A DNA stretch of 64,000 bases from Truepera radiovictrix DSM 17093 (GTDB lineage: Bacteria; Deinococcota; Deinococci; Deinococcales; Trueperaceae). The notes beneath the pieces are model-generated. The model did no database searches. It was not told the origin of the DNA and saw nothing but the letters and a program-made list of their open reading frames with translations. The stretch spans positions 1,121,001-1,185,000 of the forward strand of contig NC_014221.1 of NCBI RefSeq assembly GCF_000092425.1. The letters are read 5' to 3'. A program made the position numbers and the translations under genes. Below, one piece after another: positions 1 to 64,000 of the stretch (positions within the stretch are counted from its first letter, which is position 1; each line of letters opens with the position of its first letter).

Positions 1-133
1 AGTAGGCCTGGCCGCGCTTCTCGGCGAGCCGAGCGCGAATGTCTTGCAGGTCGAGGCGGGTCGTCTGGGCGTCGCTGGGAGTCGGCGTAGCGCTTGTGGC
101 ATCCATAGTTTGCGGTGCGGCACCTTTCGTCAT
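1..133 (-). CDS. actB: Alternative complex III subunit B, N-terminal fragment
   Basis: Only the first 44 codons lie in the window; the gene runs off the left edge. The peptide starts MTKGAAPQTMDATSAT and reaches LDLQDIRARLAEKRGQAY, which resembles the N terminus of the large molybdopterin-oxidoreductase-like iron-sulfur subunit (ActB) of alternative complex III. The start at 133 is supported by a TAGGA ribosome site 5-6 nt upstream; an in-frame ATG at 106 is an alternative. It follows the actA stop by 6 nt, so the two genes form one operon. Family assignment rests on a short piece plus context. Confidence 0.72.
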   Translation of the reverse strand, partial: MTKGAAPQTMDATSATPTPSDAQTTRLDLQDIRARLAEKRGQAY

Positions 134-139
134 CGTGTC

Positions 140-793
140 CTACCGGTGGCAGATCGAGCAGTTGGCGAGGGCGTCGGCGTTGATGTTGTACGCCTCGACC
201 AGCTGGGCGCCGATCTCGAGCTGATTGGCCGGGTATTCGTAGGCGAGGTTAAAGACCTCTTCGCGCGGGCGGACGTAGCGAGCGGGGTTGCGGTGGCACT
301 CCAAGCACCACCCCATCGTCATCGGCTCCGCTTTCCAGATCGCCGACATCTGGTCGACGCGGCCGTGGCAGTGGTTGCAGCCGATGCCGCTATTGATGTG
401 AGCGCTATGGTTGAAGTAGACGAAGTCGGCGAGTTTGTGCACCCTGTTCCAGGCAATAGGCGTCCCCGTCTCCCAGCTTTCGTACACGGCGGCGAGCTGC
501 GGCGTACCGACGCGGATCTGCGAGTGGCAGGTCATGCAGACCTCAGTGGGCGGGACGTGCGAGTAGGCCGAGACCTCGACGACGTTGTGGCAGTAGCGGC
601 AGTCGATACCGAGCTCGCCGGCGTGCAGCGAGTGCTGAAACCCGACCGGTTGCGCCACGGGTACCCCCACGCGGTTTCGGGAAATGCGCGCGAAGGCGGT
701 CAGTGAGATGACCAGCAAGATGACGAAGATAACACCTCCGATAATCGTCCAGCGGGCGAAGGTGTTGGCGTTCGGGGGGAGAATCTGTGGCAT
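140..793 (-). CDS. actA: Alternative complex III pentaheme cytochrome c subunit A
   Basis: A 217-residue protein with one N-terminal membrane segment (about residues 13-35), then five CxxCH heme sites (CRYCH, CMTCH, CNHCH, CLECH, CSICH). This is the architecture of ActA, the membrane-anchored pentaheme cytochrome of the quinol-oxidising alternative complex III, which passes electrons to downstream cytochromes on the outside of the membrane. The start has an AAGAGGAA ribosome site. The gene is directly followed by actB, supporting the call. A class III multiheme cytochrome of another complex is the only serious alternative. Confidence 0.88.
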   Translation of the reverse strand: MPQILPPNANTFARWTIIGGVIFVILLVISLTAFARISRNRVGVPVAQPVGFQHSLHAGELGIDCRYCHNVVEVSAYSHVPPTEVCMTCHSQIRVGTPQLAAVYESWETGTPIAWNRVHKLADFVYFNHSAHINSGIGCNHCHGRVDQMSAIWKAEPMTMGWCLECHRNPARYVRPREEVFNLAYEYPANQLEIGAQLVEAYNINADALANCSICHR

Positions 794-1544
794 CAGCGGT
801 TCCTCTTAAACGCAGCGCGCGCTGCGGGCGCAAGACCGTGCTTGGCGCAGCGCGTAGCCGTGAGAGACGCGAACCCGGCGGTGGCGAACGAATAGCGACG
901 TCACAAAATAGGCACCTTTCACTAGCGCGAACCGGTTCGTGAGCCGAGGCCGATATACCGGTGCCGACGCCGGCCCCCCAAAAAGCCCCGCTGGGCGACG
1001 GTGAGCCGACCCGACCCCGGCCGGGGTAGCCACGAGGGTTCTACATGAAACGATCCCGACAACCACGTACCTCCTTTGAAGAGCGGCGGTCACGCCAAGA
1101 GCGCTGCCGAGTGGAAGCTTCCAAAGCCTGCGCCCGTAGGGTGCCGAGCCCCAAAGCCCCAGCACCCTACCGCTCGCACCCTGCGTCTAGACGAGGCCAC
1201 ATTAAAGGTATCACACGGCCCAAAAAGCCCTGACGGGACATTTGTCCTGTGCGTCTAGAACGGTATAAATCCGACCTCAACGGGGGACAATGAGGTCCGC
1301 AGAATGTTCTACGGAGTTTACGTTACACATCATTTCACATCAAGGGCTAACGTCCCTCTAAGCGCCGTGAGAGCCTCGGCGTCGCAGCGTCGCTGACGCG
1401 TTTGTCGGCGGCGGCGCATCGACTGGGCGCGTTGCGACGCCAGCTTTAGCGGTGCAGCGACCGAGCCGTTTATACTTTCTGGAGGCGCGGGGTTTTGGTC
1501 CTCGTCGCTGCGTCTGCGGACGCCAGGGGAGACACGAAACGGCT
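794..1544. other. Intergenic region between actA and sua5
   Basis: No convincing gene is present. On the minus strand there is a promoter-like pair at 1262-1290. Between it and actA lie two copies of TGCGTCTAGA (1188-1197 and 1250-1259), a 9-bp inverted repeat GTAGGGTGC/GCACCCTAC (1136-1144 with 1162-1170), and a good ribosome-site-like AAAGGAGGT near 1073-1082 that is not followed by a recognisable reading frame. If the promoter is real, the actA transcript has a roughly 460-nt leader. On the plus strand, TATACT at 1471-1476 is a plausible -10 box for sua5. Confidence 0.5.
1262..1290 (-). promoter_or_regulatory. Candidate promoter of the act operon
   Basis: Reading the minus strand, TTGTCC (1290-1285) and TATACC (1267-1262) are separated by exactly 17 nt, a good match to a sigma-70 type promoter pointing at actA. 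The transcript would start near 1255. Confidence 0.45.
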
Positions 1545-2615
1545 TTGGCTCGTACACACCCAGTTTCACCGCAGCACCTCACCGAGGCAGCAGAGGCGCT
1601 TCGCCAGGGGCGTCTGGTCGCTTTCCCGACCGAAACCGTGTACGGTCTCGGGGCCGACGCGCGCAACGAGGCGGCCGTGCGCGAGATCTTCCGGATCAAG
1701 GGGCGCCCGGCGGATCACCCTGTGATCGTGCACCTGCCCTCGGCTGCGCACCTAGAGGCGTGGGCGGTAGCGGTGCCGGAGCTCGCCTACGCGCTCGCCG
1801 AGCGCTTCTGGCCGGGGCCGCTCACGCTCGTGTTGCAGCGGCACCCATCGGTGCTGGACGCGGTGACGGGTGCGCAGGCGACCGTAGGGCTGCGCGTGCC
1901 GGGGCATCCGGTGGCGCTCGCGCTGCTCGACGCCTTCGGGGGTGGGGTGGCGGCGCCCTCGGCCAACCGCTTCGGCCGCATCTCGCCGACCACGGCCGAG
2001 CACGTCCGCGCGGAGTTGGGGGACGCGGTTCTGGTGCTCGACGGCGGCCCCTGTGCGGTGGGGCTCGAGTCCACCATCCTCGATGTGAGCCGTGTGGGGG
2101 ACGCCGAGGGAGCGCCGCGGCTCCTGCGGCCGGGGGGGATCGCGCTCGGGGCGCTGCAGGAGGTCGCGCGCGCGCTGGGGCTGGAGATCGAGGACGCGGT
2201 GCAACCGGGCGCCGGGACGCGGCGCGGCGCGCCGACGCCGCGCGTCTCTGGGTCCCTGGCAAGCCACTACGCCCCAGCGACCCCGGCGCGCCTCACCGAG
2301 GACGCGGCCGCCGACTTGGCCGCCTACTGGGCGCGGCACCCGCGAGCGGGGGGAGTGGGTGAGGTAGCGGTGCTGGCGCGGCGGCCGCAGCCGCCGCTGG
2401 GCGCAGCGGCGCGCGCGCTGCGCCGCTGGCGGGTCCTCCCCGAGACCCCGGCCGACTACGGGCGCCTCCTCTACGCCGCGCTACGCGAGCTCGACGCGCT
2501 AGGGTGCGCGCTGCTGCTCGTCGAGGCGCCGCCGCCGACGCCCGAGTGGGCAGCAGTCGCCGACCGCTTGCGGCGCGCCACGGCGCCCGCTGCCTCCCCA
2601 AACGTCCCCGAATAG
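1545..2615 (+). CDS. sua5: L-threonylcarbamoyladenylate synthase (Sua5/TsaC type)
   Basis: Makes threonylcarbamoyl-AMP from threonine, bicarbonate and ATP for t6A modification of ANN-decoding tRNAs. The YrdC domain covers about residues 10-200 (GRLVAFPTETVYGLG near the N terminus, GLRVPGHPVALALL, PSANRFGRISPT), followed by a Sua5-type C-terminal domain after the SGSLASHYAP linker, so this is the long form (about 356 residues). The start is uncertain: the frame is open from an ATG at 1452, but a -10-like TATACT at 1471 would put that outside the transcript. TTG 1545, with AGGGGA about 12 nt upstream, is the only in-frame start before the conserved region. Confidence 0.88.
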   Translation: MARTHPVSPQHLTEAAEALRQGRLVAFPTETVYGLGADARNEAAVREIFRIKGRPADHPVIVHLPSAAHLEAWAVAVPELAYALAERFWPGPLTLVLQRHPSVLDAVTGAQATVGLRVPGHPVALALLDAFGGGVAAPSANRFGRISPTTAEHVRAELGDAVLVLDGGPCAVGLESTILDVSRVGDAEGAPRLLRPGGIALGALQEVARALGLEIEDAVQPGAGTRRGAPTPRVSGSLASHYAPATPARLTEDAAADLAAYWARHPRAGGVGEVAVLARRPQPPLGAAARALRRWRVLPETPADYGRLLYAALRELDALGCALLLVEAPPPTPEWAAVADRLRRATAPAASPNVPE

Positions 2616-2845
2616 CGGTCGCTGGCGAGTTCTGGTGGCTGCTTGCCGCGGTGAACCGTGAGGTCGGCCGGCAGCGCCCACCCCAGGGGGTCGTGGGAGG
2701 TTGGCCCCGTGTAGCCGCTGCCGGTAACCTATGTGACTCGGGGGGCGCGACTTGGGGCGCGGCGCCGGATCGCTGAACGCTAGCGCCCCCCAACACCGCT
2801 AGGTACGACCGCCAGCCGACAAGTGTCGGACTCGAGAGGAACGCC

Positions 2846-3364
2846 ATGGACCAGCCTCCACCGCAACACCCTACCCCCCTCGTCGCCGTCATCATGGGCA
2901 GCACCTCGGACTGGGAGACGATGCGGCACGCCGCGGCGACCCTGGGGCAGTTCGAGGTGCCGCACCTCTGCGAGGTCGTCTCGGCGCACCGCACCCCGGC
3001 GAAGCTGGCAGCCTTTAGTGAGAGCGCGGCGGCGCGCGGCTTCGAGGTCATCATCGCGGGGGCGGGGGGGGCGGCTCACCTGCCGGGGATGGTCGCGGCG
3101 GGGACGAGCCTCCCCGTGCTCGGGGTGCCCGTCGAGAGCCGGGCGCTTCGGGGCGTCGACTCGCTCTTGTCTATCGTGCAGATGCCCGCCGGCGTCCCCG
3201 TCGGCACCCTCGCGATCGGCCGGGCGGGGGCGGTGAACGCGGCGCTCTTGGCCGTGGCGATCCTCGCCAACAGCCGCCCGGCGCTCCGGGCGCGCCTCGA
3301 GCGCTTCCGCCGGGAGCAGACCGAGCGCGTCGCGGCCGCCACGCTGCCGCCGGAGGGCGCGTGA
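2846..3364 (+). CDS. purE: N5-carboxyaminoimidazole ribonucleotide mutase
   Basis: Class I PurE of purine synthesis, converting N5-CAIR to CAIR. The 172-residue protein shows the family signatures MGSTSDWE (about residues 17-24), AHRTP around His48 (the catalytic histidine loop) and the glycine-rich [11 protein letters not shown]. The start has GAGAGGAA as ribosome site. A small inverted repeat CCGACA/TGTCGG lies just upstream (about 2815-2830). Its stop overlaps the purK start by 4 nt, so the two are translationally coupled. Confidence 0.96.
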
Positions 3365-4494
3365 CGCCGCTGCTACCGGGGGCGACCCTCGGGATCCTCG
3401 GGAGCGGTCAGCTCGGCCGCATGTTGGCCCTGGTCGCTAAAAGGATGGGCTACCGCGTGCACGTCTACTCGCCGGACACCGCGACGCCTGCTGGCGAGGT
3501 GGCCGACGAGGAGGTCGCGGCGCCCTACACCGACCTCGACCGCGTCGCCGCTTTTGCCCGAGCGGTCGACGTGGTCACGCTCGAGTTTGAAAACGTCCCC
3601 GCCACGGCGCTCGAGGCCGCCGCCACCTACGCCCCCGTCCGCCCCGGTTGGCGGGCGCTCTACACCGCGCAAAACCGCCTGCGCGAAAAGCAGTTCTGGG
3701 CCAAGCGCGGGCTGCCGCACGCGCCCTTTCGCGTGATCCGCGCGGCTGCCGACCTCGACCTCGCGCTGCGCGAACTCGGAACCCCGGCCGTGCTGAAAAC
3801 GGCGGGTTTCGGTTACGACGGCAAGGGGCAGCGCACCGTGCAGACGCGCCGCGAGGCCGAAGCGGCCTTTGCCGCGTTGGGTGCCGACACGTACGTGTTA
3901 GAGGCCTTTGTCCCCTTCGAGCGCGAGGTGTCGGTCATAGCGGCGCGCCACGAGAGGGGCTTTATGCACTACGGGGTGCTGGAAAACCGGCATCACCGGC
4001 ACATCCTCGACGTCACCTCGGCCCCCGCCGAGGTGAGCGCCGAGGTCGCCGAGACCGCTGTAGCGCTCACCCGCGAGGTCTTCGAGGCGCTCGAGCTCGT
4101 CGGGGTGGCCTGCGTGGAGTTTTTCCTGACTGCGGCGGGGGAGCTTTTAATCAACGAGTTGGCGCCGCGGCCCCACAACTCGGGGCACCTGACGATCGAG
4201 GCGTGCGCCGTGAGCCAGTTCGAGGCGCAGCTGCGCGCGGTCTGCGGGTTGCCCCTCATGCCATCGGCGCCCGTGCGACCCGCCGCGATGGCCAACCTTC
4301 TGGGCGACCTCTGGGCGGGTGGTGAACCGGACTGGGCGGCCGCGCTCGCTTTCCCCGACGTTCACCTGCACCTCTACGGCAAGCGCGAGGCGCGCCCGGG
4401 GCGCAAGATGGGGCACCTCACGGCGCTCGCCGCGACGCCCGCAGCGGCGCGGGAGCGGGTGCTGGCGGCGCGGGCGGCCTTGACGGGCGCCTGA
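3361..4494 (+). CDS. purK: 5-(carboxyamino)imidazole ribonucleotide synthase
   Basis: ATP-grasp enzyme making N5-CAIR from AIR, bicarbonate and ATP, the partner step of PurE. The 377-residue protein begins with [12 protein letters not shown], has the ATP-grasp core with [12 protein letters not shown] (about residues 146-157) and [12 protein letters not shown] near the metal site. The GTG start lies inside the purE stop (GTGA), which fixes it. Length and motifs are normal. Confidence 0.96.
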
Positions 4495-4505
4495 TATAAC
4501 GGGGT

Positions 4506-6458
4506 GTGCAGAACCTCCGCCTTCTCTCCCCCGAGGCGCGCGCGCACGTTGAGCGCCTCTGGCCGCTCGCCGAGGCGATCCTGGCGCCCGCCGACCGGCA
4601 GCTCTTTCAGCTCCGCTTGGTGCGGCAGTTCGAGAACCTCTACGAGGCCCTCGTGCCCCTCTACGGGGCTCGAGACGACTTCGCGGAGCTGCTCGGGCGG
4701 CTCGTGCAGCTGCTCGCCCGCGCCTACGCGGCGCGCCCGGAAAAGCTCAAAGCGCTCGACCTCGAGCGCGACCTCACCCCCGACTGGTTTCAGCGCGAAG
4801 GGGTAGTCGGTTACGTCGCCTACGCGGAGCGCTTTGCGGGCACCCTTAAAGGGGTCGAGGCGCACCTCGACTACCTCAAAGAGCTCAGGGTCACGTACCT
4901 GCACCTGATGTCGGTCATCAAGACGCGCGAGGGCGAAAACGACGGCGGTTACGCGGTCGCCGACTACCTCGACGTGCAGCCGCAGCTCGGGACCCTAGAG
5001 GACTTGGAGCGGCTCTGCGCGCGGCTCCGCAGCGAAGGCATCAGCCTCTGCCTCGACTTCGTGCTCAACCACTGCGCCGACACGCACCCGTGGGCCGAGC
5101 GGGCGCGCGCGGGCGACCCCTTCTACCGCGACTTCTTCTACGTCTTCCCCGACCGCACCCTCCCCGACGCCTTCGAGCGGACGCTCCCCGAGGTGTTTCC
5201 GGACTTTGCCCCCGGCAACTTCTCCTTCGTCCCCGAGCTGGGGTGGGTCTGGACGACCTTTCACCGCTACCAGTGGGACCTCAACTACACCAACCCCGAG
5301 GTCTTCCTGGCGATCACCGACACCCTGCTGCAGCTCGCCAACAAAGGGGTTGAGGTCTTTCGGCTCGACGCCGTCGCCTTTATGTGGAAGCGGCTCGGTA
5401 CCGACTGCCAAAACCAACCCGAGGTGCACGAGATCCTCCAGGCGCTGCGCGCCTGCTCGCGCATTGCTGCGTCCGCGACGCTGCACAAAGCCGAGGCCAT
5501 CGTCTCACCGCAGCAGCTCATCCGCTACTTCGGTACGGGCAAAGGCTTCGGCAAGGCGTCCAACCTGGCCTATCACAACTCGCTCATGGTGCAGTTCTGG
5601 TCGGCTCTGGCGAGCCGCGACACGCGCCTTATGACCTACGTCCTCAAGAACTTTCCGCGCATCCCCCCGACGACCGCTTGGGCGACCTACATCCGCTGCC
5701 ACGACGACATCGGTTGGGCGGTGACCGACGAGGACGCGGCGGCGGTGGGGTTAGACGGCCACCTGCACCGGGCCTTTTTGTCGGACTTCTACGCGGGACA
5801 CTTTCCCGGGTCGTTTGCCGTCGGCGAGGTGTTTCAGTTTAACCCCGAGACCCAGGACCGGCGCATCTCGGGGACGTTTGCCAGCTTAGCGGGGCTCGAG
5901 CGGGCTTTGGAGCAGGGCGACCCCGACGAGATCGCCCTCAGCCTCGAGCGCATTTTGCTCGGCTACGCTCTCATGCTGGGCTTTGGCGGTACGCCGCTCC
6001 TATACATGGGCGATGAGCTGGGGCTGCTAAACGACTACAGCTACACGCAGCACCCGGAGACGGCGGGTGACAACCGCTGGCTGCACCGGCCCTACATGGA
6101 TTGGGCCAAGGCGGCGCGGCGGCGCGAGGCGGGGAGCCTCGAGGCGCGGCTTTTCGGCGGGGTGCAGCACCTCATCGGCGTCCGCGCGCGGACGCCGCAG
6201 CTCCACGCCGCCTACCAAGCGGAGATCGCCGAGACCTACCACCCCCACCTCTTCGCCTACGCGCGGCCGCACCCTCTGGGCACGCTGCTATGCGTCTACA
6301 ACTTTAGCGAGCGGCCGCAGGAAGCGGATGTCGGCCTGCTGAGCGCCCACGGCCTCGACGCGCCCTACGACCTGATCACCGGCGCGCGCGTCGCAACCGG
6401 GCCGCTGCCTCTGCCCCCTTACGGGCGCCGCTGGTTGGTGCAGACGCCGCCCGCTTGA
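4506..6458 (+). CDS. Amylosucrase (GH13)
   Basis: A 650-residue GH13 enzyme with the helical N-terminal domain typical of amylosucrases, which build alpha-1,4-glucan from sucrose and release fructose. Catalytic residues are visible: nucleophile Asp288 in [10 protein letters not shown], acid/base Glu330 in [11 protein letters not shown], and Asp400 in RCHDDIGW. Length is close to the characterised Neisseria and Deinococcus enzymes (about 630-650). The GTG start follows a TATAAC -10 box (4495-4500) by 5 nt, so the transcript is probably leaderless. It ends in front of a bidirectional terminator. Sucrose hydrolase is the main alternative. Confidence 0.9.
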
Positions 6459-6606
6459 GGCGCGCAGAAGCGGCCCCCGTCGCGCTCGCCGCCCTCAGCG
6501 TCGCGTGAGGCGGTCGCCCGAGGAGCACGTCGCGCTCGGCGACCCTCCAGAACGCGCCTTGGGGCAGCATTTGCGAGTGCGCGTCTACTCAGACGTGTAG
6601 CGAAAA

Positions 6607-6636
6607 CCCCTTGGCGAGCGGCGCCAAGGGGTCTTT
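6607..6636. terminator. Bidirectional terminator behind amylosucrase
   Basis: A perfect 10-bp stem CCCCTTGGCG/CGCCAAGGGG (6607-6616 with 6622-6631) has TCTTT on the plus side and an A-run on the other, so it can end both the plus-strand amylosucrase and the minus-strand gene at 6675. Confidence 0.8.
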
Positions 6637-6674
6637 GAGAGCGCGTGAGCTACATCCCGGGGCGCCGCGACCCG

Positions 6675-7040
6675 CTACGCCCACCACAGCTCCTGGTCCG
6701 CCGCGTCGCGCGCGCCAGGCTCTTGGAGGCGGCGTTCGCGGCGCTCGAGGCGGCGCACGTAGCGGTAGGCGGTCTTAACGTCGTTGTCGCCGAGGCTCTG
6801 GAGGCGCCGGACGGCCTGGAGGGTTTGCCCTTCGCGGATCAGCGAGGCGAGGCACACCTCCTGCGTGGCGTCGAGGCCGACGGGCTGGTGTTCTGTCAGA
6901 CGTACCCCGAGGGCGCCCAGGCCCACGACGAGACCGACCACAAAGGGCGGCAGCCCGCGCCCCTCGGCTGAAGCGACAAGGAGCCCGCCCCCGAGAAGAA
7001 AGAGGGTTGCGGAGAGTAGAAGCGTACGAGAAGGCGTCAT
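6675..7040 (-). CDS. Small membrane protein of unknown function
   Basis: About 121 residues with two closely spaced hydrophobic segments at the N terminus (about residues 5-22 and 32-48), then a charged, Arg-rich cytoplasmic-type tail ending in QELWWA. No family is recognised. ATG 7040 is preferred; GTG 7043 is directly before it. TAGCCT 7 nt upstream would fit a leaderless promoter. A 6-bp inverted repeat CTAGGC/GCCTAG (about 7047-7063) lies in the promoter and could be an operator. It is convergent with amylosucrase and divergent from the ribosomal block. Confidence 0.6.
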   Translation of the reverse strand: MTPSRTLLLSATLFLLGGGLLVASAEGRGLPPFVVGLVVGLGALGVRLTEHQPVGLDATQEVCLASLIREGQTLQAVRRLQSLGDNDVKTAYRYVRRLERRERRLQEPGARDAADQELWWA

Positions 7041-7102
7041 CACCCCTAGGCTAAGCGCCTAGCCTGAAGCTTGCCTTAAGACGCGCGTGGACGCGCCGGG
7101 CC

Positions 7103-7132
7103 TTGCGTTTTGGCGTGGGGCTCCAGTATACT
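7103..7132 (+). promoter_or_regulatory. Promoter of the ribosomal superoperon
   Basis: TTGCGT (7103-7108), 18 nt, TATACT (7127-7132). It is the only good promoter ahead of rpsL and leaves an approximately 140-nt leader. Confidence 0.6.
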
Positions 7133-7276
7133 AAGCAAGTTTGCACTCCCCGGCCCGCAGCGTTGGGTCAGGGAGCGGCTTCGTCGTGCGTTTATCTACG
7201 TAAGACCCAGCCTAAAGGATCTCGAAGTGGGCCCTGCCCCCGCTGCTGCGCCCCGCGCCAGCAACTTGAGTAAGGA

Positions 7277-7675
7277 GTGATCGCGCTGCCAACCGTTAAC
7301 CAACTCTTGCGCAAAGGGCGCAAAGCCCTGCCGAAGAAAAACAAAGTGCCGGCGCTTAAGGGGAGCCCGCAGCGCCGCGGCGTCTGCACGGTGGTTAAGA
7401 CGCAGACCCCCAAAAAGCCCAACTCGGCGCTCCGCAAAATCGCGCGTGTGCGGCTTTCGCACGGCGCCGAAGTGACCGCGTACATCCCCGGCGAAAAGCA
7501 CAACCTGCAGGAGCACTCGGTGGTGCTGATTCGCGGGGGGCGCGTCAAGGACCTGCCCGGGGTGCGTTACCACATCGTCCGTGGCGCGCTTGACGCTCAA
7601 GGTGTCGGTGTCGGCCGTTACGTACAGCGCAACCAGGGCCGCAGCAAGTACGGCACGAAAAAGCCGAAGAAGTAG
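7277..7675 (+). CDS. rpsL: Ribosomal protein S12
   Basis: Small-subunit protein at the decoding centre. The 132-residue reading carries the canonical [10 protein letters not shown] start region, the KPNSALRK segment (streptomycin-resistance site) and [13 protein letters not shown]. The reported start is GTG 7277, but the only ribosome site, AAGGAG at 7272-7277, overlaps it. The third codon after it, CTG at 7286, is spaced 8 nt from that site and would give the canonical S12 N terminus (Met-Pro-Thr-Val). True initiation is therefore probably at CTG 7286. First gene of the superoperon. Confidence 0.95.
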
Positions 7676-7683
7676 GAGTCAAG

Positions 7684-8154
7684 ATGGGACGCAGAAGAAG
7701 AGCAGAGGTCCGTCGGCTCGAGCCCGACCTGGTCTACAGCGACACCACCGTCACCGCGTTTATCAACAAACTGATGCGCGACGGCAAGAAAAACTTAGCC
7801 AGCCGGATTTTCTACGGCGCTTGCCGGTTGATCCAAGACCGCAGCGGTCAGGAGCCCCTTAAGGTGTTCCGCCAGGGGCTCGACAACGTCCGCCCCCGCA
7901 TCGAGGTCAAAAGCCGCCGCGTCGGTGGGGCGACCTATCAGGTGCCCGTCGAGGTGCCGCCGCGCCGCGCGCAGTCGCTCGCGCTGCGTTGGCTCGTGGC
8001 CGCCTCGAACGCCCGCCCCGAGCGCACGGCAGTCGAGCGCGTCGCCGGTGAACTGCTAGACGCTGCAGCCGGACGCGGCGGCGCCGTAAAGAAAAAAGAC
8101 GACGTCGAGCGGATGGCCGAGGCGAACCGCGCGTACGCCCACTACCGCTGGTAG
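7684..8154 (+). CDS. rpsG: Ribosomal protein S7
   Basis: A 156-residue S7 that nucleates the head of the 30S subunit. It begins [10 protein letters not shown] and carries [12 protein letters not shown] and [11 protein letters not shown], both typical. A TAGGAG ribosome site lies about 6 nt before ATG. It sits 8 nt after rpsL in the str operon. Confidence 0.97.
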
Positions 8155-8164
8155 GAATGAGCTG

Positions 8165-8258
8165 AAAGCGTCTATGACGCTAAGCTTTGCTTAGTGGCAG
8201 AGGCGCAAGTCAGCCTAAAAGCGTCTGTGACGCCGAGCTTCGCTTGGTGGCAAGGACG
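8165..8258 (+). repeat. Two related 41-nt hairpin units ahead of fusA
   Basis: Units 8165-8205 and 8218-8258 are about 80% identical. Each folds into two small hairpins: GCGTC-tat/tgt-GACGC, then CTAAGC-ttt-GCTTAG in the first and CCGAGC-ttc-GCTTGG in the second. The changes in the second hairpin keep pairing (T-A to C-G, A-T to G.T), which suggests that the RNA fold matters. Confidence 0.6.
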
Positions 8259-8275
8259 CGGACGCGCGCTGCAGC

Positions 8276-8304
8276 CGCCCCTTGAAGCAGCGCTTCAAGG
8301 GGCG
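8276..8304 (+). promoter_or_regulatory. 13-bp hairpin upstream of fusA
   Basis: A perfect 13-bp stem CGCCCCTTGAAGC / GCTTCAAGGGGCG with a 3-nt loop ends 12 nt before the fusA ribosome site (AGGAGA). No T-run follows, so it is more likely a processing, stability or translation element than a terminator. Confidence 0.55.
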
Positions 8305-8326
8305 CAGGGAAGACCCAGGAGAGAGT

Positions 8327-10399
<2,073 letters not shown>

Positions 10400-10509
10400 G
10401 CGTAAGGGTGCCGAGCGGCGCCTTCGGGGCGCCGCTTCGCTTGCGCCTAGACGCGTGGCAAACGGTTGGGGCAGGTAGCCCCTGACATAACGACCAAAAG
10501 GAGCAGAAG
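10400..10509 (+). promoter_or_regulatory. fusA-tuf spacer with two hairpins
   Basis: It contains a strong hairpin AGCGGCGCC-ttcgg-GGCGCCGCT (about 10414-10436) and a second, GGGGC-aggta-GCCCC (10468-10482), followed by CATAAC, a possible -10 box for an internal tuf promoter. The tuf ribosome site AGGAG follows. Confidence 0.45.
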
Positions 10510-11726
<1,217 letters not shown>

Positions 11727-11727
<1 letters not shown>

Positions 11728-12047
11728 TGGCCGCGCCGCGCATTCGCATCAAGCTGCGGGCCTTTGACCACAAGAGCCTCGACTCGTCGGCGACGAAGAT
11801 CGTCGACACGGTCAAGCGCACGGGCGCCAAGGTGGCCGGTCCGGTTCCCCTGCCGACCCGCATCCGCCGCTTCTGCGTGCTCCGCAGCCCCTTTACCGAC
11901 AAAGACTCGCGCGAGCACTTTGAGATCCGCACCCACAACCGGCTGATCGATATCAAGACGCCGACAAAGAGCACCATCGACAGCCTTATGCATCTAGACC
12001 TCCCTACCGGGGTGGACATCGAGATCAAAACGGTCGGAGGACGGTAG
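11727..12047 (+). CDS. rpsJ: Ribosomal protein S10
   Basis: A 106-residue S10 ([28 protein letters not shown]). ATG overlaps the tuf stop by one base (TAATG), so str and S10 operons are joined by translational coupling, an arrangement known from Thermus. Confidence 0.97.
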
Positions 12048-12667
12048 TGAAAGGACTTCTCGGCACCAAGGTGGGGATGACCCAGGTGTGGCAGGGTGAC
12101 CGGCTCGTACCGGTCACGGTCGTCCTGGCTGGTCCCTGCCCGGTGGTGCAACGCAAAACCCCCGAGACGGACGGCTACAGCGCCGTTCAGCTCGGTTGGA
12201 TCGCCAAGCGGGACAAGGTGGCGACCAAACCCGAGTTGGGGCACGCCAAAAAGGCGGGGGTGAGCGCGCAGCGCCACCTCGTCGAGTTCCGCGACTACGA
12301 CCCCGAAGGGGACACCGTGACGGTGGAGATCTTCAAGCCGGGTCAGAAGGTCGACGTGACGGGGACCTCCAAGGGGCGGGGTACGGCGGGTGTGATGAAG
12401 CGCTGGAACTTCGCCGGTCTGCCCGCTTCACACGGGGTAAAGAAAAAGCACCGCGCGCCCGGGTCGATCGGTCAGCGCAAGTTCCCTGGCCGCGTCTACA
12501 AGGGTAAACGGATGGCGGGGCGTTACGGCAACGAGCGCGTGACGACCCTCGGGCTCGAGCTGCTCGAGGTGCGCCCCGACGACAACCTGCTGCTCATCAA
12601 AGGGTCGATCCCCGGCGCCAACGGCGGGCTCGTCGTCGTCAAGGCGTCGACGAGGGGGGCGAAGTGA
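12047..12667 (+). CDS. rplC: Ribosomal protein L3
   Basis: A 206-residue early-assembly protein of the 50S subunit. It begins [14 protein letters not shown]; the conserved basic loop [17 protein letters not shown] reaches the peptidyl transferase region. GTG start overlaps the rpsJ stop by one base (TAGTG). Confidence 0.97.
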
Positions 12668-13317
12668 TGGACGTAACCCTAGACGTCATCGGCTCCGAGC
12701 GCAAGGTGACGCTGGCGCTGCCCGAGCCCAAAGTATCGGTCTTGCACGAGGTCGTCTCGTGGCAGCTCTCGAAGCGCCGCCGCGGCACCGCCGCGACCAA
12801 AACCCGTGGCACGGTCTCGGGGACGACCGCGAAGATGTACCCGCAAAAGGGGACGGGGCGGGCGCGCCACGGCTCCTACAAGGCCCCCATCTTCGTGGGC
12901 GGCGGGATCGCTTTCGGGCCGCAGCCGCGCTCGTACGAGTACACCCTGCCCAAACGCGTGCGCCGCTTGGGGCTCAAGATGGCGCTCGCCGCGCGCGCGC
13001 AGGACAACAAACTCACCCTGGTCGAAGCCTTCGGCATCGGTGGGCGCACCAAAGAGTTCGTCGCGTGGGCCAAAGACCACGGCTTCGACGGTAGCGAACG
13101 GGTGCTGCTGGTCACCGACGACGAGCTCGCGCGGCGCGCCGCGCGCAACCTGCCCTGGGTGAGCGTGCTCCCCAGCCGCGGGCTCAATGTCTACGACATC
13201 TTGCGCCACGACCACGTCGTCGCCGACGCCGCGCTCTTTGCCGAGCCGGAGGAGGCGCAGGCCGCCCCGCGCCGCGTCGTCGTGACCGGGCGCCCCGCGG
13301 CTAAGGAGGAAGCGTGA
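12667..13317 (+). CDS. rplD: Ribosomal protein L4
   Basis: About 216 residues, with the exit-tunnel loop KMYPQKGTGRARHGS. In E. coli L4 also represses its own operon; no comparable S10 leader is seen here because transcription comes from the str operon. ATG 12667 (TGATG overlap with rplC) is preferred over GTG 12664. Confidence 0.96.
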   Translation: MDVTLDVIGSERKVTLALPEPKVSVLHEVVSWQLSKRRRGTAATKTRGTVSGTTAKMYPQKGTGRARHGSYKAPIFVGGGIAFGPQPRSYEYTLPKRVRRLGLKMALAARAQDNKLTLVEAFGIGGRTKEFVAWAKDHGFDGSERVLLVTDDELARRAARNLPWVSVLPSRGLNVYDILRHDHVVADAALFAEPEEAQAAPRRVVVTGRPAAKEEA

Positions 13318-13601
13318 ACCCGCACGACGTGATTCTAAGGCCCGTGCTGAGCGAAAAGGTGCTCGCCGAGATGGGCGCGGGCAAGTACGCCTTTTACGTG
13401 CACCCGAGCGCGAACAAGACGCAGATCAAAGACGCCATCGAGCGCGTTTTTGAAGTCGACGTGCTCAAGCTCAACCTGCTCAACGTGCGCGGCAAAGAGA
13501 AAACCATGGGGCGCTTTCGCGGGGTGCGGCCGCGCCGCAAAAAGGTCATCGTGACCCTAAAGCCGGGGCAGCGCATCCAGCAGCTCGAGGGCCTCACCTA
13601 A
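13314..13601 (+). CDS. rplW: Ribosomal protein L23
   Basis: A 95-residue protein at the tunnel exit and docking site for trigger factor and SRP (ILRPVLSEKV near the start, then GRFRGVRPRRKK). The GTG start overlaps the rplD stop by 4 nt. Confidence 0.96.
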   Translation: MNPHDVILRPVLSEKVLAEMGAGKYAFYVHPSANKTQIKDAIERVFEVDVLKLNLLNVRGKEKTMGRFRGVRPRRKKVIVTLKPGQRIQQLEGLT

Positions 13602-13610
13602 AGGAGCGTT

Positions 13611-14447
13611 ATGCCGACGAAGAAGTACCGTCCTTATACCCCCTCGAGGCGCTTTATGACGACCTCGGACTTTTCGGAGATCACCTCGACGACCCCCGAA
13701 AAGTCGCTGTTAAAACCCTTTAAGCGCACGGGGGGGCGCAACAACCACGGCCGCATCACCGCGCGTTTTCGCGGCGGCGGCCACAAGCGCCGCTACCGCG
13801 TGATCGACTTTCGCCGCCGCGACAAAGAGGGTGTGCCCGCCAAGGTCGCGACCATTGAGTACGACCCCAACCGGAGCGCCCGCATCGCCCTGCTGCACTA
13901 TTTAGACGGCGAAAAGCGCTACATCTTGGCGCCCGAAAACCTCGTCGTCGGGAGCCGCGTCGTCGCGGGGCCTGAGGCCGAGCCGGTCTTGGGTAACGCC
14001 TTGCCGCTGCGCTTTATCCCCGTCGGTACGGTGGTGCATAACGTCGAGCTGACCCCCGGCAAGGGTGCGCAGCTCGCCCGCAGCGCCGGCACCAGCGTGC
14101 AGCTCCAGGGCCGAGACGGCAACTACGTCACCCTGCGCCTCCCCTCGGGGGAGCTGCGCCGCGTGCACGGCGAGTGCTACGCCACCGTCGGCGTCGTCGG
14201 CAACGCCGAGCACAAAAACATCGTCTACGGCAAAGCCGGTCGCACCCGTTGGATGGGCCGCAAACCGCACCAACGCGGGCGGGCGATGAACCCGGTTGAC
14301 CACCCGCACGGTGGGGGGGAGGGCCGTTCGTCTAGCGGTCGTCCGCCGGTGAGCCCGTGGGGCCAGCAAGCGAAGGGGTTAAAGACGCGCACCAAGCGCA
14401 AAAACTCCTCGAAGTTTATCGTCCGTCGTCGTAAAGGGAGCAGCTAA
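13611..14447 (+). CDS. rplB: Ribosomal protein L2
   Basis: A 278-residue L2, essential for subunit association and the peptidyl transferase centre. [16 protein letters not shown] and [18 protein letters not shown], with the conserved histidine, are present. An AAAGGAG ribosome site precedes ATG. Confidence 0.98.
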
Positions 14448-14719
14448 TGGCGCGTAGCATGAAAAAAGGGCCGTTCGTCGACGACCACCTGCTGGCGAAG
14501 ATCGACGCGGCCAACGAAAAGGGTGAGCGGCGGGTGATCCGCACCTGGAGCCGCCGCAGCACCATCGTCCCCGAGATGGTCGGCCACACCATCGGGGTGC
14601 ATAACGGCAAGCAGCACGTCCCCGTGTTTATCCAGGAGAACATGGTGGGTCACAAGCTCGGCGAGTTCGCGCCGACCCGCACCTTCCGCGGGCACAGCGG
14701 TAACCGCAAGGGGCAGTGA
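14447..14719 (+). CDS. rpsS: Ribosomal protein S19
   Basis: A 90-residue head protein of the 30S subunit, [15 protein letters not shown] with the conserved [15 protein letters not shown] and [15 protein letters not shown] overlaps the rplB stop (TAATG). Confidence 0.97.
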
Positions 14720-15057
14720 TGGAGGCTAGAGCCCACCTCACCATGCTCCGCGTGACGCCGCAGAAGACGCGGCTGGTCGCCGACCTTATCCGCGGCAAAC
14801 GCGTGAGCGAAGCCGAGAGCATCTTGCGCTTTACCCCGCGCCGCCCCGCGCAGCCACTTCTCAAACTCTTGCAGAGCGCGAAGGCGAACGCGGTCAACAA
14901 CCACGACATGTTTGAAGACAACCTCGTGGTCGCCAAGATCATGGTCAACGAGGGGCCGGTCATGAAGCGCTACCTGCCCCGCGCGCGGGGCCGCGCCGAC
15001 CTGCTGCGCAAACGCACGAGCCACGTCACGATCGTTCTGGAGGAGAAAGATGGTTAG
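14719..15057 (+). CDS. rplV: Ribosomal protein L22
   Basis: About 112 residues; VTPQKTRLVADLIRGK and LPRARGRADLLRKRTSH, the latter from the loop lining the exit tunnel. ATG 14719 (TGATG with rpsS) is preferred over GTG 14716. Confidence 0.96.
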   Translation: MEARAHLTMLRVTPQKTRLVADLIRGKRVSEAESILRFTPRRPAQPLLKLLQSAKANAVNNHDMFEDNLVVAKIMVNEGPVMKRYLPRARGRADLLRKRTSHVTIVLEEKDG

Positions 15058-15059
15058 CC

Positions 15060-15854
15060 ATGGGTAACAAGATCAACCCGGTCGGTTTTCGCCTGGGGGT
15101 CAACAAAGAGCCCTCGGCGAAGTGGTACGCCAACACCAAGACCTACGCCAAGCTGCTCGCCGAAGACGACCTCATCCGCCGCACCGTCACCGCTGACGTC
15201 GGCCACTCGGGGGTGTCGCGCATCGACATCGAGCGCGCCGCGCACAACGTCAACGTCACCATCCACACCGCCAAACCCGGCGTGGTGATCGGGCGCGGGG
15301 GCGAGTCGATCAAGCAGCTGCGCCAAAAGCTCGACCACCTGATCGGCGGCACGGTGGCGGTCAACGTCCAAGAGGTCGCCAACCCGAACACCAACGCGGC
15401 GCTCATCGCGCAGCGCATCGCCGAGCAGCTCGAGCGCCGCTTCGCGTTTCGCCGCGCGATGAAGCAAGCCATCCAGCGCACCATGGAGTCGGGGGCCAAA
15501 GGGGTCAAGATCCGCTGCTCGGGTCGCCTCGGTGGTGCCGAGCAGGCGCGCCCCGAGTCGTACATGGACGGCCGCGTCCCCCTGCAGACGCTGCGCGCCG
15601 ATATCGACTACGGCACCGCGCGCGCGAACACCACCTACGGCGTCATCGGCGTCAAGGTGTGGGTGTTTCACGGCGAGCTCGTCGGCGACAAACAGCGCCG
15701 CGCCGCCAACTTGCCGCGCCCGCGTCAGGATGAGGACAAAAACCGCCGCCGCCGCCGCCCGCAGGCGCGCCGCCGCCCCGAAGGGGGTGCGGGTGGTCGC
15801 TCCGGCGACCGCGCCGGCCGCAGCCGTCCAGCCGAGAGGAAAGAGCGTAAGTAA
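15060..15854 (+). CDS. rpsC: Ribosomal protein S3 with Arg-rich tail
   Basis: A 264-residue S3 ([15 protein letters not shown]). KH domain with [10 protein letters not shown] at about residues 80-90, then [12 protein letters not shown]. After the conserved core (ending about residue 212) it carries a tail of about 50 residues rich in Arg, Gly and Pro that is longer than in most S3 proteins and presumably contacts rRNA or mRNA at the entry site. Two nt separate it from rplV. Confidence 0.97.
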
Positions 15855-16279
15855 TGCTGCTACCAAAACGGGTCAAGTACCGCAAGCAGATGCGCGGGCG
15901 GATGAAGGGCGACACCAAAGGGGGCGACTACGTCGCTTTCGGCGACTACGGCCTCGTCGCCTTGGAGCCCGCGTGGATCAAGTCGAACCAGATCGAAGCG
16001 TGCCGCATCACCATGAGCCGCTTTTTTCGGCGTGGCGGCAAGATCTATATCCGCGTCTTCCCCGACAAGCCGGTGACCAAAAAGCCCGCTGAGACCCGCA
16101 TGGGTAAGGGGAAAGGGGCGGTCGAGTACTGGGTGGCGGTGGTCAAGCCGGGGCGGGTGATCTTCGAGGTCGCCAACGTGACCGAGGAGCAAGCGCGCGA
16201 AGCGTTCCGCTTAGCGGGCCACAAACTGCCGATCAAAACGAAGATGGTTAAGCGCGAGGTGTACGATGAAGCCCAGTGA
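15854..16279 (+). CDS. rplP: Ribosomal protein L16
   Basis: A 141-residue protein near the A-site of the 50S subunit: [52 protein letters not shown] overlaps the rpsC stop (TAATG). Confidence 0.97.
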
Positions 16280-16460
16280 GGTGCGCAACCTCAGTCTCGA
16301 CGAGATCCGCAGCGAGATCGACAAGCGCCGTAAAGAGCTCCTCGAGCTGCGTTTTCAGGCCTCGGTCGGGCAAGCGACCAACCCCAAACGCATCGGCGCT
16401 GCCAAACGGGAGATCGCCCGCCTGCTCACCATCGCCACCGAAAAAGGAGGCCGGCTATGA
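16266..16460 (+). CDS. rpmC: Ribosomal protein L29
   Basis: A 64-residue two-helix protein at the tunnel exit ([18 protein letters not shown], then ELLELRFQ). It overlaps the end of rplP by 14 nt, the longest overlap in the block. Confidence 0.95.
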
Positions 16461-16702
16461 AAAAAACGTTGCAGGGGCGCGTGGTCAGCGACAAAGCCGA
16501 CAAGACCGTGACGGTCAGCGTCGAGCGCCGCTTTAAGCACCCGCTCTACGGCAAGGTCGTGGCGGTGACCAAAAAGTACCTCGCCCACGATGAGAACAAC
16601 GAGTACAAAGAGGGCGACATCGTCGAGATCATCACCCGCCGCCCGATCAGCAAACGCAAACGTTTCGCCGTCACGCGCCTTATCGAACGCGCGCGCGGCT
16701 AA
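16457..16702 (+). CDS. rpsQ: Ribosomal protein S17
   Basis: An 81-residue primary 16S rRNA binder: [16 protein letters not shown], then HPLYGKVV and GDIVEI. ATG overlaps the rpmC stop (ATGA); an AGGAGG ribosome site lies inside rpmC. Confidence 0.96.
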
Positions 16703-16711
16703 GGAGAAGGG

Positions 16712-17080
16712 ATGATTCAGCAAGAGTCCTACCTCGAGGTCGCGGACAACTCGGGTGCGCGCCGCATCCAGTGCATCCGCGTGCTCGGCACCGGGAGCCA
16801 GTACGTCGGGAGCGTCGGCGACGTGATCGTCGCGGCGGTCAAAGATGCCATCCCGCGGGCGGCGGTGAAAAAGGGTGACGTCGTTAAAGCGGTGATCGTC
16901 CGCACCGCCAAGGAGATCAACCGCAGCGACGGCAGCAGCATCCGTTTTGACAACAACGCCGCGGTGATCATCAACAACCAAAACGAGCCGCGCGGTACGC
17001 GCGTGTTCGGACCCGTGGCCCGCGAGCTGCGCGAAAAGCGTTTTATGCGCATCGTGTCGCTCGCGCCGGAGGTGCTCTAA
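16712..17080 (+). CDS. rplN: Ribosomal protein L14
   Basis: A 122-residue universal L14 at the subunit interface: [17 protein letters not shown] and [25 protein letters not shown] precedes ATG. First gene of the classical spc group. Confidence 0.97.
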
Positions 17081-17415
17081 TGGCAACCAAACCCAAGCGG
17101 ACGCGTATCCGCCTGAAAAAGGGCGACCGCGTGCGGGTGATCGCCGGGGCCCACAAGGGGGCCGAAGGGGTGATCATCGCTACGCTGCCGGAGAAAAACC
17201 GCGTGGTCGTCGAGGGGGTCAACCTGATCAAAAAGGCCCGCCGCCCCACCCAGCAAAACCCGCGCGGCGGTTTCGACGAGCGTGAAGCGCCCCTGCACGC
17301 CTCGAACGTGCAGCTCTTGGACCCCAAAACGGGGGAGCCGACGCGTATCGGGGTGCGCTTCGAGGACGGCCGCAAGGTCCGCGTGGCCCTAAAGAGCGGC
17401 ACGAGCCTCAGCTAG
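17080..17415 (+). CDS. rplX: Ribosomal protein L24
   Basis: A 111-residue KOW-domain protein that initiates 50S assembly ([15 protein letters not shown], then [16 protein letters not shown]). ATG overlaps the rplN stop by one base. Confidence 0.96.
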
Positions 17416-17422
17416 GAGAGGT

Positions 17423-17974
17423 ATGAGCAAGGTAGATGTTGCGCTCAAAAAGCGCTACCACAACGAGGTCAAACCCGCTTTGCAGGAGCGCCACGGGTAC
17501 ACCAACGTCATGGCGATCCCCAAACTCGAAAAGATCATCATCAACGTCGGTCTCGGCGAAGCGCGGGACGACTCGAAGGTGATCGAGCGGGCTTCGCGCG
17601 AGCTGGCCCAGATCGCCCTGCAGCGCCCCGTGGTGACGCGCGCGAAAAAGTCGGTGTCGAACTTTAAGGTGCGCACGGGGATGCCGATCGGCCTCAAGGT
17701 GACCCTGCGTGGCGACCGCATGTGGGTGTTTTTGGAGAAGCTCATCAACGTGGCGCTCCCGCGGGTGCGCGACTTTCGCGGGGTCAACCCGAACGCGTTT
17801 GACGGCCGCGGCAACTACAACCTGGGTCTGCGCGAGCAGCTCGTCTTCCCCGAGCTGTCGATCGACCAGGTCGATGGCACCCGTGGGATGGACATCGCGA
17901 TCGTTACGACGGCTCAAAGCGACGAAGAAGCGCGCAGCTTGCTCGAGCTTCTCGGCATGCCCTTTAGAAGGTAG
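17423..17974 (+). CDS. rplE: Ribosomal protein L5
   Basis: A 183-residue 5S rRNA-binding protein: [38 protein letters not shown], and [22 protein letters not shown] precedes ATG. Confidence 0.97.
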
Positions 17975-17978
17975 GACC

Positions 17979-18164
17979 ATGGCGACAAAGGCACATATCG
18001 CGAAATCGAAGAGGACCCCCAAGTTCTCGGCGCGGACGGTTAACCGCTGCAGCCGTTGCGGGAGGAGCCGCGGCTATTTGCGCGACTTTAACCTCTGCCG
18101 CATCTGCATGCGCGAGATGGCGCACCAGGGTCTTTTGCCCGGCGTCCGCAAGGCGAGCTGGTAA
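17979..18164 (+). CDS. rpsN: Ribosomal protein S14, zinc-binding type
   Basis: A 61-residue short S14 (type Z) of the 30S head. It holds a zinc ribbon with Cys24, Cys27, Cys40 and Cys43 (CSRC ... CRIC) and ends in [11 protein letters not shown] 17979 has TAGGA upstream and lies 4 nt after rplE. Confidence 0.97.
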
Positions 18165-18186
18165 GGCTAAGCGAGAGAACACTTTA

Positions 18187-18234
18187 GGGAGGTGATGGTC
18201 AGTTCGCTTGAACTGAGACCAACCTCCGCGGAGG
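18187..18234 (+). promoter_or_regulatory. Structured RNA element before rpsH
   Basis: In the 74-nt rpsN-rpsH gap the RNA can fold into a two-part helix. The lower stem is GGAGGT (18188-18193) with ACCTCC (18222-18227). The upper stem is GGTC+AGTTC (18197-18205) with GAACT+GACC (18210-18214, 18217-18220), with a bulged GA and a GCTT loop. The 3' arm CCTCC lies directly before the rpsH ribosome site GGAGG (18230-18234) and is complementary to it, so the two pairings compete. A candidate autoregulatory site for S8; the protein partner is inferred. Confidence 0.5.
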
Positions 18235-18238
18235 AACG

Positions 18239-18634
18239 ATGTACACAGACCCCATTGCTGACATGCTGACGCGCATCCGTAACGGTGTGGCGATCGCCGC
18301 CCCCACCGTCGACGTGCCCGCGAGCAAGTTTAAACGGGCGCTCGCGGAGCTTTTGGTGCGCGAGGGCTACCTCAAGTCGGTCGAAGCGGTGACGCAAGAC
18401 GGCAAACCGGTGCTCCGCATCGGCCTCAAATACGGCCCGCGCCGCACCCCCATCATCAACGAGCTGCACCGCGTTTCAAAACCCGGCCGCCGCGCCTACG
18501 CCAAAGCCAAAGCGGTCCCCGTCGTGCGGGGCGGCCTCGGCGTCGCCGTTATCTCGACGCCGCAAGGCCTGATGGTCGACCGCGAGGCGCGGCGCCACAA
18601 CGTCGGCGGCGAAGTGATCTGCGAGGTTTGGTAA
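18239..18634 (+). CDS. rpsH: Ribosomal protein S8
   Basis: A 131-residue central-domain protein ([36 protein letters not shown]). In E. coli S8 represses the spc operon. Here the fold at 18187-18234 directly upstream is the only structured leader in this part of the block. Confidence 0.97.
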
Positions 18635-19173
18635 TGTCGCGTATCGGAAGAGCACCCATCCCTTTGCCCAAAGGGGTCGATGTCACCCTCGGCAAGACGA
18701 GCGTCGCCGTCAAGGGGCCCAAGGGCCAGCTGACGGTCCCCTTGAACCCGCGCCTCAGCGTCAAGCAAGAGGACGGCAAGCTGATCGTCGAGCGCCCCAG
18801 CGACGCACCGCGCGACCGCGCACAACACGGGCTCACCCGGACCCTTATCCACAACGCCATCCAGGGTGTCACGGAGGGGTTTACGCGCAACCTGCAGATC
18901 CAAGGGGTGGGTTACCGCTGCGCTATGCGCGGTAAAAACCTCGAGCTGCAGCTCGGCTTTTCACACCCCGTGGTGTTCGAGCCCCCGGAGGGCATCACCT
19001 TAGCCGCCCCCGAGCCGACGCGGATCACCGTCTCGGGGATCGACAAACAGCTCGTCGGCCAGGTGGCCGCGAACATCCGCAAGGTGCGCCCCCCCGACTC
19101 GTACCACGGCAAAGGGGTGCGCTACGAAGGAGAACAGGTCCGCCTGAAACCCGGTAAGGCGGCGGCTCGCTAG
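18634..19173 (+). CDS. rplF: Ribosomal protein L6
   Basis: A 179-residue protein near the GTPase centre: [15 protein letters not shown], and [24 protein letters not shown] overlaps the rpsH stop (TAATG). Confidence 0.97.
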
Positions 19174-19184
19174 AGGAGGATGAG

Positions 19185-19532
19185 ATGAGACCAGCGACCA
19201 CAGCGGAGCGGCGCCGCCTCCGCACTAGAAGGCGGCTTCAGCGCCCCGTCGAGACCGCGAGGCTGCGCCTCAGCGTGTTTCGCAGCGCTAAACACATCTA
19301 CGCCCAAGTCATCGACCCCAAACGGGGGCACACCATCGCCGAGGCCAACTCGAAAAGCCTCGGGCTGACGGGGAACAAGACCGAACAGGCGGCGGCCGTC
19401 GGCCGCGCCGTCGCCGAGCGCGCCCTCGCTGCGGGCGCCAAACAGGTGGTTTTCGACCGCGGCAGCTACCGCTACCACGGCCGCGTCAAAGCGCTCGCCG
19501 ACGGCGCCCGCGAAGGAGGGCTCGAGTTCTAA
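19185..19532 (+). CDS. rplR: Ribosomal protein L18
   Basis: A 115-residue 5S rRNA-binding protein: [19 protein letters not shown] and [36 protein letters not shown] ribosome site precedes ATG. Confidence 0.96.
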
Positions 19533-20005
19533 TGGCTGAAACGGACTTTGAAGACAAGGTCATCTTTATCCGCCGCACCGCTAAGACCTACCAGGGGGGC
19601 CGCCGTTTCCGCTTCGGTGCGATGGTCGCTATTGGCGACCGCAACGGCCGCGTCGGTATCGGCCTCGGCAAGGCCAAAGAGGTGCCTTTGGCGGTGCAAA
19701 AGGGCCAGTACGTCGCGCGCCGCAACCTCATCGAGGTACCCATCGAGGAGCCGGGGACCATCCCCCACGAGGTCTTGGGCCAGCACGGCACCAGCCGCGT
19801 GATGCTCAAACCCGCGGGCGCCGGTACGGGCGTGATTGCCGGCAGCGTGCCGCGCGCGATCGTCGAGCTCGCCGGGTTTCGCAACCTGCTCACCAAAGAG
19901 CTCGGTTCGCGCAACCAGACGAACGTCGCCTACGCCGTGATGGACGGGTTGCGGCAGCTCAAGACCTTCGAGGAAGCGAAACGCGAACGCGAGGCGGCCC
20001 AATGA
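19532..20005 (+). CDS. rpsE: Ribosomal protein S5
   Basis: A 157-residue fidelity protein of the 30S subunit: [19 protein letters not shown] and [24 protein letters not shown] overlaps the rplR stop. Confidence 0.97.
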
Positions 20006-20169
20006 AGATCACCCTCGTGCGCAGCTTGATCGGCGTTCGCAAAGACCAGCGCGCGACGGTGCGCGCGCTCGGCCTACGCAAAACTGGCGACGTCCGCGAA
20101 GTCAAAGACACCCCAGACGTGCGCGGCATGGTCGACAAGGTCGCGTACCTGCTAAAGGTGGAATCATGA
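20002..20169 (+). CDS. rpmD: Ribosomal protein L30
   Basis: A 55-residue protein, [20 protein letters not shown] then LGLRKTG and [16 protein letters not shown]. It overlaps rpsE and rplO by 4 nt each, which fixes the coordinates. Confidence 0.96.
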
Positions 20170-20660
20170 AGTTAAACGATCTTAAACCCGCTCCGGGAGC
20201 GAAAAAGGCGCGCCGCCGCGTCGGGCGCGGGCTCGGGAGCGGCCGCGGTAAAACCGCCGGTCGCGGCCAGAAGGGCCAGTCGAGCCGCTCGGGTTTCTCG
20301 CACGGCGCCGGTTGGGAGGGGGGGCGCTCGAGGCTCATCATGCGCCTGCCCAAACGCGGTTTTGTGCACCAGGGCACCGAGTACCAGATCATCAACGTCG
20401 GTGACCTCGAGGTCTTCGAAGCGGGCAGCGTCGTCGACGCCGCCAGCCTCCGCGCCCGCGGTTTGATCCGCCACGAAGACCGCCCCGTCAAACTGCTCGG
20501 CAACGGCGAGCTGAGTGTCGCGCTGCAGGTCGCGGTCGACGCGTATAGCCGCAGCGCGGTGCGGGCAGTGGAAGCGGCGGGCGGCAGCGTGCGCGGCGAC
20601 GCTCGCACCGCCCCCGCCGCTGCGCCAGATGAGGGCGCTCAGGGCGAGGGGCGCGCGTAG
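20166..20660 (+). CDS. rplO: Ribosomal protein L15
   Basis: A 164-residue 50S protein: [38 protein letters not shown]-type segment [17 protein letters not shown]. The C-terminal ~20 residues are Ala/Glu/Gly-rich and variable. Confidence 0.96.
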
Positions 20661-21980
20661 ATGCTCGCAGCCTTCGGCAACGCCTTCCGCATCCCCGATC
20701 TGCGCGCCAAGCTGCTGGTGGTGATCGGGCTTTTGGCGGTCTATCGCCTGGGCGTCTTTATCCCGACGCCGGGCGTCGACGCCGAAGCGCTGCGGACGCA
20801 GTTCCAGGGTCAAGGGGGTGTCTTCGAGCTGCTCGGCTTCGTCACCGGGGGCAACATCGAGGTCTTCTCGGTGTTCGCCCTCGGGGTCATCCCCTACATC
20901 ACCGCGAGCATCATCTTTCAGCTCCTCACGTCCGTCTACCCGCCCCTTGAAAAGCTGCAAAAAGAGGGCGAGGAGGGGCGGCGTAAGATCACCCAGTACA
21001 CCCGCTACGCCGCTGTAGCGTTAGGCGCCATTCAGGGGCTTTTTCTGGCGATCGCCTTGATAGGCCCTTCGGGCGCGCTGCGCGTCGGTTGGAGTAACGG
21101 CCCCTTTTTGTGGTTTACCGTGATGATCACGCAGATCGCCGGTATCGCCGTGGTCATCTACCTGGGTGAAAAGATCACCGAGTACGGCATCGGCAACGGC
21201 ATCTCGCTTATCATCTTCGCCGGGATCGTCGCCGCCTACCCGCAAGCCCTCGCCCAGACGTTTGCGCTCATCGGCACCGGTGAGTCGAACATCTTTAGCC
21301 TCATCATCTTTTTCCTGCTGCTGATTTTCACCATCGCGGGGATGGTCTTTATCCAGCAGGGGGAGCGCCGCATCCCCGTGCAGTACGCCCGTAAGGTCGT
21401 CGGGCGGCGCGTGATGGGCGGTCAGAGCACCTACATCCCGCTGCGCGTGAACGCCGCCGGGGTGATTCCGGTCATCTTCGCGGTCTCCGTGCTCGTCATC
21501 CCGGGGACGCTCATCTCGCTGTTTCCCAACGTGCTCTGGTTGCAGCGCGTCGGCGCTTGGTTTAACCCCGCGCAGTGGCAAGGGCTTATCGTCAGCACGC
21601 TGTTAATCGTCGCGTTTACCTACTTCTACACCCAGATCTCGTTTGACCCGCGGCGCATCTCCGAAAACCTGCGCGAGTACGGCGGGTTTATCCCCGGCGT
21701 GCGCCCCGGCCAACCGACGACGGACCACCTCAACCGCATCACCACCCGCATCACCCTCTGGGGGGCGCTCTTTTTGGGTCTCGTCAACGCCCTGCCGCAG
21801 ATCCTGGGTTGGCTGACGGGTCAGGGAACCCTGGCGCTCGTCTTCTCCGGCATCGGCCTTTTGATCGTCGTCGGGGTGTCCCTAGACACCTTGCGGCAGC
21901 TCGAGTCTCAGCTCATGATGCGCCACTACGACGGCTTTGTGAGCCGCGGGCGGATCCGCGGGCGTGGGAGGCGCTTCTAG
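20661..21980 (+). CDS. secY: Protein translocase subunit SecY
   Basis: A 439-residue protein with ten membrane segments forming the Sec channel. Landmarks: LGVFIPTPGVD near the N terminus, ALGVIPYITASI, EKITEYGIGNGISLIIFAGI, and FNPAQ/ENLREYGGFIPGVRPG. ATG starts directly after the rplO stop. Confidence 0.98.
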   Translation: MLAAFGNAFRIPDLRAKLLVVIGLLAVYRLGVFIPTPGVDAEALRTQFQGQGGVFELLGFVTGGNIEVFSVFALGVIPYITASIIFQLLTSVYPPLEKLQKEGEEGRRKITQYTRYAAVALGAIQGLFLAIALIGPSGALRVGWSNGPFLWFTVMITQIAGIAVVIYLGEKITEYGIGNGISLIIFAGIVAAYPQALAQTFALIGTGESNIFSLIIFFLLLIFTIAGMVFIQQGERRIPVQYARKVVGRRVMGGQSTYIPLRVNAAGVIPVIFAVSVLVIPGTLISLFPNVLWLQRVGAWFNPAQWQGLIVSTLLIVAFTYFYTQISFDPRRISENLREYGGFIPGVRPGQPTTDHLNRITTRITLWGALFLGLVNALPQILGWLTGQGTLALVFSGIGLLIVVGVSLDTLRQLESQLMMRHYDGFVSRGRIRGRGRRF

Positions 21981-22567
21981 TGACCTCGGAGCTGCAGATC
22001 ACGACGCCCGAGGTGCTCTTGCTCATCGGACCCCCCGGCGCGGGGAAGGGGACGCAGGCGGAGAAGCTCGCCCGGGCGCGCCGCCTAAAAAAGCTCTCGA
22101 CCGGCGACATGCTCCGCGACCACGTGAGCCGCGGTACCGAGCTCGGCCTCCGGGCTAAAGCCATCATGGAGGCCGGCGAACTCGTCCCCGACGAGGTGAT
22201 CGTCGGGATGGTGCGCGATGAGGTGGCCGGCATGACGCCCGTACGCGTCCTTTTCGACGGGTTTCCGCGTACGGGCCCTCAGGCCGAAGCGCTCGACCGG
22301 CTCCTGGCTGACCTCGGCGCGACGATCACCGCAGCGGTGCTCTTGGAGGTCGACACCGAAGAGCTCATCGCGCGGCTCGTTAAACGCGCTGCCGAACAGG
22401 GGCGCACCGACGACAACGAGGCCACCGTGCGCACGCGGATGAACGTCTATAGCGCCCAGACGGCGCCCTTGGTGACCTACTACGAAACGACCGGCAAGCT
22501 GCGGCGCGTCGACGGGGTCGGCTCGGTCGAGGAGGTCTTCGCGCGCATCTCCGAGGTGCTGCCGTGA
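21980..22567 (+). CDS. adk: Adenylate kinase
   Basis: A 195-residue short-lid nucleotide kinase (AMP + ATP = 2 ADP). P-loop GPPGAGKGTQAEKLA, KLSTGDMLRD, FDGFPRT. The lid is GRTDDNEATVRTR and lacks zinc cysteines. GTG 21980 overlaps the secY stop (TAGTG), which decides the start. Confidence 0.96.
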   Translation: MTSELQITTPEVLLLIGPPGAGKGTQAEKLARARRLKKLSTGDMLRDHVSRGTELGLRAKAIMEAGELVPDEVIVGMVRDEVAGMTPVRVLFDGFPRTGPQAEALDRLLADLGATITAAVLLEVDTEELIARLVKRAAEQGRTDDNEATVRTRMNVYSAQTAPLVTYYETTGKLRRVDGVGSVEEVFARISEVLP

Positions 22568-23358
22568 TCCTTAAACGGGCCCGCGAGATCGACGCCATGA
22601 TCGCGGCCGCCGAGATCAACCGCGCCGCGCTCGAAGCGCTCGAGCCCCTTATCCGGCCGGGGGCGACCACGGCGCAGTTGAACGAAGCGGCCGAGGATGC
22701 TATAGTGTCGCGGGGCGGTACGCCCGCTTTCAAGGGCTACCGCGGTTTTCCCGCTACCCTCTGCACGTCGCTTAACGAGGTCGTCGTCCACGGGATCCCC
22801 AACGACAAGCCGCTCCGGGAGGGCGACGTCCTCTCGGTCGACATCGGTACCTTTTACAAGGGGTATGCGGCGGACATGGCCAAGACCTACCCGGTCGGCA
22901 AGATACCCGCTTCTACGCAGGCGCTTCTGCAGGCAACCGAGGCGTCCCTCTACGCGGGGATCGAGGCGGCCCAGGTCGGCAACCGTTTGGGCGACGTCGC
23001 TGCGGCCATTCAACAGGTGGTCGAGGCGGCGGGCTTTTGGGTCGTGCGGGAGTTTGTCGGGCACGGTATCGGCAGCGCGTTTCACGAGCCGCCGGACGTG
23101 CCTAACTACGGTCGTGCCGGGACGGGGCCGCGCCTCCGCCCCGGGTTGGTGCTGGCGATCGAACCGATGGTGACCGAGCGCCGCACCGAGGTCAAGATCC
23201 TCGGCGACGGGTGGACGGCGGTGACCGCCAACGGTGCGTTGGCGGCGCACTTCGAGCACACCGTCGCGATCACCGAAGCGGGGCCGCGCATCCTCACCGC
23301 CAAGGACGCCCCCCTCTACTCGTCGCAGGTGCTACTAGGAGGTAACCGTGGCGCGTAA
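22564..23358 (+). CDS. map: Methionine aminopeptidase, type I
   Basis: A 264-residue metalloenzyme removing initiator methionine. The metal ligands are visible in order: Asp in [11 protein letters not shown], Asp in GYAADMAKT, His in [12 protein letters not shown], Glu in LAIEPMV and Glu in [12 protein letters not shown] overlaps the adk stop (GTGA). Confidence 0.96.
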
Positions 23359-23635
23359 CCGGTCTGGGTCGAGCAGGCGGCGTTCGCCTGCAGGCGGTGA
23401 GCGCCCCGAGCGCCCCGAAGAGACCACCCAAGATACCATCCGCACCGAAGGGGTGGTGCTCGAGGCCCGCCCCAACACCACCTTTTTGGTGCAGCTCGAC
23501 GCCGGCCCCGAGATCCTCGCGCACGTCGGCGGCAAGATGCGGCGGCACTACATCCGCATCCTCCCCGGCGACCGCGTGGTGTTAGAGATCAGTACCTACG
23601 ACCCCGAAAAGGGGCGCATCGTCTACCGGAAGTAA
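23348..23635 (+). CDS. infA: Translation initiation factor IF-1 with N-terminal extension
   Basis: A 95-residue protein; the last ~68 residues are a standard IF-1 OB fold ([35 protein letters not shown]). About 25 Arg/Ser/Pro/Glu-rich residues precede it. They are not an artefact of start choice: there is no in-frame ATG, GTG or TTG between GTG 23348 and the core, and AGGAGGTAACC lies right before GTG. It overlaps map by 11 nt. Confidence 0.94.
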
Positions 23636-23665
23636 GCCCCTCGCGGGGTGTAAGGAGTTGTAACC

Positions 23666-23782
23666 ATGAAGGTTCGCGCATCCGTCAAGCCGATCTGCGA
23701 CCGGTGCAAGGTCATCCGTCGCCACGGCAAAGTGTTCGTCATCTGCTCGGTCAACCCGAAGCACAAGCAAAGGCAGGGGTAA
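23666..23782 (+). CDS. rpmJ: Ribosomal protein L36
   Basis: A 38-residue zinc-type L36 with ligands Cys11, Cys14, Cys27 and His33 (CDRC ... C ... H). TAAGGAG lies upstream of ATG 23666. Confidence 0.96.
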
Positions 23783-23783
23783 C

Positions 23784-24164
23784 ATGGCGCGTATTGCTGG
23801 CGTCGATTTGCCGCGCGACAAGCGCATCGAACACGCGCTGCCGTACATCTACGGCATCGGTCTCAGCCGCTCGCAGGAGGTCCTGGCGCAAGCCGGCGTG
23901 AATCCGGACACCCGCGTTAAAGACCTCGCCGAGGCCGAAGTCGCGCGTTTGCGCGAGATCGTCGAGAAGACCTACAAGGTCGAGGGCGATCTGCGGCGCG
24001 AGATTCAGCTCAACATCAAACGCCTGATGGACATCGGTTCGTACCGCGGTCTGCGGCACCGCCGCGGTCTGCCGGTTCGCGGTCAGTCGAGCAAGACAAA
24101 CGCCCGCACCCGCAAAGGGCCGCGCCGCACGGTGGCCGGCAAGAAGAAAGCCACCAAGAAGTAA
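23784..24164 (+). CDS. rpsM: Ribosomal protein S13
   Basis: A 126-residue head protein contacting the 50S subunit: [19 protein letters not shown], and [20 protein letters not shown]. One nt after rpmJ. Confidence 0.97.
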
Positions 24165-24173
24165 GGGGCCGCG

Positions 24174-24569
24174 ATGACGAAGCAAGCCGCTAAAAACAAG
24201 ACCAAAAAGCGCGTGCGCCGCAACCTCGTCGAGGGCAAGGCGTACATCCACGCCTCGTACAACAACACCATCGTGACGATCACCGACATGGACGGCAACG
24301 CCGTAGCGTGGTCGAGCAGCGGTTCCATCGGCTACAAGGGGTCGAAAAAAGGCACCCCGTACGCGGCGCAGCTCGCCGCCGCCGACGCGACCCGCAAAGC
24401 GCAGAACATGGGCGTCACGCAGCTCGACATCGTGATCCGCGGCACCGGCTCGGGCCGCGAGCAGGCGATCCGTTCAATCCAGGCAACGGGCGTCAACGTG
24501 CGCTCGATCGTCGACGCGACCCCCGTACCGCACAACGGCTGCCGCCCCCGCAAACGCAAACGCGTGTAG
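24174..24569 (+). CDS. rpsK: Ribosomal protein S11
   Basis: A 131-residue platform protein: [27 protein letters not shown]-type motif [15 protein letters not shown], and [13 protein letters not shown] at the end. Confidence 0.97.
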
Positions 24570-24655
24570 CCGCCCCCGCGCGGGGTGGGCAGTGCCGCTT
24601 GCCCCGCCACGAGACCGCACTCAAACCCGTACCACGAGCATAGAGAAGGAGCACC

Positions 24656-25273
24656 ATGGGTCGTCAACGAGATCCCATCGTCAAACTGAGTCGCCGCGAA
24701 GGGGTCAACCTCGCGGAGACGCCGAAGGTTCAGAAGTACATGGAGCGCCGCCCCTACCCTCCGGGGCAGCACGGCCAGCGCCGCAGCCGCAAGCTCTCCG
24801 ACTACGGGGTGCGGCTGCGCGAGAAGCAGAAGCTCCGCCGCCTCTACAACCTCAGCGAAAAGCAGTTTAGCAACCTCTTCGCCGAGGCGGTGCGCCAGCA
24901 AGGAGCGACCGGTGGGGTGTTTTTACAGCTCCTCGAGTCGCGCCTGGACAACGTCGTGTTCCGCTTGGGCATCGCGCACACCCGCCGCCAAGCGCGCCAG
25001 TTCGTCACCCACCGGCACATCTTGGTCAACGGCAAGGTGGTCGACGTCCCGTCGTACCGCGTCCGCCCGGGCGACGAGATCGCCGTGGCCCCCCGCAGCC
25101 GCTCGAACGAGGTCATTAAGAGCAACGTCGAAGCCCGCAAACGCGGCCGCCTAAGCCCCTGGCTCGAGTTCGACAGCGAGAGCCTCAAGGGCAAGTTTCA
25201 ACGCCTCCCCTCGCGCGAAGACATCACGGTTCCGGTCAACGAACTTCAGGTCATCGAGTACTACTCGAGATAG
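24656..25273 (+). CDS. rpsD: Ribosomal protein S4
   Basis: A 205-residue primary 16S rRNA binder with an S4 domain ([20 protein letters not shown], then [15 protein letters not shown]). The 86-nt gap before it contains GC-rich inverted repeats around 24571-24600 that could be a leader structure, but no known S4 site is evident. GAAGGAG precedes ATG. Confidence 0.97.
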
Positions 25274-25296
25274 CGCCTAGCTCGTTAGGAGAAACG

Positions 25297-26229
25297 GTGC
25301 AACTGACACCTGAATTTAAAGCGCGCGTCACCGACCAGTACGGTGAGTTTATCGTCGAACCGCTGCCGCGCGGTTACGGCGTCACCTTGGGCAACCCCCT
25401 AAGGCGCATCCTGCTCTCGTCGGTCGCCGGGACAGCCGTCACGAGCGTCTACATCGAGGACGTCTTGCACGAGTTCTCGACCATCCCCGGGGTGAAAGAG
25501 GATGTCATGCAGATCATCCTCAACCTCAAGGAGCTGGTCGTTAAGCTGCACGACGACGAACCCGTGACGCTGACGCTGCGCGCCGAGAACCCGGGGCGGG
25601 TCACCGCGGCCGACTTCGAGGTGCCGATGGGGGCGACGTTGATCAACCCCGAGCTGTACCTCGCGACCCTGAACGAGGGGGGCAAGCTGGTCATGGAGGT
25701 GCGCGTGGAGCCGGGGATCGGTTACGTTCCCGCCGAGGTGCACGCCACAAAAGACCGCATCAACTCGATCCCCGTCGACGCCGTCTTTACCCCCGTGCGC
25801 CGCGTCGCCTACCGCGTCGAGGACACCCGCGTGGGGCAAAAGACCGACTTAGACCGCTTGGTGCTGCGCGTCTGGACCGACGGCTCCGTGAGCCCCCGCG
25901 AGGCGCTAGACAGCGCCGTCGAGATCCTGCGCAACCAGCTCTCGGTCTTTAGCGGTGGGGTCATCGACGAGCCCCTACCCGTAATGGCGATACCCCCGCG
26001 CAGCGCCGACGAGCCCCTCAGCCGCGCTGAACCGGCGCGCATCTCGCTCGAGAGCCTCGAGCTCTCCTCGCGCGTGCTGCACTCGTTGCAAGAGGAGGGG
26101 ATCGACTCGGTCGACGCCCTCTTGGCGCTCTCCGAACGCGACCTCAAAAAGGTCGGCGGGGTCGGGGACAAGTCGCTAGAGGAGATCAAGGAGCGCCTGC
26201 AGGCGCAGGGGCTCTACCTCAAGGAGTAG
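25297..26229 (+). CDS. rpoA: RNA polymerase alpha subunit
   Basis: 310 residues: the N-terminal dimerisation domain (YGVTLGNPLRRILLSS, VHEFSTIPGV-like segment) and, after a linker, a C-terminal domain with helix-hairpin-helix repeats (LELSSRVLHSLQEEGIDSV ... LKKVGGVGDKSLEEIKERL). GTG start with TAGGAG upstream. Confidence 0.98.
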   Translation: MQLTPEFKARVTDQYGEFIVEPLPRGYGVTLGNPLRRILLSSVAGTAVTSVYIEDVLHEFSTIPGVKEDVMQIILNLKELVVKLHDDEPVTLTLRAENPGRVTAADFEVPMGATLINPELYLATLNEGGKLVMEVRVEPGIGYVPAEVHATKDRINSIPVDAVFTPVRRVAYRVEDTRVGQKTDLDRLVLRVWTDGSVSPREALDSAVEILRNQLSVFSGGVIDEPLPVMAIPPRSADEPLSRAEPARISLESLELSSRVLHSLQEEGIDSVDALLALSERDLKKVGGVGDKSLEEIKERLQAQGLYLKE

Positions 26230-26322
26230 CGCTCTTACCTCGGAACGCGCCTCCCCGCACGCACCTGCCGAGATGCTACCGGTAGCAACCCGTAACGCTA
26301 CCCAAACCCAAAGGAGTAAACC

Positions 26323-26685
26323 GTGAGACACCTAAGCAGTGGGCGCAAGCTGGGGCGCAGCAGCAGCCACCGCGTCGCCCTCAAACGCTCGCAAGCGGCC
26401 GCGCTCTTTCGCCACGGCCGCATCAAGACCACCCTGGCCAAGGCCAAGGACCTGCGCCCTTACGTCGAAAAGCTCATCACCACGGCCAAAGGCGGCGACC
26501 TGCACGCGCGGCGTCAGGTGCTGCGCGAGATCCACGACGTCGCCTTGGTGCGCAAGATCATGGATGAGATCGCCCCGAGCTTTGCGGAGCGCGCGGGCGG
26601 CTACACCCGCATCTACCGCCTCGAGACCCGCCGCGGCGACGGCGCCCAAGAGGCGCTCATCGAGCTCGTCGGGAGCGAAGCGTAG
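26323..26685 (+). CDS. rplQ: Ribosomal protein L17
   Basis: A 120-residue tunnel-exit protein: [17 protein letters not shown] and [21 protein letters not shown]. The GTG start has AAAGGAG upstream. A perfect 12-bp palindrome GCTACCGGTAGC (26275-26286) sits in the rpoA-rplQ gap. Last gene of the block. Confidence 0.97.
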
Positions 26686-26710
26686 GCGCTCCGCCGCCCC
26701 CAACCTTGTG

Positions 26711-26739
26711 ACCTCGAGGCAACCGCCCCGAGGTTTTTT
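26711..26739 (+). terminator. Terminator of the ribosomal superoperon
   Basis: Stem ACCTCG (26711-26716) with CGAGGT (26729-26734), followed by TTTTTT. A clear intrinsic terminator 25 nt after rplQ. Confidence 0.85.
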
Positions 26740-26754
26740 CCTGTAACGTCGGGC

Positions 26755-27426
26755 ATGCCGAGGACGACCGTGACGACCGCGACGGCGCTCTGGGCGCCCT
26801 TGCGGGCCCTTTTGACGCTCACCTTGCTCCTCGTGACGCCGCTCGCGCAGGCCGACCACGGCGCCCCCCCGCCGCGCCTCGGCGGGGTGAGTTTCTGCAC
26901 CGACCGCGACTCCGTCCGCCTCGAGGTCGTCGGTGGCGCGGGGGAGAGGCCTGGATTCGCCGGCGACCTCGCGGCGCGGGCGCTTCAGCACCTGCGCGCG
27001 GCGCTCGAGCGCGCCGAGGTGCCGCACGAAGAACGCGAGGTGTGCGCGGGGGAGCGGGGGTACGTGGCGCTCGAGCTCTACGCCCGCTTCCTCGACCCCG
27101 AGACCTACCTGGGCTTTCCCGAGGCCTCGTACACCTACGTCGCCGCCACGCAGGTCGGGGCGCACGCCCCCACCCGTTCGCCGGAGGGGGCGCTCCCCGA
27201 GAGCGTCTACGTCGCTTCGGCGAGCGACATCTTGCAGGCCCCCAGCGAGGCGGCGTTGGCGGCCGAGCTGCTCGCGCTCACCGACGAGCAGGCGCAGCTG
27301 CTGACGCGGACCTGGCTGGAGGCCAACGTGGTGCCGCCGGGCCGCTTCGCGCGCTTCGGGGCGCTCGCGCTCGCGCTCGTGCTCGTGCGCGCGCTCGCCC
27401 CCTGGGCGCTACGCGCGCGGGGTTAA
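26755..27426 (+). CDS. Secreted or membrane-tethered protein of unknown function
   Basis: A 223-residue protein with a signal peptide (about residues 1-33, ending PLAQADHG) and a C-terminal hydrophobic segment (about 202-218) followed by an Arg-rich tail, so probably anchored facing outward. Two cysteines (in VSFCTDRD and EVCAGERG) may form a disulfide. No family is recognised. TAACGT 5 nt before ATG suggests a leaderless promoter just behind the rplQ terminator. It overlaps the 3' end of deoB by 18 nt, tail to tail. Confidence 0.65.
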
Positions 27427-28575
27427 CGCCGCCGCGAAGCTCGAGCCGGCGCCCGACCAGGGGACGCCCAAAAGCTCGGCGACGGTGGCGCCGAGGTCGG
27501 CGAAGCTCCCCCGCGTCCCGAGCGCGCCCCCCGGTGCCCCCGGGCTGTAGGCGAGCACGAAGCCGTACTCGCGGGTGTGGTCGGTGCCCGCGTGCGTCGG
27601 GTCGTTGCCGTGGTCGGAGGTCAGGAGCAGCCAGTCGCCGGGGTGCGTGGCCGCGAGGAGCTCGGGGAGCCGCGCGTCGAACGCGGCGAGCGCCCGCGCG
27701 TACCCCCGCGGGTCGCGCCGGTGGCCGTAGAGCGAGTCGAACTCGACGAGGTTGCACATCACCAGCCCGTCCGGCCGCGCCGCCATCGCCCGCAGCGTCT
27801 TGTCGACCCCGTCCTCGTTCGAGTCGGTGGGCACCTCCTGCGTAAACCCGCGGTGGGCGTAGATGTCGGGGATCTTGCCGATCCCCACGACCGCCCGCCC
27901 CGCCCCCTTAAGGGCGTCGAGGACGGTCGGGTGGGGTGGGGCCAGCGAGAAGTCCTTGCGCGCCTCCCCGAGCCGCCGGAAGGCGCCGGGGACGCCGGTA
28001 AAGGGCCGGGCGATCACCCGCGCCACGGCGTGCTCGCCCCTTAGGATCTCCCGCGCCGCCTCGCACCACCCGTAGAGCGTCTGTAGAGGCACCCTGTCCG
28101 TGTGGGCCGCGACCTGAAAGACGCTGTCGGCGCTCGTGTAGACGATGGGGTCGCCCGTCTCTAAGTGCGCCGCGCCGAGCTCGTCCAAGATGGCGGTGCC
28201 CGAGGCGGGGCGGTTGCCGAGGTGGCCGCGACCCGTGCGGGCGTCAAACGCGGCCATCACCCCCTCCGGAAAGCGCTCGAAGGTGCAAAAGGGGTGCTCG
28301 AGCACCACCCCCATAAACTCCCAGTGGCCGGTGGTGGTGTCCTTGCCCGGGCTCCGCTCCGCGAGGCGCCCGTAGGACGCTTTCGGCGTAGGGCTGGGGG
28401 GGAGCGCCCCGACGCCCTCGACGTTCCCGAGGCCCAAGGCGCTCAGGTTGGGGAGCGCCGTACCGGCCCTTTGCAGCGTGTGGTCGAGGGTGTGGGCCCC
28501 CGCGTCGCCGAACGCGTCGGCGTCCGGGAGCGCCCCGACGCCGACCGAGTCGAGCACGATGACGGTGACGGTCAT
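27409..28575 (-). CDS. deoB: Phosphopentomutase
   Basis: A 388-residue alkaline-phosphatase-superfamily enzyme interconverting ribose/deoxyribose 1- and 5-phosphates in nucleoside salvage. Visible: the N-terminal metal site [13 protein letters not shown], the phosphorylated Thr region [10 protein letters not shown], and C-terminal metal ligands in [25 protein letters not shown] 6 nt before ATG points to a leaderless transcript. It follows the ABC genes on the same strand but has its own promoter. Confidence 0.96.
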
Positions 28576-28588
28576 GGCGTCAGTATAG

Positions 28589-29392
28589 CTAGTGCGAAGG
28601 CCCGTCCCCCCGTGCCTCCGGCGCGCCGGCGCGCGTGTCCGACCAGACGCGGCCGTTACGCAGCTGCACGGTGCGCTGCGCGCGCGCGGCGACCTCGGCG
28701 CTATGCGTCACCGTCACGAGCGTCGCGCCCCTCGCGTGCACCGCCTCCAAAAGCTCTAAGATGCGCGCGCCCGTGTCGCTGTCTAAGTTGCCGGTCGGTT
28801 CGTCGGCCAAGAGGAGCTGGGGGCGGATGACGAGCGCGCGGGCGATGGCCACGCGCTGCTCCTGACCGCCCGAGAGCTCGCTCGGCATGTGCTCGGCGCG
28901 CTCGGCGAGCCCGACGCGCGCTAACATCTCGAGCGCGCGTGCCCGCCGCTCCTTGCGGCTCACGCCCGCGTAGCGCAGCGGCAGCGCCACGTTGCGCCAC
29001 GCCGAGAGGTGCGGCAGCAGGTTAAAGCTCTGAAAGACGAAGCCGACCGTGCGGCCGCGCAGCCGGGAGCGTTCGGCGTCGCTCAAACCGGTCGTATCGC
29101 GGCCCAAGAGCTTGAGGCGCCCCGCGGTGGGCGCGTCCATCAGCCCCATGAGGTAGAGCAGGGTGGACTTGCCCGCCCCCGAGGGGCCGACGAGCGCGAC
29201 GTGCTCGCCGCGCTCGATGCGGAGCGTGACCCCCTGGAGGGCGTCCACCATCCCCTGGCCTTTGGGGTAGCGCTTGGCGACGTCCTGGAGCTCGAGCACG
29301 GGCTCCGGGGGGGTGGGGCTCACGGCGGCGACGTGTGGTGCAGGGTGTGGTGCGGCGTTTAGTGCGGTGTGGGTGTTGCGTGTGATGCGCAT
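28589..29392 (-). CDS. ABC transporter ATPase, MacB/LolD type
   Basis: About 267 residues. Walker A GPSGAGKS (with [13 protein letters not shown]), Q-loop [15 protein letters not shown], signature [15 protein letters not shown], Walker [13 protein letters not shown] and H-loop THSAE are complete, so the enzyme should hydrolyse ATP. It belongs to the subfamily that drives mechanotransmission or export through FtsX-type permeases. Start 29392 has GAGGAG 7 nt upstream; the longer frame would run into the permease gene. It lies 19 nt after the permease stop as last gene of the operon, so the two form one transporter. Confidence 0.92.
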
Positions 29393-29411
29393 CCGGTCTC
29401 CTCGAGGCGGG

Positions 29412-31643
29412 CTAGGCTTCGCGCTCGCGCACCGCATCAGCCGGCAGCAGCCGCGCGGCGGCGAGCGCCGGACCCGCGCCGAAAAGGGCGGCTACGAAGA
29501 ACGCGAGGGCGACGGCGAGAGCGAGGGCGGGGAGGTCGATGAGAAAGGGCACCCCCTGGAGCCGCGCGGCGAGGTAACCCAAACCGACGCCCAAGAGCAA
29601 CCCGGCGGCGCTCGAGAGGGCGGCGAGGCGCAGCGCCTCGCCGAGGAACTGGGCGAAGATGTCGGTGGTGCGGGCGCCGACGGCGCGCCGCACGCCGATC
29701 TCGCGCACCCGTAAGGAGAGTGCGACGAGCATCTGCGCGGCCAGCCCGCCGCCGCCCAGGAGCAGCAAGGCGGCGGCGAGCGCGCGGTAGACCGCTGCGA
29801 GGCTCAACAGGGCGCCCCGCACCTCCGGGTAGAAGTCCTCGGCGCGCATGACCGTAAAGGGGATGCGGTCGTCGCCGTAGCGGGCGTTCAGCACGTCGGC
29901 CCCCGTTTGCAGGGCCGCCGCCACGTCCCGCCCCGGCGCGACCTCGACCAAGATGCTGCCGAACCCCTGCGCGCGCACCATCGGCCCCGGAAAGAGCACC
30001 TGCTCGTCGCGCAGCCCGCCGGGGATATTCTGTGTGCCGCTCCGAAACACGCCGACGACCGTCCAGGCGCGACCGAACGCATGCACCTCGGCACCCAGGG
30101 GGTCGGCCTCGCCGAAGGTCTCAGCGGCGATGAGCTGACCCAGGGCTACCTCGGCGGCGTCCGGTGCGGGCCAGCGCCCCGCCAAGAGTTCCGCGCCGAT
30201 CATCTCGGCGAAGGGTTCCTCGGCGGCTTGCCAGGTCGAGAGGTAGGAGCCCGCCGGACCCTCGAGGGTCGAGAGCGTAAAGGCGCGTTTGTACGCCGTG
30301 CGGGAGAACCCCTCGGCGGCGGGGCTCGCTAGCAGCGCTTCGTAGTCGCGGCGGGTGAGCGAGGTGAAACCGCGTGGGTCGCCCAAGCCCTCGGTCAGGA
30401 CGCTCGCATAGGTGCCGATGCGCTCGCCCACCCCGCCCAGGATGCGACGCGTCTCGGCCTCCGCCGCGCGCGCGGTCGTCGCCTGCACGACGAGCCCCGC
30501 GACCCCCAACGCGAGCCCCGCTCCGGCGAGCAGGAGCCGGCGCTGCGGGGCGCTCGAGGCGCCGCCACGCATCACCTGTGCCGGGGGCTGCCGCGCCGCC
30601 CACAGTGCGGGGAAAAAAGCCGCTACGGCGACCAGCAGCAGCAAAGGCGGCGCGAGCAGCAGGAGCGACCGGAGCCCTGGCGCGGCGCTCACGCCGGTCG
30701 CGCGTGTCAGCAGCGCCGCCCCCAGGTAGGCCAAGGGGGGCGCGAGGACGAGCCCCGCCACGCCCCAGGGGAGCGCCCCCCACAGCTCGCCCAAGGTCAC
30801 GTCCTGCCGGGTCGCGCCGACCGCGCGCCGCACGCCGAGCTGCCGCACGCGCGAAAGGGCACGCGCGAGGTAAAAGGCCAGTAGGTTTGCCCCGGCGCTT
30901 AGCAGCACGGCCGCGACGCCGAAGCCGAGCGCCCCGCCCAGGAGCCGCCCGACCGTTTCGCGCAGCTCGGCGCCGTACTGCTCGGTCAGCGGCAGGACGC
31001 GGTAGCCCTCTATCCCCTCGCGTTCTAGCCACGCCCGCAGCGCCGCGCCCGCGCTCCCGAACGCCTCGGGAGTGGTCTCGAGGAAGAGAAAGCTCGGCCC
31101 CCCCTCCGGGCCGAAGTAGGCTTCGAGTGGCACGAAGATGGCACCGTCTAGTTCCGCGTCCACCCACCCGCGCGCGCGCACGCTCTCCAGCACCCCCACG
31201 ACGCGGTACGGAAAGCCGCCCGCCTCCACGGTCTCCCCCAACATCTCGCGGAGGTTCGCGCCGACGACCGCCTCTGTGGGCGCTTCAAAGGGGCGGCCCG
31301 CCGCGAAGGCGAAGCGGCGCACGCCGAAGAACGCCGCGTCCACCCCGATGAGCGGGTACGAGACCTCCTGCGTTACGAGCCGCGAGACGTTCGTGCTGAG
31401 CGCCACCCCGACCACGCCGGGCAGTGTCGCCAACGCGCTCAGGTCCCCCGGCAGGGGGTCGAGTGGCATAGAGGGCCGCTCCGGGTCTAAGTCCGGCTCC
31501 ACGAGATAGGTGTGTTGGCCCACCGTCTCCCGCAGGGCGCGCAGGGTGTCGCTCGAGCGCTCCCAGAGCCCCAGCGTTACGCCTAGCACCCCCCCGGCGA
31601 GGGCGACCGAGAGGAGCGCGACGAGGTTGCGAAGGGCGTTCAC
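29412..31643 (-). CDS. FtsX/MacB-type ABC permease
   Basis: A 743-residue permease. One N-terminal membrane segment (about 5-25), a MacB-like extracytoplasmic domain (about 45-225), an FtsX block of three segments (about 235-350), a further segment (about 370-390), a second extracytoplasmic domain (to about 600) and a final FtsX block of three segments; this two-repeat layout is that of MacB-related exporters. It begins 6 nt after the preceding gene with GTG and no strong ribosome site, implying translational coupling. Cargo is unknown; the cysteine-rich peptide encoded upstream is the natural candidate (inference). Confidence 0.88.
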   Translation of the reverse strand: MNALRNLVALLSVALAGGVLGVTLGLWERSSDTLRALRETVGQHTYLVEPDLDPERPSMPLDPLPGDLSALATLPGVVGVALSTNVSRLVTQEVSYPLIGVDAAFFGVRRFAFAAGRPFEAPTEAVVGANLREMLGETVEAGGFPYRVVGVLESVRARGWVDAELDGAIFVPLEAYFGPEGGPSFLFLETTPEAFGSAGAALRAWLEREGIEGYRVLPLTEQYGAELRETVGRLLGGALGFGVAAVLLSAGANLLAFYLARALSRVRQLGVRRAVGATRQDVTLGELWGALPWGVAGLVLAPPLAYLGAALLTRATGVSAAPGLRSLLLLAPPLLLLVAVAAFFPALWAARQPPAQVMRGGASSAPQRRLLLAGAGLALGVAGLVVQATTARAAEAETRRILGGVGERIGTYASVLTEGLGDPRGFTSLTRRDYEALLASPAAEGFSRTAYKRAFTLSTLEGPAGSYLSTWQAAEEPFAEMIGAELLAGRWPAPDAAEVALGQLIAAETFGEADPLGAEVHAFGRAWTVVGVFRSGTQNIPGGLRDEQVLFPGPMVRAQGFGSILVEVAPGRDVAAALQTGADVLNARYGDDRIPFTVMRAEDFYPEVRGALLSLAAVYRALAAALLLLGGGGLAAQMLVALSLRVREIGVRRAVGARTTDIFAQFLGEALRLAALSSAAGLLLGVGLGYLAARLQGVPFLIDLPALALAVALAFFVAALFGAGPALAAARLLPADAVREREA

Positions 31644-31649
31644 GCGCGC

Positions 31650-32231
31650 TTACGGCCCCGATACTGCCGCGAGCGCTTGCCGCAGCGAGGCGTCCAGGGT
31701 CTCTTCCGCCGCCACTAAGATGAGCGCCGACTCGACGCGGTTGTCTTCGCCTATCACGGCGGCTTGAAACGATCCCCAGCGCAGCACGTCGCTAAGTTCT
31801 TCTGGCGAATCTTCCGAGAAGAAGGTCCAATCGGGGAAAGCTGCTTGGAGTGCGTCCCGATTTGCGTCATTCATCGCAAACGCCACCCCCTGCACGCCGT
31901 AGCGCTCGAGTAAAGGCGGCAGCGTCTCGAGCAAAAAGCGCGTATTGGAGGCCGGATGGTCGAACTCGGCGTAAGGCACCTCAATGCGGGTCTCTAAGGC
32001 AAACGCCTCGTCCACCACCCAGAGCAGATACCGGCCCACCCCGGGCAGTTCGGCGGGTGTGCCGGCGGCGCTGTAGAAGGTGCCCGCTAGTTCCGTCCCC
32101 GGCGTCATGAGGGGGTTGTTGTCGGGGAGCGCGAAGATTTTCGGCGGGAGGTCCGTCTGGGTCGTGGCGGCCCCGGCGGTGCCCAGGGAGACGAGCAATC
32201 TTAGCGGGCGCGACGTCAAGCTCTCTGTCAC
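31650..32231 (-). CDS. Short paralogue of the adjacent secreted protein
   Basis: About 193 residues from GTG 32231 (AGGGGG upstream), with a short N-terminal hydrophobic stretch that may be a signal peptide. It resembles the neighbour at 32242 at both ends: GVGRYLLWVVDEAFALETR against TTGRYLLWVEDAVFALDTR, and LPPLLERYGVQGVAFAMND...AAFPDW against LPELLERYGVPGVGLVTGD...AAFPDW. The ~150-residue middle of the neighbour is missing, so this is a tandem duplicate that lost the centre. No known family recognised. It lies between its paralogue and the exporter permease, with 10-nt and 6-nt gaps. Confidence 0.75.
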   Translation of the reverse strand: MTESLTSRPLRLLVSLGTAGAATTQTDLPPKIFALPDNNPLMTPGTELAGTFYSAAGTPAELPGVGRYLLWVVDEAFALETRIEVPYAEFDHPASNTRFLLETLPPLLERYGVQGVAFAMNDANRDALQAAFPDWTFFSEDSPEELSDVLRWGSFQAAVIGEDNRVESALILVAAEETLDASLRQALAAVSGP

Positions 32232-32241
32232 GGCGTTCCCC

Positions 32242-33312
32242 CTAGGGAGCGCCCCCGGCACTCTGCAATGCGAGGTTGAGGAGCGCTGGGGGCGGGTCGC
32301 CGGGTTGGGCGGGGGAGAGGAGAAAGGCCGCCTCGACCTCCCCAGATCCATTCACGACGAGCGCTTGCGTCTCTAGAAAGCGCAAAAAAGGCTCAGGTGC
32401 GCCGATGGCGACGAACTGCCAATCGGGAAACGCCGCTTCGAAGGTGGGCAGAACTGCTTCATCCCCGGTCACGAGCCCGACGCCCGGCACGCCGTAACGC
32501 TCTAGGAGCTCGGGCAGCGCTTCCAGCACCGCGCGCTGCTCGGCGGCGATGGCGCGGTCGTTGTCCGTCCCCTCTCCAGAAGCGTCTACGGCGAGGGCGC
32601 TGACGCGCATGAGGAGTGCGGGAGCGCTCACCGGCAGCGCCTCCTCTGGCACCTGCGTCCCGCGCGCCGCCGGTATGGGGGTGAGCGGGGGTTCATCGCC
32701 CGCCAAAAAGGTGCGCGCAGCCTCCGTGACGAGCGGCACGAGCCCCTGCGCCTCCCAGATACCGGGTAGCAGGAAGCGGTAGGCGACCCTCTGCCCTTCC
32801 ATGAGGTAAAGCCCCGACAGGTTGGTGTCCCGCGCGAAGCCGCCCGACGAGACCTGTAAGGGAAGCGCCTGCGCGTCGTCGAACAAGACCTGCGCCACCG
32901 GCAGCCGCGCCGCTACCTCCGCGCGCTCGGCGTCCCCCGGCAGCGCCCCGAGCCGCCCGTAGAGGAGCGCTACGCTCTCCCCCTCGAGCTGAGGCCAGAG
33001 GGTCGTCACGGGGTTAACAAGGGTCGCGGCGGGATCGGCTTGGGGGTTAAGGTCGGCGAGCGGCAGCGCGTCCCGCGTGTCGAGGGCAAAGACTGCGTCC
33101 TCGACCCAGAGGAGATAGCGCCCGGTGGTGGGCAGCGTTTCCTCAGTGTCCTGAGCGTTTGTGAAGCTTATTTCGAGAAAGCTTCCCGGTGTGAGTGCAG
33201 CGTTTTCAAAAGGCACGGCGATAACATTCTGGGCACCTGCCCAACCAGATGCTATAAGTAAACATAGCGTCCAGTGCGTTCTCCGTTTTGCTGAAAGAAA
33301 GAAGTGCAACAC
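32242..33312 (-). CDS. Secreted protein of unknown function, long paralogue
   Basis: A 356-residue protein with a clear signal peptide (about residues 1-27, LCLLIASGWAGAQ). N-terminal module with GRYLLWVEDAVFALDTRD, a middle module (about 100-230) and a C-terminal module with LLERYGVPGVGLVTGD and FEAAFPDWQFVAIG. The GTG start is set by AGGAGG 6 nt upstream. Its only visible relative here is the shorter neighbour. A hairpin terminator separates it from the peptide gene upstream. Function unknown; binding or handling of the exported product is a guess. Confidence 0.75.
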   Translation of the reverse strand: MLHFFLSAKRRTHWTLCLLIASGWAGAQNVIAVPFENAALTPGSFLEISFTNAQDTEETLPTTGRYLLWVEDAVFALDTRDALPLADLNPQADPAATLVNPVTTLWPQLEGESVALLYGRLGALPGDAERAEVAARLPVAQVLFDDAQALPLQVSSGGFARDTNLSGLYLMEGQRVAYRFLLPGIWEAQGLVPLVTEAARTFLAGDEPPLTPIPAARGTQVPEEALPVSAPALLMRVSALAVDASGEGTDNDRAIAAEQRAVLEALPELLERYGVPGVGLVTGDEAVLPTFEAAFPDWQFVAIGAPEPFLRFLETQALVVNGSGEVEAAFLLSPAQPGDPPPALLNLALQSAGGAP

Positions 33313-33354
33313 GGTGGGCCTCCTAAGCTTTCAAGTGTAAGTAAAGAAGTAAGA

Positions 33355-33395
33355 GAAACCAGTTGCAGGCATGCTAGGTTGTGACAACTGGTTTC
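33355..33395 (-). terminator. Hairpin between the peptide gene and the exporter genes
   Basis: On the minus strand, an 11-bp perfect stem GAAACCAGTTG / CAACTGGTTTC (33395-33385 with 33365-33355, 19-nt loop) is followed by a pyrimidine-rich TCTTACTTCTTT. It is positioned to end most transcripts after the peptide gene and let some through. Confidence 0.6.
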
Positions 33396-33406
33396 ATCTA
33401 ATCTGA

Positions 33407-33640
33407 TTACACTACACAGAATGATTGACAAGTTCCGCAGCTTGGAGTTCCCGTCCGAGCGTTACACTGCGAGTCATAGAAGACAGGGGCACTGCAGTTT
33501 CTCGACCGCCCCTGTCCGCAAAACTGGCAGAAGAAGATTCTGCTTGGACCGCAATTCGTGTTTGCGAAAGCGGGCGAGAGTCCGATGAACCCGGATAGGA
33601 TAGCAAAAACCAGAAGAACCTTTTTGCAGACTTTTCTCAC
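33407..33640 (-). CDS. Cysteine-rich secreted peptide
   Basis: A 77-residue precursor with a signal peptide (about residues 1-26, ending SPAFA) and a mature region of ~51 residues holding eight cysteines (30, 38, 41, 49, 59, 68, 71, 75), including CQFC and CGTC, ending FCVV. The even number suggests disulfides. The GTG start has GGGGAGG 7 nt upstream and overlaps by 4 nt the gene for a tandem thioredoxin-fold protein, so the two are made together. GC content is well below that of surrounding genes, suggesting acquisition. No family is recognised; a bacteriocin-like peptide or cofactor-bearing small subunit are possibilities. Confidence 0.75.
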   Translation of the reverse strand: MRKVCKKVLLVFAILSGFIGLSPAFANTNCGPSRIFFCQFCGQGRSRNCSAPVFYDSQCNARTGTPSCGTCQSFCVV

Positions 33641-34395
33641 CTTTTAACCTCCCCTTCTGTTGCCACGAGCGCTTCCGCAACCTCTCGAAAGTCCTCGCGG
33701 TAACCTAGGTCGACCCAGGTAACTAAACCCTCTTTTAAATACACCATTGAGGGAACCCCCGGCAGTTGCCACGCAATCGCTGTATCTCTAGCATGCTCGT
33801 GCTGGCTCGGACACCCTTCAAAAAGAGGCTCTTCACCTCTTGTGACAAGCACCGTGATATTCAAAGCGGTGTCTCGGCAAACTTCAGCTAGAACGTCACG
33901 CCCTCTCAAGCAAGCTTCGCAGCTCTCTCGGTAGAACACCAATAAGCCTGTGTAGTTTGCAAAGACCCCTTCAACGCGCTCTCCTATCGCAATGTTGTAG
34001 GCGTAGTCTAATAGGCGCGTTCCGTTCGCGACGTCTTCAACCATCATCCGCACTTCAGACGTCGCGATGGGTTCGGTGTACCCCTCGGCAATCTGACCAT
34101 CTTTGAGGACAAGAACTGTCGGTGTTGTTTCAACCCTCAAGGTGCGTGCAACTAGCCTGTGAGACGTGTCCTGCAAATAAGGTTCATAGTCGAGTTCGGG
34201 TTCAGAGCCGATGTAGGTTACGGGGAGCCCTTCAAGCTCTTGTCTGAGGACTTCGCACGCCTTGCAGTCGGCGCTAACAAAAGCAAGTACATGTACGCCG
34301 CTCTCGAGCCCCAGACCATAAGGCACCATTTGCGCAAGACCAATGTGGAGTAGCATGAAGCCCATCGTAATGACGTTGAACCGAGCTAAGCGCAT
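33637..34395 (-). CDS. Secreted tandem thioredoxin-fold protein
   Basis: A 252-residue protein with an N-terminal signal or anchor (about 4-22) and two thioredoxin-like domains. Domain 1 has Cys44-Lys-Ala-Cys47 and a cis-proline-type TTP (Pro92); domain 2 has Cys159-Glu-Ala-Cys162 and GVPS (Pro215), plus Cys173 and Cys195. Two complete CxxC sites outside the cytoplasm suggest a disulfide oxidase or isomerase. ATG 34395 is chosen for AAGGAGGGGG 7 nt upstream. The adjoining cysteine-rich peptide is the obvious substrate (inference). Low GC like the peptide gene. First gene of the operon. Confidence 0.82.
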   Translation of the reverse strand: MRLARFNVITMGFMLLHIGLAQMVPYGLGLESGVHVLAFVSADCKACEVLRQELEGLPVTYIGSEPELDYEPYLQDTSHRLVARTLRVETTPTVLVLKDGQIAEGYTEPIATSEVRMMVEDVANGTRLLDYAYNIAIGERVEGVFANYTGLLVFYRESCEACLRGRDVLAEVCRDTALNITVLVTRGEEPLFEGCPSQHEHARDTAIAWQLPGVPSMVYLKEGLVTWVDLGYREDFREVAEALVATEGEVKR

Positions 34396-34514
34396 CGCTA
34401 CCCCCTCCTTCTGCAACCTTGAAAACCATAAAAGCTTGTCTTTCGTTTGCCTAAAAGCTAGCAGTTTTTAACCCGCTGTACAAGTTATCGGTTCACGCCT
34501 TAAGCGTGAACCCT
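34396..34514 (-). promoter_or_regulatory. Promoter region of the peptide/thioredoxin operon
   Basis: On the minus strand TTGTAC, 17 nt, TAGCTT forms a plausible promoter before the thioredoxin gene. Three nt past the regulator's stop lies a perfect 9-bp inverted repeat GGTTCACGC-ttaag-GCGTGAACC (34490-34512). With no T-run behind it, it may be an operator rather than a terminator. Confidence 0.45.
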
Positions 34515-35060
34515 TCACGCCCCTGCCAACATCTCCTGCCAGAGCGAGAGCAAGTCGAAGTAGGCGAGCGCGAGCTGCACGCGGTTCTCTACGCCTACCT
34601 TCTCGCGGACGCTCATGACGAGGTTAGAAACGCGCCCCCCGGAGAGCCCCAGGCGGCGGGCGATAGCCGCGTTCGTGTGGCCCGTGGCGAGAAGCCGGAG
34701 CACGGTGCGTTCGCGTTCGGTGAGGGGGTCGGGGGGGAGCGGCGGCCCTTCATAAAAGGTCTCGCCGCGAGCGACGCGCTGCGCGAGGTCGGCAAAATCC
34801 ACGGGTTCGCGCCCCACGACGGCGAGGCCCTGGGGGCCGAAGCCGAGCAGGTCGTGGAGGTAGAAAGGCGAGCGGTTGGCGGTGACGACGAGGGTCGGGG
34901 CGCTGGAGCGGGCCACTGCGATGAGCTGCGCGAGGGCGTAACCGGGGCGGTCGTCGACGATGAGGGTCAGCGGCCGAGCGGGCGGGCGCGCGGCGAGCAG
35001 CGCCGCGACCCGGGCCCGCGTCGCGCTGGTGTCGGCGTAGATGCGCACGGCCTCCTGCAC
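34515..35060 (-). CDS. LuxR/NarL-type transcriptional regulator
   Basis: A 181-residue protein. The C-terminal part (about 112-170) is a GerE/LuxR helix-turn-helix (LTERERTVLRLLATGHTNAAIARRL ... VSNLVMSVREKV; the recognition helix follows GLSGG). The N-terminal ~105 residues look receiver-like but lack clear phosphorylation-site aspartates in the usual place, so signal input is unclear. GTG 35060 follows TAAACT by 6 nt: probably leaderless. It is directly upstream of the thioredoxin/peptide operon on the same strand and divergent from tilS-tadA; control of the operon is inference. Confidence 0.85.
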   Translation of the reverse strand: MQEAVRIYADTSATRARVAALLAARPPARPLTLIVDDRPGYALAQLIAVARSSAPTLVVTANRSPFYLHDLLGFGPQGLAVVGREPVDFADLAQRVARGETFYEGPPLPPDPLTERERTVLRLLATGHTNAAIARRLGLSGGRVSNLVMSVREKVGVENRVQLALAYFDLLSLWQEMLAGA

Positions 35061-35144
35061 CCTCCTAGTTTAGCGAGGTGCTTCTCTAAACTTTCTGGAC
35101 TTTTGGGCGGGGCGTACACACCCGCCGCAGGGGATAATGGGGGG

Positions 35145-36815
35145 GTGACGCTCCCCGAGACGCTGCGCCGCGCCCTTTTGCGCCTCGCCCCGGAGGCGCG
35201 GCGCCTGCTCGTGGCGGTCTCCGGCGGTGGCGACTCGGTGGCGCTGTTGCGGCTGCTGCTGGCGCTCCCCGAGCCGCGGTGGGGGCTCGAGGTCGCTCAC
35301 CTCGACCACGCCCTGCGCCCCGACGCGGCCGAGGCGGCGGCTTTCGTCCGGGCGCTCTGCTGGGAGCACGGGGTGGCTTGTCACACGGCGCGTGTCGACG
35401 TGGCGCGCATTGCAAAAGATAGGGGGTGGAACCTCGAGGACGCCGCGCGGCGGCTGCGCTACGGCTTCCTGACGCGCACCGCCAAGCGCGTGGGGGCGGA
35501 CGCGGTGGTCACCGCCCACACCCAGGACGACCAAGCGGAGACGGTGTTGATGCAGCTCCTGCGCGGCGCCGCTCACCTCCAGGGGATGCCCGCGCGGCAG
35601 GGGCGGGTGCTGCGGCCGCTTCTGGAGGTGCCGCGTTCGGCCTTGCGCGCCTACCTCCGGGCGTTGGGGCAGGACTGTTTGGAGGACCCCACCAACGCCG
35701 ACACCTCGCGCACGCGGGCGTGGGTGCGGCACGTCCTGCTGCCCACCCTAGCGGCGCGCGCGCCGCACGTCAAGGCGACCCTCGCGCGCCACGCCGCGCT
35801 GCAGCGCGACCAGGCGGCGCACTTTCGGCGGCTCGCGCAGGGGCTTATAAAGGACGCGGGGGCGGAGGTGCGCGCGCTACTCGCCCAAGACGTGGCGGTG
35901 CAGCGCGCCGCGGTGGCTGAGCTGCTGCGGTGCGCGGGGGTGCCGGTGGACGCGGGCCACGTGGAGGCGGTGCGCGCGGCGCTCCCCACCCCGCACCCGG
36001 TGCGTCTGTCGCTCCCGAAGGGGTACGCGGCGCGCGTCGCGTACGGGCGGCTCGAGCTCGTGGCGCCCACCGCCCCCCCGTCCCCTGCCCCCCCGCTCGA
36101 GCTGCCCGCGGAGCTCGACGCGGCGAAGCTCGCGGCGTTTCCGGCGGCGCGCTTTCGCACCCGCCGCCCGGGCGACCGCGTGCGGCTGCCCGGCGGTTCA
36201 AAAACGCTCGCGGACCTGCTCATCGACCGCAAGGTGCCGCGCGAAGCGCGCGACCGCCTGCGCGTGCTCGCCGCGCACGGCGAGGTGCTCTGGGTCGAAG
36301 GGGTGTTCGTCGACCCCCGCGTGGCGCGCGCGCCACCCGCCCCCGACGAGGACGCGCGCTGGATGCGGCTCGCGCTTAACGAGGCGCGGCGCGCGGCCGA
36401 ACGGGGCGAGCTGCCAGTGGGGGCCGTCGTGGTGCGCGGCGGCGCGGTGCTGGGGCGCGGGCACAACACCACCCGCGAGAGCGGCGACCCGAGCGCCCAC
36501 GCCGAGCTGCACGCGATCAGGCAAGCCGCTGCGGCCTTAGGCGACTGGCGCCTAGCGGGCTGCACGCTCTTTGTAACGCTCGAGCCCTGCCCGATGTGCT
36601 TCGGCGCCCTGCTCAGCGCGCACCTCCCGCGCGTGGTCTACGGCGCCACGAACGCGCGCGAGGGGGCGCTGGGCGGGGTGGCGGACCTGCAGCAGCACCC
36701 CTGGAAGCGCACCGTCGCGGTGCGCGGCGGCGTGCTCGCGGCCGAGGCGGGGGCGCTCCTCACGGCCTTTTTTAGGGCGCGCCGACAGGCGGCGTCGGGG
36801 CGGGGCGCACGTTAG
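35145..36815 (+). CDS. tilS-tadA: tRNA(Ile) lysidine synthase fused to tRNA adenosine deaminase
   Basis: A 556-residue fusion. Residues 1 to about 400 are TilS: PP-loop SGGGDS at 26-31, LDHALRPDA, HTQDDQAETVLM and the C-terminal RPGDRVRLPGGSKTLADLLID domain; it converts C34 of tRNA-Ile(CAU) to lysidine. From about 405 it is TadA: HAE at 452-454 and PCPMC with Cys482 and Cys485, which bind zinc for A34-to-inosine editing of tRNA-Arg(ACG). Both halves look active and both modify wobble bases. GATAAT 6 nt before GTG 35145 suggests a leaderless start; the frame is open further upstream but through the divergent regulator. Similar fusions are known in Deinococcus-Thermus. Confidence 0.94.
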   Translation: MTLPETLRRALLRLAPEARRLLVAVSGGGDSVALLRLLLALPEPRWGLEVAHLDHALRPDAAEAAAFVRALCWEHGVACHTARVDVARIAKDRGWNLEDAARRLRYGFLTRTAKRVGADAVVTAHTQDDQAETVLMQLLRGAAHLQGMPARQGRVLRPLLEVPRSALRAYLRALGQDCLEDPTNADTSRTRAWVRHVLLPTLAARAPHVKATLARHAALQRDQAAHFRRLAQGLIKDAGAEVRALLAQDVAVQRAAVAELLRCAGVPVDAGHVEAVRAALPTPHPVRLSLPKGYAARVAYGRLELVAPTAPPSPAPPLELPAELDAAKLAAFPAARFRTRRPGDRVRLPGGSKTLADLLIDRKVPREARDRLRVLAAHGEVLWVEGVFVDPRVARAPPAPDEDARWMRLALNEARRAAERGELPVGAVVVRGGAVLGRGHNTTRESGDPSAHAELHAIRQAAAALGDWRLAGCTLFVTLEPCPMCFGALLSAHLPRVVYGATNAREGALGGVADLQQHPWKRTVAVRGGVLAAEAGALLTAFFRARRQAASGRGAR

Positions 36816-36870
36816 AGGCGCGTCTCGGGGCGGCCCGGGGGTGTGCTATAACGTAGAGGAGCGTAGGTAG

Positions 36871-37287
36871 ATGGTTGGAGGGCCGATGCAAGAAGAGACG
36901 TTGACACCGACCCCCGCGCGGGGGATGACCATGACCGCCGCCGCCGCTAAAAAAGCGAGCGAGCTTTTGCTGGCCAACAACAAGGAGAACGCCGCGATCC
37001 GCGTTTTCGTCAAGTCGGGGGGTTGCAGCGGTTACTCGTACGGCATGGCGATCGACGACCGGACGCTCGAGGGCGACAGCCTGTTCGAGGACCGCGGCGT
37101 CAAGATCGTGGTCGACAAGATGAGCCTGCCGCTCCTCGCGGGCTCCGAGATCGACTACATCGAGAACATGATGGGTGGCGGCTTTAGCGTGAATAACCCC
37201 AACGCCACGAGCGCCTGCGGCTGCGGGCACTCGTTCCGCACCGACGGCAAAGCAGCCCCCGACGGCCAAGGGGCGAGCTGCCACTAG
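36871..37287 (+). CDS. A-type iron-sulfur carrier (IscA/ErpA family)
   Basis: A 138-residue protein with HesB-like fold. Conserved cysteines are in [10 protein letters not shown] (about residues 50-60) and the C-terminal CGCGHSF. It delivers Fe-S clusters to apoproteins. ATG 36871 has GAGGAG 9 nt upstream; ATG 36886 is a possible alternative. TATAAC just upstream is a -10 candidate. The C-terminal tail after CGCG is longer than usual and ends with another Cys-His. Confidence 0.9.
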
Positions 37288-37359
37288 GCTTGCGAGACCT
37301 GCGAACACCGCAAGTAGAGGCGGCTAAAGCCGCCTCTTTCGCTTGGGGTGGCAGGAGCG

Positions 37360-38865
37360 CTACGGGGTGTAGCGCAGCACCGGTTTGCGCGCCGCCTTGA
37401 CCTCGTCCAAGCGGCGTACCGGCGTGGTGTAGGGGGCGTTTGGCAGCGCGTCGGGGTCTTCCTGGGCGCGCCGCAAGATGTCCGCGAGCGCCGCGGCAAA
37501 GGCGTCGAGCGTCTCTAAGCTCTCGGTCTCGGTCGGCTCAATCATCATCGCCTCGCGGACGATCAAGGGGAAGTAGACCGTCATCGGGTGCATCCCGTAG
37601 TCGAGGAGCGCCTTGGCGACGTCGAGCGTCTTGACGCCCGCGGGGGGTTGCGCGACGAACTCGTGCATGTTGACGCGGTCGAAGGCGATCTTAAAGCCCG
37701 CCTCGCGCAGCTTAACGCGCAGGTAGTTGGCGTTTAAAACGGCCGCGCTCGAGACCCCCCGTAGACCCTCGCGGCCGAGCGCGCGGATGTAGGTGTAGGC
37801 GCGCACGAGGTTGCCGAAGTTGCCGTAAAACGACCGCATCCGCCCGACCGAGTGGGGGAGGTCGACGTCGACGTCGAAGCGCTCGCCTTCGGGGGTCGCC
37901 ACCTTTTTAATGATGGGCGTGGGTAAAAAGTCGCGCAGGTGCGCCTTGACCCCGACCGGGCCGGTGCCGGGGCCGCCGCCGCCGTGCGGGGTGGTAAAGG
38001 TTTTGTGGAGGTTTAGGTGCACGACGTCAAAGCCCATGTCGCCGGGGCGCGCGCGCCCGACGATGGCGTTGGCGTTGGCGCCGTCGTAGTAGAGGAGCGC
38101 GCCGACCTCGTGCGCGGCGCGGGCGATCTCCAAGATGTTGGTCTCGAAGATGCCCAGCGTGTTGGGGTTGGTGAGCATCACCGCCGCGACCTCGGGGCCG
38201 AGCGCCGCCCTAAAGGCCGCGAGGTCGACCTCGCCGCTCTCGGCGGTCGGCACCTCTTTGACCTCGTAGCCGACCATCGTGGCGGTCGCCGGGTTTGTAC
38301 CGTGCGCGCTGTCGGGGACGATCACCACGCGCCGCGTCGCCCCCTCGCCGCGGTGCTCGTGAAAGGCGCGGATCATCAGGATGCCCGTGAGTTCGCCGTG
38401 CGCCCCGGCCGCAGGTTGGAGCGTCACGGCGTCCATCCCGGTGATCTCGGCGAGGTCGCGCTGCAGGTTGTAAAGGAGCTCCAGAGCGCCCTGCACCGCG
38501 TCCGGGTCGGCGTAGGGGTGCAGCTCGGCGAAGAGCTTGGCGGCCTCCTCGTTGACCTTCGGGTTGTACTTCATGGTGCACGACCCGAGCGGGTAGAAGT
38601 TGCCGTCAATCGACATCTGCCGGTGCGCGAGGCCGGTGTAGTGGCGCACGAGCTCGAGCTCGGAGACCTCCGGCAGCTTGGGCGGCGCCGCCCGCAGGTG
38701 TTCGGCGCCGAGGAGCGCCTGGAGGCTCTCCCCGTCCGGTTTGGGGGGGTGCGCCGCGCGCCGCCCCGGTTTGGAGCGCTCGAAGATGAGGGGGAAGTCG
38801 CCCGCTCGGGGCGCTTCGGGGGTCTCTCGCGGGGCCGCGGGCGTGGGCCCTGGGGCGGTGGTCAT
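37360..38865 (-). CDS. gcvPB: Glycine dehydrogenase (decarboxylating) subunit 2
   Basis: A 501-residue PLP enzyme half of the split P-protein. The PLP lysine lies in [18 protein letters not shown] (about residue 281), preceded by [13 protein letters not shown]. It decarboxylates glycine together with subunit 1 and transfers the aminomethyl group to GcvH. Its start overlaps the gcvPA stop by 4 nt. The N terminus has about 25 extra Pro/Ala-rich residues. Confidence 0.97.
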
Positions 38866-40220
38866 ACGGACGCCTCCACAAGGTTTGCGCGCTCGGTCGG
38901 GGGGGGCGCCAAGACGCGCCCGAGCGCCGCGACGAGCAGGTCGATGTCTTCGGGGGTGGTGAGCTCGGTGGCGGCGAAGAGCGCCGCGTCGCCCAGGCCG
39001 TAGCTCGCGGGCACCGGGACGGCGGCCGCGACGCCGTGTTCGGCGAGCGCGCGGCGCAGGGCGCGGGCGCTCACGGGGAGGCGCACGGCGAACTCGTTGA
39101 AAAAAGGTTTGTGCGTGAGCGGCGCCAACCCCGCCTCGGCGAGCCGCCGCGCCAGCAGGTGCGCGTTCTGCACGCTCTTGGTGGCGGCCTCGCGGAGCCC
39201 TTGGGGGCCGAGCGCGCTCAGGTTCACGGCGGCCATGAGGGCGCTCAGTTGGTGGTTCGAGCAGATGTTCGATTTGGCCTTCGAGCGGCGGATGTGCTGC
39301 TCACGCGCCTGCAGGGTCAGCACGAACGCGCGCCGCCCCTCTAGGTCGGTCGTCTCGCCGACCAAGCGCCCCGGCAGCTGCCGCAAGAGCGGTTCGGTGA
39401 CGACCATGAAGCCGAAGTGCGGGCCGCCGAAGGCGACCGGGTTGCCGACCGTCTGCCCGTCGCCGACGGCGACGTCCGCGCCGTACTCGCCGGGCGATTT
39501 AAGCACCGCCAAAGAGAAGGGGTCACACACCGCGACGAAAAGCGCCCCCGCGGCGTGCGCCGCCTCGGCGAGCGCGGGCATGGGCTCTAGGTAGCCCAAG
39601 AAGTTGGGGTTCTGCGCGACGACGCAGGCGACGTCCTCCCCGACCGCCGGTTCGGGGGTGGTGAGGTCACGCAGCGCGACCTCTTCGAGGGCGACCTCGA
39701 GCGGCCGCAGGTAAGTCGCGAGCACCTCGCGCGTCTCGGGGTGCACCCCTTGGCTCACAAGGACGCGGTGGCGCCCCTTGTGGCGCACGGCCAAAAGCGC
39801 CGCCTCGGCGACCGCGGTAGCGCCGTCGTACATCGAGGCGTTGGAGATGGGCAGCCCGGTGAGCTCGCTCATCATCGTCTGAAACTCGAAAGTCGCCTGC
39901 AAGATGCCCTGCGAGACCTCGGGTTGGTACGGCGTGTAGGCGGTGACGAACTCGCTCTGCAGCGCTAGGTGCGGTGTCACGGCGGGGATGAAGTGCCCCT
40001 TTAAGCCGCCGCCCAAAAAGCTCGCCCGCACCGGTTTGTTCTTTGCCGCGAGCGCGCGCAGGTGCCGCAGCAGGGCGGCCTCGTCGAGCCCTTCGGGGAG
40101 CCTCAGCTCGCCTACCTGGAGCGCCTCGGGGAGGTCGCCAAAGAGCGCGTCGACGCTCTCGACGCCGATCGCGGCGAGCGCCCGCGCGACGTCCTCGGGG
40201 GTGTGCGGGAGGTAGTTCAC
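38862..40220 (-). CDS. gcvPA: Glycine dehydrogenase (decarboxylating) subunit 1
   Basis: 452 residues, [20 protein letters not shown] onward; [22 protein letters not shown] and [20 protein letters not shown] are typical of the alpha subunit of split P-protein. The GTG start overlaps the gcvH stop (GTGA) and has AGGAG upstream; the frame continues upstream but through gcvH. Confidence 0.97.
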
Positions 40221-40600
40221 CCCTGCTCCTGAAGCGCTTCGTAGTCTTCGGCGCTGAGAAGCCCCGAGAGCGCGTCCTCGCCGGCGACGCGCAGCCGGAA
40301 CATCCAGCCCCCGCCGTAGGGCTCGCTGTTGATGGTCTCGGGGGAGGTCTCGAGCTCGCTGTTGACCTCGGTGACGGTGCCGGCGACGGGCGCGTAGATG
40401 TCCGAAGCGGTCTTGACCGACTCGACGACGGCGACCGCCTCGCCCGCGGCGACCTCGCGGCCGACCTCGGGGAGCTCGACGAACACGACGTCGCCGAGCT
40501 GGTCTTGCGCGAAGTCGGTGATGCCGACGGTGAGGGTGTCGCCCTCTAACTTCGACCACTCGTGGGTGGGGCTGTAGCGGAGATCTTTGGGGGTGTTCAT
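40217..40600 (-). CDS. gcvH: Glycine cleavage H protein
   Basis: A 127-residue lipoyl carrier. The lipoylated lysine is in [16 protein letters not shown]. It shuttles the aminomethyl intermediate between P-, T- and L-proteins. AAGGAG lies upstream of ATG. Confidence 0.97.
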
Positions 40601-40700
40601 AGGGGCTCCTTAAGCGGGGCTATAGGGCTTAGCCTACCGGAAACGCCGCTTCGGGGGTGTGTACGGTCTTCCGTTGTCGTGGTCTACGTTTGGCTACGAT

Positions 40701-40722
40701 ATTTGTACTTGATTTGTACTTG
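40701..40722. repeat. Perfect tandem 11-bp repeat upstream of gcvH
   Basis: ATTTGTACTTG occurs twice back to back (40701-40711, 40712-40722) in the 227-nt gap between gcvT and gcvH, about 100 nt upstream of gcvH. A candidate operator on one helical turn. No glycine-riboswitch fold was recognised in this gap. Confidence 0.55.
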
Positions 40723-40827
40723 CGTCTGCTGTCTCGCGCGGCGCTCAGCGGTCGCCGTCGGCTCCATTAGGAAAACCGCTCCTTACACGCGCGCCGTGAC
40801 GACGGCGGTAGCGACCCGTGCGGGCGC

Positions 40828-41916
40828 TCACCCGTAAAAGGGCGGTTTGACCACCACCGCGGGCACCGGCTGCCCCCGGATCTCGACCGCGAGCTCGGTC
40901 CCCGGCTCGCTGTAGGCGCGCCGCACCCAGGCCATGGCGATGCCCTCGCGGGTCAGCGGCGAGATGGTTCCCGAGGTGACCTCGCCGACTTTGGTGCCTT
41001 CGTCGCTTTCCGCTTCCAGGACGTCGGCGGCGCCCGCCAAGACGCGGTAGCCGGGGCGAGCGACGCCGCGCTGCTTGAGCCTAAGCCCCACGAGCCGCCG
41101 CGTGCAGGTCCGGTGCCACATCGCCTCGCGGCCGAAAAAGGGTTTGTCCTTGACCACCCAAGCGAAGTCGGTGCAGCGGGGGTTGGTCTCGGGGCCGAGC
41201 TCGTGGCCGAAGAGGGGAAAGCCCGCCTCGAGCCGCAACGTGTCGCGCGCCCCCAGACCGCACGGGGTCGCGCCCGCCCCGACGAGCGCGCGCCAGAGTG
41301 TCGGGGCGTCTTCGGGGCGGCAGAAGATCTCAAAACCGTCCTCGCCGGTGTAACCCGTGCGGGCGAGCGTCACGGCGCACCCCGCGAGGGTGGTCTGCAG
41401 GGTGCGGTTTTTTTTGAGCGCGGTGAGTTCGGCCTCCGCGTGGCGCCCCGCGAGGAGGGCGGCGCCGGGACCCTGCAGGGCCAGGAGCGCCCACGCGTCC
41501 GACTCGTCGGTCACGGTGGCGTCGTAGTCGTAGCTGAGGCGGGTGAGGTGGGCGACCACGGCCTCGCGGTTGGCGGCGTTGCAGACGATCAGAAAGGCCT
41601 CCGGGGCGTCCCGGTAGACGTAGAGGTCGTCGATCAACCCGCCGCGGTCGTTGGGCAGCATCGAGTACTGGCCCTGCTGCGGTTTGAGCCGGCTCGGGTC
41701 GTTGAGGGTCGCGTAGCGTAAAAACGCCTCCGCGCCCGGCCCCGTGACGCGCACCTCACCCATGTGGGAGACGTCGAAGAGCCCCACCCCTTCGCGCACC
41801 GCCAGGTGCTCGGTGTGGATGCCGGTGCGGTACTGCAACGGCATCTCCCACCCCGCAAAATCCACCATGCGGGCGCCGTGCTCGAGGTGCAGGTCGAAAA
41901 GAGGGGTGCGTTTCAT
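40828..41916 (-). CDS. gcvT: Glycine cleavage T protein (aminomethyltransferase)
   Basis: A 362-residue THF-dependent enzyme: [37 protein letters not shown] and [22 protein letters not shown] 7 nt before ATG suggests a leaderless transcript. The 227-nt gap to gcvH suggests that gcvH-PA-PB may also have their own promoter. Confidence 0.96.
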
Positions 41917-42019
41917 GGGTTTCAGCGTAGCACGGGCCTAGCGCCCCATCGCCCTGTGTTGATGTCTGAGGCGTACCTGGTTTGCCTTGGTTACGGCGCG
42001 TGAAGCGTCCGGATGGCCT

Positions 42020-42610
42020 CTAGGCGGTTTGGGCGAGCTTTTCGAGCACGCGCTGGGAAACGGCGCGCAGGGGCTCGAGCACCCCCTGACAGTGCAGCGC
42101 CGAAGCCTCGAAGACGGGCAGCCGCCCCTCGGGGTCGAGCACCGCGCGGAGCATGTCAAGGGGTAGCGCGTCGGGTAGGTCGCGCTTGTTGAACTGCAGG
42201 GCTAGGGGCAGCTCGGCGAGCTGCACGTGGTACTCGGCGAGGTTTTCGCGCAGGTTGCGGAGCGCCTCGGCGTTGGCGCGGAGCCGATGGGGCGCCGAGT
42301 CGGCGACGAAGACGACGCCGTCGACGCCGCGCAGGATCAGTTTGCGAGCGGCGTTGTAAAACACCTGGCCGGGGACGGTGTAGAGGTGAAAGCGCGCCTG
42401 AAAGCCGCCGACGTGGCCGAGCTCGAGCGGCATAAAGTCGAAAAACAGCGTGCGCTCCTCCTCGGTCGCCAAGCTGACGAGCTCCCCCTTGCGCTCCGCC
42501 GGGAGGTGCTCGAAAAGGCGCCTGAGGTTCGTCGTCTTACCCGACATCCCCGGGCCGTAGTAGACGATCTTGAAGTTGATCTCGCGGGCCGCGAAGTTAA
42601 CCGTGCTCAT
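42020..42610 (-). CDS. mglA: MglA-type small GTPase
   Basis: A 196-residue Ras-like GTPase. P-loop [17 protein letters not shown] (switch II) and NKRD are visible. In Myxococcus and Thermus MglA marks cell polarity and type IV pilus placement. The usual partner MglB (roadblock GAP) is not adjacent. GGAGG lies upstream of ATG. Confidence 0.92.
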
Positions 42611-43049
42611 GCCTCTGCCTCCGGTGTCTGCGGTGCGGCCGACCGGTGCGGTAGGGTGCTCTGGAGGTGGCTGTAGGCGGCGTTGCGGCGCAACACCCCC
42701 CAGCCGCGGCGGACGCGGCTGCCAAGAGGCCTCGAAGGGGGTAGGCCATCCCCTGACTATATCGGCGGCGAGCCGAGCACCGCGTGCAAATCCCCATTTT
42801 GGCCTAGCGGGCTGCTATGCTTGGTACCTCTAGGTGATCCAGCCCCGGCCGTCTGTGGGGGGTAGCCATACGGCGTAGCCAAGACGCTTGGCCTTTAGCC
42901 TGTGGACCGTTTGGCCGGGGGTTGTCGCCCGTGGCCTGTCGTGGCCCGTGGGCCACGAGTTATGAGCCCCAAGCCGGGGCCAGCATCGGCTAGGCAGCGC
43001 ATTGGGTCGGCGGAACCCACCCGGCAGTCCTCTCCGTGTAAGCTAAAGC
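42611..43049. other. Intergenic region between mglA and dinB-like gene
   Basis: 439 nt between divergent genes with no credible reading frame. It contains a perfect 9-bp inverted repeat TCGTGGCCC-gt-GGGCCACGA (42939-42958), other TGGCC-rich short repeats around it, and TAAGCT (43039-43044), a -10 box for the gene at 43050. Confidence 0.5.
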
Positions 43050-43559
43050 ATGTTCTCCCAGACCTTGCTGACGCGTTTCGGCGAGACGCCGGAGGCGGCC
43101 AAAGCGGCGCTCGAGCGTGAGCTGACGCGCTTCGAGGCGCTGCTGCCAAAGCTCGAGGGGCGCTGGACGGAGCCCCTTAGAGCGGGCGCCTGGTCGCCCG
43201 CCGAAGTCACCGAGCACGTGCTTAAGATTAGCGTCTCGATGAGTAAAACCCTCTACCTCCTGCGGCAGGGGCGCGCCACGCCGCCGGAAGCGCCGCGGAC
43301 GCCCGGGGTGCTCGTCGAGGGGCGCGCGCAGTCGCCCGAGTTCGGCCTTCCAGGTGAGCCGCAGCCGTGGTCGGCGCTGGCCCCGCGCTGGGCGGCGATG
43401 CGCTCGCGGCTTCTAGAGGAGGTCGACGCGACGACCGAGTGGCACGGCCGGAGCTGGTTTCACCCGTACTTCGGCGACCTAAGCGCGCTCGGGTGGGTGC
43501 AGGCCGCCGCGCTGCACCTCGCGCACCACCGCAAACAGCTCGAGGCGGTCGCGCGCTAG
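43050..43559 (+). CDS. DinB-family protein
   Basis: A 169-residue four-helix-bundle protein. Putative metal ligands: His in SPAEVTEHVLKI and the pair in ALHLAHHRKQL, as in DinB/YfiT proteins, many of which are thiol-dependent transferases or damage-inducible proteins of unknown substrate. TAAGCT 5 nt before ATG suggests a leaderless transcript. Its end overlaps nrdR by 4 nt, tail to tail. Confidence 0.82.
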   Translation: MFSQTLLTRFGETPEAAKAALERELTRFEALLPKLEGRWTEPLRAGAWSPAEVTEHVLKISVSMSKTLYLLRQGRATPPEAPRTPGVLVEGRAQSPEFGLPGEPQPWSALAPRWAAMRSRLLEEVDATTEWHGRSWFHPYFGDLSALGWVQAAALHLAHHRKQLEAVAR

Positions 43560-44026
43560 CGCTTTTCGGGCTCCGCTTCCGACGAGGGGGCGCCGAGCTG
43601 TTTGATCTCCTCGATAAAACGCTCTACCGAATCGAAGTCGCGGTAGACGCTCAAAAAGCGGATGTAGGCGACGTCGTCGAGGCTTTTGAGGAAGCGGAGC
43701 GCGTGCAGGCCGATCTCCTCGGCGCCCACCTCCGGCGCCTGCAGCGTGTCCTCCAAGGTGTAGGCAAACTCGCGGAGCTGCTTTTCGGTGATCGGGCGTT
43801 TGTTGCAGGCGATGCGGAGCTTTTGCAGGAGCTTGTCGGGGTTAAACGCTTCGCGCCGCCCCGAGCGCTTGATCACCATCAGCGCCTCGAACTGCGCGCG
43901 CTCGTAGGTGGTGAAGCGGCGCCCACACACCGTACACTCGCGCCGCCGCCGGATCGCCGCGCCCTCGTCCGAAGGGCGCGAGTTGACCACGCGCGTGTCC
44001 GCCGAAGAGCAGTAGGGGCAGTTCAT
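43556..44026 (-). CDS. nrdR: Ribonucleotide reductase repressor NrdR
   Basis: A 156-residue ATP-cone repressor. Zinc ribbon CPYCSSADTRV ... CTVCGRRFTTYER, then ATP-cone VIKRSGRREAFNPDKLL. It represses nrd genes in response to dATP/ATP; no nrd gene lies in the window. Confidence 0.96.
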   Translation of the reverse strand: MNCPYCSSADTRVVNSRPSDEGAAIRRRRECTVCGRRFTTYERAQFEALMVIKRSGRREAFNPDKLLQKLRIACNKRPITEKQLREFAYTLEDTLQAPEVGAEEIGLHALRFLKSLDDVAYIRFLSVYRDFDSVERFIEEIKQLGAPSSEAEPEKR

Positions 44027-44223
44027 CTGAATCTCGCGGGGGGTGCCAGCGGGGGGACAACGCGCGCTGTGTGCGCTGTCGGGCCGGCTGCGCGCTCACC
44101 CCTATACCCGCGCCACACGTCACGCCCACCGTGAAAGAGGCTGCCGAGCACGCGCTCTTGGGCGCCCGCAGCGACGGTTCGCGGCGCTGCTGCGGACGCT
44201 CTACGCCGCGCGGGGGCGCGTTG

Positions 44224-44276
44224 TGACGCTCCAGTTGACGCTCCAGCGACGGACCCCGGGTCGCGCCTGCTGGAGC
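44224..44276. repeat. Tandem repeat and hairpin behind the SDR-like gene
   Basis: TGACGCTCCAG is repeated (44224-44234 and 44236-44246), and the second copy starts a hairpin GCTCCAGC / GCTGGAGC (44240-44247 with 44269-44276) with an inner GACCCCGGGTC. It lies just past the stop of the minus-strand gene ending at 44282, so it may serve as a terminator without T-run. Confidence 0.4.
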
Positions 44277-44281
44277 GCTCG

Positions 44282-45133
44282 TTAAAGGCGGTCGGCGTTG
44301 GGGACGCTCTCGTCGAGGTCATCGAACTCATCGTCGCGGAGGTCGCGCTCGAGGTCGTCGTCGAGGTCGTCGAGGAGACCGAAGTGCGCTTCGCCCGCCT
44401 CTAGCTCGGCGTAGACGCTCGCCTCGAGGTCATCTTGGCGCACCGTCTCGTCGAGCGCGGCGCGCACCTCGGGCAAGAGCGCCTCGATGTCGTTGGGGGG
44501 TGGGGGGAGCGTGACGTAGAGCCGGTGCCCGGAGAGCCCGATGCTCCTAGATCCCAAGTAGAGCACGTTTTCGACCAAGGGCGCGTCGTGCTTGGGGTCC
44601 GAAGCCGCGCGCGAGGGGACCGCGACGTTGACGCTCAGGGTGTCGTAACGCGCTTCGAAGCCCGCGGCGAGGCGGGTGATCGCCCCGCGCACGGCGACCA
44701 TGTGCGGCTCGGTGGCGTTTTTGGGGGGGGCGACGACGACCACCCAGGCGTCGTCCAAAAGCCGCGCGGCCGCTTTAAGGACCAAAAAGGTGCTTTTGAG
44801 GTTTTCATCGATGAGCTCGGCGAACTCGTTTTCGCCGAGCTCGCTAAAGCGGGTGTTGGACTCGAACGACGCGACGTGTACGACCCCCGAGAGGTCACCG
44901 AAGATCTCGAAAACCTTGTCGAAGGTGTTTTTGACGTCCATCTGTACGGACATGTCGGCTTGGATGGGGATCGCTTGCCCGCCCAACTCTTCGATCTCGG
45001 CGGCCGTTTTCGAGGCCAGCGTGACGTTCCTGTCGGCGCACACGACGTCGTAGTCGGCTTGGCCGTAGGCCAGCGCGATGGCTCGGCCAAACCCCTGACC
45101 GACGTTGGTAACGAGGACGACGCTGACGCTCAT
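44282..45133 (-). CDS. Degenerate SDR-fold protein
   Basis: A 283-residue protein with a short-chain dehydrogenase Rossmann fold: cofactor loop VTNVGQGFGRAIA at the N terminus and a helix pattern through about residue 200. The catalytic YxxxK is absent: the expected site reads PHMVAVRGAI. The last ~50 residues are strongly acidic (DDLDDDLERDLRDDEFDD). It is therefore probably not an oxidoreductase but a binding or scaffold protein. TATGCT 8 nt before ATG is a possible leaderless promoter. Divergent from accD. Confidence 0.75.
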   Translation of the reverse strand: MSVSVVLVTNVGQGFGRAIALAYGQADYDVVCADRNVTLASKTAAEIEELGGQAIPIQADMSVQMDVKNTFDKVFEIFGDLSGVVHVASFESNTRFSELGENEFAELIDENLKSTFLVLKAAARLLDDAWVVVVAPPKNATEPHMVAVRGAITRLAAGFEARYDTLSVNVAVPSRAASDPKHDAPLVENVLYLGSRSIGLSGHRLYVTLPPPPNDIEALLPEVRAALDETVRQDDLEASVYAELEAGEAHFGLLDDLDDDLERDLRDDEFDDLDESVPNADRL

Positions 45134-45321
45134 GACGTTTCAGCATACCGGCAGGGGCGCCTAGCGGCAAGGGGGCGGTTTTACCCGCGGTGGCGGGGGG
45201 CGCTGCGGGTAGCGGTATGTTATCTTCACCCAAGCGGCGGTTGTGGCTTTGGGAGACCACCCGAGCGGGGGCGCAGGGCGTTACAGGGTGCGCCGGGTGA
45301 CGCACCGATTACAATAGCGTG

Positions 45322-45402
45322 ATGATTGGCAGCCTGATGATCATAGGGCTGATAGCCAAAAAGCTCATGAACCCGACCGTTAGGGAGACCCGATGGCGCT
45401 AG
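45322..45402 (+). CDS. Possible 26-residue leader peptide before accD
   Basis: ATG 45322 follows TACAAT (45310-45315) by exactly 6 nt, the spacing of leaderless genes in this window. It opens a 26-codon frame, [18 protein letters not shown] then TVRETRWR, hydrophobic then basic. Its stop lies 10 nt inside accD in another frame, so translation of the two could be coupled. Translation is not proven; it may only mark the accD transcription start. Confidence 0.35.
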
Positions 45403-46277
45403 AGAGATGGTTTCGCCGCAAGCGCCCGACGCGCAGCGACGAGGACAACAGCCCGGCAGGGCTGTGGCTAAAGTGTGAGGGGTGCAGCGCGCAGATCTAC
45501 CGCAAAGACCTCGAGGAGAACCTCTACGTCTGCACCGAGTGCGGGTATCACTACCGGATGCCGGTCGAGGCGCGCGTCGCGATGCTCGCCGACGAGGGGA
45601 CGTTCGAGAGGTGGTCGGGGGAGATCCGCGCGGGTGACCCCCTGGGGTTCGTCGACACCGAGCCCTACCCCGAGCGGCTCGCGCGCAGCATCGACAAACA
45701 AAAGCGTCCCGACGCGATCTTGACGGGGGGCGCGACCCTCGCGGGGACGCCCGTGGCGCTCGCGGTGATGGACTTTTTCTTCGCGGGGGGGTCGATGGGC
45801 TCAGTTGTTGGCGAGGAGATCGCCCGCGCCGCCGAGCGGGCCGCCGCCGAGGGGCGCGCGCTCATCTCGGTGGCCGCCTCGGGGGGGGCGCGGATGCAAG
45901 AGGGCGCCCTCTCTCTGATGCAGATGGCGAAGACCACGGTGGCGCTAGAGGCGCTTTCCAACGCGCGCCTCCCCTTTATCAGCGTCCTCACCGATCCTAC
46001 GACGGGCGGTGTCACCGCGAGCTTTGCGACCCTGGGCGACCTCATTATCGCCGAGCCGCAGGCCCTTATCTGCTTCGCGGGGCCGCGTGTGATCCAGCAG
46101 ACCATCAAGCAGGACCTGCCGCCAGGTTTTCAGCGCGCGGAGTTTTTGCTGCAAAAGGGGATGCTCGACGACGTCGTAAGCCGCACGGCGCTTAAAGCGA
46201 AGCTCGCCTTTTATCTCAACATCCTGTTAAGTGGGGCGCAGCCCCGCTCCGAGGAGGCGCGTGCCCTTACCGTTTGA
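45393..46277 (+). CDS. accD: Acetyl-CoA carboxylase carboxyltransferase subunit beta
   Basis: A 294-residue subunit with an N-terminal zinc ribbon (CEGC ... CTEC, about residues 28-50) and the crotonase-like core ([24 protein letters not shown]). With AccA it transfers the carboxyl group to acetyl-CoA in fatty acid synthesis. AGGGAGA precedes ATG. Confidence 0.97.
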
Positions 46278-47211
46278 AAAGCCCATCGACGAACTTGCGG
46301 CGCGTATTCAGGACATGCGCGCCTACGCGCGGGAACAGGAGATCGACTTAAGCGAGGAGATCGGCCTTTTAGAGGCGCGCCTCGAGCGCCTGCAGGCCGA
46401 GATCTTCGAAAACCTGACGCGCTGGCAGCGGGTCCAGGTCGCCCGCGCCCCCGGCCGGCCGACCGGGCTCGACTACATCGAGCACGTCTTCGACGACTTT
46501 AGCGAGCTGCACGGCGACCGCGCGCTCGGCGACGACAGCGCGGTGGTCGCGGGCCTGGGCGTCCTCGGGGGGCGGAGCGTGGTGGTCGTCGCGCAGCAAA
46601 AGGGTCGCGACACAAAGGAGAACATCGGGCGCAACTTTGGTATGGCGCACCCCGCGGGTTATCGCAAAGCGATCCGCATGTTTAACCTCGCCGACAAGTT
46701 CCGGCTCCCCGTGGTGACGCTTATCGACACCCCGGGGGCTTACCCGGGGGTGGCCGCCGAGGAACAGGGCCAAGCGTGGGTGATCGCCGAGAGCATCCAG
46801 CGGATGTGCCGCCTCAAGGTGCCGGCTGTGGCGGTGGTGATCGGCGAGGGGGGCTCAGGTGGCGCGCTCGCTATTGGCGTCGCCAACCGCGTGCTCATCC
46901 TTGAAAACGCCATCTACTCGGTTATCAGCCCCGAGTCGTGCGCCGCCATCTTGTGGCGCGACGCCGCGCAGGCGCCTAAAGCCGCCGAAGCGCTTAAGCT
47001 CACCGCCTACGACCTGCTCGAGCTCGGCATCGTCGACGGGGTGATCAAAGAGCCCATCGGTGGCGCTCACCGCGACCCCAAGACGACGATGAAGTGCGTT
47101 GCCGAGAGGCTTAAAGCGGAGCTCGAGGGGCTCGTCGGGTTGTCCGAGGAGGAGCTCGTACGGGGTCGCCACCAGCGCTTTCGGAACTTGGGGTACGTCG
47201 AGCCGGTCTAG
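46261..47211 (+). CDS. accA: Acetyl-CoA carboxylase carboxyltransferase subunit alpha
   Basis: A 316-residue partner of Acc[61 protein letters not shown] 46261 has GAGGAGG upstream and overlaps the end of accD by 17 nt. Confidence 0.97.
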
Positions 47212-47312
47212 GCGCCCGAGCACCGTCGACCCCGGTGCACGCCCCCTTCGCTAGCAGCCCTAAGGGGCGCACGCGGTGTCCGCCTGCGCGTTGGCATCCC
47301 TCGCACCCCGCG

Positions 47313-48017
47313 CTAGCCGTCCGCGCGCTGCACCGCCTCGCGGAGCGCGGTGAGGTTGTGCGCGACGCCCCCTTCGCCGCCGAAGACAGCGCTACCGGCG
47401 ACCAACACGTCGGCACCGGCGTGGTAGGCGCGCGGCGCCGTTTCGTGGTTGATCCCGCCGTCGACCTCTAAAAGACATCCCGGACGCTGCGCGTCGATTA
47501 TCGCGCGGGCCGCCCTGAGGCGACGCAAACTCCCCTCGATAAAGGTCTGCCCCCCAAACCCGGGGTTGACGCTCATGACGAGGACGAGGTCGACGAGCGC
47601 GAGCACCTCGTTAAGCACGGTTAGCGGGGTCGCCGGGTTGAGGGCGACCCCGGCTTGGACGCCGCACTCGCGAATGAGCCCCAACGCCCGGTGCAGGTGC
47701 GGGGTCGCTTCGGCGTGGACGGTGATGATGTCAGCGCCCGCCTCGGCGAAAGCGCCGATGTAGCGTTCGGGGGAGCTGATCATCAGGTGCACGTCGAGGG
47801 GCAGCGAGGTGACGCGCCGGCACGCCTCAACGATGAGCGGCCCGAGCGAGAGGTTGGGGACGAAGTGGCCGTCCATGACGTCGACGTGGATGAGGTCGGC
47901 GCCCCCCGCTTCGGCGGCGCGCAGTTCGTCGCCCAAGCGGGCGAAGTCGGCGGCGAGCAGGGAGGGGGCGAGCTTGAGGGCGCGCGCTACAGGGGGGGGC
48001 GCTTGGGTGTCGTTCAC
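47313..48017 (-). CDS. rpe: Ribulose-phosphate 3-epimerase
   Basis: About 234 residues of TIM-barrel epimerase: LAPSLLAADFARLG, HVDVMDGHFVPNLS, MSVNPGFGGQTF, VDGGIN. Acts in the pentose phosphate pathway. GTG 48017 follows TATACT by 6 nt (leaderless); the promoter sits in the 22-nt gap behind the VTT gene. A longer upstream frame lacks conserved residues. Confidence 0.95.
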   Translation of the reverse strand: MNDTQAPPPVARALKLAPSLLAADFARLGDELRAAEAGGADLIHVDVMDGHFVPNLSLGPLIVEACRRVTSLPLDVHLMISSPERYIGAFAEAGADIITVHAEATPHLHRALGLIRECGVQAGVALNPATPLTVLNEVLALVDLVLVMSVNPGFGGQTFIEGSLRRLRAARAIIDAQRPGCLLEVDGGINHETAPRAYHAGADVLVAGSAVFGGEGGVAHNLTALREAVQRADG

Positions 48018-48039
48018 GGTGCCAGTATATCCGCCCGCT

Positions 48040-48852
48040 TTACGCGTCCTCCGCACCGCCCCCGCGGCGCCTGTCCCAGAGGACGTAGGCGACAAAGAGC
48101 CCTAAGCTGATCACCGACACCCAGATAAGCCCGCCTCTAAGCTGCTCGAAGTCGCGCCCCAAAAAGGCGATCAGCGCGACCAGCGGCAGCGTCCCGAGGG
48201 CAGTCGCAAACGAAAAGCGCCAAAAACCCATCTTGACAAGCCCAGCGACGAAGCTGACGGCGTCCGTCGAGAGGGCAGGGGAGACTCGAGCGGCGACCAC
48301 CCCCCAGACGCCGTAGCGGGAGACGAAGCCGGCAACTTTCTTCTCCGTGTCGTGGCCGATAAAGCGTTCGACCGTCACCGGTCCGAGCGAACGCCCGATG
48401 CCGTAGGCCACCCAGGCCGCGAGGATAAGCCCGCTCCAGGCGACGAGGCCGCCCCAAAACGAGCCGTAGGCGAGGACGGGGACGAGCGTCACCAAAAGCG
48501 ACGGGATAAAAGCCAGCAGCGTCTGCGCGACCATGAGGCCGTAGATGAGCAGCGCTCCCCAGACGCCGAAGCCGCTAACCCAGTTTTGCAGCGCCTCGCG
48601 GTCGCCGCTCGCGACCATCTGGTAGGCTTGATCGATGAGGTTGCGGTAGCCGGGCCAGATGAAGTAGAGGAGCACGAGCACCGCGATGACGCCCACGGGG
48701 ACCAGCCAGGTCAGGCGGCTCTGCTCACCCCCCTCTCGGCGGGTCGGCTCGGCGTCGCTCCGGTGACGCTCCTGTCGGCGTTGTCGCTGCTCTTGGTCCT
48801 TGTTAAAGGTGCGGAGCAAGCGTTCGTGGTCGTTTTGCGATTTCGGTTGCAT
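48040..48852 (-). CDS. VTT/DedA-domain membrane protein (TVP38/TMEM64 type)
   Basis: A 270-residue protein with a charged N-terminal stretch (about 1-48), then about six hydrophobic segments. The VTT core shows FIPSLLVTLVPVLAYGSFWGG, and RYGVWGVVAARVSPALSTDAVSFVAGL, typical of TVP38/TMEM64 proteins proposed to move or scramble lipids. ATG 48852 has GGGGGAG upstream. Confidence 0.85.
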   Translation of the reverse strand: MQPKSQNDHERLLRTFNKDQEQRQRRQERHRSDAEPTRREGGEQSRLTWLVPVGVIAVLVLLYFIWPGYRNLIDQAYQMVASGDREALQNWVSGFGVWGALLIYGLMVAQTLLAFIPSLLVTLVPVLAYGSFWGGLVAWSGLILAAWVAYGIGRSLGPVTVERFIGHDTEKKVAGFVSRYGVWGVVAARVSPALSTDAVSFVAGLVKMGFWRFSFATALGTLPLVALIAFLGRDFEQLRGGLIWVSVISLGLFVAYVLWDRRRGGGAEDA

Positions 48853-49132
48853 GGCTCCCCCAAAGGCGCCCGCGCCTCTCGCGCGTCGCGCTAGCACTAT
48901 AGCCCTTTGATTGCGCCGATAGTAGCGGCCAAGACGCACTGCGCCTTAAGCCGACTGGCCAGCGCCTCACGGCTCGTAGGCTGTAGGGCACCGTAAGGTA
49001 GAAGCTTGCGAATAGTTGACCAGACATGTAAGTATTAGAGCGTTTGGTGCTGTCGCGGCTGCGGCGCCTTGAGGGCGCGCCGCGTTAAGCTAGCGAGGTT
49101 TGACACCCCGCGTCTAAGTGCTAGGAGGAGAG

Positions 49133-50002
49133 ATGGCGTACGCACACCCCGAGGTTTTGGTTTCGACCGACTGGGTTATGGAGCACAAGGACGACCCCAA
49201 GGTGCGGCTTTTGGAGGTCAACGAGGACGTCTTGCTTTATGATACCGGCCACATCCCGGGAGCGCTCAAGATCGACTGGCTCCTCGACCTCTGGGACGAC
49301 ACCATTCGCGAGTTTATCCAACCCGAAGAGCTCGCGCAGCTCTTCGAGCGCCTGGGCATCTCCAACGACACGACGATCGTCCTTTACGGCGACAAGAACA
49401 ACTGGTGGGCCGCCTACGCCTTCTGGTTCTTTACCTATAGCGGCCACGAGCACCTCAAGCTGATGAACGGTGGGCGCGCGAAGTGGGTCGCCGAAGGCAA
49501 ACCCATGACGACCGAGGTGCCGCAGGTCGCGCGCGCCTCGTACACCCCGGGTAAGCGCAACCCCGAGCTGCGCGCCTTTAAAGAGGACGTGCTCAAGCAC
49601 CTTGAAAAGGTCAGAGCGGGCCAGGGCGCGCTGGTCGACGTGCGCAGCCCCGCGGAGTTTCGCGGCGAGGTGACGCACATGCCCGACTACCCGCAAGAGG
49701 GTGTTTTGCGCGGCGGCCACATCCCCGGGGCGCAGAGCATCCCCTGGGCGCAGGCGGCGAACGCCGACGGCACCTTTAAGAGCGTCGAGGAGCTGCGCGC
49801 GCTCTACGAACCCAAAGGCGTCACCAAGGACAAGGAGATCATCGCCTACTGCCGCATCGCCGAGCGCAGCTCGCACAGCTGGTTCGTCCTCAAGTACCTG
49901 CTCGGCTACCCCAACGTCAAAAACTACGACGGCTCTTGGACGGAGTGGGGCAACAGCGTAGGGGTACCGATCGAAAAGGGTGACGCGCAGCCGGCGCAGT
50001 AG
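49133..50002 (+). CDS. Thiosulfate/3-mercaptopyruvate sulfurtransferase
   Basis: A 289-residue two-domain rhodanese. The N-terminal domain (about 1-135) is inactive-type; the C-terminal domain holds catalytic Cys240 in [12 protein letters not shown]. It moves sulfane sulfur to thiol acceptors or cyanide. ATG 49133 has GGAGGAG upstream. Convergent with the sulfite-oxidase-type gene, giving a small sulfur locus. Confidence 0.93.
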
Positions 50003-50150
50003 GGCTGGTAGCAGGTGTCGTCCGGTTGGCTACGCTCTTGCATCAAAACGCGTCGTTAAGGCGAGCCCATGCCGCGGTGATACGTGCGACAGCTTTTGGT
50101 GGCGCGGCTGTGAGCGGTGCCAAACGGTAGCTAAAAGGTTGTACCGAGAG

Positions 50151-50175
50151 GGCTGGGAGCAATCTCAGCCTTTTT
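50151..50175 (+). terminator. Terminator between sulfurtransferase and sulfite-oxidase-type gene
   Basis: Stem GGCTGGGA / TCTCAGCC (50151-50158 with 50163-50170, one G.T pair), GCAA loop, then TTTTT. Confidence 0.8.
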
Positions 50176-50196
50176 GCTCGTCTGGTTAGTTGCTCC

Positions 50197-51348
50197 CTAC
50201 CGGACCGACAACCGCACCCGCTGCACCCCATTAAACTCGTACCCCGCCGGGTTCCAGCCCGCGCCCTCTAGCGGCTGCACGTTGCCCGCGCTGTCGCCCG
50301 CGCGCACCCACAGCTCGCGCTCGCCCGCTTCCAGGGTCAGGGTCAGCGACCAGGGCCGCCACGCGTAGGGGCTGGCGGCACCCTCCAGTTCGGCGCGCTG
50401 CCAGCTCGAGCCGCCGTCGTGGGAGACCTCGACGAACTCGAGCGCGCTGCGCCCGTCCGTCCACGCGACACCCCGCAGGGTCACCGGCCCCGCGCGCAAC
50501 GTTTCACCGACCAGCGGCTCCCAGAGGAGGCTTTTGACGCCCATGCGCCAGCTCGGGCGGCTGTTCTCCGAGGTGGGCTCGAACGCCTCACCGGGGGCGA
50601 GCGGGGTGAGGGGCAGCCGGTAGCGCGCCGTCTGGTAAAAACCGTCCGTCGTTTCGGCGTCCAGGCTGATGTGGGTCAGCCACTTGACGTTGTTGACGCC
50701 GAAGTAGCCGGGGACCACGAGGCGCACCGGCCCGCCGTGGAGCGCACTGAGCGGTTCGCCGTTTAGCGTCGTGGCGAGGAGCGCCGTGTCCAAAACGTCC
50801 GCTAAAGGCACGCTGCGTTCAAAAGGCGGCAGGTCCGGTTCGTGCGCCTCCCCGGCGCCGCGCGCCGTGAGGTAGCGCGCCCCCTTCGGGATACCCAGCG
50901 GGCTAAGCACGTCTGCCAGCCGCACCCCGCCGAAGACCACGTTGGCCACCGCGCCGTCTTGCCACTGCGCGCCGCTGACGGGGCTCGCGCGGCCGTACTG
51001 CGCGCGCGAGTTGCCCGCGCACTGAAGCACCATCTCGGTTTCAACCAGGGGGTAGCGCTTTAGCTCGGTGACCTCGAGCGTTACCGAACGCGTCCCGCGG
51101 AGCTCGAGCCGCCACGGCCCCGCCGCCGCTGCCGCCGAGAAGCTGCCCGCGAGGTCTTGGTTGTTGCGGACGTAGAGCAGCGCCGTGGGCGTGACGCGGT
51201 GTTGGCGCAGCAGCGAAAGGGGGGTTTCGCACTGCAGCGGGGCGCGAACGTGCAGGGTGAGCCAGGGGGTTTTGCCGGCGATGCCTGTAGTAGGCGCAGC
51301 CGTGGCTTCGGGTGCGGGTGCCTCGAGCGTCTCTTGTGGGGTTGGCAT
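50197..51348 (-). CDS. Sulfite-oxidase-family molybdoenzyme
   Basis: A 383-residue protein: molybdopterin domain with the molybdenum-ligand Cys in VLQCAGNSRAQYG, GGPVRLVVPGYFGVNNVKW, and a C-terminal immunoglobulin-like dimerisation domain (GVAWTDGRSALEFVEVSHDGG). No heme domain and no convincing signal peptide. It probably oxidises sulfite to sulfate. ATG 51348 has GGGAG upstream. Divergent from the Rrf2 regulator, which may control it. Confidence 0.88.
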   Translation of the reverse strand: MPTPQETLEAPAPEATAAPTTGIAGKTPWLTLHVRAPLQCETPLSLLRQHRVTPTALLYVRNNQDLAGSFSAAAAAGPWRLELRGTRSVTLEVTELKRYPLVETEMVLQCAGNSRAQYGRASPVSGAQWQDGAVANVVFGGVRLADVLSPLGIPKGARYLTARGAGEAHEPDLPPFERSVPLADVLDTALLATTLNGEPLSALHGGPVRLVVPGYFGVNNVKWLTHISLDAETTDGFYQTARYRLPLTPLAPGEAFEPTSENSRPSWRMGVKSLLWEPLVGETLRAGPVTLRGVAWTDGRSALEFVEVSHDGGSSWQRAELEGAASPYAWRPWSLTLTLEAGERELWVRAGDSAGNVQPLEGAGWNPAGYEFNGVQRVRLSVR

Positions 51349-51474
51349 GGCGTCTCCCAAGGGGGCCACCGGTGTGGTGAGCGTGGCGGCGCTGCCGCTC
51401 AGCCTACAGGCGTTGGCGCACATGTCGAGGGTCCAGGGCACATTTTAGGCTACTGACCTGCTAGACTAAACGCG

Positions 51475-51915
51475 ATGATCTCGCTCACGCAAAAGGCGAA
51501 GTACGCCCTTAAAGCGCTCGTGTTCCTCGCCAAAGCGTACGGTAAAGGGCCCGTGCTGATCGCTAACATCGCCGAGTCGGAGGGGATCTCCCAGAAGTTT
51601 TTGGAGCTCATCTTGCTAGAGCTGAAAAACCACGGCATCTTACAGTCCAAAAAGGGGCGGGGTGGCGGCTACTGGCTCAACCGTCCGCCGGAGGAGATCT
51701 ATCTAGGCCACGTCATCCGCATCTTCGAGGGGGCCTTGGCGCCCTTGCCCTGCGCCAGCAAGCGCTACTACAGCCGCTGCGAGGAGTGCGCCGACGAGGC
51801 GACCTGTGAGGTGAGGGCGGTGATGCTCGAGGTGAAAAAGGCGACGCTCGGTGTGCTCGACACCACCTCGCTCAAAGACACCCTCGCTTACGGTCAACCG
51901 GTTCCGCTCCGTTGA
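51475..51915 (+). CDS. Rrf2-family transcriptional regulator
   Basis: A 146-residue winged-helix regulator (ISLTQKAKYALKALVFLA; recognition helix EGISQKFLELILLELKN). The C-terminal half has four cysteines (LPCASKR, RCEEC, EATCEV), enough for an Fe-S cluster as in IscR or NsrR. TAGACT 7 nt before ATG suggests leaderless transcription. Position between sulfite oxidase and SsuD suggests a sulfur-responsive role (inference). Confidence 0.9.
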   Translation: MISLTQKAKYALKALVFLAKAYGKGPVLIANIAESEGISQKFLELILLELKNHGILQSKKGRGGGYWLNRPPEEIYLGHVIRIFEGALAPLPCASKRYYSRCEECADEATCEVRAVMLEVKKATLGVLDTTSLKDTLAYGQPVPLR

Positions 51916-52072
51916 GCTGCTGCGGGCATGCCCCTGGTCACCGAGCGCGCGGTAGCTCCCGCGCTGCTACGGGTGTGCCTTCTCACCGTCATTGCACCTC
52001 CGCCTTACCCGCGCCGTTTGTCGCCCTGCATCGCGGGCGCGCCGCCCTACCCGAGGGGTGACGGTCGGAGCT

Positions 52073-52120
52073 GTGTACTTGTGTACTCAACTGTCAAGGT
52101 GTAGGCTAGGGCAAACCACG
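52073..52120 (+). promoter_or_regulatory. Candidate promoter and direct repeat before the monooxygenase gene
   Basis: GTGTACTT-GTGTACTC (52073-52088) is a tandem 8-bp repeat overlapping TTGTGT; 17 nt on is TAGGCT, giving a plausible promoter with a regulator site. The rest of the 51916-52176 gap shows no reading frame. Confidence 0.4.
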
Positions 52121-52176
52121 TGTAGGTGGCAACGTGCGCCCGCGCGACGGGTGCGGCAGAGGAGGCTGCTATACAG

Positions 52177-53286
52177 ATGCCCGAAGACCTCGACTTTTTG
52201 TGGTTCTGTCAACTCTCCCGTGACGGCGAGTTCGTCGGCACCAAAACGCTCCCGCCGCGAAAGCCGACGCTCGAGTACCTCTCGAGCATTGTCGAGACGG
52301 CGGCGGAGGCGGGTTTCTCAAGCCTCCTGACGGCGACCAACTACCACCACGAGTTAGAGACCTGGACGGCCTCGATCGCCACCCTCGCCCGCACCCGCGG
52401 CGCGGGCCTCCTCATCGCCGCGCGCCCCGGCATGTTCCACCCCGCCAAGTTCGCCAAAATGGCGGCGACGGCGCAGAACCTCTTCCCGGGGCGGGTGCGC
52501 ATCAACATCGTCACCGGTTCGTCGCCGGCTGAAAACGTGATGTACGGCGACTTCGCCTCGCACGCGCGGCGCTACGAGCGTACCCGCGAGTTTATGCTGC
52601 TCTTGCGCCGGCTCTGGACGGAGACGCCGGTCACGCACAAGACCGACCTCTACCAGATGGAGAACACCGTTTTAGAGCCCAAACCCGTGCAGCCGATCCC
52701 GCTCTACTTCGGCGGCGCGAGCGACGCCGCGCAGCGCATCGCCGCCGAACTCGCCGACGTCTACCTCATGTGGGGCGACCGCTACGAGGCCATCGAGGAG
52801 CGCCTTCAGCGGATGAAGGCGCTCGAGGCCGAGTACGGCCGCACGCTCCGCTACGGCCTGCGCACCCACGTGATCGTCCGTGAAACGGAGGCCGAAGCGT
52901 GGGCGGCGGCCGAGCGCATGATCTCGCGCATCGACCCCGAGGTGCGCCGCGCCTTTCTCGAGTCCTACAAGCACGTCGATTCGGTCGGGCAGCGCCGGCA
53001 GATCGAGATGGGGCTCGCGCAAGACCTGCTCGTCGAGCCGAACCTGTGGGCCGGCATCGGGCTCGCGCGTAGCGGCGTCGGCGTCGCGATCGTCGGCGAC
53101 CCCGAGCAGGTCGCGGCGAAGCTGCGCAGCTATCAGCGTCTGGGGATTGATACGTTTATCCTCTCCAACTACCCCCACCTCGAGGAGGCGCGGCGTTTCG
53201 GCGAACTCGTCATGCCGCTCTTTCGCGCTCAGCCCCGCGAAAAAGAGCGGGTCATCCACACGGACAAGGTGGCGCCGGCGGCGTAA
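52177..53286 (+). CDS. LLM-class flavin monooxygenase, SsuD-like
   Basis: A 369-residue FMNH2-dependent enzyme of the alkanesulfonate monooxygenase type: LDFLWFCQLSRDGEF, AARPGMFHPAKFAKMAAT, GRVRINIVTGSSP and YFGGASDAAQRIAAELAD. SsuD releases sulfite from sulfonates, which the sulfite-oxidase-type neighbour could remove. No ssuE reductase or transporter is adjacent. ATG 52177 is chosen because conserved residues begin here; GAGGAGG lies 12-13 nt upstream. Confidence 0.9.
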   Translation: MPEDLDFLWFCQLSRDGEFVGTKTLPPRKPTLEYLSSIVETAAEAGFSSLLTATNYHHELETWTASIATLARTRGAGLLIAARPGMFHPAKFAKMAATAQNLFPGRVRINIVTGSSPAENVMYGDFASHARRYERTREFMLLLRRLWTETPVTHKTDLYQMENTVLEPKPVQPIPLYFGGASDAAQRIAAELADVYLMWGDRYEAIEERLQRMKALEAEYGRTLRYGLRTHVIVRETEAEAWAAAERMISRIDPEVRRAFLESYKHVDSVGQRRQIEMGLAQDLLVEPNLWAGIGLARSGVGVAIVGDPEQVAAKLRSYQRLGIDTFILSNYPHLEEARRFGELVMPLFRAQPREKERVIHTDKVAPAA

Positions 53287-53324
53287 GGCCTACGTCGATG
53301 ACGTCAATAGGGTGCGCGACCGGG

Positions 53325-53366
53325 CAACGCAGCATCCGCGGGGGTATCCCCGCGGACGTTGCGTTG
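53325..53366. repeat. Long imperfect inverted repeat
   Basis: CAACGCA (53325-53331) pairs with TGCGTTG (53360-53366) and TCCGCGGGG (53335-53343) with CCCCGCGGA (53348-53356), around a GTAT loop with a 3x3 internal loop. About 19 bp of stem, no T-run on either side. It may terminate the upstream gene or be a REP-like element. Confidence 0.6.
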
Positions 53367-53420
53367 TAGAAAACCCCGCTGCACCACGAAGCACCCTTTA
53401 AGATCGCTTACAATCGAGTT

Positions 53421-55130
53421 ATGAACCGCAGTAACGTTACCCTTCAGCGGCTACGCGAGCTGTACGTGGAGGGTGAAAACGACGTTATTGTGAAGCTCCT
53501 GACGGCCAAGCGAACCCTGACCCCACGGGAGAGCGTCTACCTCGTGTCGGCGTTTATCAATATCGATAACGACGCCGCTGCCATTCGCTATATCAACGAG
53601 GCGCTGCCTCGAGCCGAGGGGGCGGACAAGGCCGACCTGATCGCCTTAAGCGCTCTTATCGCCTCCGTCAGGGGTGACGAAGACGGTTATTTGCGGCTCT
53701 CCAGGGAGGCGGTGGCGGTTCATGCCACGCCGCTCGCGCTGCATCACCTCGGTCTGGCGCTCCCCGATGTGCGCGAAGGCATCCGCATCCTTCAAGGGGC
53801 TCTGCGCGCGGCCGAAGAGGCGGCTGACGCCTATGCAGAGGCGCGTAGCGCCTACGCCCTCGCCCTCTCGTACCTGCGCATCGGCAGCTTTCGAGAATCG
53901 CTCGGCTGGTCGCACTTCGCCTACACGCGCACCGCGCACCCCGTTTTGAGGCTCGTGGTCCTCAACCTGCGCGCTTACACAAAAATTCTCGTCGAGTCTA
54001 CAGAGGGGCTCGAGGCGCTCCTCAAGGGGACGCTCGACGCGACGGAAAAGACCGCCTACGCCTTTCAGCGAAGGCAGACCCTGACGACGCTCGCCGACCT
54101 CTACCAAGCACAAGGGCGTTACAAAGAGGCACTTGCGCTCTACGAAACCGCGCTAGAGCAGGCGCCGCGCCACCTCTGGGCGATGCTCACTTACGGATGC
54201 GTCAAAGCGCTCCGTGCGCTCGGCCGCCAAAGAGAGGCCGAGGAGCTTGCTGAGACAGCCGTCTCGGTGACCCGAAACTTAGCTTTGTACTACCAAGACT
54301 ACGCTATGTTGGTGTTGGGCGTGTCGCGCTGGCCCTCTGAGGCGGGCGTTCGCTTGTTGGATGAGGTGTATCCGAGGTTGAGTGACATCGTGCTCACGTC
54401 CGAGGCGACGTTCTATCTCGCGGCAGCGGAACAGCTGGGCATGAAGCTGCAAAGAAGCTATGTCGCGCTGGCGCGAGAGCTGCGGCGGCCCCTCACCACG
54501 ACGGGGTTGCGGCTCCTCGCGGGAGAGGCCCTGCCTTACCTCGAGCCGCTATTTGTGGAGGAGCATGCGCTGCGCGTGCACGTTTTAGGTACCTTGGAGG
54601 TCTACCAGCGGGGCAACTTCGTGCGGGTGCGGCAGCGCACCGCAGAGCTGCTCGCACTCCTCCTGCAAGAACCGCGGGGCTACACCGCCGAGGCGCTCAG
54701 CGAAGCGCTCTACGGCACCCTGCAGCTCTCGGCGCTGAGAGTCGAGCTGCACCGCCTCCGCAAAGACCTCGGGCTGACGGTTCACACCCAACCCTACCGC
54801 TTGGGGACGCCGTTGTGGGCGGACGTACTCGAGGTCGGCCAAGCCCTTAATGAGGGGCGCGTCAAAGACGCCGTCGCCCTCTACCGCGGTCCGCTGTTGC
54901 CCACTTCGACCTCTCCGGGGATTACCGAGCTGCGCCGCGGGCTCGAGGCCGAACTCCAGGGGGCGGTGCTCGCCGCGGAGGACGTAGAGCTGTTGTGGTC
55001 GCTCGCGCAGATCATGCCCTACGACCTCGAGCTGTGGGAGGCGCTCAGGGAGAGGCTCCCCAAAAACGACCCTCGCCGCAAGGTGGCGGCGGGTAGAAGC
55101 ACGCGCGTTCGGCACGAGCTCGAGCTTTGA
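53421..55130 (+). CDS. TPR-domain transcriptional regulator with SARP-like C terminus
   Basis: A 569-residue protein. Residues ~20-370 form TPR-like helical repeats (clearest at QRRQTLTTLADLYQAQGRYKEALALYETALEQAP). From ~382 a winged helix of the OmpR/SARP type follows (LRVHVLGTLEVYQRGNFVRV, then RQRTAELLALLLQEPRG and LRVELHRLRKDLG), then a BTAD-like helical segment (about 465-530, GRVKDAVALYRGPLLP, ELRRGLEAELQ). SARPs have this DNA-binding plus BTAD pair at the N terminus; here it is C-terminal with a TPR sensor in front. TACAAT 6 nt before ATG: leaderless. It faces a tiny secreted-peptide gene tail to tail, next to a phased operator array. Confidence 0.85.
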   Translation: MNRSNVTLQRLRELYVEGENDVIVKLLTAKRTLTPRESVYLVSAFINIDNDAAAIRYINEALPRAEGADKADLIALSALIASVRGDEDGYLRLSREAVAVHATPLALHHLGLALPDVREGIRILQGALRAAEEAADAYAEARSAYALALSYLRIGSFRESLGWSHFAYTRTAHPVLRLVVLNLRAYTKILVESTEGLEALLKGTLDATEKTAYAFQRRQTLTTLADLYQAQGRYKEALALYETALEQAPRHLWAMLTYGCVKALRALGRQREAEELAETAVSVTRNLALYYQDYAMLVLGVSRWPSEAGVRLLDEVYPRLSDIVLTSEATFYLAAAEQLGMKLQRSYVALARELRRPLTTTGLRLLAGEALPYLEPLFVEEHALRVHVLGTLEVYQRGNFVRVRQRTAELLALLLQEPRGYTAEALSEALYGTLQLSALRVELHRLRKDLGLTVHTQPYRLGTPLWADVLEVGQALNEGRVKDAVALYRGPLLPTSTSPGITELRRGLEAELQGAVLAAEDVELLWSLAQIMPYDLELWEALRERLPKNDPRRKVAAGRSTRVRHELEL

Positions 55131-55131
55131 C

Positions 55132-55266
55132 TCACCTCAGCAGGGCGTCTTGAATAGGGTTTGGGCACGCGACTCTTCCCGAACCTTTGACCGTCCCGTT
55201 GGCCAAGGCGCCAGCACTGCTGACGACGAGAAAGAGCACCACGGCCCACCGTCGCACATTCCGCAT
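55132..55266 (-). CDS. Small secreted peptide precursor
   Basis: A 44-codon gene. The product starts MRNVRRWAVVLFLVVSSAGA and has a classical signal peptide, with likely cleavage after ALA (residue 22), leaving ~22 residues: NGTVKGSGRVACPNPIQDAL then LR, with one cysteine. ATG 55266 has GGGAGG 8 nt upstream, and TACGCT (55294-55289) is a suitable -10 box 16 nt further up, giving a short normal leader. Four GGTAAC-like repeats on 11-bp spacing lie immediately upstream of that box. The stop lies 1 nt from the regulator's stop. No homologue is known to me; a signal or regulator-controlled peptide is inferred. Confidence 0.6.
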   Translation of the reverse strand: MRNVRRWAVVLFLVVSSAGALANGTVKGSGRVACPNPIQDALLR

Positions 55267-55304
55267 CCCCACATCCTCCCTGCTTTGCAGCGTATGAGGA
55301 CCAC

Positions 55305-55379
55305 GTTACCCGCGCGTTACCTCGGCGTTACCTGCGCGTTACTGGTCTGATCCTGCCCCTCGGGTAAGGGGGAGGTAAT
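55305..55379. promoter_or_regulatory. Phased GTTACC operator array
   Basis: GTTACC occurs at 55305, 55316 and 55327 and GTTACT at 55338, exactly 11 bp apart. Opposite-strand copies GGTAAG at 55363 and GGTAAT at 55374 are also 11 bp apart. Read on the minus strand, the last repeat ends 10 nt before the -10 box of the small peptide gene. Direct repeats on 11-bp spacing just ahead of a -10 box are the known layout of SARP-regulated promoters, matching the SARP-like regulator next door. Confidence 0.7.
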
Positions 55380-55586
55380 CGGGGGGCGCTAAGGTGGCGG
55401 TGGCTTGACAAGCCTAGTGGGGGTAAAGAGTAGACTTCTCGGTTCGGCTGCTCTGATTCGACCTCACCGCACAGATCATACTCTCTCAGAGGAGGCTATT
55501 TTGGATTATTTAAATTAAGTAGTTTTTTCGTGCAGCTCTCCTAACCATAGGCGCTTGTGAAATAAGCTGGAAAGAGAGGCGAAGAA

Positions 55587-57236
55587 ATGCGGTTGAAGTG
55601 GGAGTCACTTGCGAGAGCGGTTTTTTGGACTATTGGAGTGCTGGTTCTGAATGCGTGTAGTAGCGGAATTCAACAAGATCCACCTGCCGGCGAACCGGGC
55701 CTTGAACTCTCAACTCAGGCAGCTACTTCTCATAACGTCCCCAACTCGGCAAGCGACGCAGAAGAATGGAACGGCGTGACCTACACTATGAGCCCTGTTT
55801 TGGAACTTGGTTACAAGGACCAGTCAACTGGGCTTGCACAGACGACGGGGGTGCGTTTTAGTGGAGTCAGCATACCGCGAGGGGCCACGATAACCTCTGC
55901 TTACATCGACTTCACAGCCGTAACTAGCCAGTCAGATGCGACCTCGCTGCGGATCCATGGCCAAAATGTCGGTAGCGGCGGACCGTTTGTGGAGGGTGCG
56001 AGTAACGGCGTCACGGGACGCGTGAAGACCTCCAACAGTGTCACCTGGTCACCGGAGCCCTGGACTGGTGGTTTCAAGTACTCTACCCCAAACCTTGCCC
56101 CCATAGTCAGAGAAATCACTAGCCGGTCAGACTGGGTTCAAGGGGCAGCGATGGTCTTCATCATTAAAGGTACGGGGCAGCGCAAAGCTCACGCGTTTGA
56201 TGCTGGCAACAACTTGCAGCCTGTGTTAAGAGTGACTTACCAAACCTCATTGCGCACCTGTTTGCCAAGTAAACCAACTGAAGTGCTGAGCGGAGTGTAC
56301 AATTCTAGCCTCAAACGTACGGGTAATGGCGAGACTGCCTTAAGCATCAATGCGGTCAGTGCTAAAATTGCTCCTGTATTTACAGAGCTTGGCCCTTTAG
56401 CAAGGTTGCGGTACTACAAATCGCTTTGCTTGAGCGGCGGGGTCTATACGCTTAATGAGGCGGCGGATCCTGAAGTCAAAGGAGATGACTCAAGCTGGGA
56501 AAAAGTCTTTCACCGAGGCACTGTGGGCGTGGAGTTCTGGGATTCACCGAGCACCGTGATCGAGCAGGTCGCAATAGAACTGTCTGGTGATGGCATCTCG
56601 CCACGAGGTTACAAAAACCATAACTGGTTGATTCGAGACTCTTACATTAGACACGCGGGCGATGATGGTGTTGAGAACGATTGGATGACGTCCGGAACCA
56701 TCGACGGCGTACTTATTGATTGGGCCTATACAGGCATTTCCTGTAGAGCTGGTGAGAGCCAAAGGAACGACTTGTCCAGTATCACCCCCGGTACGATAAC
56801 GATCAAAAATAGCCTCATCCGCCTTAGGAAACAGAAGTGGGGTTACAATAACGCAACTAATTTGCACAATCATTTGTTCAAGTGGGAACAGGATCAACCG
56901 GATAAAGGCTACGTCGCCAAGAAGGGGTGTAAGTTAAGGCTCATAAACAACGTGTTTATGGTCGACCAGAATGCGGGTTATTTGGATCCAGCTCAAAATC
57001 CCAAAGTCAACTATGGGCAGGTGCTCGTCGAAAGTAGCAACAACATCCTGATTTGGAGTGGACCAGAAAGCGCTTTGCCGAATAGTTATAAACAAGCCAA
57101 TCTACCGTCGGGTTTTACGCTCAAAATGGGATCTGAAGGCGCAAGCATTTGGAACACGCGTCGTAACCAGTGGTTTGATTACTACAAGCAGTTCGGCCTC
57201 TTCCAGAATTACAGAACGTTTCAAAAGCTCTATTAG
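55587..57236 (+). CDS. Secreted lipoprotein with beta-rich N domain and right-handed beta-helix-like C domain
   Basis: A 549-residue protein with a lipobox (VLNACSS, Cys24), so anchored after export. Residues ~50-230 resemble the DNRLRE-like beta domains of surface proteins (IPRGATITSAYIDFTA, IKGTGQRKAHAFDAG, LQPVLRVTYQ). The second half (about 290-500) has repetitive strands (WLIRDSYIRHAGDDGVENDW, GVLIDWAYTGISC) as in pectate-lyase-like beta helices; carbohydrate binding or cleavage is a guess. GC is clearly lower than the genome, as is its upstream region from about 55440, suggesting transfer. GAAAGAGAGG precedes ATG. Confidence 0.7.
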   Translation: MRLKWESLARAVFWTIGVLVLNACSSGIQQDPPAGEPGLELSTQAATSHNVPNSASDAEEWNGVTYTMSPVLELGYKDQSTGLAQTTGVRFSGVSIPRGATITSAYIDFTAVTSQSDATSLRIHGQNVGSGGPFVEGASNGVTGRVKTSNSVTWSPEPWTGGFKYSTPNLAPIVREITSRSDWVQGAAMVFIIKGTGQRKAHAFDAGNNLQPVLRVTYQTSLRTCLPSKPTEVLSGVYNSSLKRTGNGETALSINAVSAKIAPVFTELGPLARLRYYKSLCLSGGVYTLNEAADPEVKGDDSSWEKVFHRGTVGVEFWDSPSTVIEQVAIELSGDGISPRGYKNHNWLIRDSYIRHAGDDGVENDWMTSGTIDGVLIDWAYTGISCRAGESQRNDLSSITPGTITIKNSLIRLRKQKWGYNNATNLHNHLFKWEQDQPDKGYVAKKGCKLRLINNVFMVDQNAGYLDPAQNPKVNYGQVLVESSNNILIWSGPESALPNSYKQANLPSGFTLKMGSEGASIWNTRRNQWFDYYKQFGLFQNYRTFQKLY

Positions 57237-57250
57237 TGACCACACAAGAA

Positions 57251-57286
57251 GACCCCCCTGGCAGGTTTATGCTGCCAGGGGTCTTT
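57251..57286 (+). terminator. Terminator of the lipoprotein gene
   Basis: Strong stem GACCCC..CTGGCAG / CTGCCAGGGGTC (57251-57264 with 57272-57283, two extra C in the 5' arm), then TTT. The 57287-57491 stretch behind it shows no gene and is still AT-rich. Confidence 0.85.
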
Positions 57287-57491
57287 GAGTTTAGCAGATA
57301 GCGCAAGTGCTTTTGCTTAAAGAGTACATTCCTACATGCGCAACAATCTGCTTCGAGCGTACCGGACTGCTGAAATATTGTGCGGTTGTCTTTACCTCAA
57401 CTCTCACGCGGTGTGATCGACCGCGGCTGCTCACAGAGAAGACGCTTTGTGTCTCTTTCACCCTGAGTAGGTAGTAACAATATGACAGAAT

Positions 57492-58808
57492 TTACGCCCC
57501 CACCACTACCGGCTCGAGCACCGTCCGCAGGGCCGCCTCGAGCTTGTCGAGACCCTCCGAAAGCTCCGCGTCCGTCATGCGAATGGGCGGCAGAAGCCGG
57601 ATGACGTTGCCGTAGGTGCCGGTCGTCAGGAGCAGCAGGCCGTCGTTGCGAGCGTGCTCCAAAACCGCTTGAGCTGCCTCGGGGAAGGGGGTCTTCTGGT
57701 CGTCTTTGACGAACTCGATGCCGACCATTGCGCCAAGGCCGCGCACGTCGCCGATGGCGCTGAGTTCAGCCTGCAGGGTGCGAAGCCGCGCCATCGCCCT
57801 CTCGCCGATCTCCCGGGCGCGCTCCAAGAGCCCCTCTTCCTCGATGACCTCCAAGGTCGCCAAGGCCGCCGCGCAGCTCACCGGGTTGCCGCCGAAGGTG
57901 CTGCCAATCTGCCCTGGCGAGAGCTGGTCCATCACCTCGGCTTTGCCGATCACAGCCGAGAGCGGAAAGCCCGACGAGAGCGCCTTGGCCGAGGTGATGA
58001 GGTCGGGCTCGAGCCCGTAGTGGTCGACCGCCCACCAGGCGCCCGTGCGGCCGATACCCGCTTGCACCTCGTCGTCGATCCAGAGCGCGCCGATCTCGCG
58101 GGCGTACGCGGCAACACCTTTTAAGAACGCGCCAGGGGCGGGGATAAAGCCCCCCTCACCGGCGACGGGCTCGAGGATAAAGGCGGCGACTTCGCTCTCG
58201 CCGACAGTGGTTTTGACCTGATCTTTGAGCGCGGCTAGAGCCCGCTCGGCGAGCTCCTCCTCGTTTCGAGCGCCCCAGGGGTTGCGGTAGAGGTAGGGGT
58301 ACTGGGCGCGGTAGATCTCGGCGGCGCGGGGGGCGAACCCCATCTTGTAGGGGTTCCATTTGGCGGTCAGCGAGAGCGCCATGTGGGTGCGGCCGTGAAA
58401 GGCGTGGGTAAAGGCGACGATGGCGGGGCGCTTGGTCGCGGCGCGCGCGATCTTGATCGCGTTCTCGACCGCTTCGGCGCCCGAGTTGACCAGAAAGGTC
58501 CGCTTCGGCGCGCTTCCCGGAGCGAGCGCGTTGAGCTTTTCGGCGAGACGGACGTAGGTCTCGTTCATGCCGACGGCGAAGCAGAGGTGTTGAAAGGTCT
58601 CGGCTTGTTTCTTGACGGCCTCGATGACCTTGGGGTGGGAGTGGCCGACGTTCATCACGGCGATGCCGACCGTCCAGTCGAGGTACTTGTGGCCGTCTTC
58701 GTCCCACACGTAAGCGCCCTCGGCGCGGGCGGGGTAGATAGGGTGGGTGGAGTACGCCGCGCGCGGTACGGCGTGCCGGCGGCGCTCGGCTAGGCTTTGG
58801 TTGCTCAT
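57492..58808 (-). CDS. Class III aminotransferase (4-aminobutyrate type)
   Basis: A 438-residue PLP enzyme: VWDEDGHKYLDWTVGIAVMNVGH, NSGAEAVENAIKIAR, HAFHGRTHMALSLTAK, IDDEVQAGIGRTG and the PLP-lysine region TSAKALSSGFPLSAVIG. Closest in pattern to GABA or related omega-aminotransferases; ornithine or lysine-type substrates cannot be excluded. ATG 58808 has TGGAGG 5 nt upstream. Confidence 0.9.
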   Translation of the reverse strand: MSNQSLAERRRHAVPRAAYSTHPIYPARAEGAYVWDEDGHKYLDWTVGIAVMNVGHSHPKVIEAVKKQAETFQHLCFAVGMNETYVRLAEKLNALAPGSAPKRTFLVNSGAEAVENAIKIARAATKRPAIVAFTHAFHGRTHMALSLTAKWNPYKMGFAPRAAEIYRAQYPYLYRNPWGARNEEELAERALAALKDQVKTTVGESEVAAFILEPVAGEGGFIPAPGAFLKGVAAYAREIGALWIDDEVQAGIGRTGAWWAVDHYGLEPDLITSAKALSSGFPLSAVIGKAEVMDQLSPGQIGSTFGGNPVSCAAALATLEVIEEEGLLERAREIGERAMARLRTLQAELSAIGDVRGLGAMVGIEFVKDDQKTPFPEAAQAVLEHARNDGLLLLTTGTYGNVIRLLPPIRMTDAELSEGLDKLEAALRTVLEPVVVGA

Positions 58809-58987
58809 CGAAACCTCCAAGGCTGAGATGCTTTTGATATGTAAAAACCGGTGGCTTTTTTGTTCGTATTTTTAGGTGATGCAGCCTTTAGGCTTAACTT
58901 TGCTTACTCATCATAGCACGTTCACCTGCCGCTGTGAACCCCGCAGGCGAGACGTCCTCAAGGCGCGCGCGGGGTATAGACTAACGC

Positions 58988-59650
58988 ATGGACCTGCGCG
59001 CCCTCATCTTCGACATGGACGGGACCCTTATCCACACCGACGACCTCCACTTCGACGCCTACGCGCGCGTCTTGGCCGACGAGGGGGTCGTTTTAGAACG
59101 CGAGTTCTACAACACGCAGATGAGCGGTCGCCCCAACCTCGACATCCTCCGCGACCTCTTTCCCGAGCACACCGACGAGCGGCGCCGCGAGCTGATGCAC
59201 CGCAAGGAGGCGGCCTTCCGGGCCTCGTCGGGGGTGTGGGAGACGCTCCCTGGGCTTTCCGATGTGTTGGCGTGGGCGGAGCGGCAGGGGCTCGCCCGTG
59301 GCCTTGTGACCAGCGCGCCGCGCGAAAACGTGGCGTTTTTGCTCCAAGCGGTGGGGCTCGAGGGGGCGTTTAGACCGCTCGTCTACGCCGACGAGTTGCC
59401 GCGTGGCAAACCCGACCCCCTACCCTACCTCACGGTGCTGGACGAACTGGGCCTCTACCCGGAACAGGCGCTCGTCTTCGAGGACTCGCTCGCCGGGGTC
59501 GCGTCGGCGGTCGGGGCGGGGATCTCGACGGTGGGGGTCGCCACGACGCAAGACGAGGGGGCGCTCGCGGCCGCCGGGGCGACCTTGGTCATCCGCGACT
59601 TTAGCGAAGCGGCGCTCTGGGAGGTGCTGCGGGCCGCCGAGCGCGGCTAA
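58988..59650 (+). CDS. HAD-family phosphatase or phosphoglucomutase-like protein
   Basis: A 220-residue HAD hydrolase with helical cap. Motif I DMDGTL (Asp9, Asp11), motif II in GLVTSAPRE, Lys in RGKPDPLPY and motif IV FEDSLAGV. Substrate unknown (sugar phosphates are usual). TAGACT 5 nt before ATG indicates a leaderless transcript. Confidence 0.9.
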   Translation: MDLRALIFDMDGTLIHTDDLHFDAYARVLADEGVVLEREFYNTQMSGRPNLDILRDLFPEHTDERRRELMHRKEAAFRASSGVWETLPGLSDVLAWAERQGLARGLVTSAPRENVAFLLQAVGLEGAFRPLVYADELPRGKPDPLPYLTVLDELGLYPEQALVFEDSLAGVASAVGAGISTVGVATTQDEGALAAAGATLVIRDFSEAALWEVLRAAERG

Positions 59651-60031
59651 AGCTCGGGAAGTTGCGCCACAAAAGGCGGCCGACACTGTATGACGCCGGG
59701 GTCGTCGACCAGCTAACCTGCTCGAAGTAGCGGCTTGCTTTAAAACCGAGCGTGAGTGCGCACCGCATACGCTTATACGCTTTTGCTTCGACGACTGAGC
59801 GAAGAGCGCGTGAAAACGATTTGGTAGCTATGGCCAAGCAGACGTTTCGTCTCGCTTCAGGGATGAAGGCAAAGCTGTATCGGCGCCTTTGGACTGTGCG
59901 TGTCAAACCCGTTTTGCGATTTGCGGGTCGAGCCAGCTACCCAAGGACGCTGCCCCAACCGTCGGGGCAGCGTCTAGCCAAGGGGTGTCTTAACGGTAGT
60001 CGGCGTGAGCGCGTCTAGCGGGACGCGCGGG
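59651..60031. other. Intergenic region between convergent HAD and hydrolase genes
   Basis: 381 nt, less GC-rich than neighbours. Frames on both strands (about 88-101 codons) lack ribosome sites and protein-like composition. Near the right end is a perfect 11-bp hairpin GACGCTGCCCC / GGGGCAGCGTC (59946-59956 with 59964-59974), probably a shared terminator although no T-run follows. Confidence 0.5.
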
Positions 60032-61246
60032 CTACTGCGCCGCGCAGTCGTTGGGGGGGGTCTGACCTACCGTGAGCGCGCGCATCCACGCCAACGTGGC
60101 CTCCATCGCGACCCAACGGGTGTCGTGCAGCACACCCTCGTAGATGGGGTAGTGGACGGTGGCGCCGGTTGCGCAGAGCTCGTCGACGTAGCGGTTTTGG
60201 CTGCTGAGGCGCACCACGGTGTCGTTTTCGCCCTGGGTGAGCTTGACCGGTACCCCGTGCCCGGCAAGACCCGGCTTGTTCTCCTCTAGGGCCGCGTGAA
60301 AGGCGGGAAACGCCTCCGCGAGCCCCTCGCCGTAGAGCGCCGCGATAAAGTCGGGTTGAAAGAGGGCTTCGGGTTCGCGGGGGAAGTTGCGCTGAATGCC
60401 GTCGACGCAGTTTTCGGTCACTTCGGCGAAGAGGTTCTCAGCGTAGTAAGGGACCAGGATCTCGGCGGGGTCGATCTCGGGGTAGAGGCGACTCATGACA
60501 AAGACGATGTAGGGCGCGGCGACCTGCCAGTCGCGCAGCAGCGCCTCTAGGTCGGCCGAGGAGCCGTAGCCGATAACGCCGGCGAGTTCAACGTCGGGCG
60601 CGTACTCGGCCCACAGGTCTGCGCCCGCCAGCGAAGCGTGCCCCCCCCTCGAGTACCCACCGAAGAAGACGGGGCCCTCCGGCGCCTCGGGGCGCCTTTC
60701 GGCGAGAAACTGCTCGAGCGCGCGGGCGCCGTCTAACATCACGTGCGCCTCGTCGCGCGAACTCATGTAGGGTTGAATGCGCTCGGGGTCGCCGAGCCCC
60801 AGGTAGTCGGGTAGCAGCGTCGGGACGCCGAGCGCGGCCATCGCCGAGCCGTAGGTCAGGTAGTTGGAGATAACGACCCCATCGGTCAGCTCGCGCGAGG
60901 GGGCGCAGCGGTCGACCAGACCCGTCGTGCCGGGGCCGAAAATGTAGCGCATCGGCTCGAGCACCTCGGCGGGTAAAAAGAGCTGTGCGGTGATGATGAC
61001 GTCGTCGCCGTTGCGGTCGACGCTCGTGTACTCGACCAAAAAGGCCTCGACGTCGACCTGCGCCTCTGGGAGGGCCGTACCGTTGGCGGCCGCCTGCGCC
61101 GACGTGGCGATGTCCGAGGCGGCGAAGGTGCTGATCAGCTCGGCGGAGACGAGGTTGCCGGTCTGTGCCCAGCCAAGGGCGCTCGCGGCGAGCGTGGCAC
61201 TTAGGCAGAGGGGTCGAAGGGTTCGCAGCGGAAGGGTTGGCAACAT
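60032..61246 (-). CDS. Secreted alpha/beta hydrolase (lipase-like)
   Basis: A 404-residue protein with a signal peptide (about 1-28, ASALGWAQ). Nucleophile in GGYSRGGHA, acid in QGENDTVV and histidine in EGVLHDTRW complete a catalytic triad. Resembles secretory lipases or esterases. Four cysteines could form disulfides (GLVDRCAPS, TENCVDG, DELCATG, PNDCAAQ). Confidence 0.85.
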   Translation of the reverse strand: MLPTLPLRTLRPLCLSATLAASALGWAQTGNLVSAELISTFAASDIATSAQAAANGTALPEAQVDVEAFLVEYTSVDRNGDDVIITAQLFLPAEVLEPMRYIFGPGTTGLVDRCAPSRELTDGVVISNYLTYGSAMAALGVPTLLPDYLGLGDPERIQPYMSSRDEAHVMLDGARALEQFLAERRPEAPEGPVFFGGYSRGGHASLAGADLWAEYAPDVELAGVIGYGSSADLEALLRDWQVAAPYIVFVMSRLYPEIDPAEILVPYYAENLFAEVTENCVDGIQRNFPREPEALFQPDFIAALYGEGLAEAFPAFHAALEENKPGLAGHGVPVKLTQGENDTVVRLSSQNRYVDELCATGATVHYPIYEGVLHDTRWVAMEATLAWMRALTVGQTPPNDCAAQ

Positions 61247-61492
61247 AGTGAGGCTCGCTTTCGGTGAGATAGCATCCCCCTAGAGCCTACCGCCCTTTGA
61301 TGTGAAAACACTGCCCTGCACCGCACAGAAACTTCGGAGCGGGCGGGGTTAGAGGGGCTAGGAGGGTGCGCCGCTTAGCGGCTACAAGCCGCAGGGCGGA
61401 ACCGCTAAAACTGTAGGGTGCGCCCAAGTGCGCTAGCGCCTCCGACCTCTACGGTAGGTGTGCTCATGCTGAACTCCAAGGAGGTGTTTGCG

Positions 61493-61936
61493 ATGCTTAG
61501 GCGACTCTTGTCTGTGGGTTTGAGCCTCTTTTTCGTAGGGCTGTACGCGTTCGGGGCGGGTGCGGGCGGTCAGGTGATCAACGAGACCGTCGGGTTGACG
61601 ATGTTCCCAGGCGCCAGCGAGGTCGAGATCGCCGAGGACGGGCTTGACACCACGGTCCGCTTTAGCGCTGAGGCTTCGCTCGAGGAGGTGTACGCCTTTT
61701 TTCACGACGAGCTCACCGCGCTGGGGTGGGAGCGCACCGATCTGGAGACCAGCGACGACGAAATTGAGGCGACCTATCGGCGCGAGGGGCGCGAGCTGGA
61801 GTTCGAGCTCGAGCGGGACAACGGCCGCTACGTGCTCGAGCTCGACGTCGACCGCGACAACCCCGCGGTCGGCCGCGAGGACGCTGGCAGCGGCAGCGCC
61901 CGCGATGATCACGACGACGATCATGACGACGACTAG
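61493..61936 (+). CDS. Secreted protein with acidic Asp/His tail
   Basis: A 147-residue protein with a signal peptide (about 1-25) and a compact ~95-residue domain (VGLTMFPGASEVEIAEDG ... EVYAFFHDELTALGWERTD), reminiscent of small extracytoplasmic domains in which a residual difference is measured. It ends in DDHDDDHDDD, a likely metal-binding tail. ATG 61493 has AAGGAGG 8 nt upstream; longer frames start before that site. No function known. Confidence 0.7.
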   Translation: MLRRLLSVGLSLFFVGLYAFGAGAGGQVINETVGLTMFPGASEVEIAEDGLDTTVRFSAEASLEEVYAFFHDELTALGWERTDLETSDDEIEATYRREGRELEFELERDNGRYVLELDVDRDNPAVGREDAGSGSARDDHDDDHDDD

Positions 61937-61958
61937 CGCAGCCCGCTAAACCCCCTTG

Positions 61959-61981
61959 GGCGCCCGCGTGGCGCCTTTTTT
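61959..61981 (+). terminator. Terminator behind the acidic secreted protein
   Basis: GGCGCC-cgcgt-GGCGCC followed by TTTTTT. Confidence 0.8.
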
Positions 61982-62010
61982 GCTGGGCTTTCGGGCACTA
62001 TGCTAGCCTC

Positions 62011-62811
62011 ATGACGGGTTCTGCAAACGGTGCACCCCCTGTCGCGGTCTCCTGGGAGGCCGGCCTCGAAGAGGCCGCGCGAGGGCTGGCGGCGCGGCTC
62101 GGTCTACCGCTGGCACTCCCGGGCCATGAGGTCGCCCCCTTGCACCTGCACCTCGGTGCGGCGCGGCTCGAGCTGCGCGAAACCGGCTTAGAGGCCGCCG
62201 GGCCGGTCTACGCGGACTTCACTGCGGGCCGCGCCGATTACCGCCGGCGTTTCGGCGGGGGCAGCTCGCAGCTCATCGCCCGCGCGGTGGGGCTTCGGGG
62301 CGCGGTTAAACCGCACGTCGTGGACGCCACGGCGGGGCTCGGCCAGGACGCCTTCGTGCTCGCCTCGCTGGGCGCCACGGTGACGCTCATCGAGCGCTCG
62401 GGGGTCGTCGGGGCGCTGTTGGACGACGCCTTGACCCGCGCGCGCGCGCACCCCGTCGTCGGGGAGATCGCCGCGCGGATGCACCTGGTTCTCGGGGACG
62501 CGAGGGAGGTCTTGGAGGGGCTTAAGGGCACGGAAGCGCGCCCCGACGTCGTCTATCTCGACCCCATGTACCCACACCGCCGCATGCGCGCGCTGCCGAA
62601 AAAGGAGATGCGCGTCTTTCGGCGTCTGGTTGGCGATGACGCGGACGCGGAGGCGCTGCTCCAGGCCGCGCTAGGGTGCGCCCGCTCCCGCGTCGTCGTC
62701 AAGCGTCCGCGGGGGGCGCCCGCGCTCGGCGCACGGCCGAGCGGACACCTAGAGAGCAAAAACACCCGCTTCGACCTCTACGTCCTACCTGGCGCCCCGA
62801 GCGACGTGTGA
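62011..62811 (+). CDS. rsmJ: 16S rRNA (guanine-1516-N2) methyltransferase
   Basis: A 266-residue class I SAM methyltransferase of the RsmJ (YhiQ) family: FTAGRADYRRRFGGG, SAM-binding VDATAGLGQDAFVLASLG, and the catalytic YLDPMYPHR. Methylates G1516 of 16S rRNA. TATGCT 6 nt before ATG makes the transcript leaderless. Confidence 0.9.
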   Translation: MTGSANGAPPVAVSWEAGLEEAARGLAARLGLPLALPGHEVAPLHLHLGAARLELRETGLEAAGPVYADFTAGRADYRRRFGGGSSQLIARAVGLRGAVKPHVVDATAGLGQDAFVLASLGATVTLIERSGVVGALLDDALTRARAHPVVGEIAARMHLVLGDAREVLEGLKGTEARPDVVYLDPMYPHRRMRALPKKEMRVFRRLVGDDADAEALLQAALGCARSRVVVKRPRGAPALGARPSGHLESKNTRFDLYVLPGAPSDV

Positions 62812-62897
62812 GCTTGGCCGAGCGGCGCAGGGCGTCTAGCAGCGTGTTCTGCAGCCGCTTAACATGAGAGCGGGCGCCGCTGCTGTAAGATTTCTGT

Positions 62898-63003
62898 CAG
62901 CTTGCCCAGGTAAGCTCTTCCGTAGCGGGCGCTCCACGATTTATGCTGCCCAGCGACTCCGGAGCGCCTCGCCGAAAGCACCTCCTCGTGGGGGTGCTTT
63001 TTG
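62898..63003 (+). ncRNA. Candidate small RNA with terminator
   Basis: TAAGAT at 62886-62891 could start a transcript near 62898. It would contain a hairpin AGCTT/AAGCT, an 8-bp stem GGCGCTCC (62928-62935) with GGAGCGCC (62961-62968), and end at an 11-bp terminator (62975-62985 with 62990-63000, TCGT loop, T-run). No protein frame is evident. The terminator could alternatively belong to rsmJ. No known RNA family recognised (no SRP, tmRNA or 6S signature). Confidence 0.35.
62975..63002 (+). terminator. Intrinsic terminator
   Basis: AAAGCACCTCC / GGGGGTGCTTT, TCGT loop, one G.T pair, ends in TTTTT. Confidence 0.8.
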
Positions 63004-63226
63004 CTTGCGGCTCGGCGGGTGTCGCCGTGACGCGTGTCCATGACCCGTAGGTGTCCCGTAGGTGTGAGGTGCGCGCGACGAGGCGCAGTCGTCGCTAACC
63101 CTCGGCAAAGCGCTCGAGCGGGGTCGGCGCCAGCCGCTGTCGCGCTCTTTCGTGACCCCGGCTGCGGGTGAGGTCGAGGTTTTAGGGCGCCGCAACGCTG
63201 GCTGCGCCTGTGGTAGCGTAGCGCTC

Positions 63227-64000
63227 ATGGAAGCGCCCTACGCGCAGACAGAACCCTCCCGCGACGCCTACGACGCCGTGGTGGTCGGCTCGGGACCCAA
63301 CGGCCTCGCCGCCGCGATCACGCTCGCGCGCGCGGGGCTCTCGGTAGTGCTCCTCGAGGCCAAAGACGCCCCTGGCGGCGGTCTGCGCTCGGCCGAGCTG
63401 ACCCTGCCGGGTTTTACCCACGACCTCTGCTCGGCGATCCACCCCTTCGGGCGCGCCTCCCCCTTTTTTCGCTCGCTCCCCCTCGAAGCCTACGGCCTTA
63501 GCTGGGTGGAGCCGCCGCTGCCGCTCGCGCACCCCTTGGGCGGCGGGGACGCGGTGGTGCTCGAGCGCTCGCTAGAGGCGACGAGCGACGCGCTCGGCCG
63601 CGACGGGGCCGCCTACCGTTGGCTGATGGCGCCCCCCGCGCGCCACTGGGAGGCTTTAGCGGACGACATCCTCGGCCCGCTATTGCGCGTGCCGCGCCAC
63701 CCCGTAGCGCTGGCGCGCTTCGGCGTGCGCGCGGGCCCGAGCGCCTCCTGGACGGCGCGGGCGCTCTTTCGGGAGGAGCGCGCGCGCGCCCTTTTCGCCG
63801 GCCTCGCTGCCCACACCATCTTGCCGCTGGAGCGGCTCACCACCTCGGCGATCGCGGTGGTTCTGGGCGCCCTCGGGCACGCGGTGGGCTGGCCCTTTCC
63901 GCGGGGGGGCGCGCAGAGCCTCGCCGACGCGCTCGTCCGCTTTTTCACCGCGCTCGGGGGTGAGGTGGTCGTCAACGCCCCCGTGCACCGCGTTGACGCC
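63227..64000 (+). CDS. Phytoene-desaturase-like FAD oxidoreductase, N-terminal part
   Basis: 258 codons are in the window; the gene continues past the right edge. The FAD-binding motif VVGSGPNGLAAAITLARAGL (about residues 20-39) and ARDAPGG-type EAKDAPGGGLRSAELT place it in the carotenoid desaturase / NAD(P)-FAD oxidoreductase superfamily. The late piece GWPFPRGGAQSLADALVRF is also typical. Substrate cannot be assigned. TAGCGT 7 nt before ATG is a weak -10 box. Confidence 0.85.
   Translation, partial: MEAPYAQTEPSRDAYDAVVVGSGPNGLAAAITLARAGLSVVLLEAKDAPGGGLRSAELTLPGFTHDLCSAIHPFGRASPFFRSLPLEAYGLSWVEPPLPLAHPLGGGDAVVLERSLEATSDALGRDGAAYRWLMAPPARHWEALADDILGPLLRVPRHPVALARFGVRAGPSASWTARALFREERARALFAGLAAHTILPLERLTTSAIAVVLGALGHAVGWPFPRGGAQSLADALVRFFTALGGEVVVNAPVHRVDA

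Follow-up and report, generated by a model that had tools for sequence, protein, structure and literature searches.

Among the described systems closest to the locus presented here, the enterotoxin STII passes through Sec into the periplasm, gains its disulfides there and exits by MacAB-TolC (PMC5985334, PMC8277102). Glycocins such as sublancin and pallidocin are disulfide-bonded bacteriocins accompanied by thioredoxin-like oxidoreductases and an ABC exporter. In Bacillus subtilis, the secreted, disulfide-bonded peptide SDP is associated with the MacB-like transporter YknWXYZ, and the FetABCDEF system of Campylobacter jejuni encodes thioredoxins together with an ABC permease and ATPase (PMC10783030). 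Our literature search found no described equivalent of the locus below, and no disulfide-rich peptide system described in Deinococcota.

The locus lies in a 64,000-nucleotide stretch (the window) of the genome of Truepera radiovictrix DSM 17093, a single 3,260,398-bp contig from a member of the radiation-resistant Deinococcus–Thermus phylum, and comprises the following features.

34515..35060, minus strand: regulator with LuxR/GerE HTH (Pfam GerE, 8e-14)
34487..34511, no strand: inverted repeat GGTTCACGCTTAAGGCGTGAACC between the regulator and Trx genes; operator or attenuator candidate
33637..34395, minus strand: tandem thioredoxin-fold protein (Trx, P0001) with N-terminal signal, putative disulfide maturase of the peptide
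33407..33640, minus strand: Cys-rich peptide precursor, 77 aa (P0002)
33313..33406, minus strand: intergenic hairpin 3' of the peptide gene, stem AAACCAGUUG/CAACUGGUUU
32242..33312, minus strand: long secreted protein with thioredoxin-fold domains (P0003)
31650..32231, minus strand: short paralogue (P0004)
29412..31643, minus strand: duplicated MacB/FtsX-type permease (Pfam MacB_PCD, FtsX)
28589..29392, minus strand: MacB/LolD-type ATPase subunit (NCBIfam models)

A preliminary description had delimited a six-gene operon from Trx to ATPase. These six minus-strand genes are indeed found at the coordinates given there, separated by -4, 94, 10, 6 and 19 nt, with the peptide gene overlapping the Trx stop by 4 nt, and the domains claimed for Trx (two of thioredoxin type), permease (MacB_PCD and FtsX) and ABC ATPase hold. 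The upstream limit does not: the unit has seven genes, because the regulator recurs in other cassettes and lies inside the interval defined by an empty site. In a genome of the same genus (G001), only 48 bp separate deoB from tilS and the cassette is missing; the two genes are likewise adjacent without a cassette in G005, G006, G008 and G015. In the host, the two genes are separated by 28589-35060, an interval that contains exactly the six genes and the regulator. The seven-gene locus is a conserved, mobile cassette, and such a clean empty site suggests that all seven genes probably came or went together.

The cassette resembles the STII route in its small Cys-rich peptide with a Sec signal and in the proposed periplasmic disulfide formation and MacB-type, ATP-driven ejection. 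With a signal peptide, a periplasmic thioredoxin and a MacB-type pump in the cassette, and TolC-family proteins and DsbB encoded elsewhere in the host genome, counterparts are recognised for all STII elements except MacA, the seven cassette genes including no MacA/HlyD-type adaptor gene; the likeness proposed here concerns the route. Whereas the parts used by STII are scattered housekeeping genes, here they are gathered in one mobile cassette that includes the putative maturase, Cys-less thioredoxin-fold proteins as its putative partners, a duplicated permease and a regulator. Unlike glycocins, the cassette combines a Sec-type signal with a MacB-type permease and lacks a double-glycine leader; Pfam and NCBIfam reveal neither an S/O-glycosyltransferase nor a C39-type exporter among the seven genes, which places it outside that class.

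On balance, we consider it probable that the cassette is a self-contained system for the production and export of a disulfide-rich secreted peptide, via Sec, Trx-dependent maturation and MacB-type ejection. In the proposed mechanism, the LuxR-type regulator would control the operon, possibly by way of the inverted repeat upstream of Trx. Both Trx and the peptide precursor have signals, judged by hydropathy, that would take them across the inner membrane by Sec. In the periplasm, the CxxC of the second Trx domain would form or isomerise the four disulfides of the peptide. The Cys-less proteins, predicted to adopt thioredoxin folds, could bind the peptide, with chaperone, adaptor or immunity partner as candidate roles. 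Lastly, permease and ATPase would drive the folded peptide out of the periplasm by mechanotransmission, probably via a TolC-type duct.

The proposed maturase carries one CxxC motif per thioredoxin-type domain, CKAC (Cys 44/47) and CEAC (Cys 159/162). Its Pfam matches are Thioredoxin_2 (2e-7) and TraF (6e-5), and its profile matches solved thioredoxins, best of all FetE (8t4c, 9e-7). The second CxxC is present in all relatives, and the first is absent in G042 and G064. Judged by fold and CxxC at the sequence and profile level, P0001 is a thioredoxin-fold disulfide oxidoreductase. Its role as the disulfide maturase of the peptide, already suggested in the preliminary description, is supported as likely. 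The DsbB of the host is a possible source of oxidant; VKOR was rejected as electron acceptor.

The peptide precursor begins with a hydrophobic signal, again judged by hydropathy, which ends near SPAFA and is followed by about 51 aa with 8 Cys. In a search directly downstream of 516 locus genes for short ORFs that encode a hydrophobic N-terminus with at least six Cys after it, only five genes gave one and all five encode a cassette Trx, so that the set is not due to chance. The number of Cys in the mature peptides is even in 9/9 cases (6, 8 or 10). A Cys signature common to the window peptide and to the peptides of five relatives is absent from the other ORFs shorter than 140 aa (7093 scanned), a consistency and not a proof, since the pattern was drawn from these same six peptides. 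For one pair of peptides (G042_2/G064_C), dN is 0.39 and dS 2.7, similar to the permease, giving a dN/dS of about 0.15; this dS is near saturation. Together, the shared signature, the even Cys counts and this one dN/dS value indicate that the peptide frame is conserved. Neither the peptide nor the paralogues P0003 and P0004 match a Pfam or NCBIfam family, in keeping with the earlier statement that the set resembles no familiar family; for P0002, this covers the curated bacteriocin and RiPP precursor models, and a halocin-C8-like hint, below cut-off, is confined to the G069 peptide.

The same architecture is found in independent loci: the window, a second host cassette (L081), G042, G064, G050 and G069, with degraded or partial versions in G067, G068 and G010. 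Recurrence was established with a two-sequence Trx profile among 111 Deinococcota genomes, where the co-occurrence of tandem Trx and Cys-rich peptide outside the host proves to be real; plasmid sequences were searched as well, and GTDB contigs by a single pattern scan. Besides the host, six of the 111 genomes (G042, G064, G067, G068, G069 and G010) encode a tandem Trx, as a cassette or its remnants. In intact loci, the product of the gene after Trx is a Cys-rich peptide with a signal peptide, and most loci continue with the MacB/FtsX permease and the ATPase. The order in G042 is Cys-rich peptide 1, secreted protein, Trx, peptide 2, secreted protein, permease, ATPase and regulator; in G064, which has two cassette copies in tandem, one of them truncated, it is Trx, peptide, secreted proteins, permease, ATPase and further peptides; and in G069 it is regulator, Trx, 10-Cys peptide, FtsX permease and ATPase. 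G067 keeps regulator and Trx, and its peptide gene is cut by a transposase (L023:9211-10978, a transposase-type insertion with the Cys-rich tail after it). G068 has regulator and Trx, with both the Trx and the peptide gene frameshifted. In G010, the secreted protein, permease and ATPase survive beside a Trx fragment of 47 aa, and no peptide is seen at this locus.

The second host cassette was found by searching with the regulator family. It (L081:5942-11187, about 816.9-822.2 kb on the host contig) consists of a regulator, a tandem thioredoxin-fold protein with a CSPC motif, an 8-Cys secreted peptide that looks unrelated to the window peptide, a hairpin, a MacB permease and an ATPase, and the G050 locus (L121) has the same gene order. 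With a limit of 0.01, BLASTP does not match the Trx protein of either locus to that of the window, which shows that the architecture is kept while the sequences diverge. Other searches returned less: genome contigs searched with P0001 yielded no related locus, and plasmids searched with P0003 and with the Trx of a relative (P0008) yielded no matches. A five-row Trx alignment being too divergent for pattern building, a three-row alignment was used; among GTDB contigs, the resulting pattern retrieved only the G064 contig (Thermaceae bacterium isolate 354-166) as a cassette match, along with single-domain thioredoxin-like proteins in unrelated bacteria (Massilia and others).

The duplicated secreted proteins noted in the preliminary description are refined by models to predicted TlpA/ResA-like thioredoxin folds without catalytic Cys. 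The AF2 model of P0003 has a mean pLDDT of 51, with residues 212-356 better; compared with the PDB, these residues match TlpA/ResA/DsbE (Z 11.8, rmsd 2.7, 122 aligned). Modelled alone (pLDDT 49), the N-terminal half gives thioredoxin-fold matches with Z 8.4, which is suggestive of a second thioredoxin-fold domain. P0003 contains a single Cys, residue 17, in the signal region, and P0004 contains none; as the mature part of neither has a Cys, both fall outside the CxxC oxidoreductases. No match emerged when the profiles of the P0003 and Trx families were compared, so that the models are the basis for the shared fold. P0004 matches P0003 residues 29-91 and 256-337, joining the start of the first domain to the end of the second, and is probably an internal-deletion form of the long protein. 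P0004 also gave a DUF3798 hit at E 0.1, which we do not accept as a relationship.

The permease matches MacB_PCD (6e-25) and FtsX (2.5e-20) in two stretches each, and by hydropathy it divides into two halves, both made up of four TM segments and a large loop in the periplasm. By Pfam and NCBIfam, permease and ATPase together form a MacB/FtsX (type VII) ABC transporter. Like the ADOP duplicated permeases (TIGR03434, 2e-25), the permease carries two MacB/FtsX halves per chain, but it scores 89 bits against a cut-off of 622 and is linked here to a peptide and Trx. The ATPase matches the NCBIfam MacB, DarD and LolD models with E below 1e-67, none at cut-off, and is 40-55% identical to its relatives in other cassettes. 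The permease subfamily (E<=1e-25) has five copies in four of the 111 genomes, each in a cassette, and this confinement supports a permease/ATPase pair dedicated to the locus.

What the pair does is the point on which the best-surviving alternative differs. MacB-like transporters can serve sensing or immunity instead of export, and resistance to the disulfide-bonded SDP is a well-documented case (PMC5985334). Permease and ATPase, alone or together with the Cys-less proteins, could act in this manner, as do BceAB and YknWXYZ, with the peptide leaving by another route; the duplicated permease and the lack of a MacA gene in the cassette are in line with it. A further host locus (L080:5873-10510, about 871.9-876.5 kb on the contig) is a counterpoint to export, as it contains regulator, Trx-like protein (CDTC), MacB permease and ATPase with no peptide gene visible. 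However, these are diderm genomes with TolC-family proteins, and a periplasmic peptide would still need an exit; the cassette encodes no other exporter. Moreover, MacB_PCD is present in each permease half, and the central helical insertion of BceAB is not seen. SDP and the cassette share a secreted disulfide-bonded peptide and a MacB-like transporter, but the SDP transporter protects its producer, is encoded apart and has no cassette thioredoxin. We therefore regard an immunity or sensing function of the pair as rather unlikely.

Under the preferred production-and-export reading, the peptide is probably a weapon or signal of a previously undescribed type. Precursor features and linkage predict a product that is probably bacteriocin-like, and the cassette as a whole suggests that it most likely acts on competing bacteria. 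Alternatively, the same maturation and export steps could deliver a pheromone with a regulatory target in kin, as might be suspected from the dedicated regulator, a member of an expanded family with six copies in the host genome. We judge this distinctly improbable: peptide sequences diverge greatly between loci, copies decay (the G067 insertion, G068 frameshifts and G010 truncation), and the cassette contains no receptor kinase.

The regulator has its LuxR/GerE HTH behind an N-terminal domain without Pfam match, and homologues adjoin the cassettes of G042, G067, G068, G069 and G050 and the second host cassette. Classified by eye, about 18/38 loci of the family are near peptide-type loci, cassettes included; in the remainder, the regulator lies beside housekeeping genes or is fused to GGDEF. 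Three loci (L119, L122 and L123) place it beside a C39-peptidase ABC exporter, an HlyD-type protein and several GG-leader precursors, and a relative adjoins a C39 exporter in L091. In L086:4537-7071 and L087:6501-9345, from other Deinococcota, it neighbours a radical SAM enzyme and an unknown gene, likely a different peptide-modifying system. At L089:7077-7475, small membrane proteins and a secreted Cys-rich peptide containing a long glycine linker come after the regulator, with no Trx. As it adjoins C39 exporters, GG-leader precursors and radical SAM enzymes, the family is linked to peptide production independently of Cys-rich peptides.

A redox or metal module on the lines of FetABCDEF, in which the Cys-rich protein would bind metal or buffer redox, is very unlikely. 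In its favour, FetBCD (ABC permeases and ATPase) is known to be combined with the thioredoxins FetE and FetF (PMC10783030), no solved structure matches the Trx profile better than FetE, and structure comparison gives the Cys-less domains the same fold as Sco-like proteins. Against it, Fet is iron-linked, has single-domain thioredoxins and no Cys-rich peptide, its FetM, FetP and FetA (DUF2318/YHS) are absent from the cassette and from the relatives' loci as listed, which puts these outside the FetMP-FetABCDEF class, and the regulator family adjoins classical bacteriocin loci.

If production and export of the peptide is right, regulator and tandem Trx provide a handle for mining disulfide-rich peptides, and the cassette offers a compact model for the handling of folded periplasmic peptides by MacB-type transporters, as well as a case of thioredoxin folds reused without catalysis beside a catalytic one. 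More tentatively, the cassettes could represent a class of systems, spread across Deinococcota, for disulfide-rich peptides exported by Sec. Such a class would have a tandem Trx as dedicated maturase, catalytically dead thioredoxin folds recruited as peptide-specific chaperone, immunity protein or MacA substitute for a duplicated MacB-type exporter, and a shared family of atypical LuxR-type regulators that marks peptide loci throughout the phylum.

Two elements may contribute to regulation. The core of the inverted repeat at 34487-34511 (CTCAC...GTGAG) occurs once in the 3.26 Mb genome, its stem has a z of -3.6, and a similar repeat is found at the regulator/Trx junction in G067, G068 and G069 (L023, L024 and L025), making four cassettes with the window; we propose it as a candidate operator or attenuator. 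A consensus scan found no sigma-70 promoter before Trx. The hairpin at 33313..33406 (fold z -2.3) has counterparts in L081 (z -9.8; 19-bp), L121 (z -5.3) and L025 (z -2.5), again downstream of the peptide gene; fold analysis found none after this gene in L013 or L022. It is a possible transcript stabiliser or attenuator, and its presence in 4/6 loci is consistent with differential expression of the structural gene.

Base composition agrees with the low-GC 5' genes and native-looking exporter described previously, with a GC of 0.53 for Trx and 0.51 for the peptide vs 0.73 for the permease and 0.72 for the ATPase. The assembly from different sources deduced from these values does not stand, as the gradient from low-GC peptide and Trx to higher-GC permease recurs in most relatives and the empty site points to a cassette acquired or lost whole. 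Wherever comparison is possible in other loci, peptide GC is below that of permease and ATPase; the gradient is thus a family trait and not a recent patchwork in the host. Elsewhere in the window, positions 55001-58000 also have a low GC (0.50-0.57), unlike the remainder.

What the first reader, a model, noticed from the sequence alone, without database searches (positions are those of the whole stretch)
33407..34395. Translationally coupled Cys-rich peptide and double-CxxC thioredoxin-fold protein
GTGA overlap ensures co-production. The peptide has eight cysteines after its signal peptide and the partner two complete CxxC active sites outside the cytoplasm, so a dedicated oxidase/isomerase is plausible. 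MauA with MauD is a loose precedent for a Cys-rich protein needing its own thioredoxin-like helper.
Basis: partly seen in the sequence, partly recalled or inferred. Interest (0 to 1): 0.8.

Follow-up and report, generated by a model that had tools for sequence, protein, structure and literature searches.

The report
Secreted Cys-rich peptide with thioredoxin partner
A small secreted peptide with eight cysteines is made together with its own thioredoxin-like helper inside a rare, undescribed six- to seven-gene cassette shared by a few relatives; it most likely makes, folds and protects against a disulfide-rich antibacterial peptide, although no activity has been shown.

Summary
In detail: on the minus strand, a 252-aa exported thioredoxin-fold protein with two CxxC motifs (34395-33637) overlaps by GTGA an exported 77-aa peptide (33640-33407) with eight cysteines after its signal peptide. 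It is not chance. In two relatives several divergent peptides each precede their own X. Six cysteines are invariant across six intact peptides. One relative lost the peptide and most of the thioredoxin but keeps X, permease and ATPase. This patchy, decaying, multi-copy pattern resembles bacteriocin loci more than an enzyme subunit such as MauA. Best reading: a Sec-exported disulfide-rich peptide, probably antibacterial, matured by its own thiol oxidoreductase, with X and the ABC proteins for self-protection or release. The disulfide-helper role is likely; bacteriocin function and immunity are inferred. The second CxxC is invariant; the first is incomplete in two relatives, so "two complete active sites" is not a family feature.

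The parts
34515..35060 (-). LuxR-type (GerE) regulator, 181 aa, first gene of the cassette
   Evidence: GerE 51 bits; 32-40% identical to regulators at the G099, G067 and G042 loci with shared SPxYLxDLL and YxGPxL motifs
34490..34512 (.). 23-bp palindrome GGTTCACGC-N5-GCGTGAACC upstream of the thioredoxin gene; possible operator or terminator of the regulator gene
   Evidence: the repeat finder I5; role not tested
33637..34395 (-). exported tandem thioredoxin-fold protein, 252 aa, CxxC at residues 44-47 and 159-162
33407..33640 (-). exported Cys-rich peptide, 77 aa, GTG start, 8 Cys after the signal peptide
33355..33395 (.). RNA hairpin GAAACCAGTTG-N19-CAACTGGTTTC between the peptide and X1, no T run; possible attenuator or mRNA stabiliser
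   Evidence: fold -22.5 kcal/mol, z -2.3, 7 of 200 shuffles as good
32242..33312 (-). X1, 356-aa secreted protein of an undescribed family; C-terminal half tentatively thioredoxin/peroxiredoxin-like without catalytic Cys
   Evidence: relatives-only profile E 5e-16; no Pfam, NCBIfam or PDB sequence match; low-confidence model, best folds peroxiredoxins Z about 6
31650..32231 (-). X2, shortened paralogue of X1 (start uncertain, GTG 32231 chosen)
   Evidence: matches X family model positions 18-81 and 265-366; relatives-only profile E 1.8e-9
29412..31643 (-). duplicated MacB/FtsX-type ABC permease, 743 aa
   Evidence: MacB_PCD 89 bits and FtsX 73 bits, two stretches each; 37-55% identical to the G067, G042 and G010 cassette permeases
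28589..29299 (-). MacB/LolD-type ABC ATPase (start uncertain; longest ORF starts at 29437)
   Evidence: ABC_tran 119 bits; LolD/MacB/YbbA-type models 220-242 bits

Best explanation
The two genes are the core of a cassette that makes a small, Sec-exported, disulfide-rich peptide, most likely an antibacterial (bacteriocin-type) peptide. Steps: a LuxR-type regulator controls the operon (inferred). The thioredoxin-fold protein and the peptide are translated in coupled fashion (gene overlap with a ribosome-binding site is shown; coupling is inferred from it) and both are exported by Sec (predicted from signal peptides by inspection). Outside the inner membrane the thioredoxin-fold protein, through its invariant second CxxC, forms or reshuffles the peptide's disulfides and is recharged by the cell's DsbB (inferred). 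X, a secreted protein tied to each peptide gene, and the MacB/FtsX-type ABC pair then protect the producer from the peptide and/or release it from the periplasm (inferred).
For: Thioredoxin relatives in 5 other genomes of 111; an exported Cys-rich peptide reading frame, intact or broken, follows the thioredoxin gene in G067, G042, G099 and G092, with junctions from a 1-base overlap to a 5-base gap where measured. Six of the peptide cysteines are invariant in six intact peptides, with spacing CxxC-x(6-8)-C ... CxxC-x(3-5)-C at the C-terminus; 205 of 200,000 shuffles of the mature peptide keep this pattern. G067 has three peptides and G042 two, each followed by its own X. X homology to the window is strong without using the window in the profile (E 5e-16). 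G010 keeps X, permease and ATPase intact but has only a truncated thioredoxin and no detected peptide, as expected for retained self-protection. The peptide frame is interrupted next to a transposase gene in G099 and both genes are frameshifted in G092. Peptide genes are low in G+C at every locus (window peptide 51%, thioredoxin 53%, permease 73%). Own genome has DsbB. Precedents: PedC with pediocin (PMC4919988); Sec, DsbA and MacAB for enterotoxin STII (PMC5985334); Sec-dependent lactococcin 972-type loci with predicted immunity and transporter genes (PMC11796350).
Against: No activity, expression or disulfide data. No known bacteriocin, immunity or oxidoreductase-accessory model matches. Sequence evidence for peptide homology alone is weak (relatives-only profile E 0.53 genome-scaled; 14 of 5000 shuffles score as high). 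No MacA or TolC gene in the cassette. Frameshifts in G092 could be assembly errors. The peptide model is uninformative (pLDDT 43) and the X model is weak (pLDDT 53). The G010 assembly is in 180 contigs with 9% contamination.
Confidence: 0.5

Rival explanations
1. The cassette makes a secreted disulfide-rich peptide with a signalling or surface role rather than a killing role; X is its receptor or carrier and the FtsX-type transporter senses or traffics it.
For: LuxR-type regulator at five loci; MacB-type transporters also serve in sensing and export of protein-like signals (PMC5985334); X is secreted and peptide-linked.
Against: Multiple divergent peptides in one genome, patchy presence (6 of 111) and frequent decay fit competition loci better; no sensor kinase in the cassette.
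Confidence: 0.22
2. MauA/MauD-like: the peptide is a Cys-rich subunit of an enzyme and the thioredoxin its maturation factor.
Against: No match to MauA or MauD models; no enzyme subunit in the conserved cassette; peptides vary strongly outside the cysteines.
Confidence: 0.04
3. The peptide is a secreted metal-binding (zinc-knuckle-like) peptide and the thioredoxin keeps its CxxC pairs reduced for metal loading, as CcdA-linked thioredoxins do for cytochrome maturation.
For: CxxC pairs; weak profile similarity to zinc C1/RING-type chains (E 0.017); a DsbD/CcdA-type reductant supplier is in the genome.
Against: Exported to a compartment served by a DsbB-type oxidase; the similarity is what short Cys-rich profiles give by chance; no metal transport or enzyme genes in the cassette.
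Confidence: 0.12
4. The thioredoxin is a general extracytoplasmic redox protein and the linkage to the peptide is incidental.
For: Thioredoxin folds are common; no direct interaction data.
Against: Same adjacency in five genomes from three families, always with the peptide directly downstream; in the order searched, the thioredoxin family occurs only with cassette genes or peptide frames.
Confidence: 0.07

Closest known systems
Bacteriocin thiol-disulfide oxidoreductases (PedC of pediocin PA-1, BlpGst, BdbA/BdbB of sublancin)
   Same: Exported thioredoxin-fold CxxC protein encoded with a disulfide-containing peptide; PedC raises bacteriocin potency (PMC4919988).
   Different: Here two tandem thioredoxin domains, a Sec-type signal peptide on the peptide rather than a double-glycine leader, a diderm host, and no match to those families.
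STII, DsbA and MacAB-TolC pathway of E. coli
   Same: Small disulfide peptide exported by Sec, oxidised in the periplasm, then handled by a MacB-type ABC transporter (PMC5985334).
   Different: The oxidoreductase is dedicated and encoded in the operon; the permease is a duplicated 743-aa form with separate ATPase; no MacA or TolC in the cassette; the X family is extra. No relationship between the peptides is claimed.
Lactococcin 972-type bacteriocin loci
   Same: Sec-dependent peptide encoded next to predicted immunity and ABC transporter genes (PMC11796350); the ATPase resembles TIGR03608 (186 bits).
   Different: ATPase below the TIGR03608 cut-off (255), permease does not match the family's immunity model, peptide is Cys-rich and unrelated, and there is a thioredoxin and X.
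MauD with MauA
   Same: Helper of disulfide formation encoded near a Cys-rich exported protein.
   Different: No Mau family match, no enzyme, different neighbours.

Membership tests
Bacteriocin thiol-disulfide oxidoreductase (PedC/BlpGst kind) | exported thioredoxin fold with CxxC encoded with a Cys-containing exported peptide | tested here: met
Bacteriocin thiol-disulfide oxidoreductase (PedC/BlpGst kind) | match to the curated bacteriocin transport accessory family model | tested here: not met
   NCBIfam scan gave only generic thioredoxin, TraF-like and PDO models, all below cut-off
Bacteriocin thiol-disulfide oxidoreductase (PedC/BlpGst kind) | required for correct disulfides or potency of an antibacterial peptide | not testable with these tools
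   needs expression and mass spectrometry
Lactococcin 972-type system | peptide of the lactococcin 972 family | tested here: not met
   no Pfam or NCBIfam match at E up to 1
Lactococcin 972-type system | ATPase over the TIGR03608 cut-off and a match to the associated immunity membrane protein model | tested here: not met
   186 bits versus 254.85; permease matches only ADOP and MacB models
MauA/MauD | peptide matches methylamine dehydrogenase light chain, thioredoxin matches MauD | tested here: not met
   no matches at E up to 1; whole-genome PF02975 search silent but its control was silent too
MacAB-TolC exporter | MacB-type periplasmic core and FtsX domains | tested here: met
   two MacB_PCD and two FtsX stretches
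MacAB-TolC exporter | MacA adaptor and TolC encoded with it | tested here: not met
   none among the cassette genes at any locus read; elsewhere in the genome not tested
Thermophile protein disulfide oxidoreductase (PDO, TIGR02187) | over the family cut-off, tandem thioredoxin with two CxxC | tested here: not met
   14 bits versus 185; the protein also has a signal peptide
Bacteriocin | antibacterial activity and specific immunity | not testable with these tools
   only indirect genomic signs

The most novel reading that the evidence does not exclude
A new class of disulfide-rich bacteriocins in the Deinococcus-Thermus lineage, each matured by a built-in tandem thioredoxin and paired with a cognate X protein, possibly a catalytically dead thioredoxin-fold protein, that acts as a peptide-specific immunity protein or chaperone, with a MacB-type pump completing release or protection in a diderm cell.
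Probability: 0.3. Interest if true: 0.75.

Novelty: new variant of a known kind. Interest (0 to 1): 0.55.

Why it matters
Neither the peptide family nor the X family is in Pfam or NCBIfam, and I found no paper in the library searched that describes peptide bacteriocins of this kind in the Deinococcus-Thermus lineage. If the reading holds, it gives a compact natural system in which a thioredoxin folds one known peptide substrate, with ready pairs of divergent peptides and partners for testing specificity, and a source of disulfide-rich peptides from thermophiles and radiation-resistant bacteria.

Tried and rejected
Two genome-contig scans: the first found nothing, the second recovered the G067 contig plus Massilia thioredoxins that look generic. 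Plasmid search found no relative. PDB sequence searches with the peptide and X gave nothing convincing. AlphaFold of the peptide from 4 sequences failed (pLDDT 43). The X model is low confidence; its peroxiredoxin-like matches (Z about 6) are below the level that separates real from common folds, and hhalign found no link between X and the thioredoxin, so the thioredoxin-like reading of X is only a lead. Co-divergence of peptides and X: r 0.89, but 39 of 720 permutations reach it and one close pair drives it, so it is not used as proof. Weak peptide hits in other genomes were not found again by the family profile and were set aside. PADLOC gave no defence system; only the regulator's HTH matched a CARF model. 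The G099 ABC exporter upstream of its regulator (ABC_membrane type, next to lpx-like genes) was judged unrelated. A MauA search of the genome had a silent control.

Full report
What is there. The window lies at 1,121,001-1,185,000 of a single 3,260,398-base contig; the size fits Truepera radiovictrix (from memory, not tested). On the minus strand, a 252-aa protein (34395-33637) is followed, with a 4-base GTGA overlap, by a 77-aa peptide (33640-33407). A GGGGAGG ribosome-binding site lies inside the end of the first gene, a few bases before the GTG. Both have signal peptides by inspection: VLLVFAILSGFIGLSPAFA|N for the peptide, and a hydrophobic N-terminus ending LAQ for the thioredoxin, a feature conserved in relatives. 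The peptide has eight cysteines in its 51 mature residues and is unique in the window for that combination.

The thioredoxin protein. Residues 36-109 match Thioredoxin_2 above its cut-off and residues 147-223 match a TraF model just above its cut-off. The two halves align with each other with CxxC and cis-Pro in register. Across four intact relatives the second CxxC and two more cysteines in that domain (C173, C195) are invariant, whereas in the G042 and G067 homologues the first motif is CDDA or CEAA. The second domain is therefore the more likely catalytic one, and the finding's 'two complete active sites' holds for this protein, G099 and G092 only.

It is a conserved cassette. A profile search of the 111 held genomes of the order finds the thioredoxin in five others. 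Reading around them shows the same plan: regulator, thioredoxin, peptide, X, permease, ATPase. G042 has peptide-X, then thioredoxin, peptide-X, permease, ATPase and a convergent regulator. G067 has a tandem duplication: thioredoxin, peptide, two X reading frames, permease, ATPase, then peptide-X, a thioredoxin remnant, peptide-X, permease, ATPase and regulator. In G099 and G092 the regulator, thioredoxin and a Gly-rich Cys-containing peptide are present. G067 corresponds to contig JALSJG010000167.1 of a Thermaceae metagenome-assembled genome.

The peptide family. Six intact peptides share six invariant cysteines and a common framework, CxxC-x(6-8)-C early and CxxC-x(3-5)-C at the C-terminus, while the rest varies; all pairs but one are 24-37% identical. 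A profile built only from the relatives ranks the window peptide first of 1212 window ORFs, but with a genome-scaled E of 0.53, and 14 of 5000 shuffles of its mature part score as high. Position in the cassette carries most of the weight: the same kind of peptide sits at the same junction in five genomes. With all six in the profile, only three genomes have intact members.

X and the transporter. X1 (32242-33312) has no match in Pfam, NCBIfam or PDB sequences, but a relatives-only profile finds X1 at 5e-16 and the shortened X2 at 1.8e-9. A low-confidence model (pLDDT 53) has a thioredoxin-like order of strands and helices in its C-terminal half, and its best structural matches are peroxiredoxins at Z about 6. 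X1's only cysteine lies in its signal peptide. This suggests, but does not show, a redox-dead thioredoxin-fold protein. The permease carries two MacB_PCD and two FtsX stretches and is 37-55% identical to its counterparts.

Signs of a competition locus. Only 6 of 111 genomes have the thioredoxin and 4 have X. The G099 peptide frame ends next to a transposase gene, with another Cys-rich reading frame on the far flank; I read the two flanks separately and did not join them. In G092 both the thioredoxin and the peptide are frameshifted. G010 retains X, permease and ATPase but only 47 residues of the thioredoxin and no detected peptide. Peptide genes are low in G+C everywhere (48-61% against 62-67% for the surroundings), and the window's thioredoxin-peptide module (51-53%, GC3 55%) stands out from the regulator, permease and ATPase (72-73%, GC3 89-93%). 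Such patchiness, multiplicity, decay and retained protection-type genes are usual for bacteriocin loci (general knowledge).

Mechanism. Shown: gene overlap, export signals by inspection, conserved linkage, conserved cysteines, DsbB and a DsbD/CcdA-type protein elsewhere in the genome, and no VKOR found. Inferred: the thioredoxin forms or reshuffles the peptide's disulfides; X and the ABC pair protect against or release the peptide; the regulator controls timing. The precedents cover each step separately: PedC for pediocin (PMC4919988), and STII through Sec, DsbA and MacAB (PMC5985334). Lactococcin 972-type loci have predicted immunity and transporter genes whose roles are untested (PMC11796350). 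MauD is a weaker analogue, though mauD/mauE homologues have been noticed in candidate RiPP clusters (PMC7794033).

Verdict. The system works like known bacteriocin-oxidoreductase pairs but is not a member of any tested family, hence a new variant of a known kind.

Noticed in passing
L029 1355-13676: G067 (Thermaceae MAG) carries a tandem duplication of the whole cassette with three different Cys-rich peptides, one thioredoxin remnant running into a peptide gene, and two permease-ATPase pairs.
   Followed up: partly
L032 10146-14620: G010 keeps intact X, permease and ATPase after a 47-residue thioredoxin remnant with no peptide: a natural case of the protection-type genes surviving alone.
   Followed up: partly
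L028 10210-11980: A transposase gene lies directly after the Cys-rich peptide frame of G099; Cys-rich reading frames lie on both flanks. No perfect terminal repeats of 10 bases or more were found.
   Followed up: partly
window 33355-33395: 11-bp perfect inverted repeat between the peptide and X1 without a T run, possibly an attenuator or stabiliser as in some bacteriocin operons.
   Followed up: partly
window 34490-34512: Palindrome GGTTCACGC-N5-GCGTGAACC between the regulator and thioredoxin genes, a candidate operator.
   Followed up: no
window 55587-57236: Low-G+C (about 48%) gene for a 549-aa putative lipoprotein (signal ending in LNACSS), the most A+T-rich stretch of the window; looks acquired.
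   Followed up: no
window 34515-35060: LuxR-type regulator with a short N-terminal part that matched no Pfam receiver domain; conserved SPxYLxDLL and YxGPxL motifs across cassettes.
   Followed up: partly

Follow-up and report, generated by a model that had tools for sequence, protein, structure and literature searches.

In the RRNPP literature that we searched, the systems described for peptide quorum sensing through cytoplasmic receptors come from Bacillota and their mobile elements, and the RRNPPA surveys searched mention neither Deinococcota nor Thermus, SARP or BTAD. The Rgg/SHP systems of streptococci drive operons encoding radical SAM enzymes and exporters, known as RaS-RiPP clusters (PMC13361665). 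For SARP regulators, the rule drawn from the AfsR literature is that the repeats lie at 11 or 22 bp and that the last stands 8 bp from the −10 (PMC10936776). Here we analysed a locus in a 64-kb stretch of DNA (the window), positions 1,121,001–1,185,000 on the single 3,260,398-bp contig of a Truepera-like genome.

Rgg group III, with its convergent, overlapping SHP genes, appears to be the closest functional analogue, given a TPR regulator and a short exported-peptide gene that is convergent with the regulator gene and overlaps its 3′ end. However, Rgg proteins have an N-terminal Xre-type HTH where the regulators described here have a C-terminal OmpR/SARP module, SHPs are short and hydrophobic whereas Thermaceae peptides combine a Sec-type signal with an ACxxPxCxPP core, and Rgg/SHP systems belong to Bacillota rather than to the diderm Deinococcota. 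As in RaS-RiPP clusters, a radical SAM enzyme and an exporter stand beside the pair in many Thermaceae relatives, but they are absent at the window locus. NprR, PlcR, Rap and AimR share a TPR solenoid of similar size (about 325 residues aligned, Z 21–24, for a model to which MalT and APPBP2 align equally well) and an adjacent small secreted propeptide, and differ in the type and position of the DNA-binding domain and in phylum. Of the traits of the RRNPP(A) group, the adjacent small propeptide with an export signal is present, as the locus counts and dN/dS values below indicate, and the N-terminal Xre/HTH_3-type domain (itself absent in Rap) is lacking in the window regulator. With the SARP proteins AfsR, DnrI and EmbR the locus shares the fold, a wHTH followed by a BTA domain (AfsR and EmbR align over the whole 190-aa module), and direct repeats spaced by 11 bp near the −10. 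Unlike in these proteins, the module is C-terminal instead of N-terminal, the BTA domain is shortened from the full seven helices, there is no NOD/ATPase domain, the repeat core is GTWAC and a secreted-peptide gene lies downstream. The DNA-binding domain sets the system outside RRNPP, and domain order sets it outside the canonical SARP family, which leaves the claim of Rgg-like working unaffected.

An earlier note, made from the letters of this DNA, had suggested that the combination of these elements with reversed domain order would be new in a Deinococcota-like genome. The combination has no prior description in the open-access literature searched, but the reversed order alone is not new, since GAF-SARP proteins of actinobacteria (Nocardia, Streptomyces) also carry a C-terminal SARP module, with about 40% identity over aa 383–559. 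In these proteins GAF replaces TPR, and a tail-to-tail signal-peptide ORF was found at 1 of 46 relatives, nearly all actinobacterial.

Regulator, peptide gene and operator in the window

The features of the locus, in window coordinates, are:

53409–53414, forward strand: TACAAT, −10-like, just upstream of the regulator start (sequence; similar −10-like hexamers in relatives)
53421–55130, forward strand: TPR-SARP regulator gene, 569 aa (ORF; Pfam TPR; Deinococcota relatives; AlphaFold2 model)
53421–54554, forward strand: TPR solenoid, aa 1–378, proposed sensor part (model; VIA-align)
53431–53440, no strand assigned: GTAACGTTAC, an inverted pair of the operator core in regulator codons 4–7 (sole copy in the 3.26-Mb genome)
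54558–55127, forward strand: C-terminal SARP module (aa 380–569) with an OmpR-type wHTH and a shortened BTA (model; Foldseek; VIA-align)
55132–55266, reverse strand: convergent gene of 44 codons from ATG, whose 44-aa product bears a signal peptide (ORF; like genes beside homologous regulators)
55135–55200, reverse strand: predicted mature peptide NGTVKGSGRVACPNPIQDALLR (read from sequence)
55201–55266, reverse strand: predicted Sec signal peptide MRNVRRWAVVLFLVVSSAGALA with an AxA cleavage site (read from sequence)
55275–55281, reverse strand: AGGGAGG, ribosome-binding-like site (sequence)
55289–55294, reverse strand: TACGCT, a TAnnnT −10-like element 10 bp past the last GTAAC (sequence; N10 also in the paralogous circuit)
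55305–55342, reverse strand: operator with GTAAC four times (within GGTAAC in three units and within AGTAAC in one) at 11-bp spacing (repeat and genome scans)

Three elements of the earlier note were borne out here, namely a 569-aa TPR regulator with a C-terminal SARP-type pair, a tail-to-tail 44-codon signal-peptide gene beside it, and repeats with exact 11-bp spacing upstream of that gene's −10. For the regulator, the evidence is Pfam for the TPR part (TPR_12 at 4.6e-12) and structure for the wHTH and BTA. Trans_reg_C and BTAD both gave no Pfam match in the window protein, and across the family Trans_reg_C was matched in 8 of 33 members and BTAD weakly in 3 of 33. Given that Pfam and NCBIfam scans left the C-terminal module unnamed, as they did the peptide, its assignment required structure.

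The AlphaFold2 model of the full-length regulator, built on an alignment of 34 relatives (mean pLDDT 93.4, pTM 0.70), consists of about 20 TPR-solenoid helices, then a winged helix, then a helical tail. Modelled separately, the C-terminal 190 aa (pLDDT 96.5) matched AfsR (3.6e-8) and EmbR (3.5e-6) over the whole length at the top of the Foldseek list, and VIA-align gave Z 14.6 for AfsR (188 aligned) and Z 12.3 for EmbR, whereas generic OmpR-type domains aligned over only about 80 residues with Z 9.2 or less. After the wHTH the module has about six helices in about 105 aa, compared with about 150 aa in AfsR. The assignment to a SARP-type DNA-binding and RNA-polymerase-contact module (wHTH plus BTA), weak from sequence models alone, holds at model level, and so does the RRNPP-like reading of the TPR part, which aligned to NprR with Z 23.6 (325 aligned, rmsd 4.4) and to Rap Phi3T with 23.1 and AimR with 21.6. 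Since APPBP2 (Z 23.9) and MalT domain III (22.7) align to it as well as NprR does, the modelled fold is compatible with peptide sensing but does not prove it, its likeness to RRNPP sensors being non-specific.

From TACAAT, and from comparable −10-like hexamers immediately 5′ of the regulator start codon in relatives, we infer a leaderless-type promoter for the regulator gene. The site GTAACGTTAC within the gene is a possible autoregulatory site, to which we give little weight because, although unique in the genome, it is not conserved among relatives.

The product of the peptide ORF reads MRNVRRWAVVLFLVVSSAGALA|NGTVKGSGRVACPNPIQDALLR, and its stop codon lies 1 bp from that of the regulator. 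Around the predicted cleavage site (ALA|NGTVKGSGRVACPNPIQDALLR), the window peptide keeps only ACxxP of the Thermaceae core ACxxPxCxPP, and no ortholog of it was found. On the peptide strand, the GTAAC units stand at 55342–55338, 55331–55327, 55320–55316 and 55309–55305, a pitch of exactly 11 bp, and the distance from the last repeat to the −10 is 10 bp from GTAAC or 8 bp with the unit taken as GTAACGT, as in the SARP rule. Chance origin of this operator was ruled out by shuffling and by scans of the window and the genome: when the 300-bp region was dinucleotide-shuffled 20,000 times, no shuffle had a four-copy run of any 5-mer at 11 bp and two had a three-copy run, the rest of the 64-kb window held no other 5-mer three times at 11 bp, and the window operator is the sole site of three GTTAC at 11 bp in the 3.26-Mb genome. 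The outward direction lacks a −10-like element at the distance where one would be expected, and the gene that comes next encodes a lipoprotein, which leaves the peptide gene as the only clear operator target at the window locus. Nothing relevant was found beyond the operator, at 55342–55379. The putative lipoprotein downstream of the operator, at window positions 55587–57236, has weak beta-helix similarity.

A second circuit and the pair in other genomes

The earlier note had also proposed scanning the genome for operator units at 11-bp spacing. A scan with a tolerant pattern over 3.26 Mb, in which annotation was not used, recovered a second operator, GGTCACacctcGGTAACgctccGGCAAC, i.e., GGTCAC-GGTAAC-GGCAAC at 11 bp, about 580 bp beyond the stop of a paralogous 816-aa TPR-SARP regulator. 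Ten bp later follows TAGAGT and then a 39-aa signal-peptide gene, MVKKIVTLGLICLSLSTFAFARPGNGGGDVCRTSVSSTR:

L008:700–1890 (G000:C1 about 1461700–1462892): second regulator–operator–secreted-peptide set, with the paralogous 816-aa regulator (genome scan)

This second circuit is the strongest single evidence tying regulator class, operator geometry and peptide gene together. Exact matches to GGNAAC-N5-GGNAAC-N10-TANNNT occur at just two places in the 3.26 Mb, the window and paralog operators, and a generic search over 886 kb for three 11-bp repeats, a −10 and a signal-peptide ORF returned the same two sites only. The genome has two such circuits, and their strongest operators precede peptide genes only. 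A third candidate at G000:C1:816972, with one mismatch, is followed by no signal-peptide gene and was dismissed as chance. Two further SARP genes were seen in this genome: the ORF at L009:2234–3598 (G000:C1 about 1099233–1100597), which is followed by another ABC ATPase gene, has its SARP module behind an ABC ATPase domain, an unusual fusion, and L010:2964–4355 is a family member with a GAF-like N-terminal half (by eye) before the SARP module.

Regulator homologs were present in 69 of the 101 relatives. A contig search with the window protein alone had returned no relatives, an alignment-based search did recover them, and no viral contig had one. We distinguished a short class (485–665 aa, complete members scoring about 500 bits and above on the short-regulator profile, the window regulator 541) from a long class (about 816–880 aa, at most 307 bits on the same profile). 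By one fixed automatic criterion applied at every locus, a tail-to-tail signal-peptide ORF was found at 30 of 40 short-class loci, 9 of 23 long-class loci and 0 of 9 more distant members, compared with 4 of 192 other genes of those loci as controls; these counts are non-independent because the homologs are related, and on a quick tree the peptide label required about 9 changes versus 25 with shuffled labels. A conserved peptide frame, on whose presence the earlier note had made its reading depend, lies beside most of the homologous regulators. Some of the ten short-class loci that failed the automatic test have a degenerate, truncated or differently positioned frame. In L124, the closest relative of the window regulator at 40% identity, GTTAC repeats stand at 11 bp with no peptide gene visible there, and the operon includes an MFS transporter. 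At the short-class locus L052 (G092:C21), the reading frame of the regulator C terminus runs on into the ATPase end of an ABC exporter, as would result from a deletion of peptide gene and operator.

Carriers include Meiothermus granaticius, M. luteus, Calidithermus roseus, Thermus caliditerrae, T. arciformis, T. composti, T. igniterrae and T. parvatiensis, as well as two T. thermophilus plasmids, pTHTHE1601 and pTTJL1802; on these plasmids the regulator is annotated as a hypothetical protein and the peptide gene is unlisted (the gene table is incomplete). A long-class member occurs in Deinococcus sp. KNUC1210, where a 53-aa hypothetical peptide is annotated and where a lantibiotic dehydratase and a radical SAM gene are also present.

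Beyond the overlap with the regulator, dN/dS was 0.43 in the peptide frame versus 1.01 and 1.07 in the other frames for the Meiothermus-type loci (a starting set of nine, less identical copies), and 0.37 versus 0.88 and 2.00 for the seven Thermus-type loci, which have few substitutions. These ratios indicate that both types of peptide frame are under purifying selection, and the reading of the Thermaceae frames as spurious ORFs was discarded on this ground. A core ACxxP[DNQ]Cx[PS]P is common to Thermus, Meiothermus, one Truepera MAG and one Thermaceae MAG, with predicted AxA cleavage directly before it (AYA|CTRPDCLPPG, ALA|CWDPNCVPPA, TYA|CKSPDCLPPS).

Upstream of the relatives' peptide genes stand GTWAC operators spaced at 10–11, 19 or 20–22 bp, the GTAAC/GTTAC of the Meiothermus type at 20–22 bp and those of the Thermus type at 10–11 and 19 bp. 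Long-class loci with a peptide have no GTWAC operator, except for the window's own paralog. Thermaceae have GTWAC-N11-hexamer in both divergent promoters, the outward one being GTWACCTN6TGCTANNNT, which occurs 15 times in 9 of 12 Thermaceae genomes (reversed control, 0). Several more of its occurrences stand before operons for MFS or ABC exporters, or before an orphan peptide gene:

L135 (G104:C1:2927384–2927509): orphan peptide gene, its regulator reduced to a remnant, with a radical SAM gene and with GTTAC promoters in divergent orientation (operator-pattern scan)

Radical SAM/SPASM enzymes are encoded in the divergent operons of relatives, together with MFS and ABC exporters and a C39-like protein, and short precursor-like ORFs also occur there. 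A conserved precursor-like ORF with a CPCGxGI tail, possibly a modified-peptide precursor, precedes the genes of an uncharacterised protein and of an ABC transporter at L048:2896–3189 and L073:5246–5548.

Signal, effector or transcript

Given that Thermus, Meiothermus and relatives show the same arrangement, often next to genes for the production and export of modified peptides, it looks like an undescribed peptide-signalling system. We consider it somewhat probable that the locus is a two-gene peptide-signalling circuit that works like Rgg group III/SHP with an unrelated DNA-binding module, the regulator presumably sensing the peptide. In such a circuit, the regulator would bind the GTAAC repeats side by side and activate the peptide promoter and, in relatives, also the divergent radical SAM/exporter operon. 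The peptide would leave via Sec, be trimmed and re-enter the cytoplasm, possibly via an Opp-type importer; the window's genome encodes 12 Opp-type binding proteins, none of them linked to the peptide, so uptake is possible in principle. The re-imported peptide would then bind the concave face of the TPR solenoid and change the activity of the SARP module. In Thermus and Meiothermus, this autoinducing loop would switch on the production and export of RiPP-like peptides at high cell density.

The peptide could instead be an effector, either an antimicrobial or a substrate of neighbouring radical SAM enzymes, with the TPR part sensing something else and the locus amounting to an activator and its target. 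The radical SAM enzymes and exporters in divergent operons and the conserved Cys residues of the Thermaceae peptides would suit this, as would the long-class loci L083, L120, L126, L030, L032 and L033, where the peptide gene comes directly after a radical SAM gene in the same orientation, which suggests a single operon, so that the peptide could be the enzyme's substrate there. However, no modification gene is adjacent to the peptide gene of the window or of its paralog, MFS, ABC or C39-like operons beside a peptide gene also exist without an adjacent radical SAM gene, and separate precursor-like short ORFs are present in the clusters L048, L073 and L083. The peptide also bears a Sec-type signal instead of a RiPP-type leader, and its gene is tied to the 3′ end of the regulator. 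We regard an effector role as unlikely, though still a credible contender.

It is doubtful, to a marked degree, that the peptide is a ligand acting as an antagonist or inside the producer, i.e., Phr/Rap-like inhibition or a timer, rather than a quorum signal. While Rap-Phr is among the top fold matches and a negative feedback loop fits the operator and peptide promoter equally well, production and export operons under a matching promoter architecture suit positive feedback better. Very improbable, in our view, is that the short transcript is an antisense RNA on the regulator mRNA with an incidental reading frame: the 3′ ends converge and overlap or abut in many loci, but purifying selection acts in the peptide frame only, outside the overlap, the paralogous peptide gene shares the strand of its regulator at a distance of about 640 bp and does not overlap it, and the orphan peptide gene and operator persist with a regulator remnant only.

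Beyond the signalling circuit proposed for the window, chances seem evenly balanced that these loci represent a secreted-peptide signalling family in diderm Deinococcota (Thermus, Meiothermus, Calidithermus, Truepera relatives, Deinococcus), in which TPR sensors on SARP modules, apparently of RRNPP-independent origin, exert density-sensing control of the production and export of modified peptides. Most of the small peptide genes are unlisted in the annotated records that we checked, which may be why the system has been overlooked so far. In a diderm phylum, the pairing of a TPR-SARP regulator with a Sec-exported peptide, under a promoter code that can be read from sequence, would broaden the RRNPP picture, and would offer a handle on silent modified-peptide clusters of thermophiles as well as a thermostable signalling part.

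Follow-up and report, generated by a model that had tools for sequence, protein, structure and literature searches.

A candidate peptide-pheromone cassette with a SARP-type activator in Truepera radiovictrix and its relatives

An exported-peptide gene and its promoter region

The window, i.e., the stretch of 64,000 nucleotides from Truepera radiovictrix that was analyzed, harbors a 44-codon open reading frame (ORF) on the minus strand, whose stop lies 1 bp from that of a convergent regulator gene (Table 1). A sequence-only reading had proposed a secreted peptide with a textbook signal peptide, a good ribosome site and a -10 box, and all three were located. The signal is of the Sec type, with three Arg within residues 1–6, a core of hydrophobic residues and ALA immediately preceding residue 23, signal-peptide calls being made by heuristic rules. 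The mature part of ~22 residues with a single cysteine agreed with the translation and stands as a prediction. The dedicated operator described below and the same placement in many relatives also favor a secreted product, and a real, small, exported peptide appears to be the best reading of the ORF.

A generic sigma-70 scan detected no -35/-10 pair upstream of the ORF, which fits an activator-dependent promoter devoid of a -35 element. Pfam and NCBIfam gave no match for the peptide. A direct search of 61 genomes returned the self match only, with no orthologue in the 60 relatives; the 30 non-self rows (E 0.028–0.81) corresponded to other genes or frames, the best being at chance level.

Table 1. 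Features of the peptide locus and genomic positions of the composite promoters
Feature	Position	Strand	Remarks
Regulator, 569 aa, putative peptide receptor and activator	53421..55130	+	Pfam TPR matches, AlphaFold2 model, fold matches
Exported-peptide gene, 44 aa	55132..55266	-	ATG start; translation MRNVRRWAVVLFLVVSSAGALANGTVKGSGRVACPNPIQDALLR
Signal peptide, residues 1–22, MRNVRRWAVVLFLVVSSAGALA	55201..55266	-	Translation and heuristic scan; cleavage predicted after ALA
Predicted mature peptide, 22 aa, one Cys, NGTVKGSGRVACPNPIQDALLR	55135..55200	-	Cleavage site inferred
Shine-Dalgarno GGAGG	55275..55279	-	8 nt before ATG; from sequence
-10 box TACGCT of peptide gene	55289..55294	-	TAnnnT type; from sequence; part of composite promoter 1
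Operator, four heptamers (three GGTAACG, one AGTAACG)	55304..55343	-	11-bp period; last heptamer 9 bp from -10
Mirrored operator half, GGTAAG and GGTAAT	55363..55379	+	11-bp period; faces lipoprotein gene
-10 box TAAGGT of divergent promoter	55390..55395	+	Spacing equal to peptide side
Lipoprotein, 549 aa	55587..57236	+	Lipobox LNAC by eye; no match in Pfam/NCBIfam
Composite promoter 1	55289-55321	-	Window peptide gene
Composite promoter 2	55363-55395	+	Mirror image ~40 bp away; faces 549-aa lipoprotein gene
Composite promoter 3	genome 1462270-1462302		Peptide gene of own paralogue
Composite promoter 4	genome 2628916-2628948 (L194)		Before lipoprotein-like gene

Repeat search of the peptide promoter revealed direct-repeat spacings of 11 and 11, and the period-11 score of the operator was reached by none of 300 randomised sequences. 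The exact motif GGTAACN5GGTAAC occurs twice in the genome, both times at this promoter; with one mismatch allowed, 13 sites were found, five of which lie at the window peptide promoter and at the secreted-peptide gene of a paralogous regulator. The composite promoter (heptamers plus -10, at most one mismatch) was found at four places in 3.26 Mb, against none for the reversed control; the expected numbers are 0.006 for exact sites and 0.32 for those with one mismatch. The peptide gene is likely under the control of the convergent regulator, judging from this arrangement, and the 549-aa lipoprotein is likely a second target, given the promoter that faces it. The gene behind the fourth promoter is a probable distant member of the regulon.

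In the available text on SARP targets, the repeat spacing is 11 or 22 bp, and 8 bp separate the 3′ repeat from the -10 box (PMC10936776); the PimR operator is described as three heptamers with 4-nt spacers (PMC5930380). The direct repeats near the -10 box in the window are spaced in the same manner and form a predicted binding site, the heptamer-to-10 gap being 9–10 bp, with heptamer boundaries set by the analyst, as against 8 bp in the published targets. The paralogous locus (L089, region 1462249) encodes on the minus strand a 39-aa secreted peptide, MVKKIVTLGLICLSLSTFAFARPGNGGGDVCRTSVSSTR, with an operator of like type; it lies ~650 bp downstream of the paralogous regulator on the same strand. 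The lipoprotein leader (55488-55518, plus strand) contains a AGAGGAGG stretch and, after it, a TTG ORF of five codons, which could be a leader peptide or chance.

Domain organization of the convergent regulator

The AlphaFold2 model of the regulator (pLDDT 90.6, 17-row alignment) showed a TPR superhelix (residues 8–380), a winged HTH (wHTH, 384–461) and a helical BTAD-like region (468–566), of which Pfam called the TPRs only, leaving BTAD and Trans_reg_C uncalled. The top VIA match of the TPR part was MalT domain III (Z 23.8, 317 residues, 4.2 Å), and the best fourteen rows included the Rap-pheromone, Rap-CSF, RapF-PhrF and NprR-NprX complexes interspersed with eukaryotic TPR proteins. Rap, NprR and AimR scored Z 20–23, a range in which generic TPRs score alike, so that the values are evidence of fold only; many eukaryotic TPRs are also among the matches, which counts against the peptide-receptor reading. 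The 50 best Foldseek rows for the whole regulator contained only TPR proteins, the great majority of them eukaryotic.

Modeled by themselves, the C-terminal 195 residues gave a pLDDT of 94.9, and Foldseek placed the AfsR SARP domain in transcription complexes on its operator, the afs box (8hvr, 8k60), first, followed by EmbR, these being the sole matches with E < 0.001. Sequence search of this part against PDB chains listed OmpR-type response regulators weakly, with AfsR and EmbR absent from the list. As the C-terminal domain folds like the AfsR SARP domain and EmbR and lies behind a TPR superhelix, the regulator is modeled as a SARP-type protein with the domain order reversed (SARP part at residues 384–566 of 569). 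The OmpR-type wHTH followed by a BTA domain, typical of SARPs, is recognizable through AfsR and EmbR, whereas the N-terminal position of the SARP domain in published members is not shared.

RRNPP receptors carry an N-terminal HTH, except that Rap is without a DNA-binding domain. The regulator resembles the RRNPP(A) proteins in its TPR-type peptide-binding superhelix, at the level of fold, and in the adjacent exported-propeptide gene. An N-terminal HTH of the RRNPP type was absent, the DNA-binding domain being the C-terminal SARP-type wHTH with the BTAD-like bundle. The regulator thus falls outside RRNPP, as its DNA-binding domain comes from another family. One scan of the genome contigs with the window regulator as query returned no match.

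Peptides, operators and cargo genes in related genomes

Regulator homologues were gathered from overlapping sets of 41, 39 and 111 genomes. They occur in Trueperaceae, Thermus, Meiothermus and Calidithermus, with loci in Thermus composti, T. scotoductus, T. igniterrae, Meiothermus granaticius, M. luteus, Calidithermus chliarophilus and a Truepera MAG, among others. Three of the 103 distinct homologues that reach the C terminus were dropped for short 3′ sequence. The remaining 100 were compared by one fixed rule (a signal-peptide-like ATG ORF) with 474 other genes, each 200 aa or longer, from the same stretches and the window. A convergent ORF with a signal peptide was found at the 3′ end of 34 of the 100 regulators, which do not represent 34 independent events as many rows are close orthologues and one (L099, part of a longer membrane-protein-like frame) is to be discounted, and at 5 of the 474 controls, three of which (L093-L095) are homologous internal starts. 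Two or more operator heptamers lay 60–300 nt past the stop for 31 regulators and one control, and both features occurred together for 25 regulators. The excess of convergent ORFs over the controls argues that the window ORF is more than chance.

The 66 homologues that failed the peptide filter are mostly ~820-aa forms. Among them, rows L163, L158, L159, L112 and L119 do have a peptide that the filter missed; L114 is at a contig end, and a stop codon occurs towards the end of the L115 regulator. In a tree of 99 rows (33 with peptide), the peptide label required 15 changes against 27.9 for shuffled labels. The window regulator belongs to a supported clade (98/97) of 39 rows, 26 of them scored with a peptide and 13 without, five of the latter showing one on a relaxed look. 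No convergent peptide was detected at the closest full-length regulator (L090, G013, 40%). Past the stop of that regulator, operator-like heptamers and a -10 box precede a same-strand gene. No convergent signal-peptide ORF was found beside related domains at 13 Streptomyces loci and one actinomycetote MAG locus, with a filter that also demands a Shine-Dalgarno sequence and misses most Thermus and Meiothermus peptides.

Upstream of 24 of the 34 peptides, a heptamer is followed after 9–10 nt by (T/C)AnnnT (shuffled mean 0.16), three of the matches (L154, L171, L186) falling not on the last heptamer but on an internal one, 70 nt away from the ATG. In 19 of these 24 loci, the -10 box ends exactly 6 nt before the ATG, so the messages would be leaderless. 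Fewer than two heptamers of the window type lie upstream of nine of the 34 peptides, including L086, L087, L066, L080 and L184. With the period-11/22 score, no operator was picked up at L086, L066, L080 and L184, and the ~20-21-bp operators of L149 and L163 also went unrecovered. In seven Thermaceae genomes, the spaced-heptamer pattern performed no better than its reversed control and was not used as evidence; either the pattern is too loose or its spacing is wrong for genus g20.

The Thermus-type peptides share the motif ACWxPxCxPP and the Meiothermus-type peptides ACxxPxCxPP, and the mature parts outside these genera have no common motif. The selection test was done on these relatives of the window ORF: nine Meiothermus-type genes gave a pN/pS of 0.51 outside the regulator overlap and 0.45 in the mature part, indicating purifying selection on the Meiothermus-type peptides.

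The divergent genes across the operator vary between loci while the peptide gene keeps its position at the regulator 3′ end. The divergent operons often encode transporters or RiPP machinery, the latter in the form of radical SAM/SPASM enzymes (L161, L164) or of LanKC accompanied by precursors of its own (L168). MFS and C39-like proteins are encoded at L163, ABC-type genes lie at L151 and L154, and MacB/FtsX at L087. At L066, a radical SAM gene is located on the peptide's own strand, not divergently, and the peptide starts at its end. The same gene order was observed on the Thermus thermophilus plasmid pTTJL1802, where a regulator annotated as hypothetical is followed by radical SAM and MFS genes and no CDS is listed at the peptide position. 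The earlier remark that gene callers usually leave such a place empty was checked on two T. thermophilus plasmids, where no CDS is listed over the peptide in a gene table that is incomplete per PLSDB.

The Calidithermus chliarophilus locus L168 (G071:C8) encodes a class III lanthionine synthetase, LanKC (NCBIfam lanthi_synth_III above cut-off). Two small ORFs in its divergent unit, at +351..462 and +556..673 from the regulator stop, have an ILALQKL leader and Ser/Thr/Cys-rich ends, and the convergent peptide is free of Cys beyond the signal peptide; the likely RiPP precursors at this locus are therefore encoded by genes other than that of the convergent peptide. We know of no description of this class III lanthipeptide-type cluster. 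At L149 (genome G082, 7455-7862), a 136-aa secreted Cys-rich protein (EPECCCQQQTP) is encoded divergently, directly across the operator. At L178, the operator-proximal block is apparently duplicated (similar ORF readings at +135..456 and +3758..4181 from the regulator stop) before other genes, and it seems as if cargo had been added via promoter copying.

A proposed pheromone loop, its rivals and comparable systems

Beyond the earlier claim of an exported peptide, the analysis adds three elements: a SARP-TPR regulator encoded convergently, an operator made of heptamers and a second target on the divergent side. These parts, together with a variable cargo and autoregulated divergent promoters, fit a pheromone loop, and the window ORF is read, with a probability of about 0.6, as encoding the propeptide in a cassette for a peptide pheromone. 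The propeptide would be exported by Sec and trimmed to ~22 residues or less, and the mature peptide would probably be re-imported through an oligopeptide ABC transporter, the T. radiovictrix genome containing 12 SBP_bac_5 binding proteins. The TPR superhelix of the convergent regulator would then bind it, allowing the C-terminal SARP domains to occupy adjacent heptamers of the 11-bp array and to activate, rather than repress, two divergent promoters: that of the peptide gene, giving a positive feedback presumably dependent on cell density, and that of a cargo gene or operon, here the 549-aa lipoprotein. The computed gene and signal peptide, the operator and its genome-wide rarity, the domain folds and the conserved architecture are the basis of this proposal. 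Counting against it are the 66 of 100 homologues that failed the peptide filter, the nine peptides with fewer than two upstream heptamers, the missing common motif in mature parts beyond Thermus and Meiothermus, the closest full-length regulator with its operator-like heptamers and no convergent peptide, the eukaryotic TPRs among the fold matches, and the reported response of AfsR to ATP and phosphorylation.

The same parts suit an unlikely but serious alternative, in which the SARP-TPR regulator senses something else and the peptide is its output, acting outside the cell as an antimicrobial, surface or metal-binding effector. The peptide gene does look like an operator target, the conserved Cys-Pro core of the Thermus and Meiothermus peptides could be structural, and the L066 peptide begins right at the end of a same-strand radical SAM gene. 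Against this alternative stand the fixed place of the peptide at the regulator 3′ end while the cargo varies, and a TPR domain close to the Rap, NprR and AimR peptide receptors. It is considerably less probable that the peptide is a RiPP precursor or the substrate of neighboring radical SAM or LanKC enzymes, as the enzymes at L161, L164, L066 and L168 might suggest. Its Sec-type signal speaks against this, no radical SAM or LanKC-type maturase was found among the window neighbors scanned, and the separate precursor ORFs at L168, where the convergent peptide lacks Cys after its signal, disfavor it there and argue for a non-precursor role of the convergent peptide; the class III-like leader and modifiable core seen at L168 belong to the other ORFs.

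All members have a single hydrophobic segment near the N terminus, as would a product that stays in the membrane, i.e., a small membrane protein or a hydrophobic toxin-like peptide tuning the regulator or the cell. With recurring AxA-type cleavage sites and C-terminal parts that are hydrophilic or rich in Pro, Gly or Cys, this explanation is very improbable. The missing orthologue in the 60 relatives would suit a chance ORF, which is nevertheless extremely improbable in view of the pairing with regulators, the rarity of the composite promoter, the promoters of the related peptides and the purifying selection on them.

The pheromone reading may be extended, with the balance tipping slightly in its favor, to a peptide quorum sensing proper to Deinococcota, based on a SARP activator with a TPR receptor, a convergent secreted peptide and a portable cassette for variable cargo, often RiPP clusters, which would be autoregulated via heptamer operators with an 11-bp or ~20-22-bp period. 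The peptide-regulator pair resembles a previously undescribed cassette for chemical communication in Thermus-related bacteria. Should the pheromone reading hold, peptides serve as signals in Thermus, Meiothermus, Calidithermus and Truepera and are read through a family of activators familiar from the regulation of antibiotics in Streptomyces; these signals offer a handle on silent RiPP clusters, and peptide sensing may be the role of the TPR domains in large SARP proteins. As transformation of Thermus thermophilus is easy, the pheromone idea is directly testable. The open-licence literature searched named no SARP-peptide pair or Deinococcota pheromone, and apart from a reported Thermotoga case, a 2018 survey, in its available text, found no thermophile with complete peptide-based quorum sensing (PMC6022435).

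By analogy, the cassette is best read as working like the convergent Rgg/SHP or TprA/PhrA systems, with an unrelated activator and in another phylum. The Rgg DNA-binding domain is an N-terminal HTH. The SARP-TPR regulator differs in its C-terminal SARP domain and heptamers of 11-bp or ~20-22-bp period, and the streptococcal Rgg/SHP system belongs to a different phylum. The Rgg/SHP group III and RaS-RiPP loci of streptococci, as described in the accessible part of the source, are similar in having a small peptide gene convergent with and overlapping the regulator 3′ end and, for the RaS-RiPP loci, radical SAM RiPP operons as targets (PMC13361665). In pneumococcal TprA2/PhrA2, an RRNPP-type regulator and an exported peptide likewise control a lanthipeptide cluster, according to the available text (PMC5436883), but TprA2 is a repressor relieved by the peptide, whereas SARP-type activation is predicted here.

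The large Streptomyces SARPs AfsR and PimR share the SARP fold, the direct-repeat operators and the control of natural-product genes, and AfsR also has a TPR domain; unlike in the present regulator, where it is C-terminal behind the TPRs, the SARP domain of AfsR is N-terminal and accompanied by a NOD. AfsR is reported to respond to ATP and phosphorylation, and the accessible parts of the sources name no peptide ligand for AfsR (PMC10936776) or PimR. The best VIA match, MalT (Z 23.8 as above), is comparable in its TPR-type sensor domain. MalT also has its DNA-binding domain at the C terminus; it differs in that this domain is a LuxR-type HTH and that its ligands are maltotriose and ATP.

Follow-up and report, generated by a model that had tools for sequence, protein, structure and literature searches.

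In the window analysed here, a 64,000-nt stretch of the Truepera radiovictrix genome, a gene for a 569-aa regulator is followed by a small convergent ORF whose stop codon lies 2 nt from that of the regulator. The upstream region of this ORF is an array of short phased repeats, beyond which a divergent gene begins (Table 1). The encoded peptide starts out basic and includes a hydrophobic stretch and what looks like a signal-peptidase site, from which we infer its export.

Table 1. Positions of the genes and predicted control elements within the window.
Feature	Position	Strand	Remarks
Regulator, 569 aa	53421..55130	+	TPR superhelix 1-378, winged helix 384-461 (recognition helix 436-450), all-helical BTAD-like domain 468-566
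44-aa ORF, predicted secreted	55132..55266	-	Basic and hydrophobic Sec-like start, tail NGTVKGSGRVACPNPIQDALLR; equivalents in relatives
Shine-Dalgarno-like GGGAGGA of the peptide ORF	55274..55280	-	Sequence
-10-like TACGCT of the peptide arm	55289..55294	-	10 nt from the nearest GTAAC; offset plus 1 in 12/16 arrays
Peptide arm of the candidate operator	55305..55343	-	AGTAACG and three GGTAACG, 11-bp steps (GTTACC-like on the plus strand)
Divergent arm of the candidate operator	55363..55379	+	GGTAAG, GGTAAT, 11-bp step; counterpart arms in Thermaceae
-10-like TAAGGT of the divergent arm	55390..55395	+	10 nt past GGTAAT
Divergent gene, 549 aa, candidate second target	55587..57236	+	Lipoprotein-like start; weak, below-cutoff similarity to beta-helix and DNRLRE

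An earlier note on this DNA had described six GTTACC-like units, four direct and two inverted, and all six were found at the positions given, with 11-bp steps within each group. On the plus strand, exact GTTACC stands at 55305, 55316 and 55327 and GTTACT at 55338, followed by GGTAAG at 55363 and GGTAAT at 55374, which read CTTACC and ATTACC on the minus strand. The minus-strand order is GATTACC, CTTACC, AGTAACG, three GGTAACG, 10 nt, TACGCT, a Shine-Dalgarno sequence and ATG, so the 10-nt gap that the note had placed between the last unit and TACGCT (55294-55289) is indeed present. The plus-strand order is GGTAAG, GGTAAT, 10 nt, TAAGGT and then about 190 nt to the 549-aa gene; TAAGGT is a second -10-like hexamer, absent from the note. 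The two "inverted" units look like a second, divergent promoter arm, degenerate in Truepera, with GTAAG and GTAAT as cores.

A register scan of the window (four 6-mers in register with at most one disagreement, periods 7-15) returned this array as the single period-11 cluster in 64 kb. The scan found one other cluster, of period 12, at 36108, and similar ones arise in shuffles (periods 8, 9 and 12, each in 1 of 100). The claim that phased hexamers are very unlikely to arise by chance stands, since none of 100 order-3 Markov sequences contained any period-11 cluster. Throughout the 3,260,398-bp genome, GTAAC-N6-GTAAC occurs three times, all as overlapping pairs of the array, and a control with the pattern reversed gave none. 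By itself, GTTACC is about as frequent in the window as expected (18 against 17.6), so that the unusual feature is the phasing, and only the phasing was used.

The Pfam matches of the regulator are to TPRs, its C-terminus resembles the AfsR model only weakly (E=0.012), and among 64 aligned relatives Trans_reg_C was matched by 16 and BTAD by 2 (E<=0.1). An AlphaFold2 model of the whole protein (pLDDT 95.3, from a 64-sequence alignment) gave just TPR proteins of other kinds among the 50 Foldseek matches listed, and the C-terminus was therefore folded by itself. The model of the last 190 residues (pLDDT 97.2) aligns with AfsR in promoter complexes (8k60, Z 14.5, rmsd 4.3, 188/190 residues aligned; 8hvr, Z 14.1) and with EmbR (Z 12.4), the following rows having Z 9.2 and covering the winged helix only. 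As modelled, the C-terminal half of the regulator matches the SARP DNA-binding fold, a winged helix with an all-helical BTA domain. The TPR half gives a superhelix like those of Rap and NprR (Z 20.0-23.4 across about 320 residues), with phage Rap bound to its pheromone at Z 23.4 and NprR at 23.3; RapF, RapJ and AimR were also matched, and matches of the Rap, NprR and AimR type make up 11 of the best 26 rows, with unrelated TPR proteins scoring equally (APPBP2, Z 23.9; MalT, Z 22.6). The helices from residue 8 onward align with the TPR parts, with no N-terminal HTH or Rap-type bundle ahead of them. The predicted TPR fold would allow a peptide receptor, and is no proof of one.

Across the phylum, regulator matches at E<=1e-20 were present in 71 of 111 genomes. 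There were 120 distinct regulators with downstream DNA, reduced by clustering to 93, of which 55 are of short type (ORFs up to 680 aa, including fragments) and 38 of long type; regulators with less than 150 nt of DNA behind them, or stopping short of the C-terminus, did not enter the counts. At least three GTAAC/GTTAC cores are found downstream of 18/55 short-type and 1/38 long-type regulators, the mean number of cores being 1.62 (0.52 expected) and 0.58 (0.45 expected), respectively. The three cores of the long-type locus L046, at 33, 223 and 484, are not an array. A convergent secreted ORF accompanies 15/55 short-type regulators (0.5 expected from shuffles) and 5/38 long-type regulators (0.4 expected), with one call in each set that looks spurious (L120 and L007).

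In a quick tree of 64 rows, with SH-aLRT support only, the regulators of Truepera, of G013 from the same family and of the Thermaceae form a clade of 23 (SH-aLRT 100). The array label, given by hand to rows with at least three cores and to L002, L059 and L112, falls on 18 of the 23 rows within this clade and on none of the 41 outside. The five clade rows that lack the label are L083, with a transposase-like insert seen by eye, L008, where the contig ends, L061, with a drifted array, and L063 and L066, with no clear array. The earlier note had held that repeats lost where the peptide gene is conserved would speak against its reading; instead, the arrays track the regulator clade, and the conserved units with drifting linkers that it had suggested looking for in sister species are seen across the Thermaceae, where the unit sequence drifts as well. 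A strict definition, which asked for three exact 6-mers at period 11, yielded nothing in an initial set of 49 other loci save for homopolymer runs in L026, and non-conservation was dropped as a conclusion once steps of 10 or 20-22 bp and a GTAAC/GTTAC core were allowed.

Close to Truepera, the sister species in the same genus (G001) has no regulator match at E<=1e-20, its looser matches being fragments at a contig start, and no complete SARP-type control element was found in it. In G013 the array is present and the secreted-ORF screen found no peptide ORF. A locus labelled Truepera sp. (L039, also listed as L129) comes from a genome with 9% contamination, may be a Thermaceae contig, and was excluded from the Truepera evidence. 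Array and peptide occur together in Meiothermus granaticius, M. luteus, a Meiothermus MAG and Calidithermus roseus, and on plasmids of Thermus thermophilus JL-18 and SG0.5JP17-16. Exact array searches were positive in 16/27 Thermus and 8/18 Meiothermus genomes, with controls at zero. Some arrays lie kilobases away from an intact regulator, where, as judged by eye, they precede extra copies of the peptide gene or genes for transporters and radical-SAM-like proteins, and in L175 and L183 the array stands beside only a regulator remnant. The T. thermophilus plasmid copies are flanked or interrupted by transposase genes (L186:4671-5761 and 11249-12877; L187:7911-10948), so the cassette may move.

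In 12 of 16 arrays with at least three cores, the distance from the last core of the peptide side to the start of a YANNNT hexamer is exactly 11 nt (10 nt in Truepera). On the divergent side, 13 of the 16 have a TANNNT hexamer exactly 11 nt out from the first core, Truepera not among them, its degenerate divergent arm not being counted by the script. Every other offset from 3 to 21 is found in at most two of the 16 arrays. Judging from these motifs, the Thermaceae array consists of two putative promoters placed back to back, and each side has its -10 element at a distance of 11 nt. The repeats have 11-bp steps in the window, and steps of 10-11 and 20-22 bp in relatives; the distance from the GTNAC core to the -10 hexamer, 10 nt in Truepera and 11 nt in the Thermaceae, depends on the chosen end of the unit. 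SARP sites, in the portion of the literature consulted, are direct repeats 11 or 22 bp apart, the last one 8 bp from the -10, with the AfsR box spanning -40 to -19 (PMC10936776), and PimR binds 7-bp units with 3- or 4-bp spacers (PMC5930380). In keeping with the earlier note, the repeat period and, within the latitude left by the choice of unit end, the position relative to the -10 resemble those of the SARP promoters in the excerpts of PMC10936776.

In the Thermaceae arrays the peptide start follows 6 nt after the -10 hexamer, while Truepera has a Shine-Dalgarno sequence and a longer leader instead. The combined pattern GTNAY-N11-YANNNY-N6-RTG is found in 14/16 arrays (the exceptions being Truepera and L070, which has no recognisable peptide start), in both of two drifted loci added on sight and in 0/75 other regulator loci, and is descriptive, since it was derived from these same loci, many of the Thermus ones being close kin. 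The 6-nt spacing fits leaderless genes, which are common in the phylum according to the part of PMC3160421 consulted. The Thermus peptides were not picked up by a secreted-ORF filter that demanded a Shine-Dalgarno sequence; their ATG lies 6 nt past the -10, as in leaderless genes.

Within each arm, read outward to its own -10, the units share one core. This is GTAAC in Truepera (GTAAG/GTAAT in the divergent arm) and in one Thermus group; Meiothermus and a second Thermus group have GTTAC. L061, which has the 11/34/11 layout of L044, carries GTGAC, GTGAC, GTGAC and GTGAT in place of the four GTTAC of L044. Scattered units are thus altered alike, which is the outcome expected from recognition of all of them by one protein. 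In L053 and in L091, one unit does not follow the outward reading.

Other promoter-like elements were observed in the relatives. A GTNAC tandem with the same -10/ATG spacing precedes a 55-62-aa ORF ending in GLR (L197:2406 (-), L199:2644 (-), L202:2402 (+) and L204:1847 (+)), adjoining in L197 a 907-aa ORF that resembles an ATPase-type regulator, and the GTNAC box may be part of a wider SARP-like family. A GTAACGCGCYTGTAACG promoter stands before a 60-61-aa basic ORF (L194:2683 (+), L195:2587 (+) and L196:2676 (-)) and at matching sites in about nine Meiothermus genomes; blastp detected no regulator of the TPR-SARP family near it.

The Truepera peptide has no sequence relative across 110 other genomes, and contains ACPNP without the C..P.C.PP motif of the Thermaceae, where C-x-x-P-x-C-x-P-P or a near variant is found in 28 downstream ORFs. 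An ORF of the 44-aa type arose by chance at the Truepera locus at a rate of 0.00 in 40 shuffles. The Thermaceae peptide ORFs have in-frame dN/dS values of 0.40 (6 sequences) and 0.48 (10 sequences), with 0.89-1.77 in other frames, in a coding test that took in two length classes, and on these ratios they appear to be under purifying selection. A value of 0.80 from an initial six-sequence Thermus set was discarded, L076 being out of frame. Four long-type regulators of other Deinococcota (L010, L012, L014 and L035) have a convergent secreted-peptide ORF and no GTNAC array.

On the other side of the array, we infer that the 549-aa gene is a second target. It lies in a stretch of lower GC content (0.54, with about 0.65 around) and was possibly acquired. 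Across the arrays of the Thermaceae, cassettes with radical-SAM, ABC and MFS genes are frequent, of a kind typical of modified-peptide production to judge by their gene content. L131 has a radical SAM/SPASM enzyme closest to StsB (E=1.7e-109, below the model's cut-off), PqqD, a signal-peptidase-like protein and an ABC ATPase, L127 has ABC transporter genes, L138 an MFS protein and a sub-threshold C39-like protein, and the JL-18 plasmid annotated radical SAM and MFS genes. The regulator of strain JL-18 is TTJL18_RS11855, and its peptide ORF lacks an annotation. No radical-SAM cassette adjoins the Truepera locus. Several Meiothermus loci also have a conserved 215-222-aa protein across the array or in the cluster (L127:7706-8374 (+), L135:3233-3886 (+) and L145:399-1046 (-)), and the L127 copy has no match in Pfam or NCBIfam.

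The repeats, their conservation throughout the clade, the -10 geometry and the domain folds, all shown computationally, allow a reading of the locus as a whole. The earlier proposal of a SARP-type operator of the neighbouring regulator before the peptide gene gains support from the C-terminal SARP fold, from a period and -10 position that are SARP-like by the published excerpts, and from conservation in the Thermaceae. By these sequence and model data, the array is very probably a bidirectional SARP-type promoter that belongs to the adjacent regulator, and we hold with much the same confidence that this regulator binds it. Protomers of the TPR-SARP protein would line up next to each other along the GTNAC units, one for each turn of the helix, where the -35 region is poor. 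They would recruit RNA polymerase both to the -10 that serves the secreted-peptide gene and to that of the divergent gene. The peptide would be exported and trimmed, and, whole or as a fragment, would re-enter the cell, where the RRNPP-like TPR superhelix would read it and thereby free or arm the SARP domain, closing a positive feedback loop that also turns on the divergent cargo. Peptide sensing with positive feedback, argued from domain similarity and gene layout, has about an even chance of being correct. We give equal odds to the full chain, a bidirectional SARP-type operator within an autoregulated peptide circuit, against which we count the distance of about 190 nt between the divergent arm and the start of the Truepera divergent gene. 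We also count against it the degenerate cores of that arm, the Truepera peptide with neither a relative nor the Thermaceae motif, the lack of a radical-SAM cassette beside it, the findings in G001 and G013, the five clade rows lacking the array label, and the unrelated TPR proteins of equal Z.

The main rival leaves the operator and the regulator unchanged and takes the peptide as a product, a secreted bacteriocin-like peptide or the precursor of a modified one, with the TPR domain sensing something else or another partner. In its favour, several Thermaceae loci have genes for radical-SAM proteins, PqqD and transporters across the array, the conserved Cys and Pro motif is a possible modification site, and extra array-plus-peptide copies occur with only a regulator remnant. 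In the four long-type loci, moreover, the peptide ORF comes immediately after a gene whose end looks, by eye, Cys-rich and SPASM-like. However, in most loci the peptide adjoins the regulator and not a modifying enzyme, it stays while cassette types change, and in Truepera it is found with the regulator and without a cassette of the radical-SAM type. A Sec-like start is moreover unusual for a precursor modified in the cytosol, and we consider this reading rather unlikely.

The array could also serve the divergent gene or an RNA alone, the Truepera 44-aa ORF being untranslated, in line with the absence of a relative of this peptide in the 110 other genomes and with the possibility that a small ORF arises by chance. 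The fitting Shine-Dalgarno sequence, start and -10 spacing, the shuffle result for this ORF and the coding constraint on the Thermaceae equivalents make this improbable. Slightly less probable again is ownership by another regulator, a SARP-like paralogue or one of OmpR type. In its favour, three other regulators of the genome are matched at E<=1e-20, and GTNAC tandems precede other genes in relatives. Against it, the arrays track the clade of the adjacent regulator, lie at the 3' end of its gene and have units that change together. Repeats that are due to chance, or are purely structural, we regard as next to impossible, given no period-11 cluster in 100 shuffles and a layout kept in other genera; nothing was found in favour.

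Returning to the autoregulated peptide circuit, the conservation of its layout in Thermus and Meiothermus suggests an unreported peptide signalling system in the phylum. A survey of 106 thermophilic bacteria, Deinococcus-Thermus included, found only traces of peptide quorum sensing and left room for unknown systems, as stated in the excerpts of PMC6022435, and no report of a TPR-SARP or peptide-pheromone system in Deinococcota was among the literature matches listed. If true, the phylum would have its first peptide quorum-sensing system, which in the Thermaceae would control modified-peptide cassettes that can replace one another, with an operator specificity that drifts in concert between paralogues. 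It would also provide a testable switch in Thermus thermophilus and draw attention to an unexplored set of thermophile peptide cassettes, and its natural operator variants (GTAAC, GTTAC and GTGAC) would be of use in studies of DNA reading by SARP domains.

Among known systems, the locus resembles those of the Streptomyces SARPs (AfsR-afsS and PimR-pimM) in the SARP fold and in direct repeats of 11 bp (or 10, or 20-22) upstream of the -10 and over the -35, and the large SARPs also carry TPRs, as far as the consulted parts of PMC10936776 and PMC5930380 describe them. The differences are a near-palindromic GTNAC core, a back-to-back double promoter, a secreted-peptide partner gene and the occurrence in Deinococcota, together with the domain order, since the SARP domain is C-terminal here (384-566, after the TPRs at 1-378) and N-terminal in the large SARPs. 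The proposed circuit would operate in the manner of the Rgg/SHP systems that govern radical-SAM peptide clusters in streptococci. With these systems, as portrayed in the available part of PMC13361665, the Thermaceae loci share a peptide-regulator pair beside radical-SAM peptide cassettes, whereas the regulator family, operator, peptide type and phylum differ, and Truepera has no adjacent cassette. The RRNPPA receptors of Bacillota (Rap, NprR, PlcR, Rgg and AimR) are similar in the shape of the TPR superhelix and in the adjacent small gene for a predicted secreted peptide. In contrast to them, the Deinococcota locus has a C-terminal SARP domain instead of an N-terminal HTH, a convergent peptide gene and a peptide-receptor role that is putative, and is found in another phylum. 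Lacking an N-terminal HTH, the regulator is not a member of the RRNPPA family, and with its domain order reversed it is not a classical SARP. It is conceivable, at a little under even odds, that Deinococcota have in their TPR-SARP proteins one more type of cytosolic peptide-pheromone receptor, in which an RRNPP-like TPR sensor is joined to a C-terminal SARP activator, next to a convergent peptide gene and a bidirectional GTNAC promoter.
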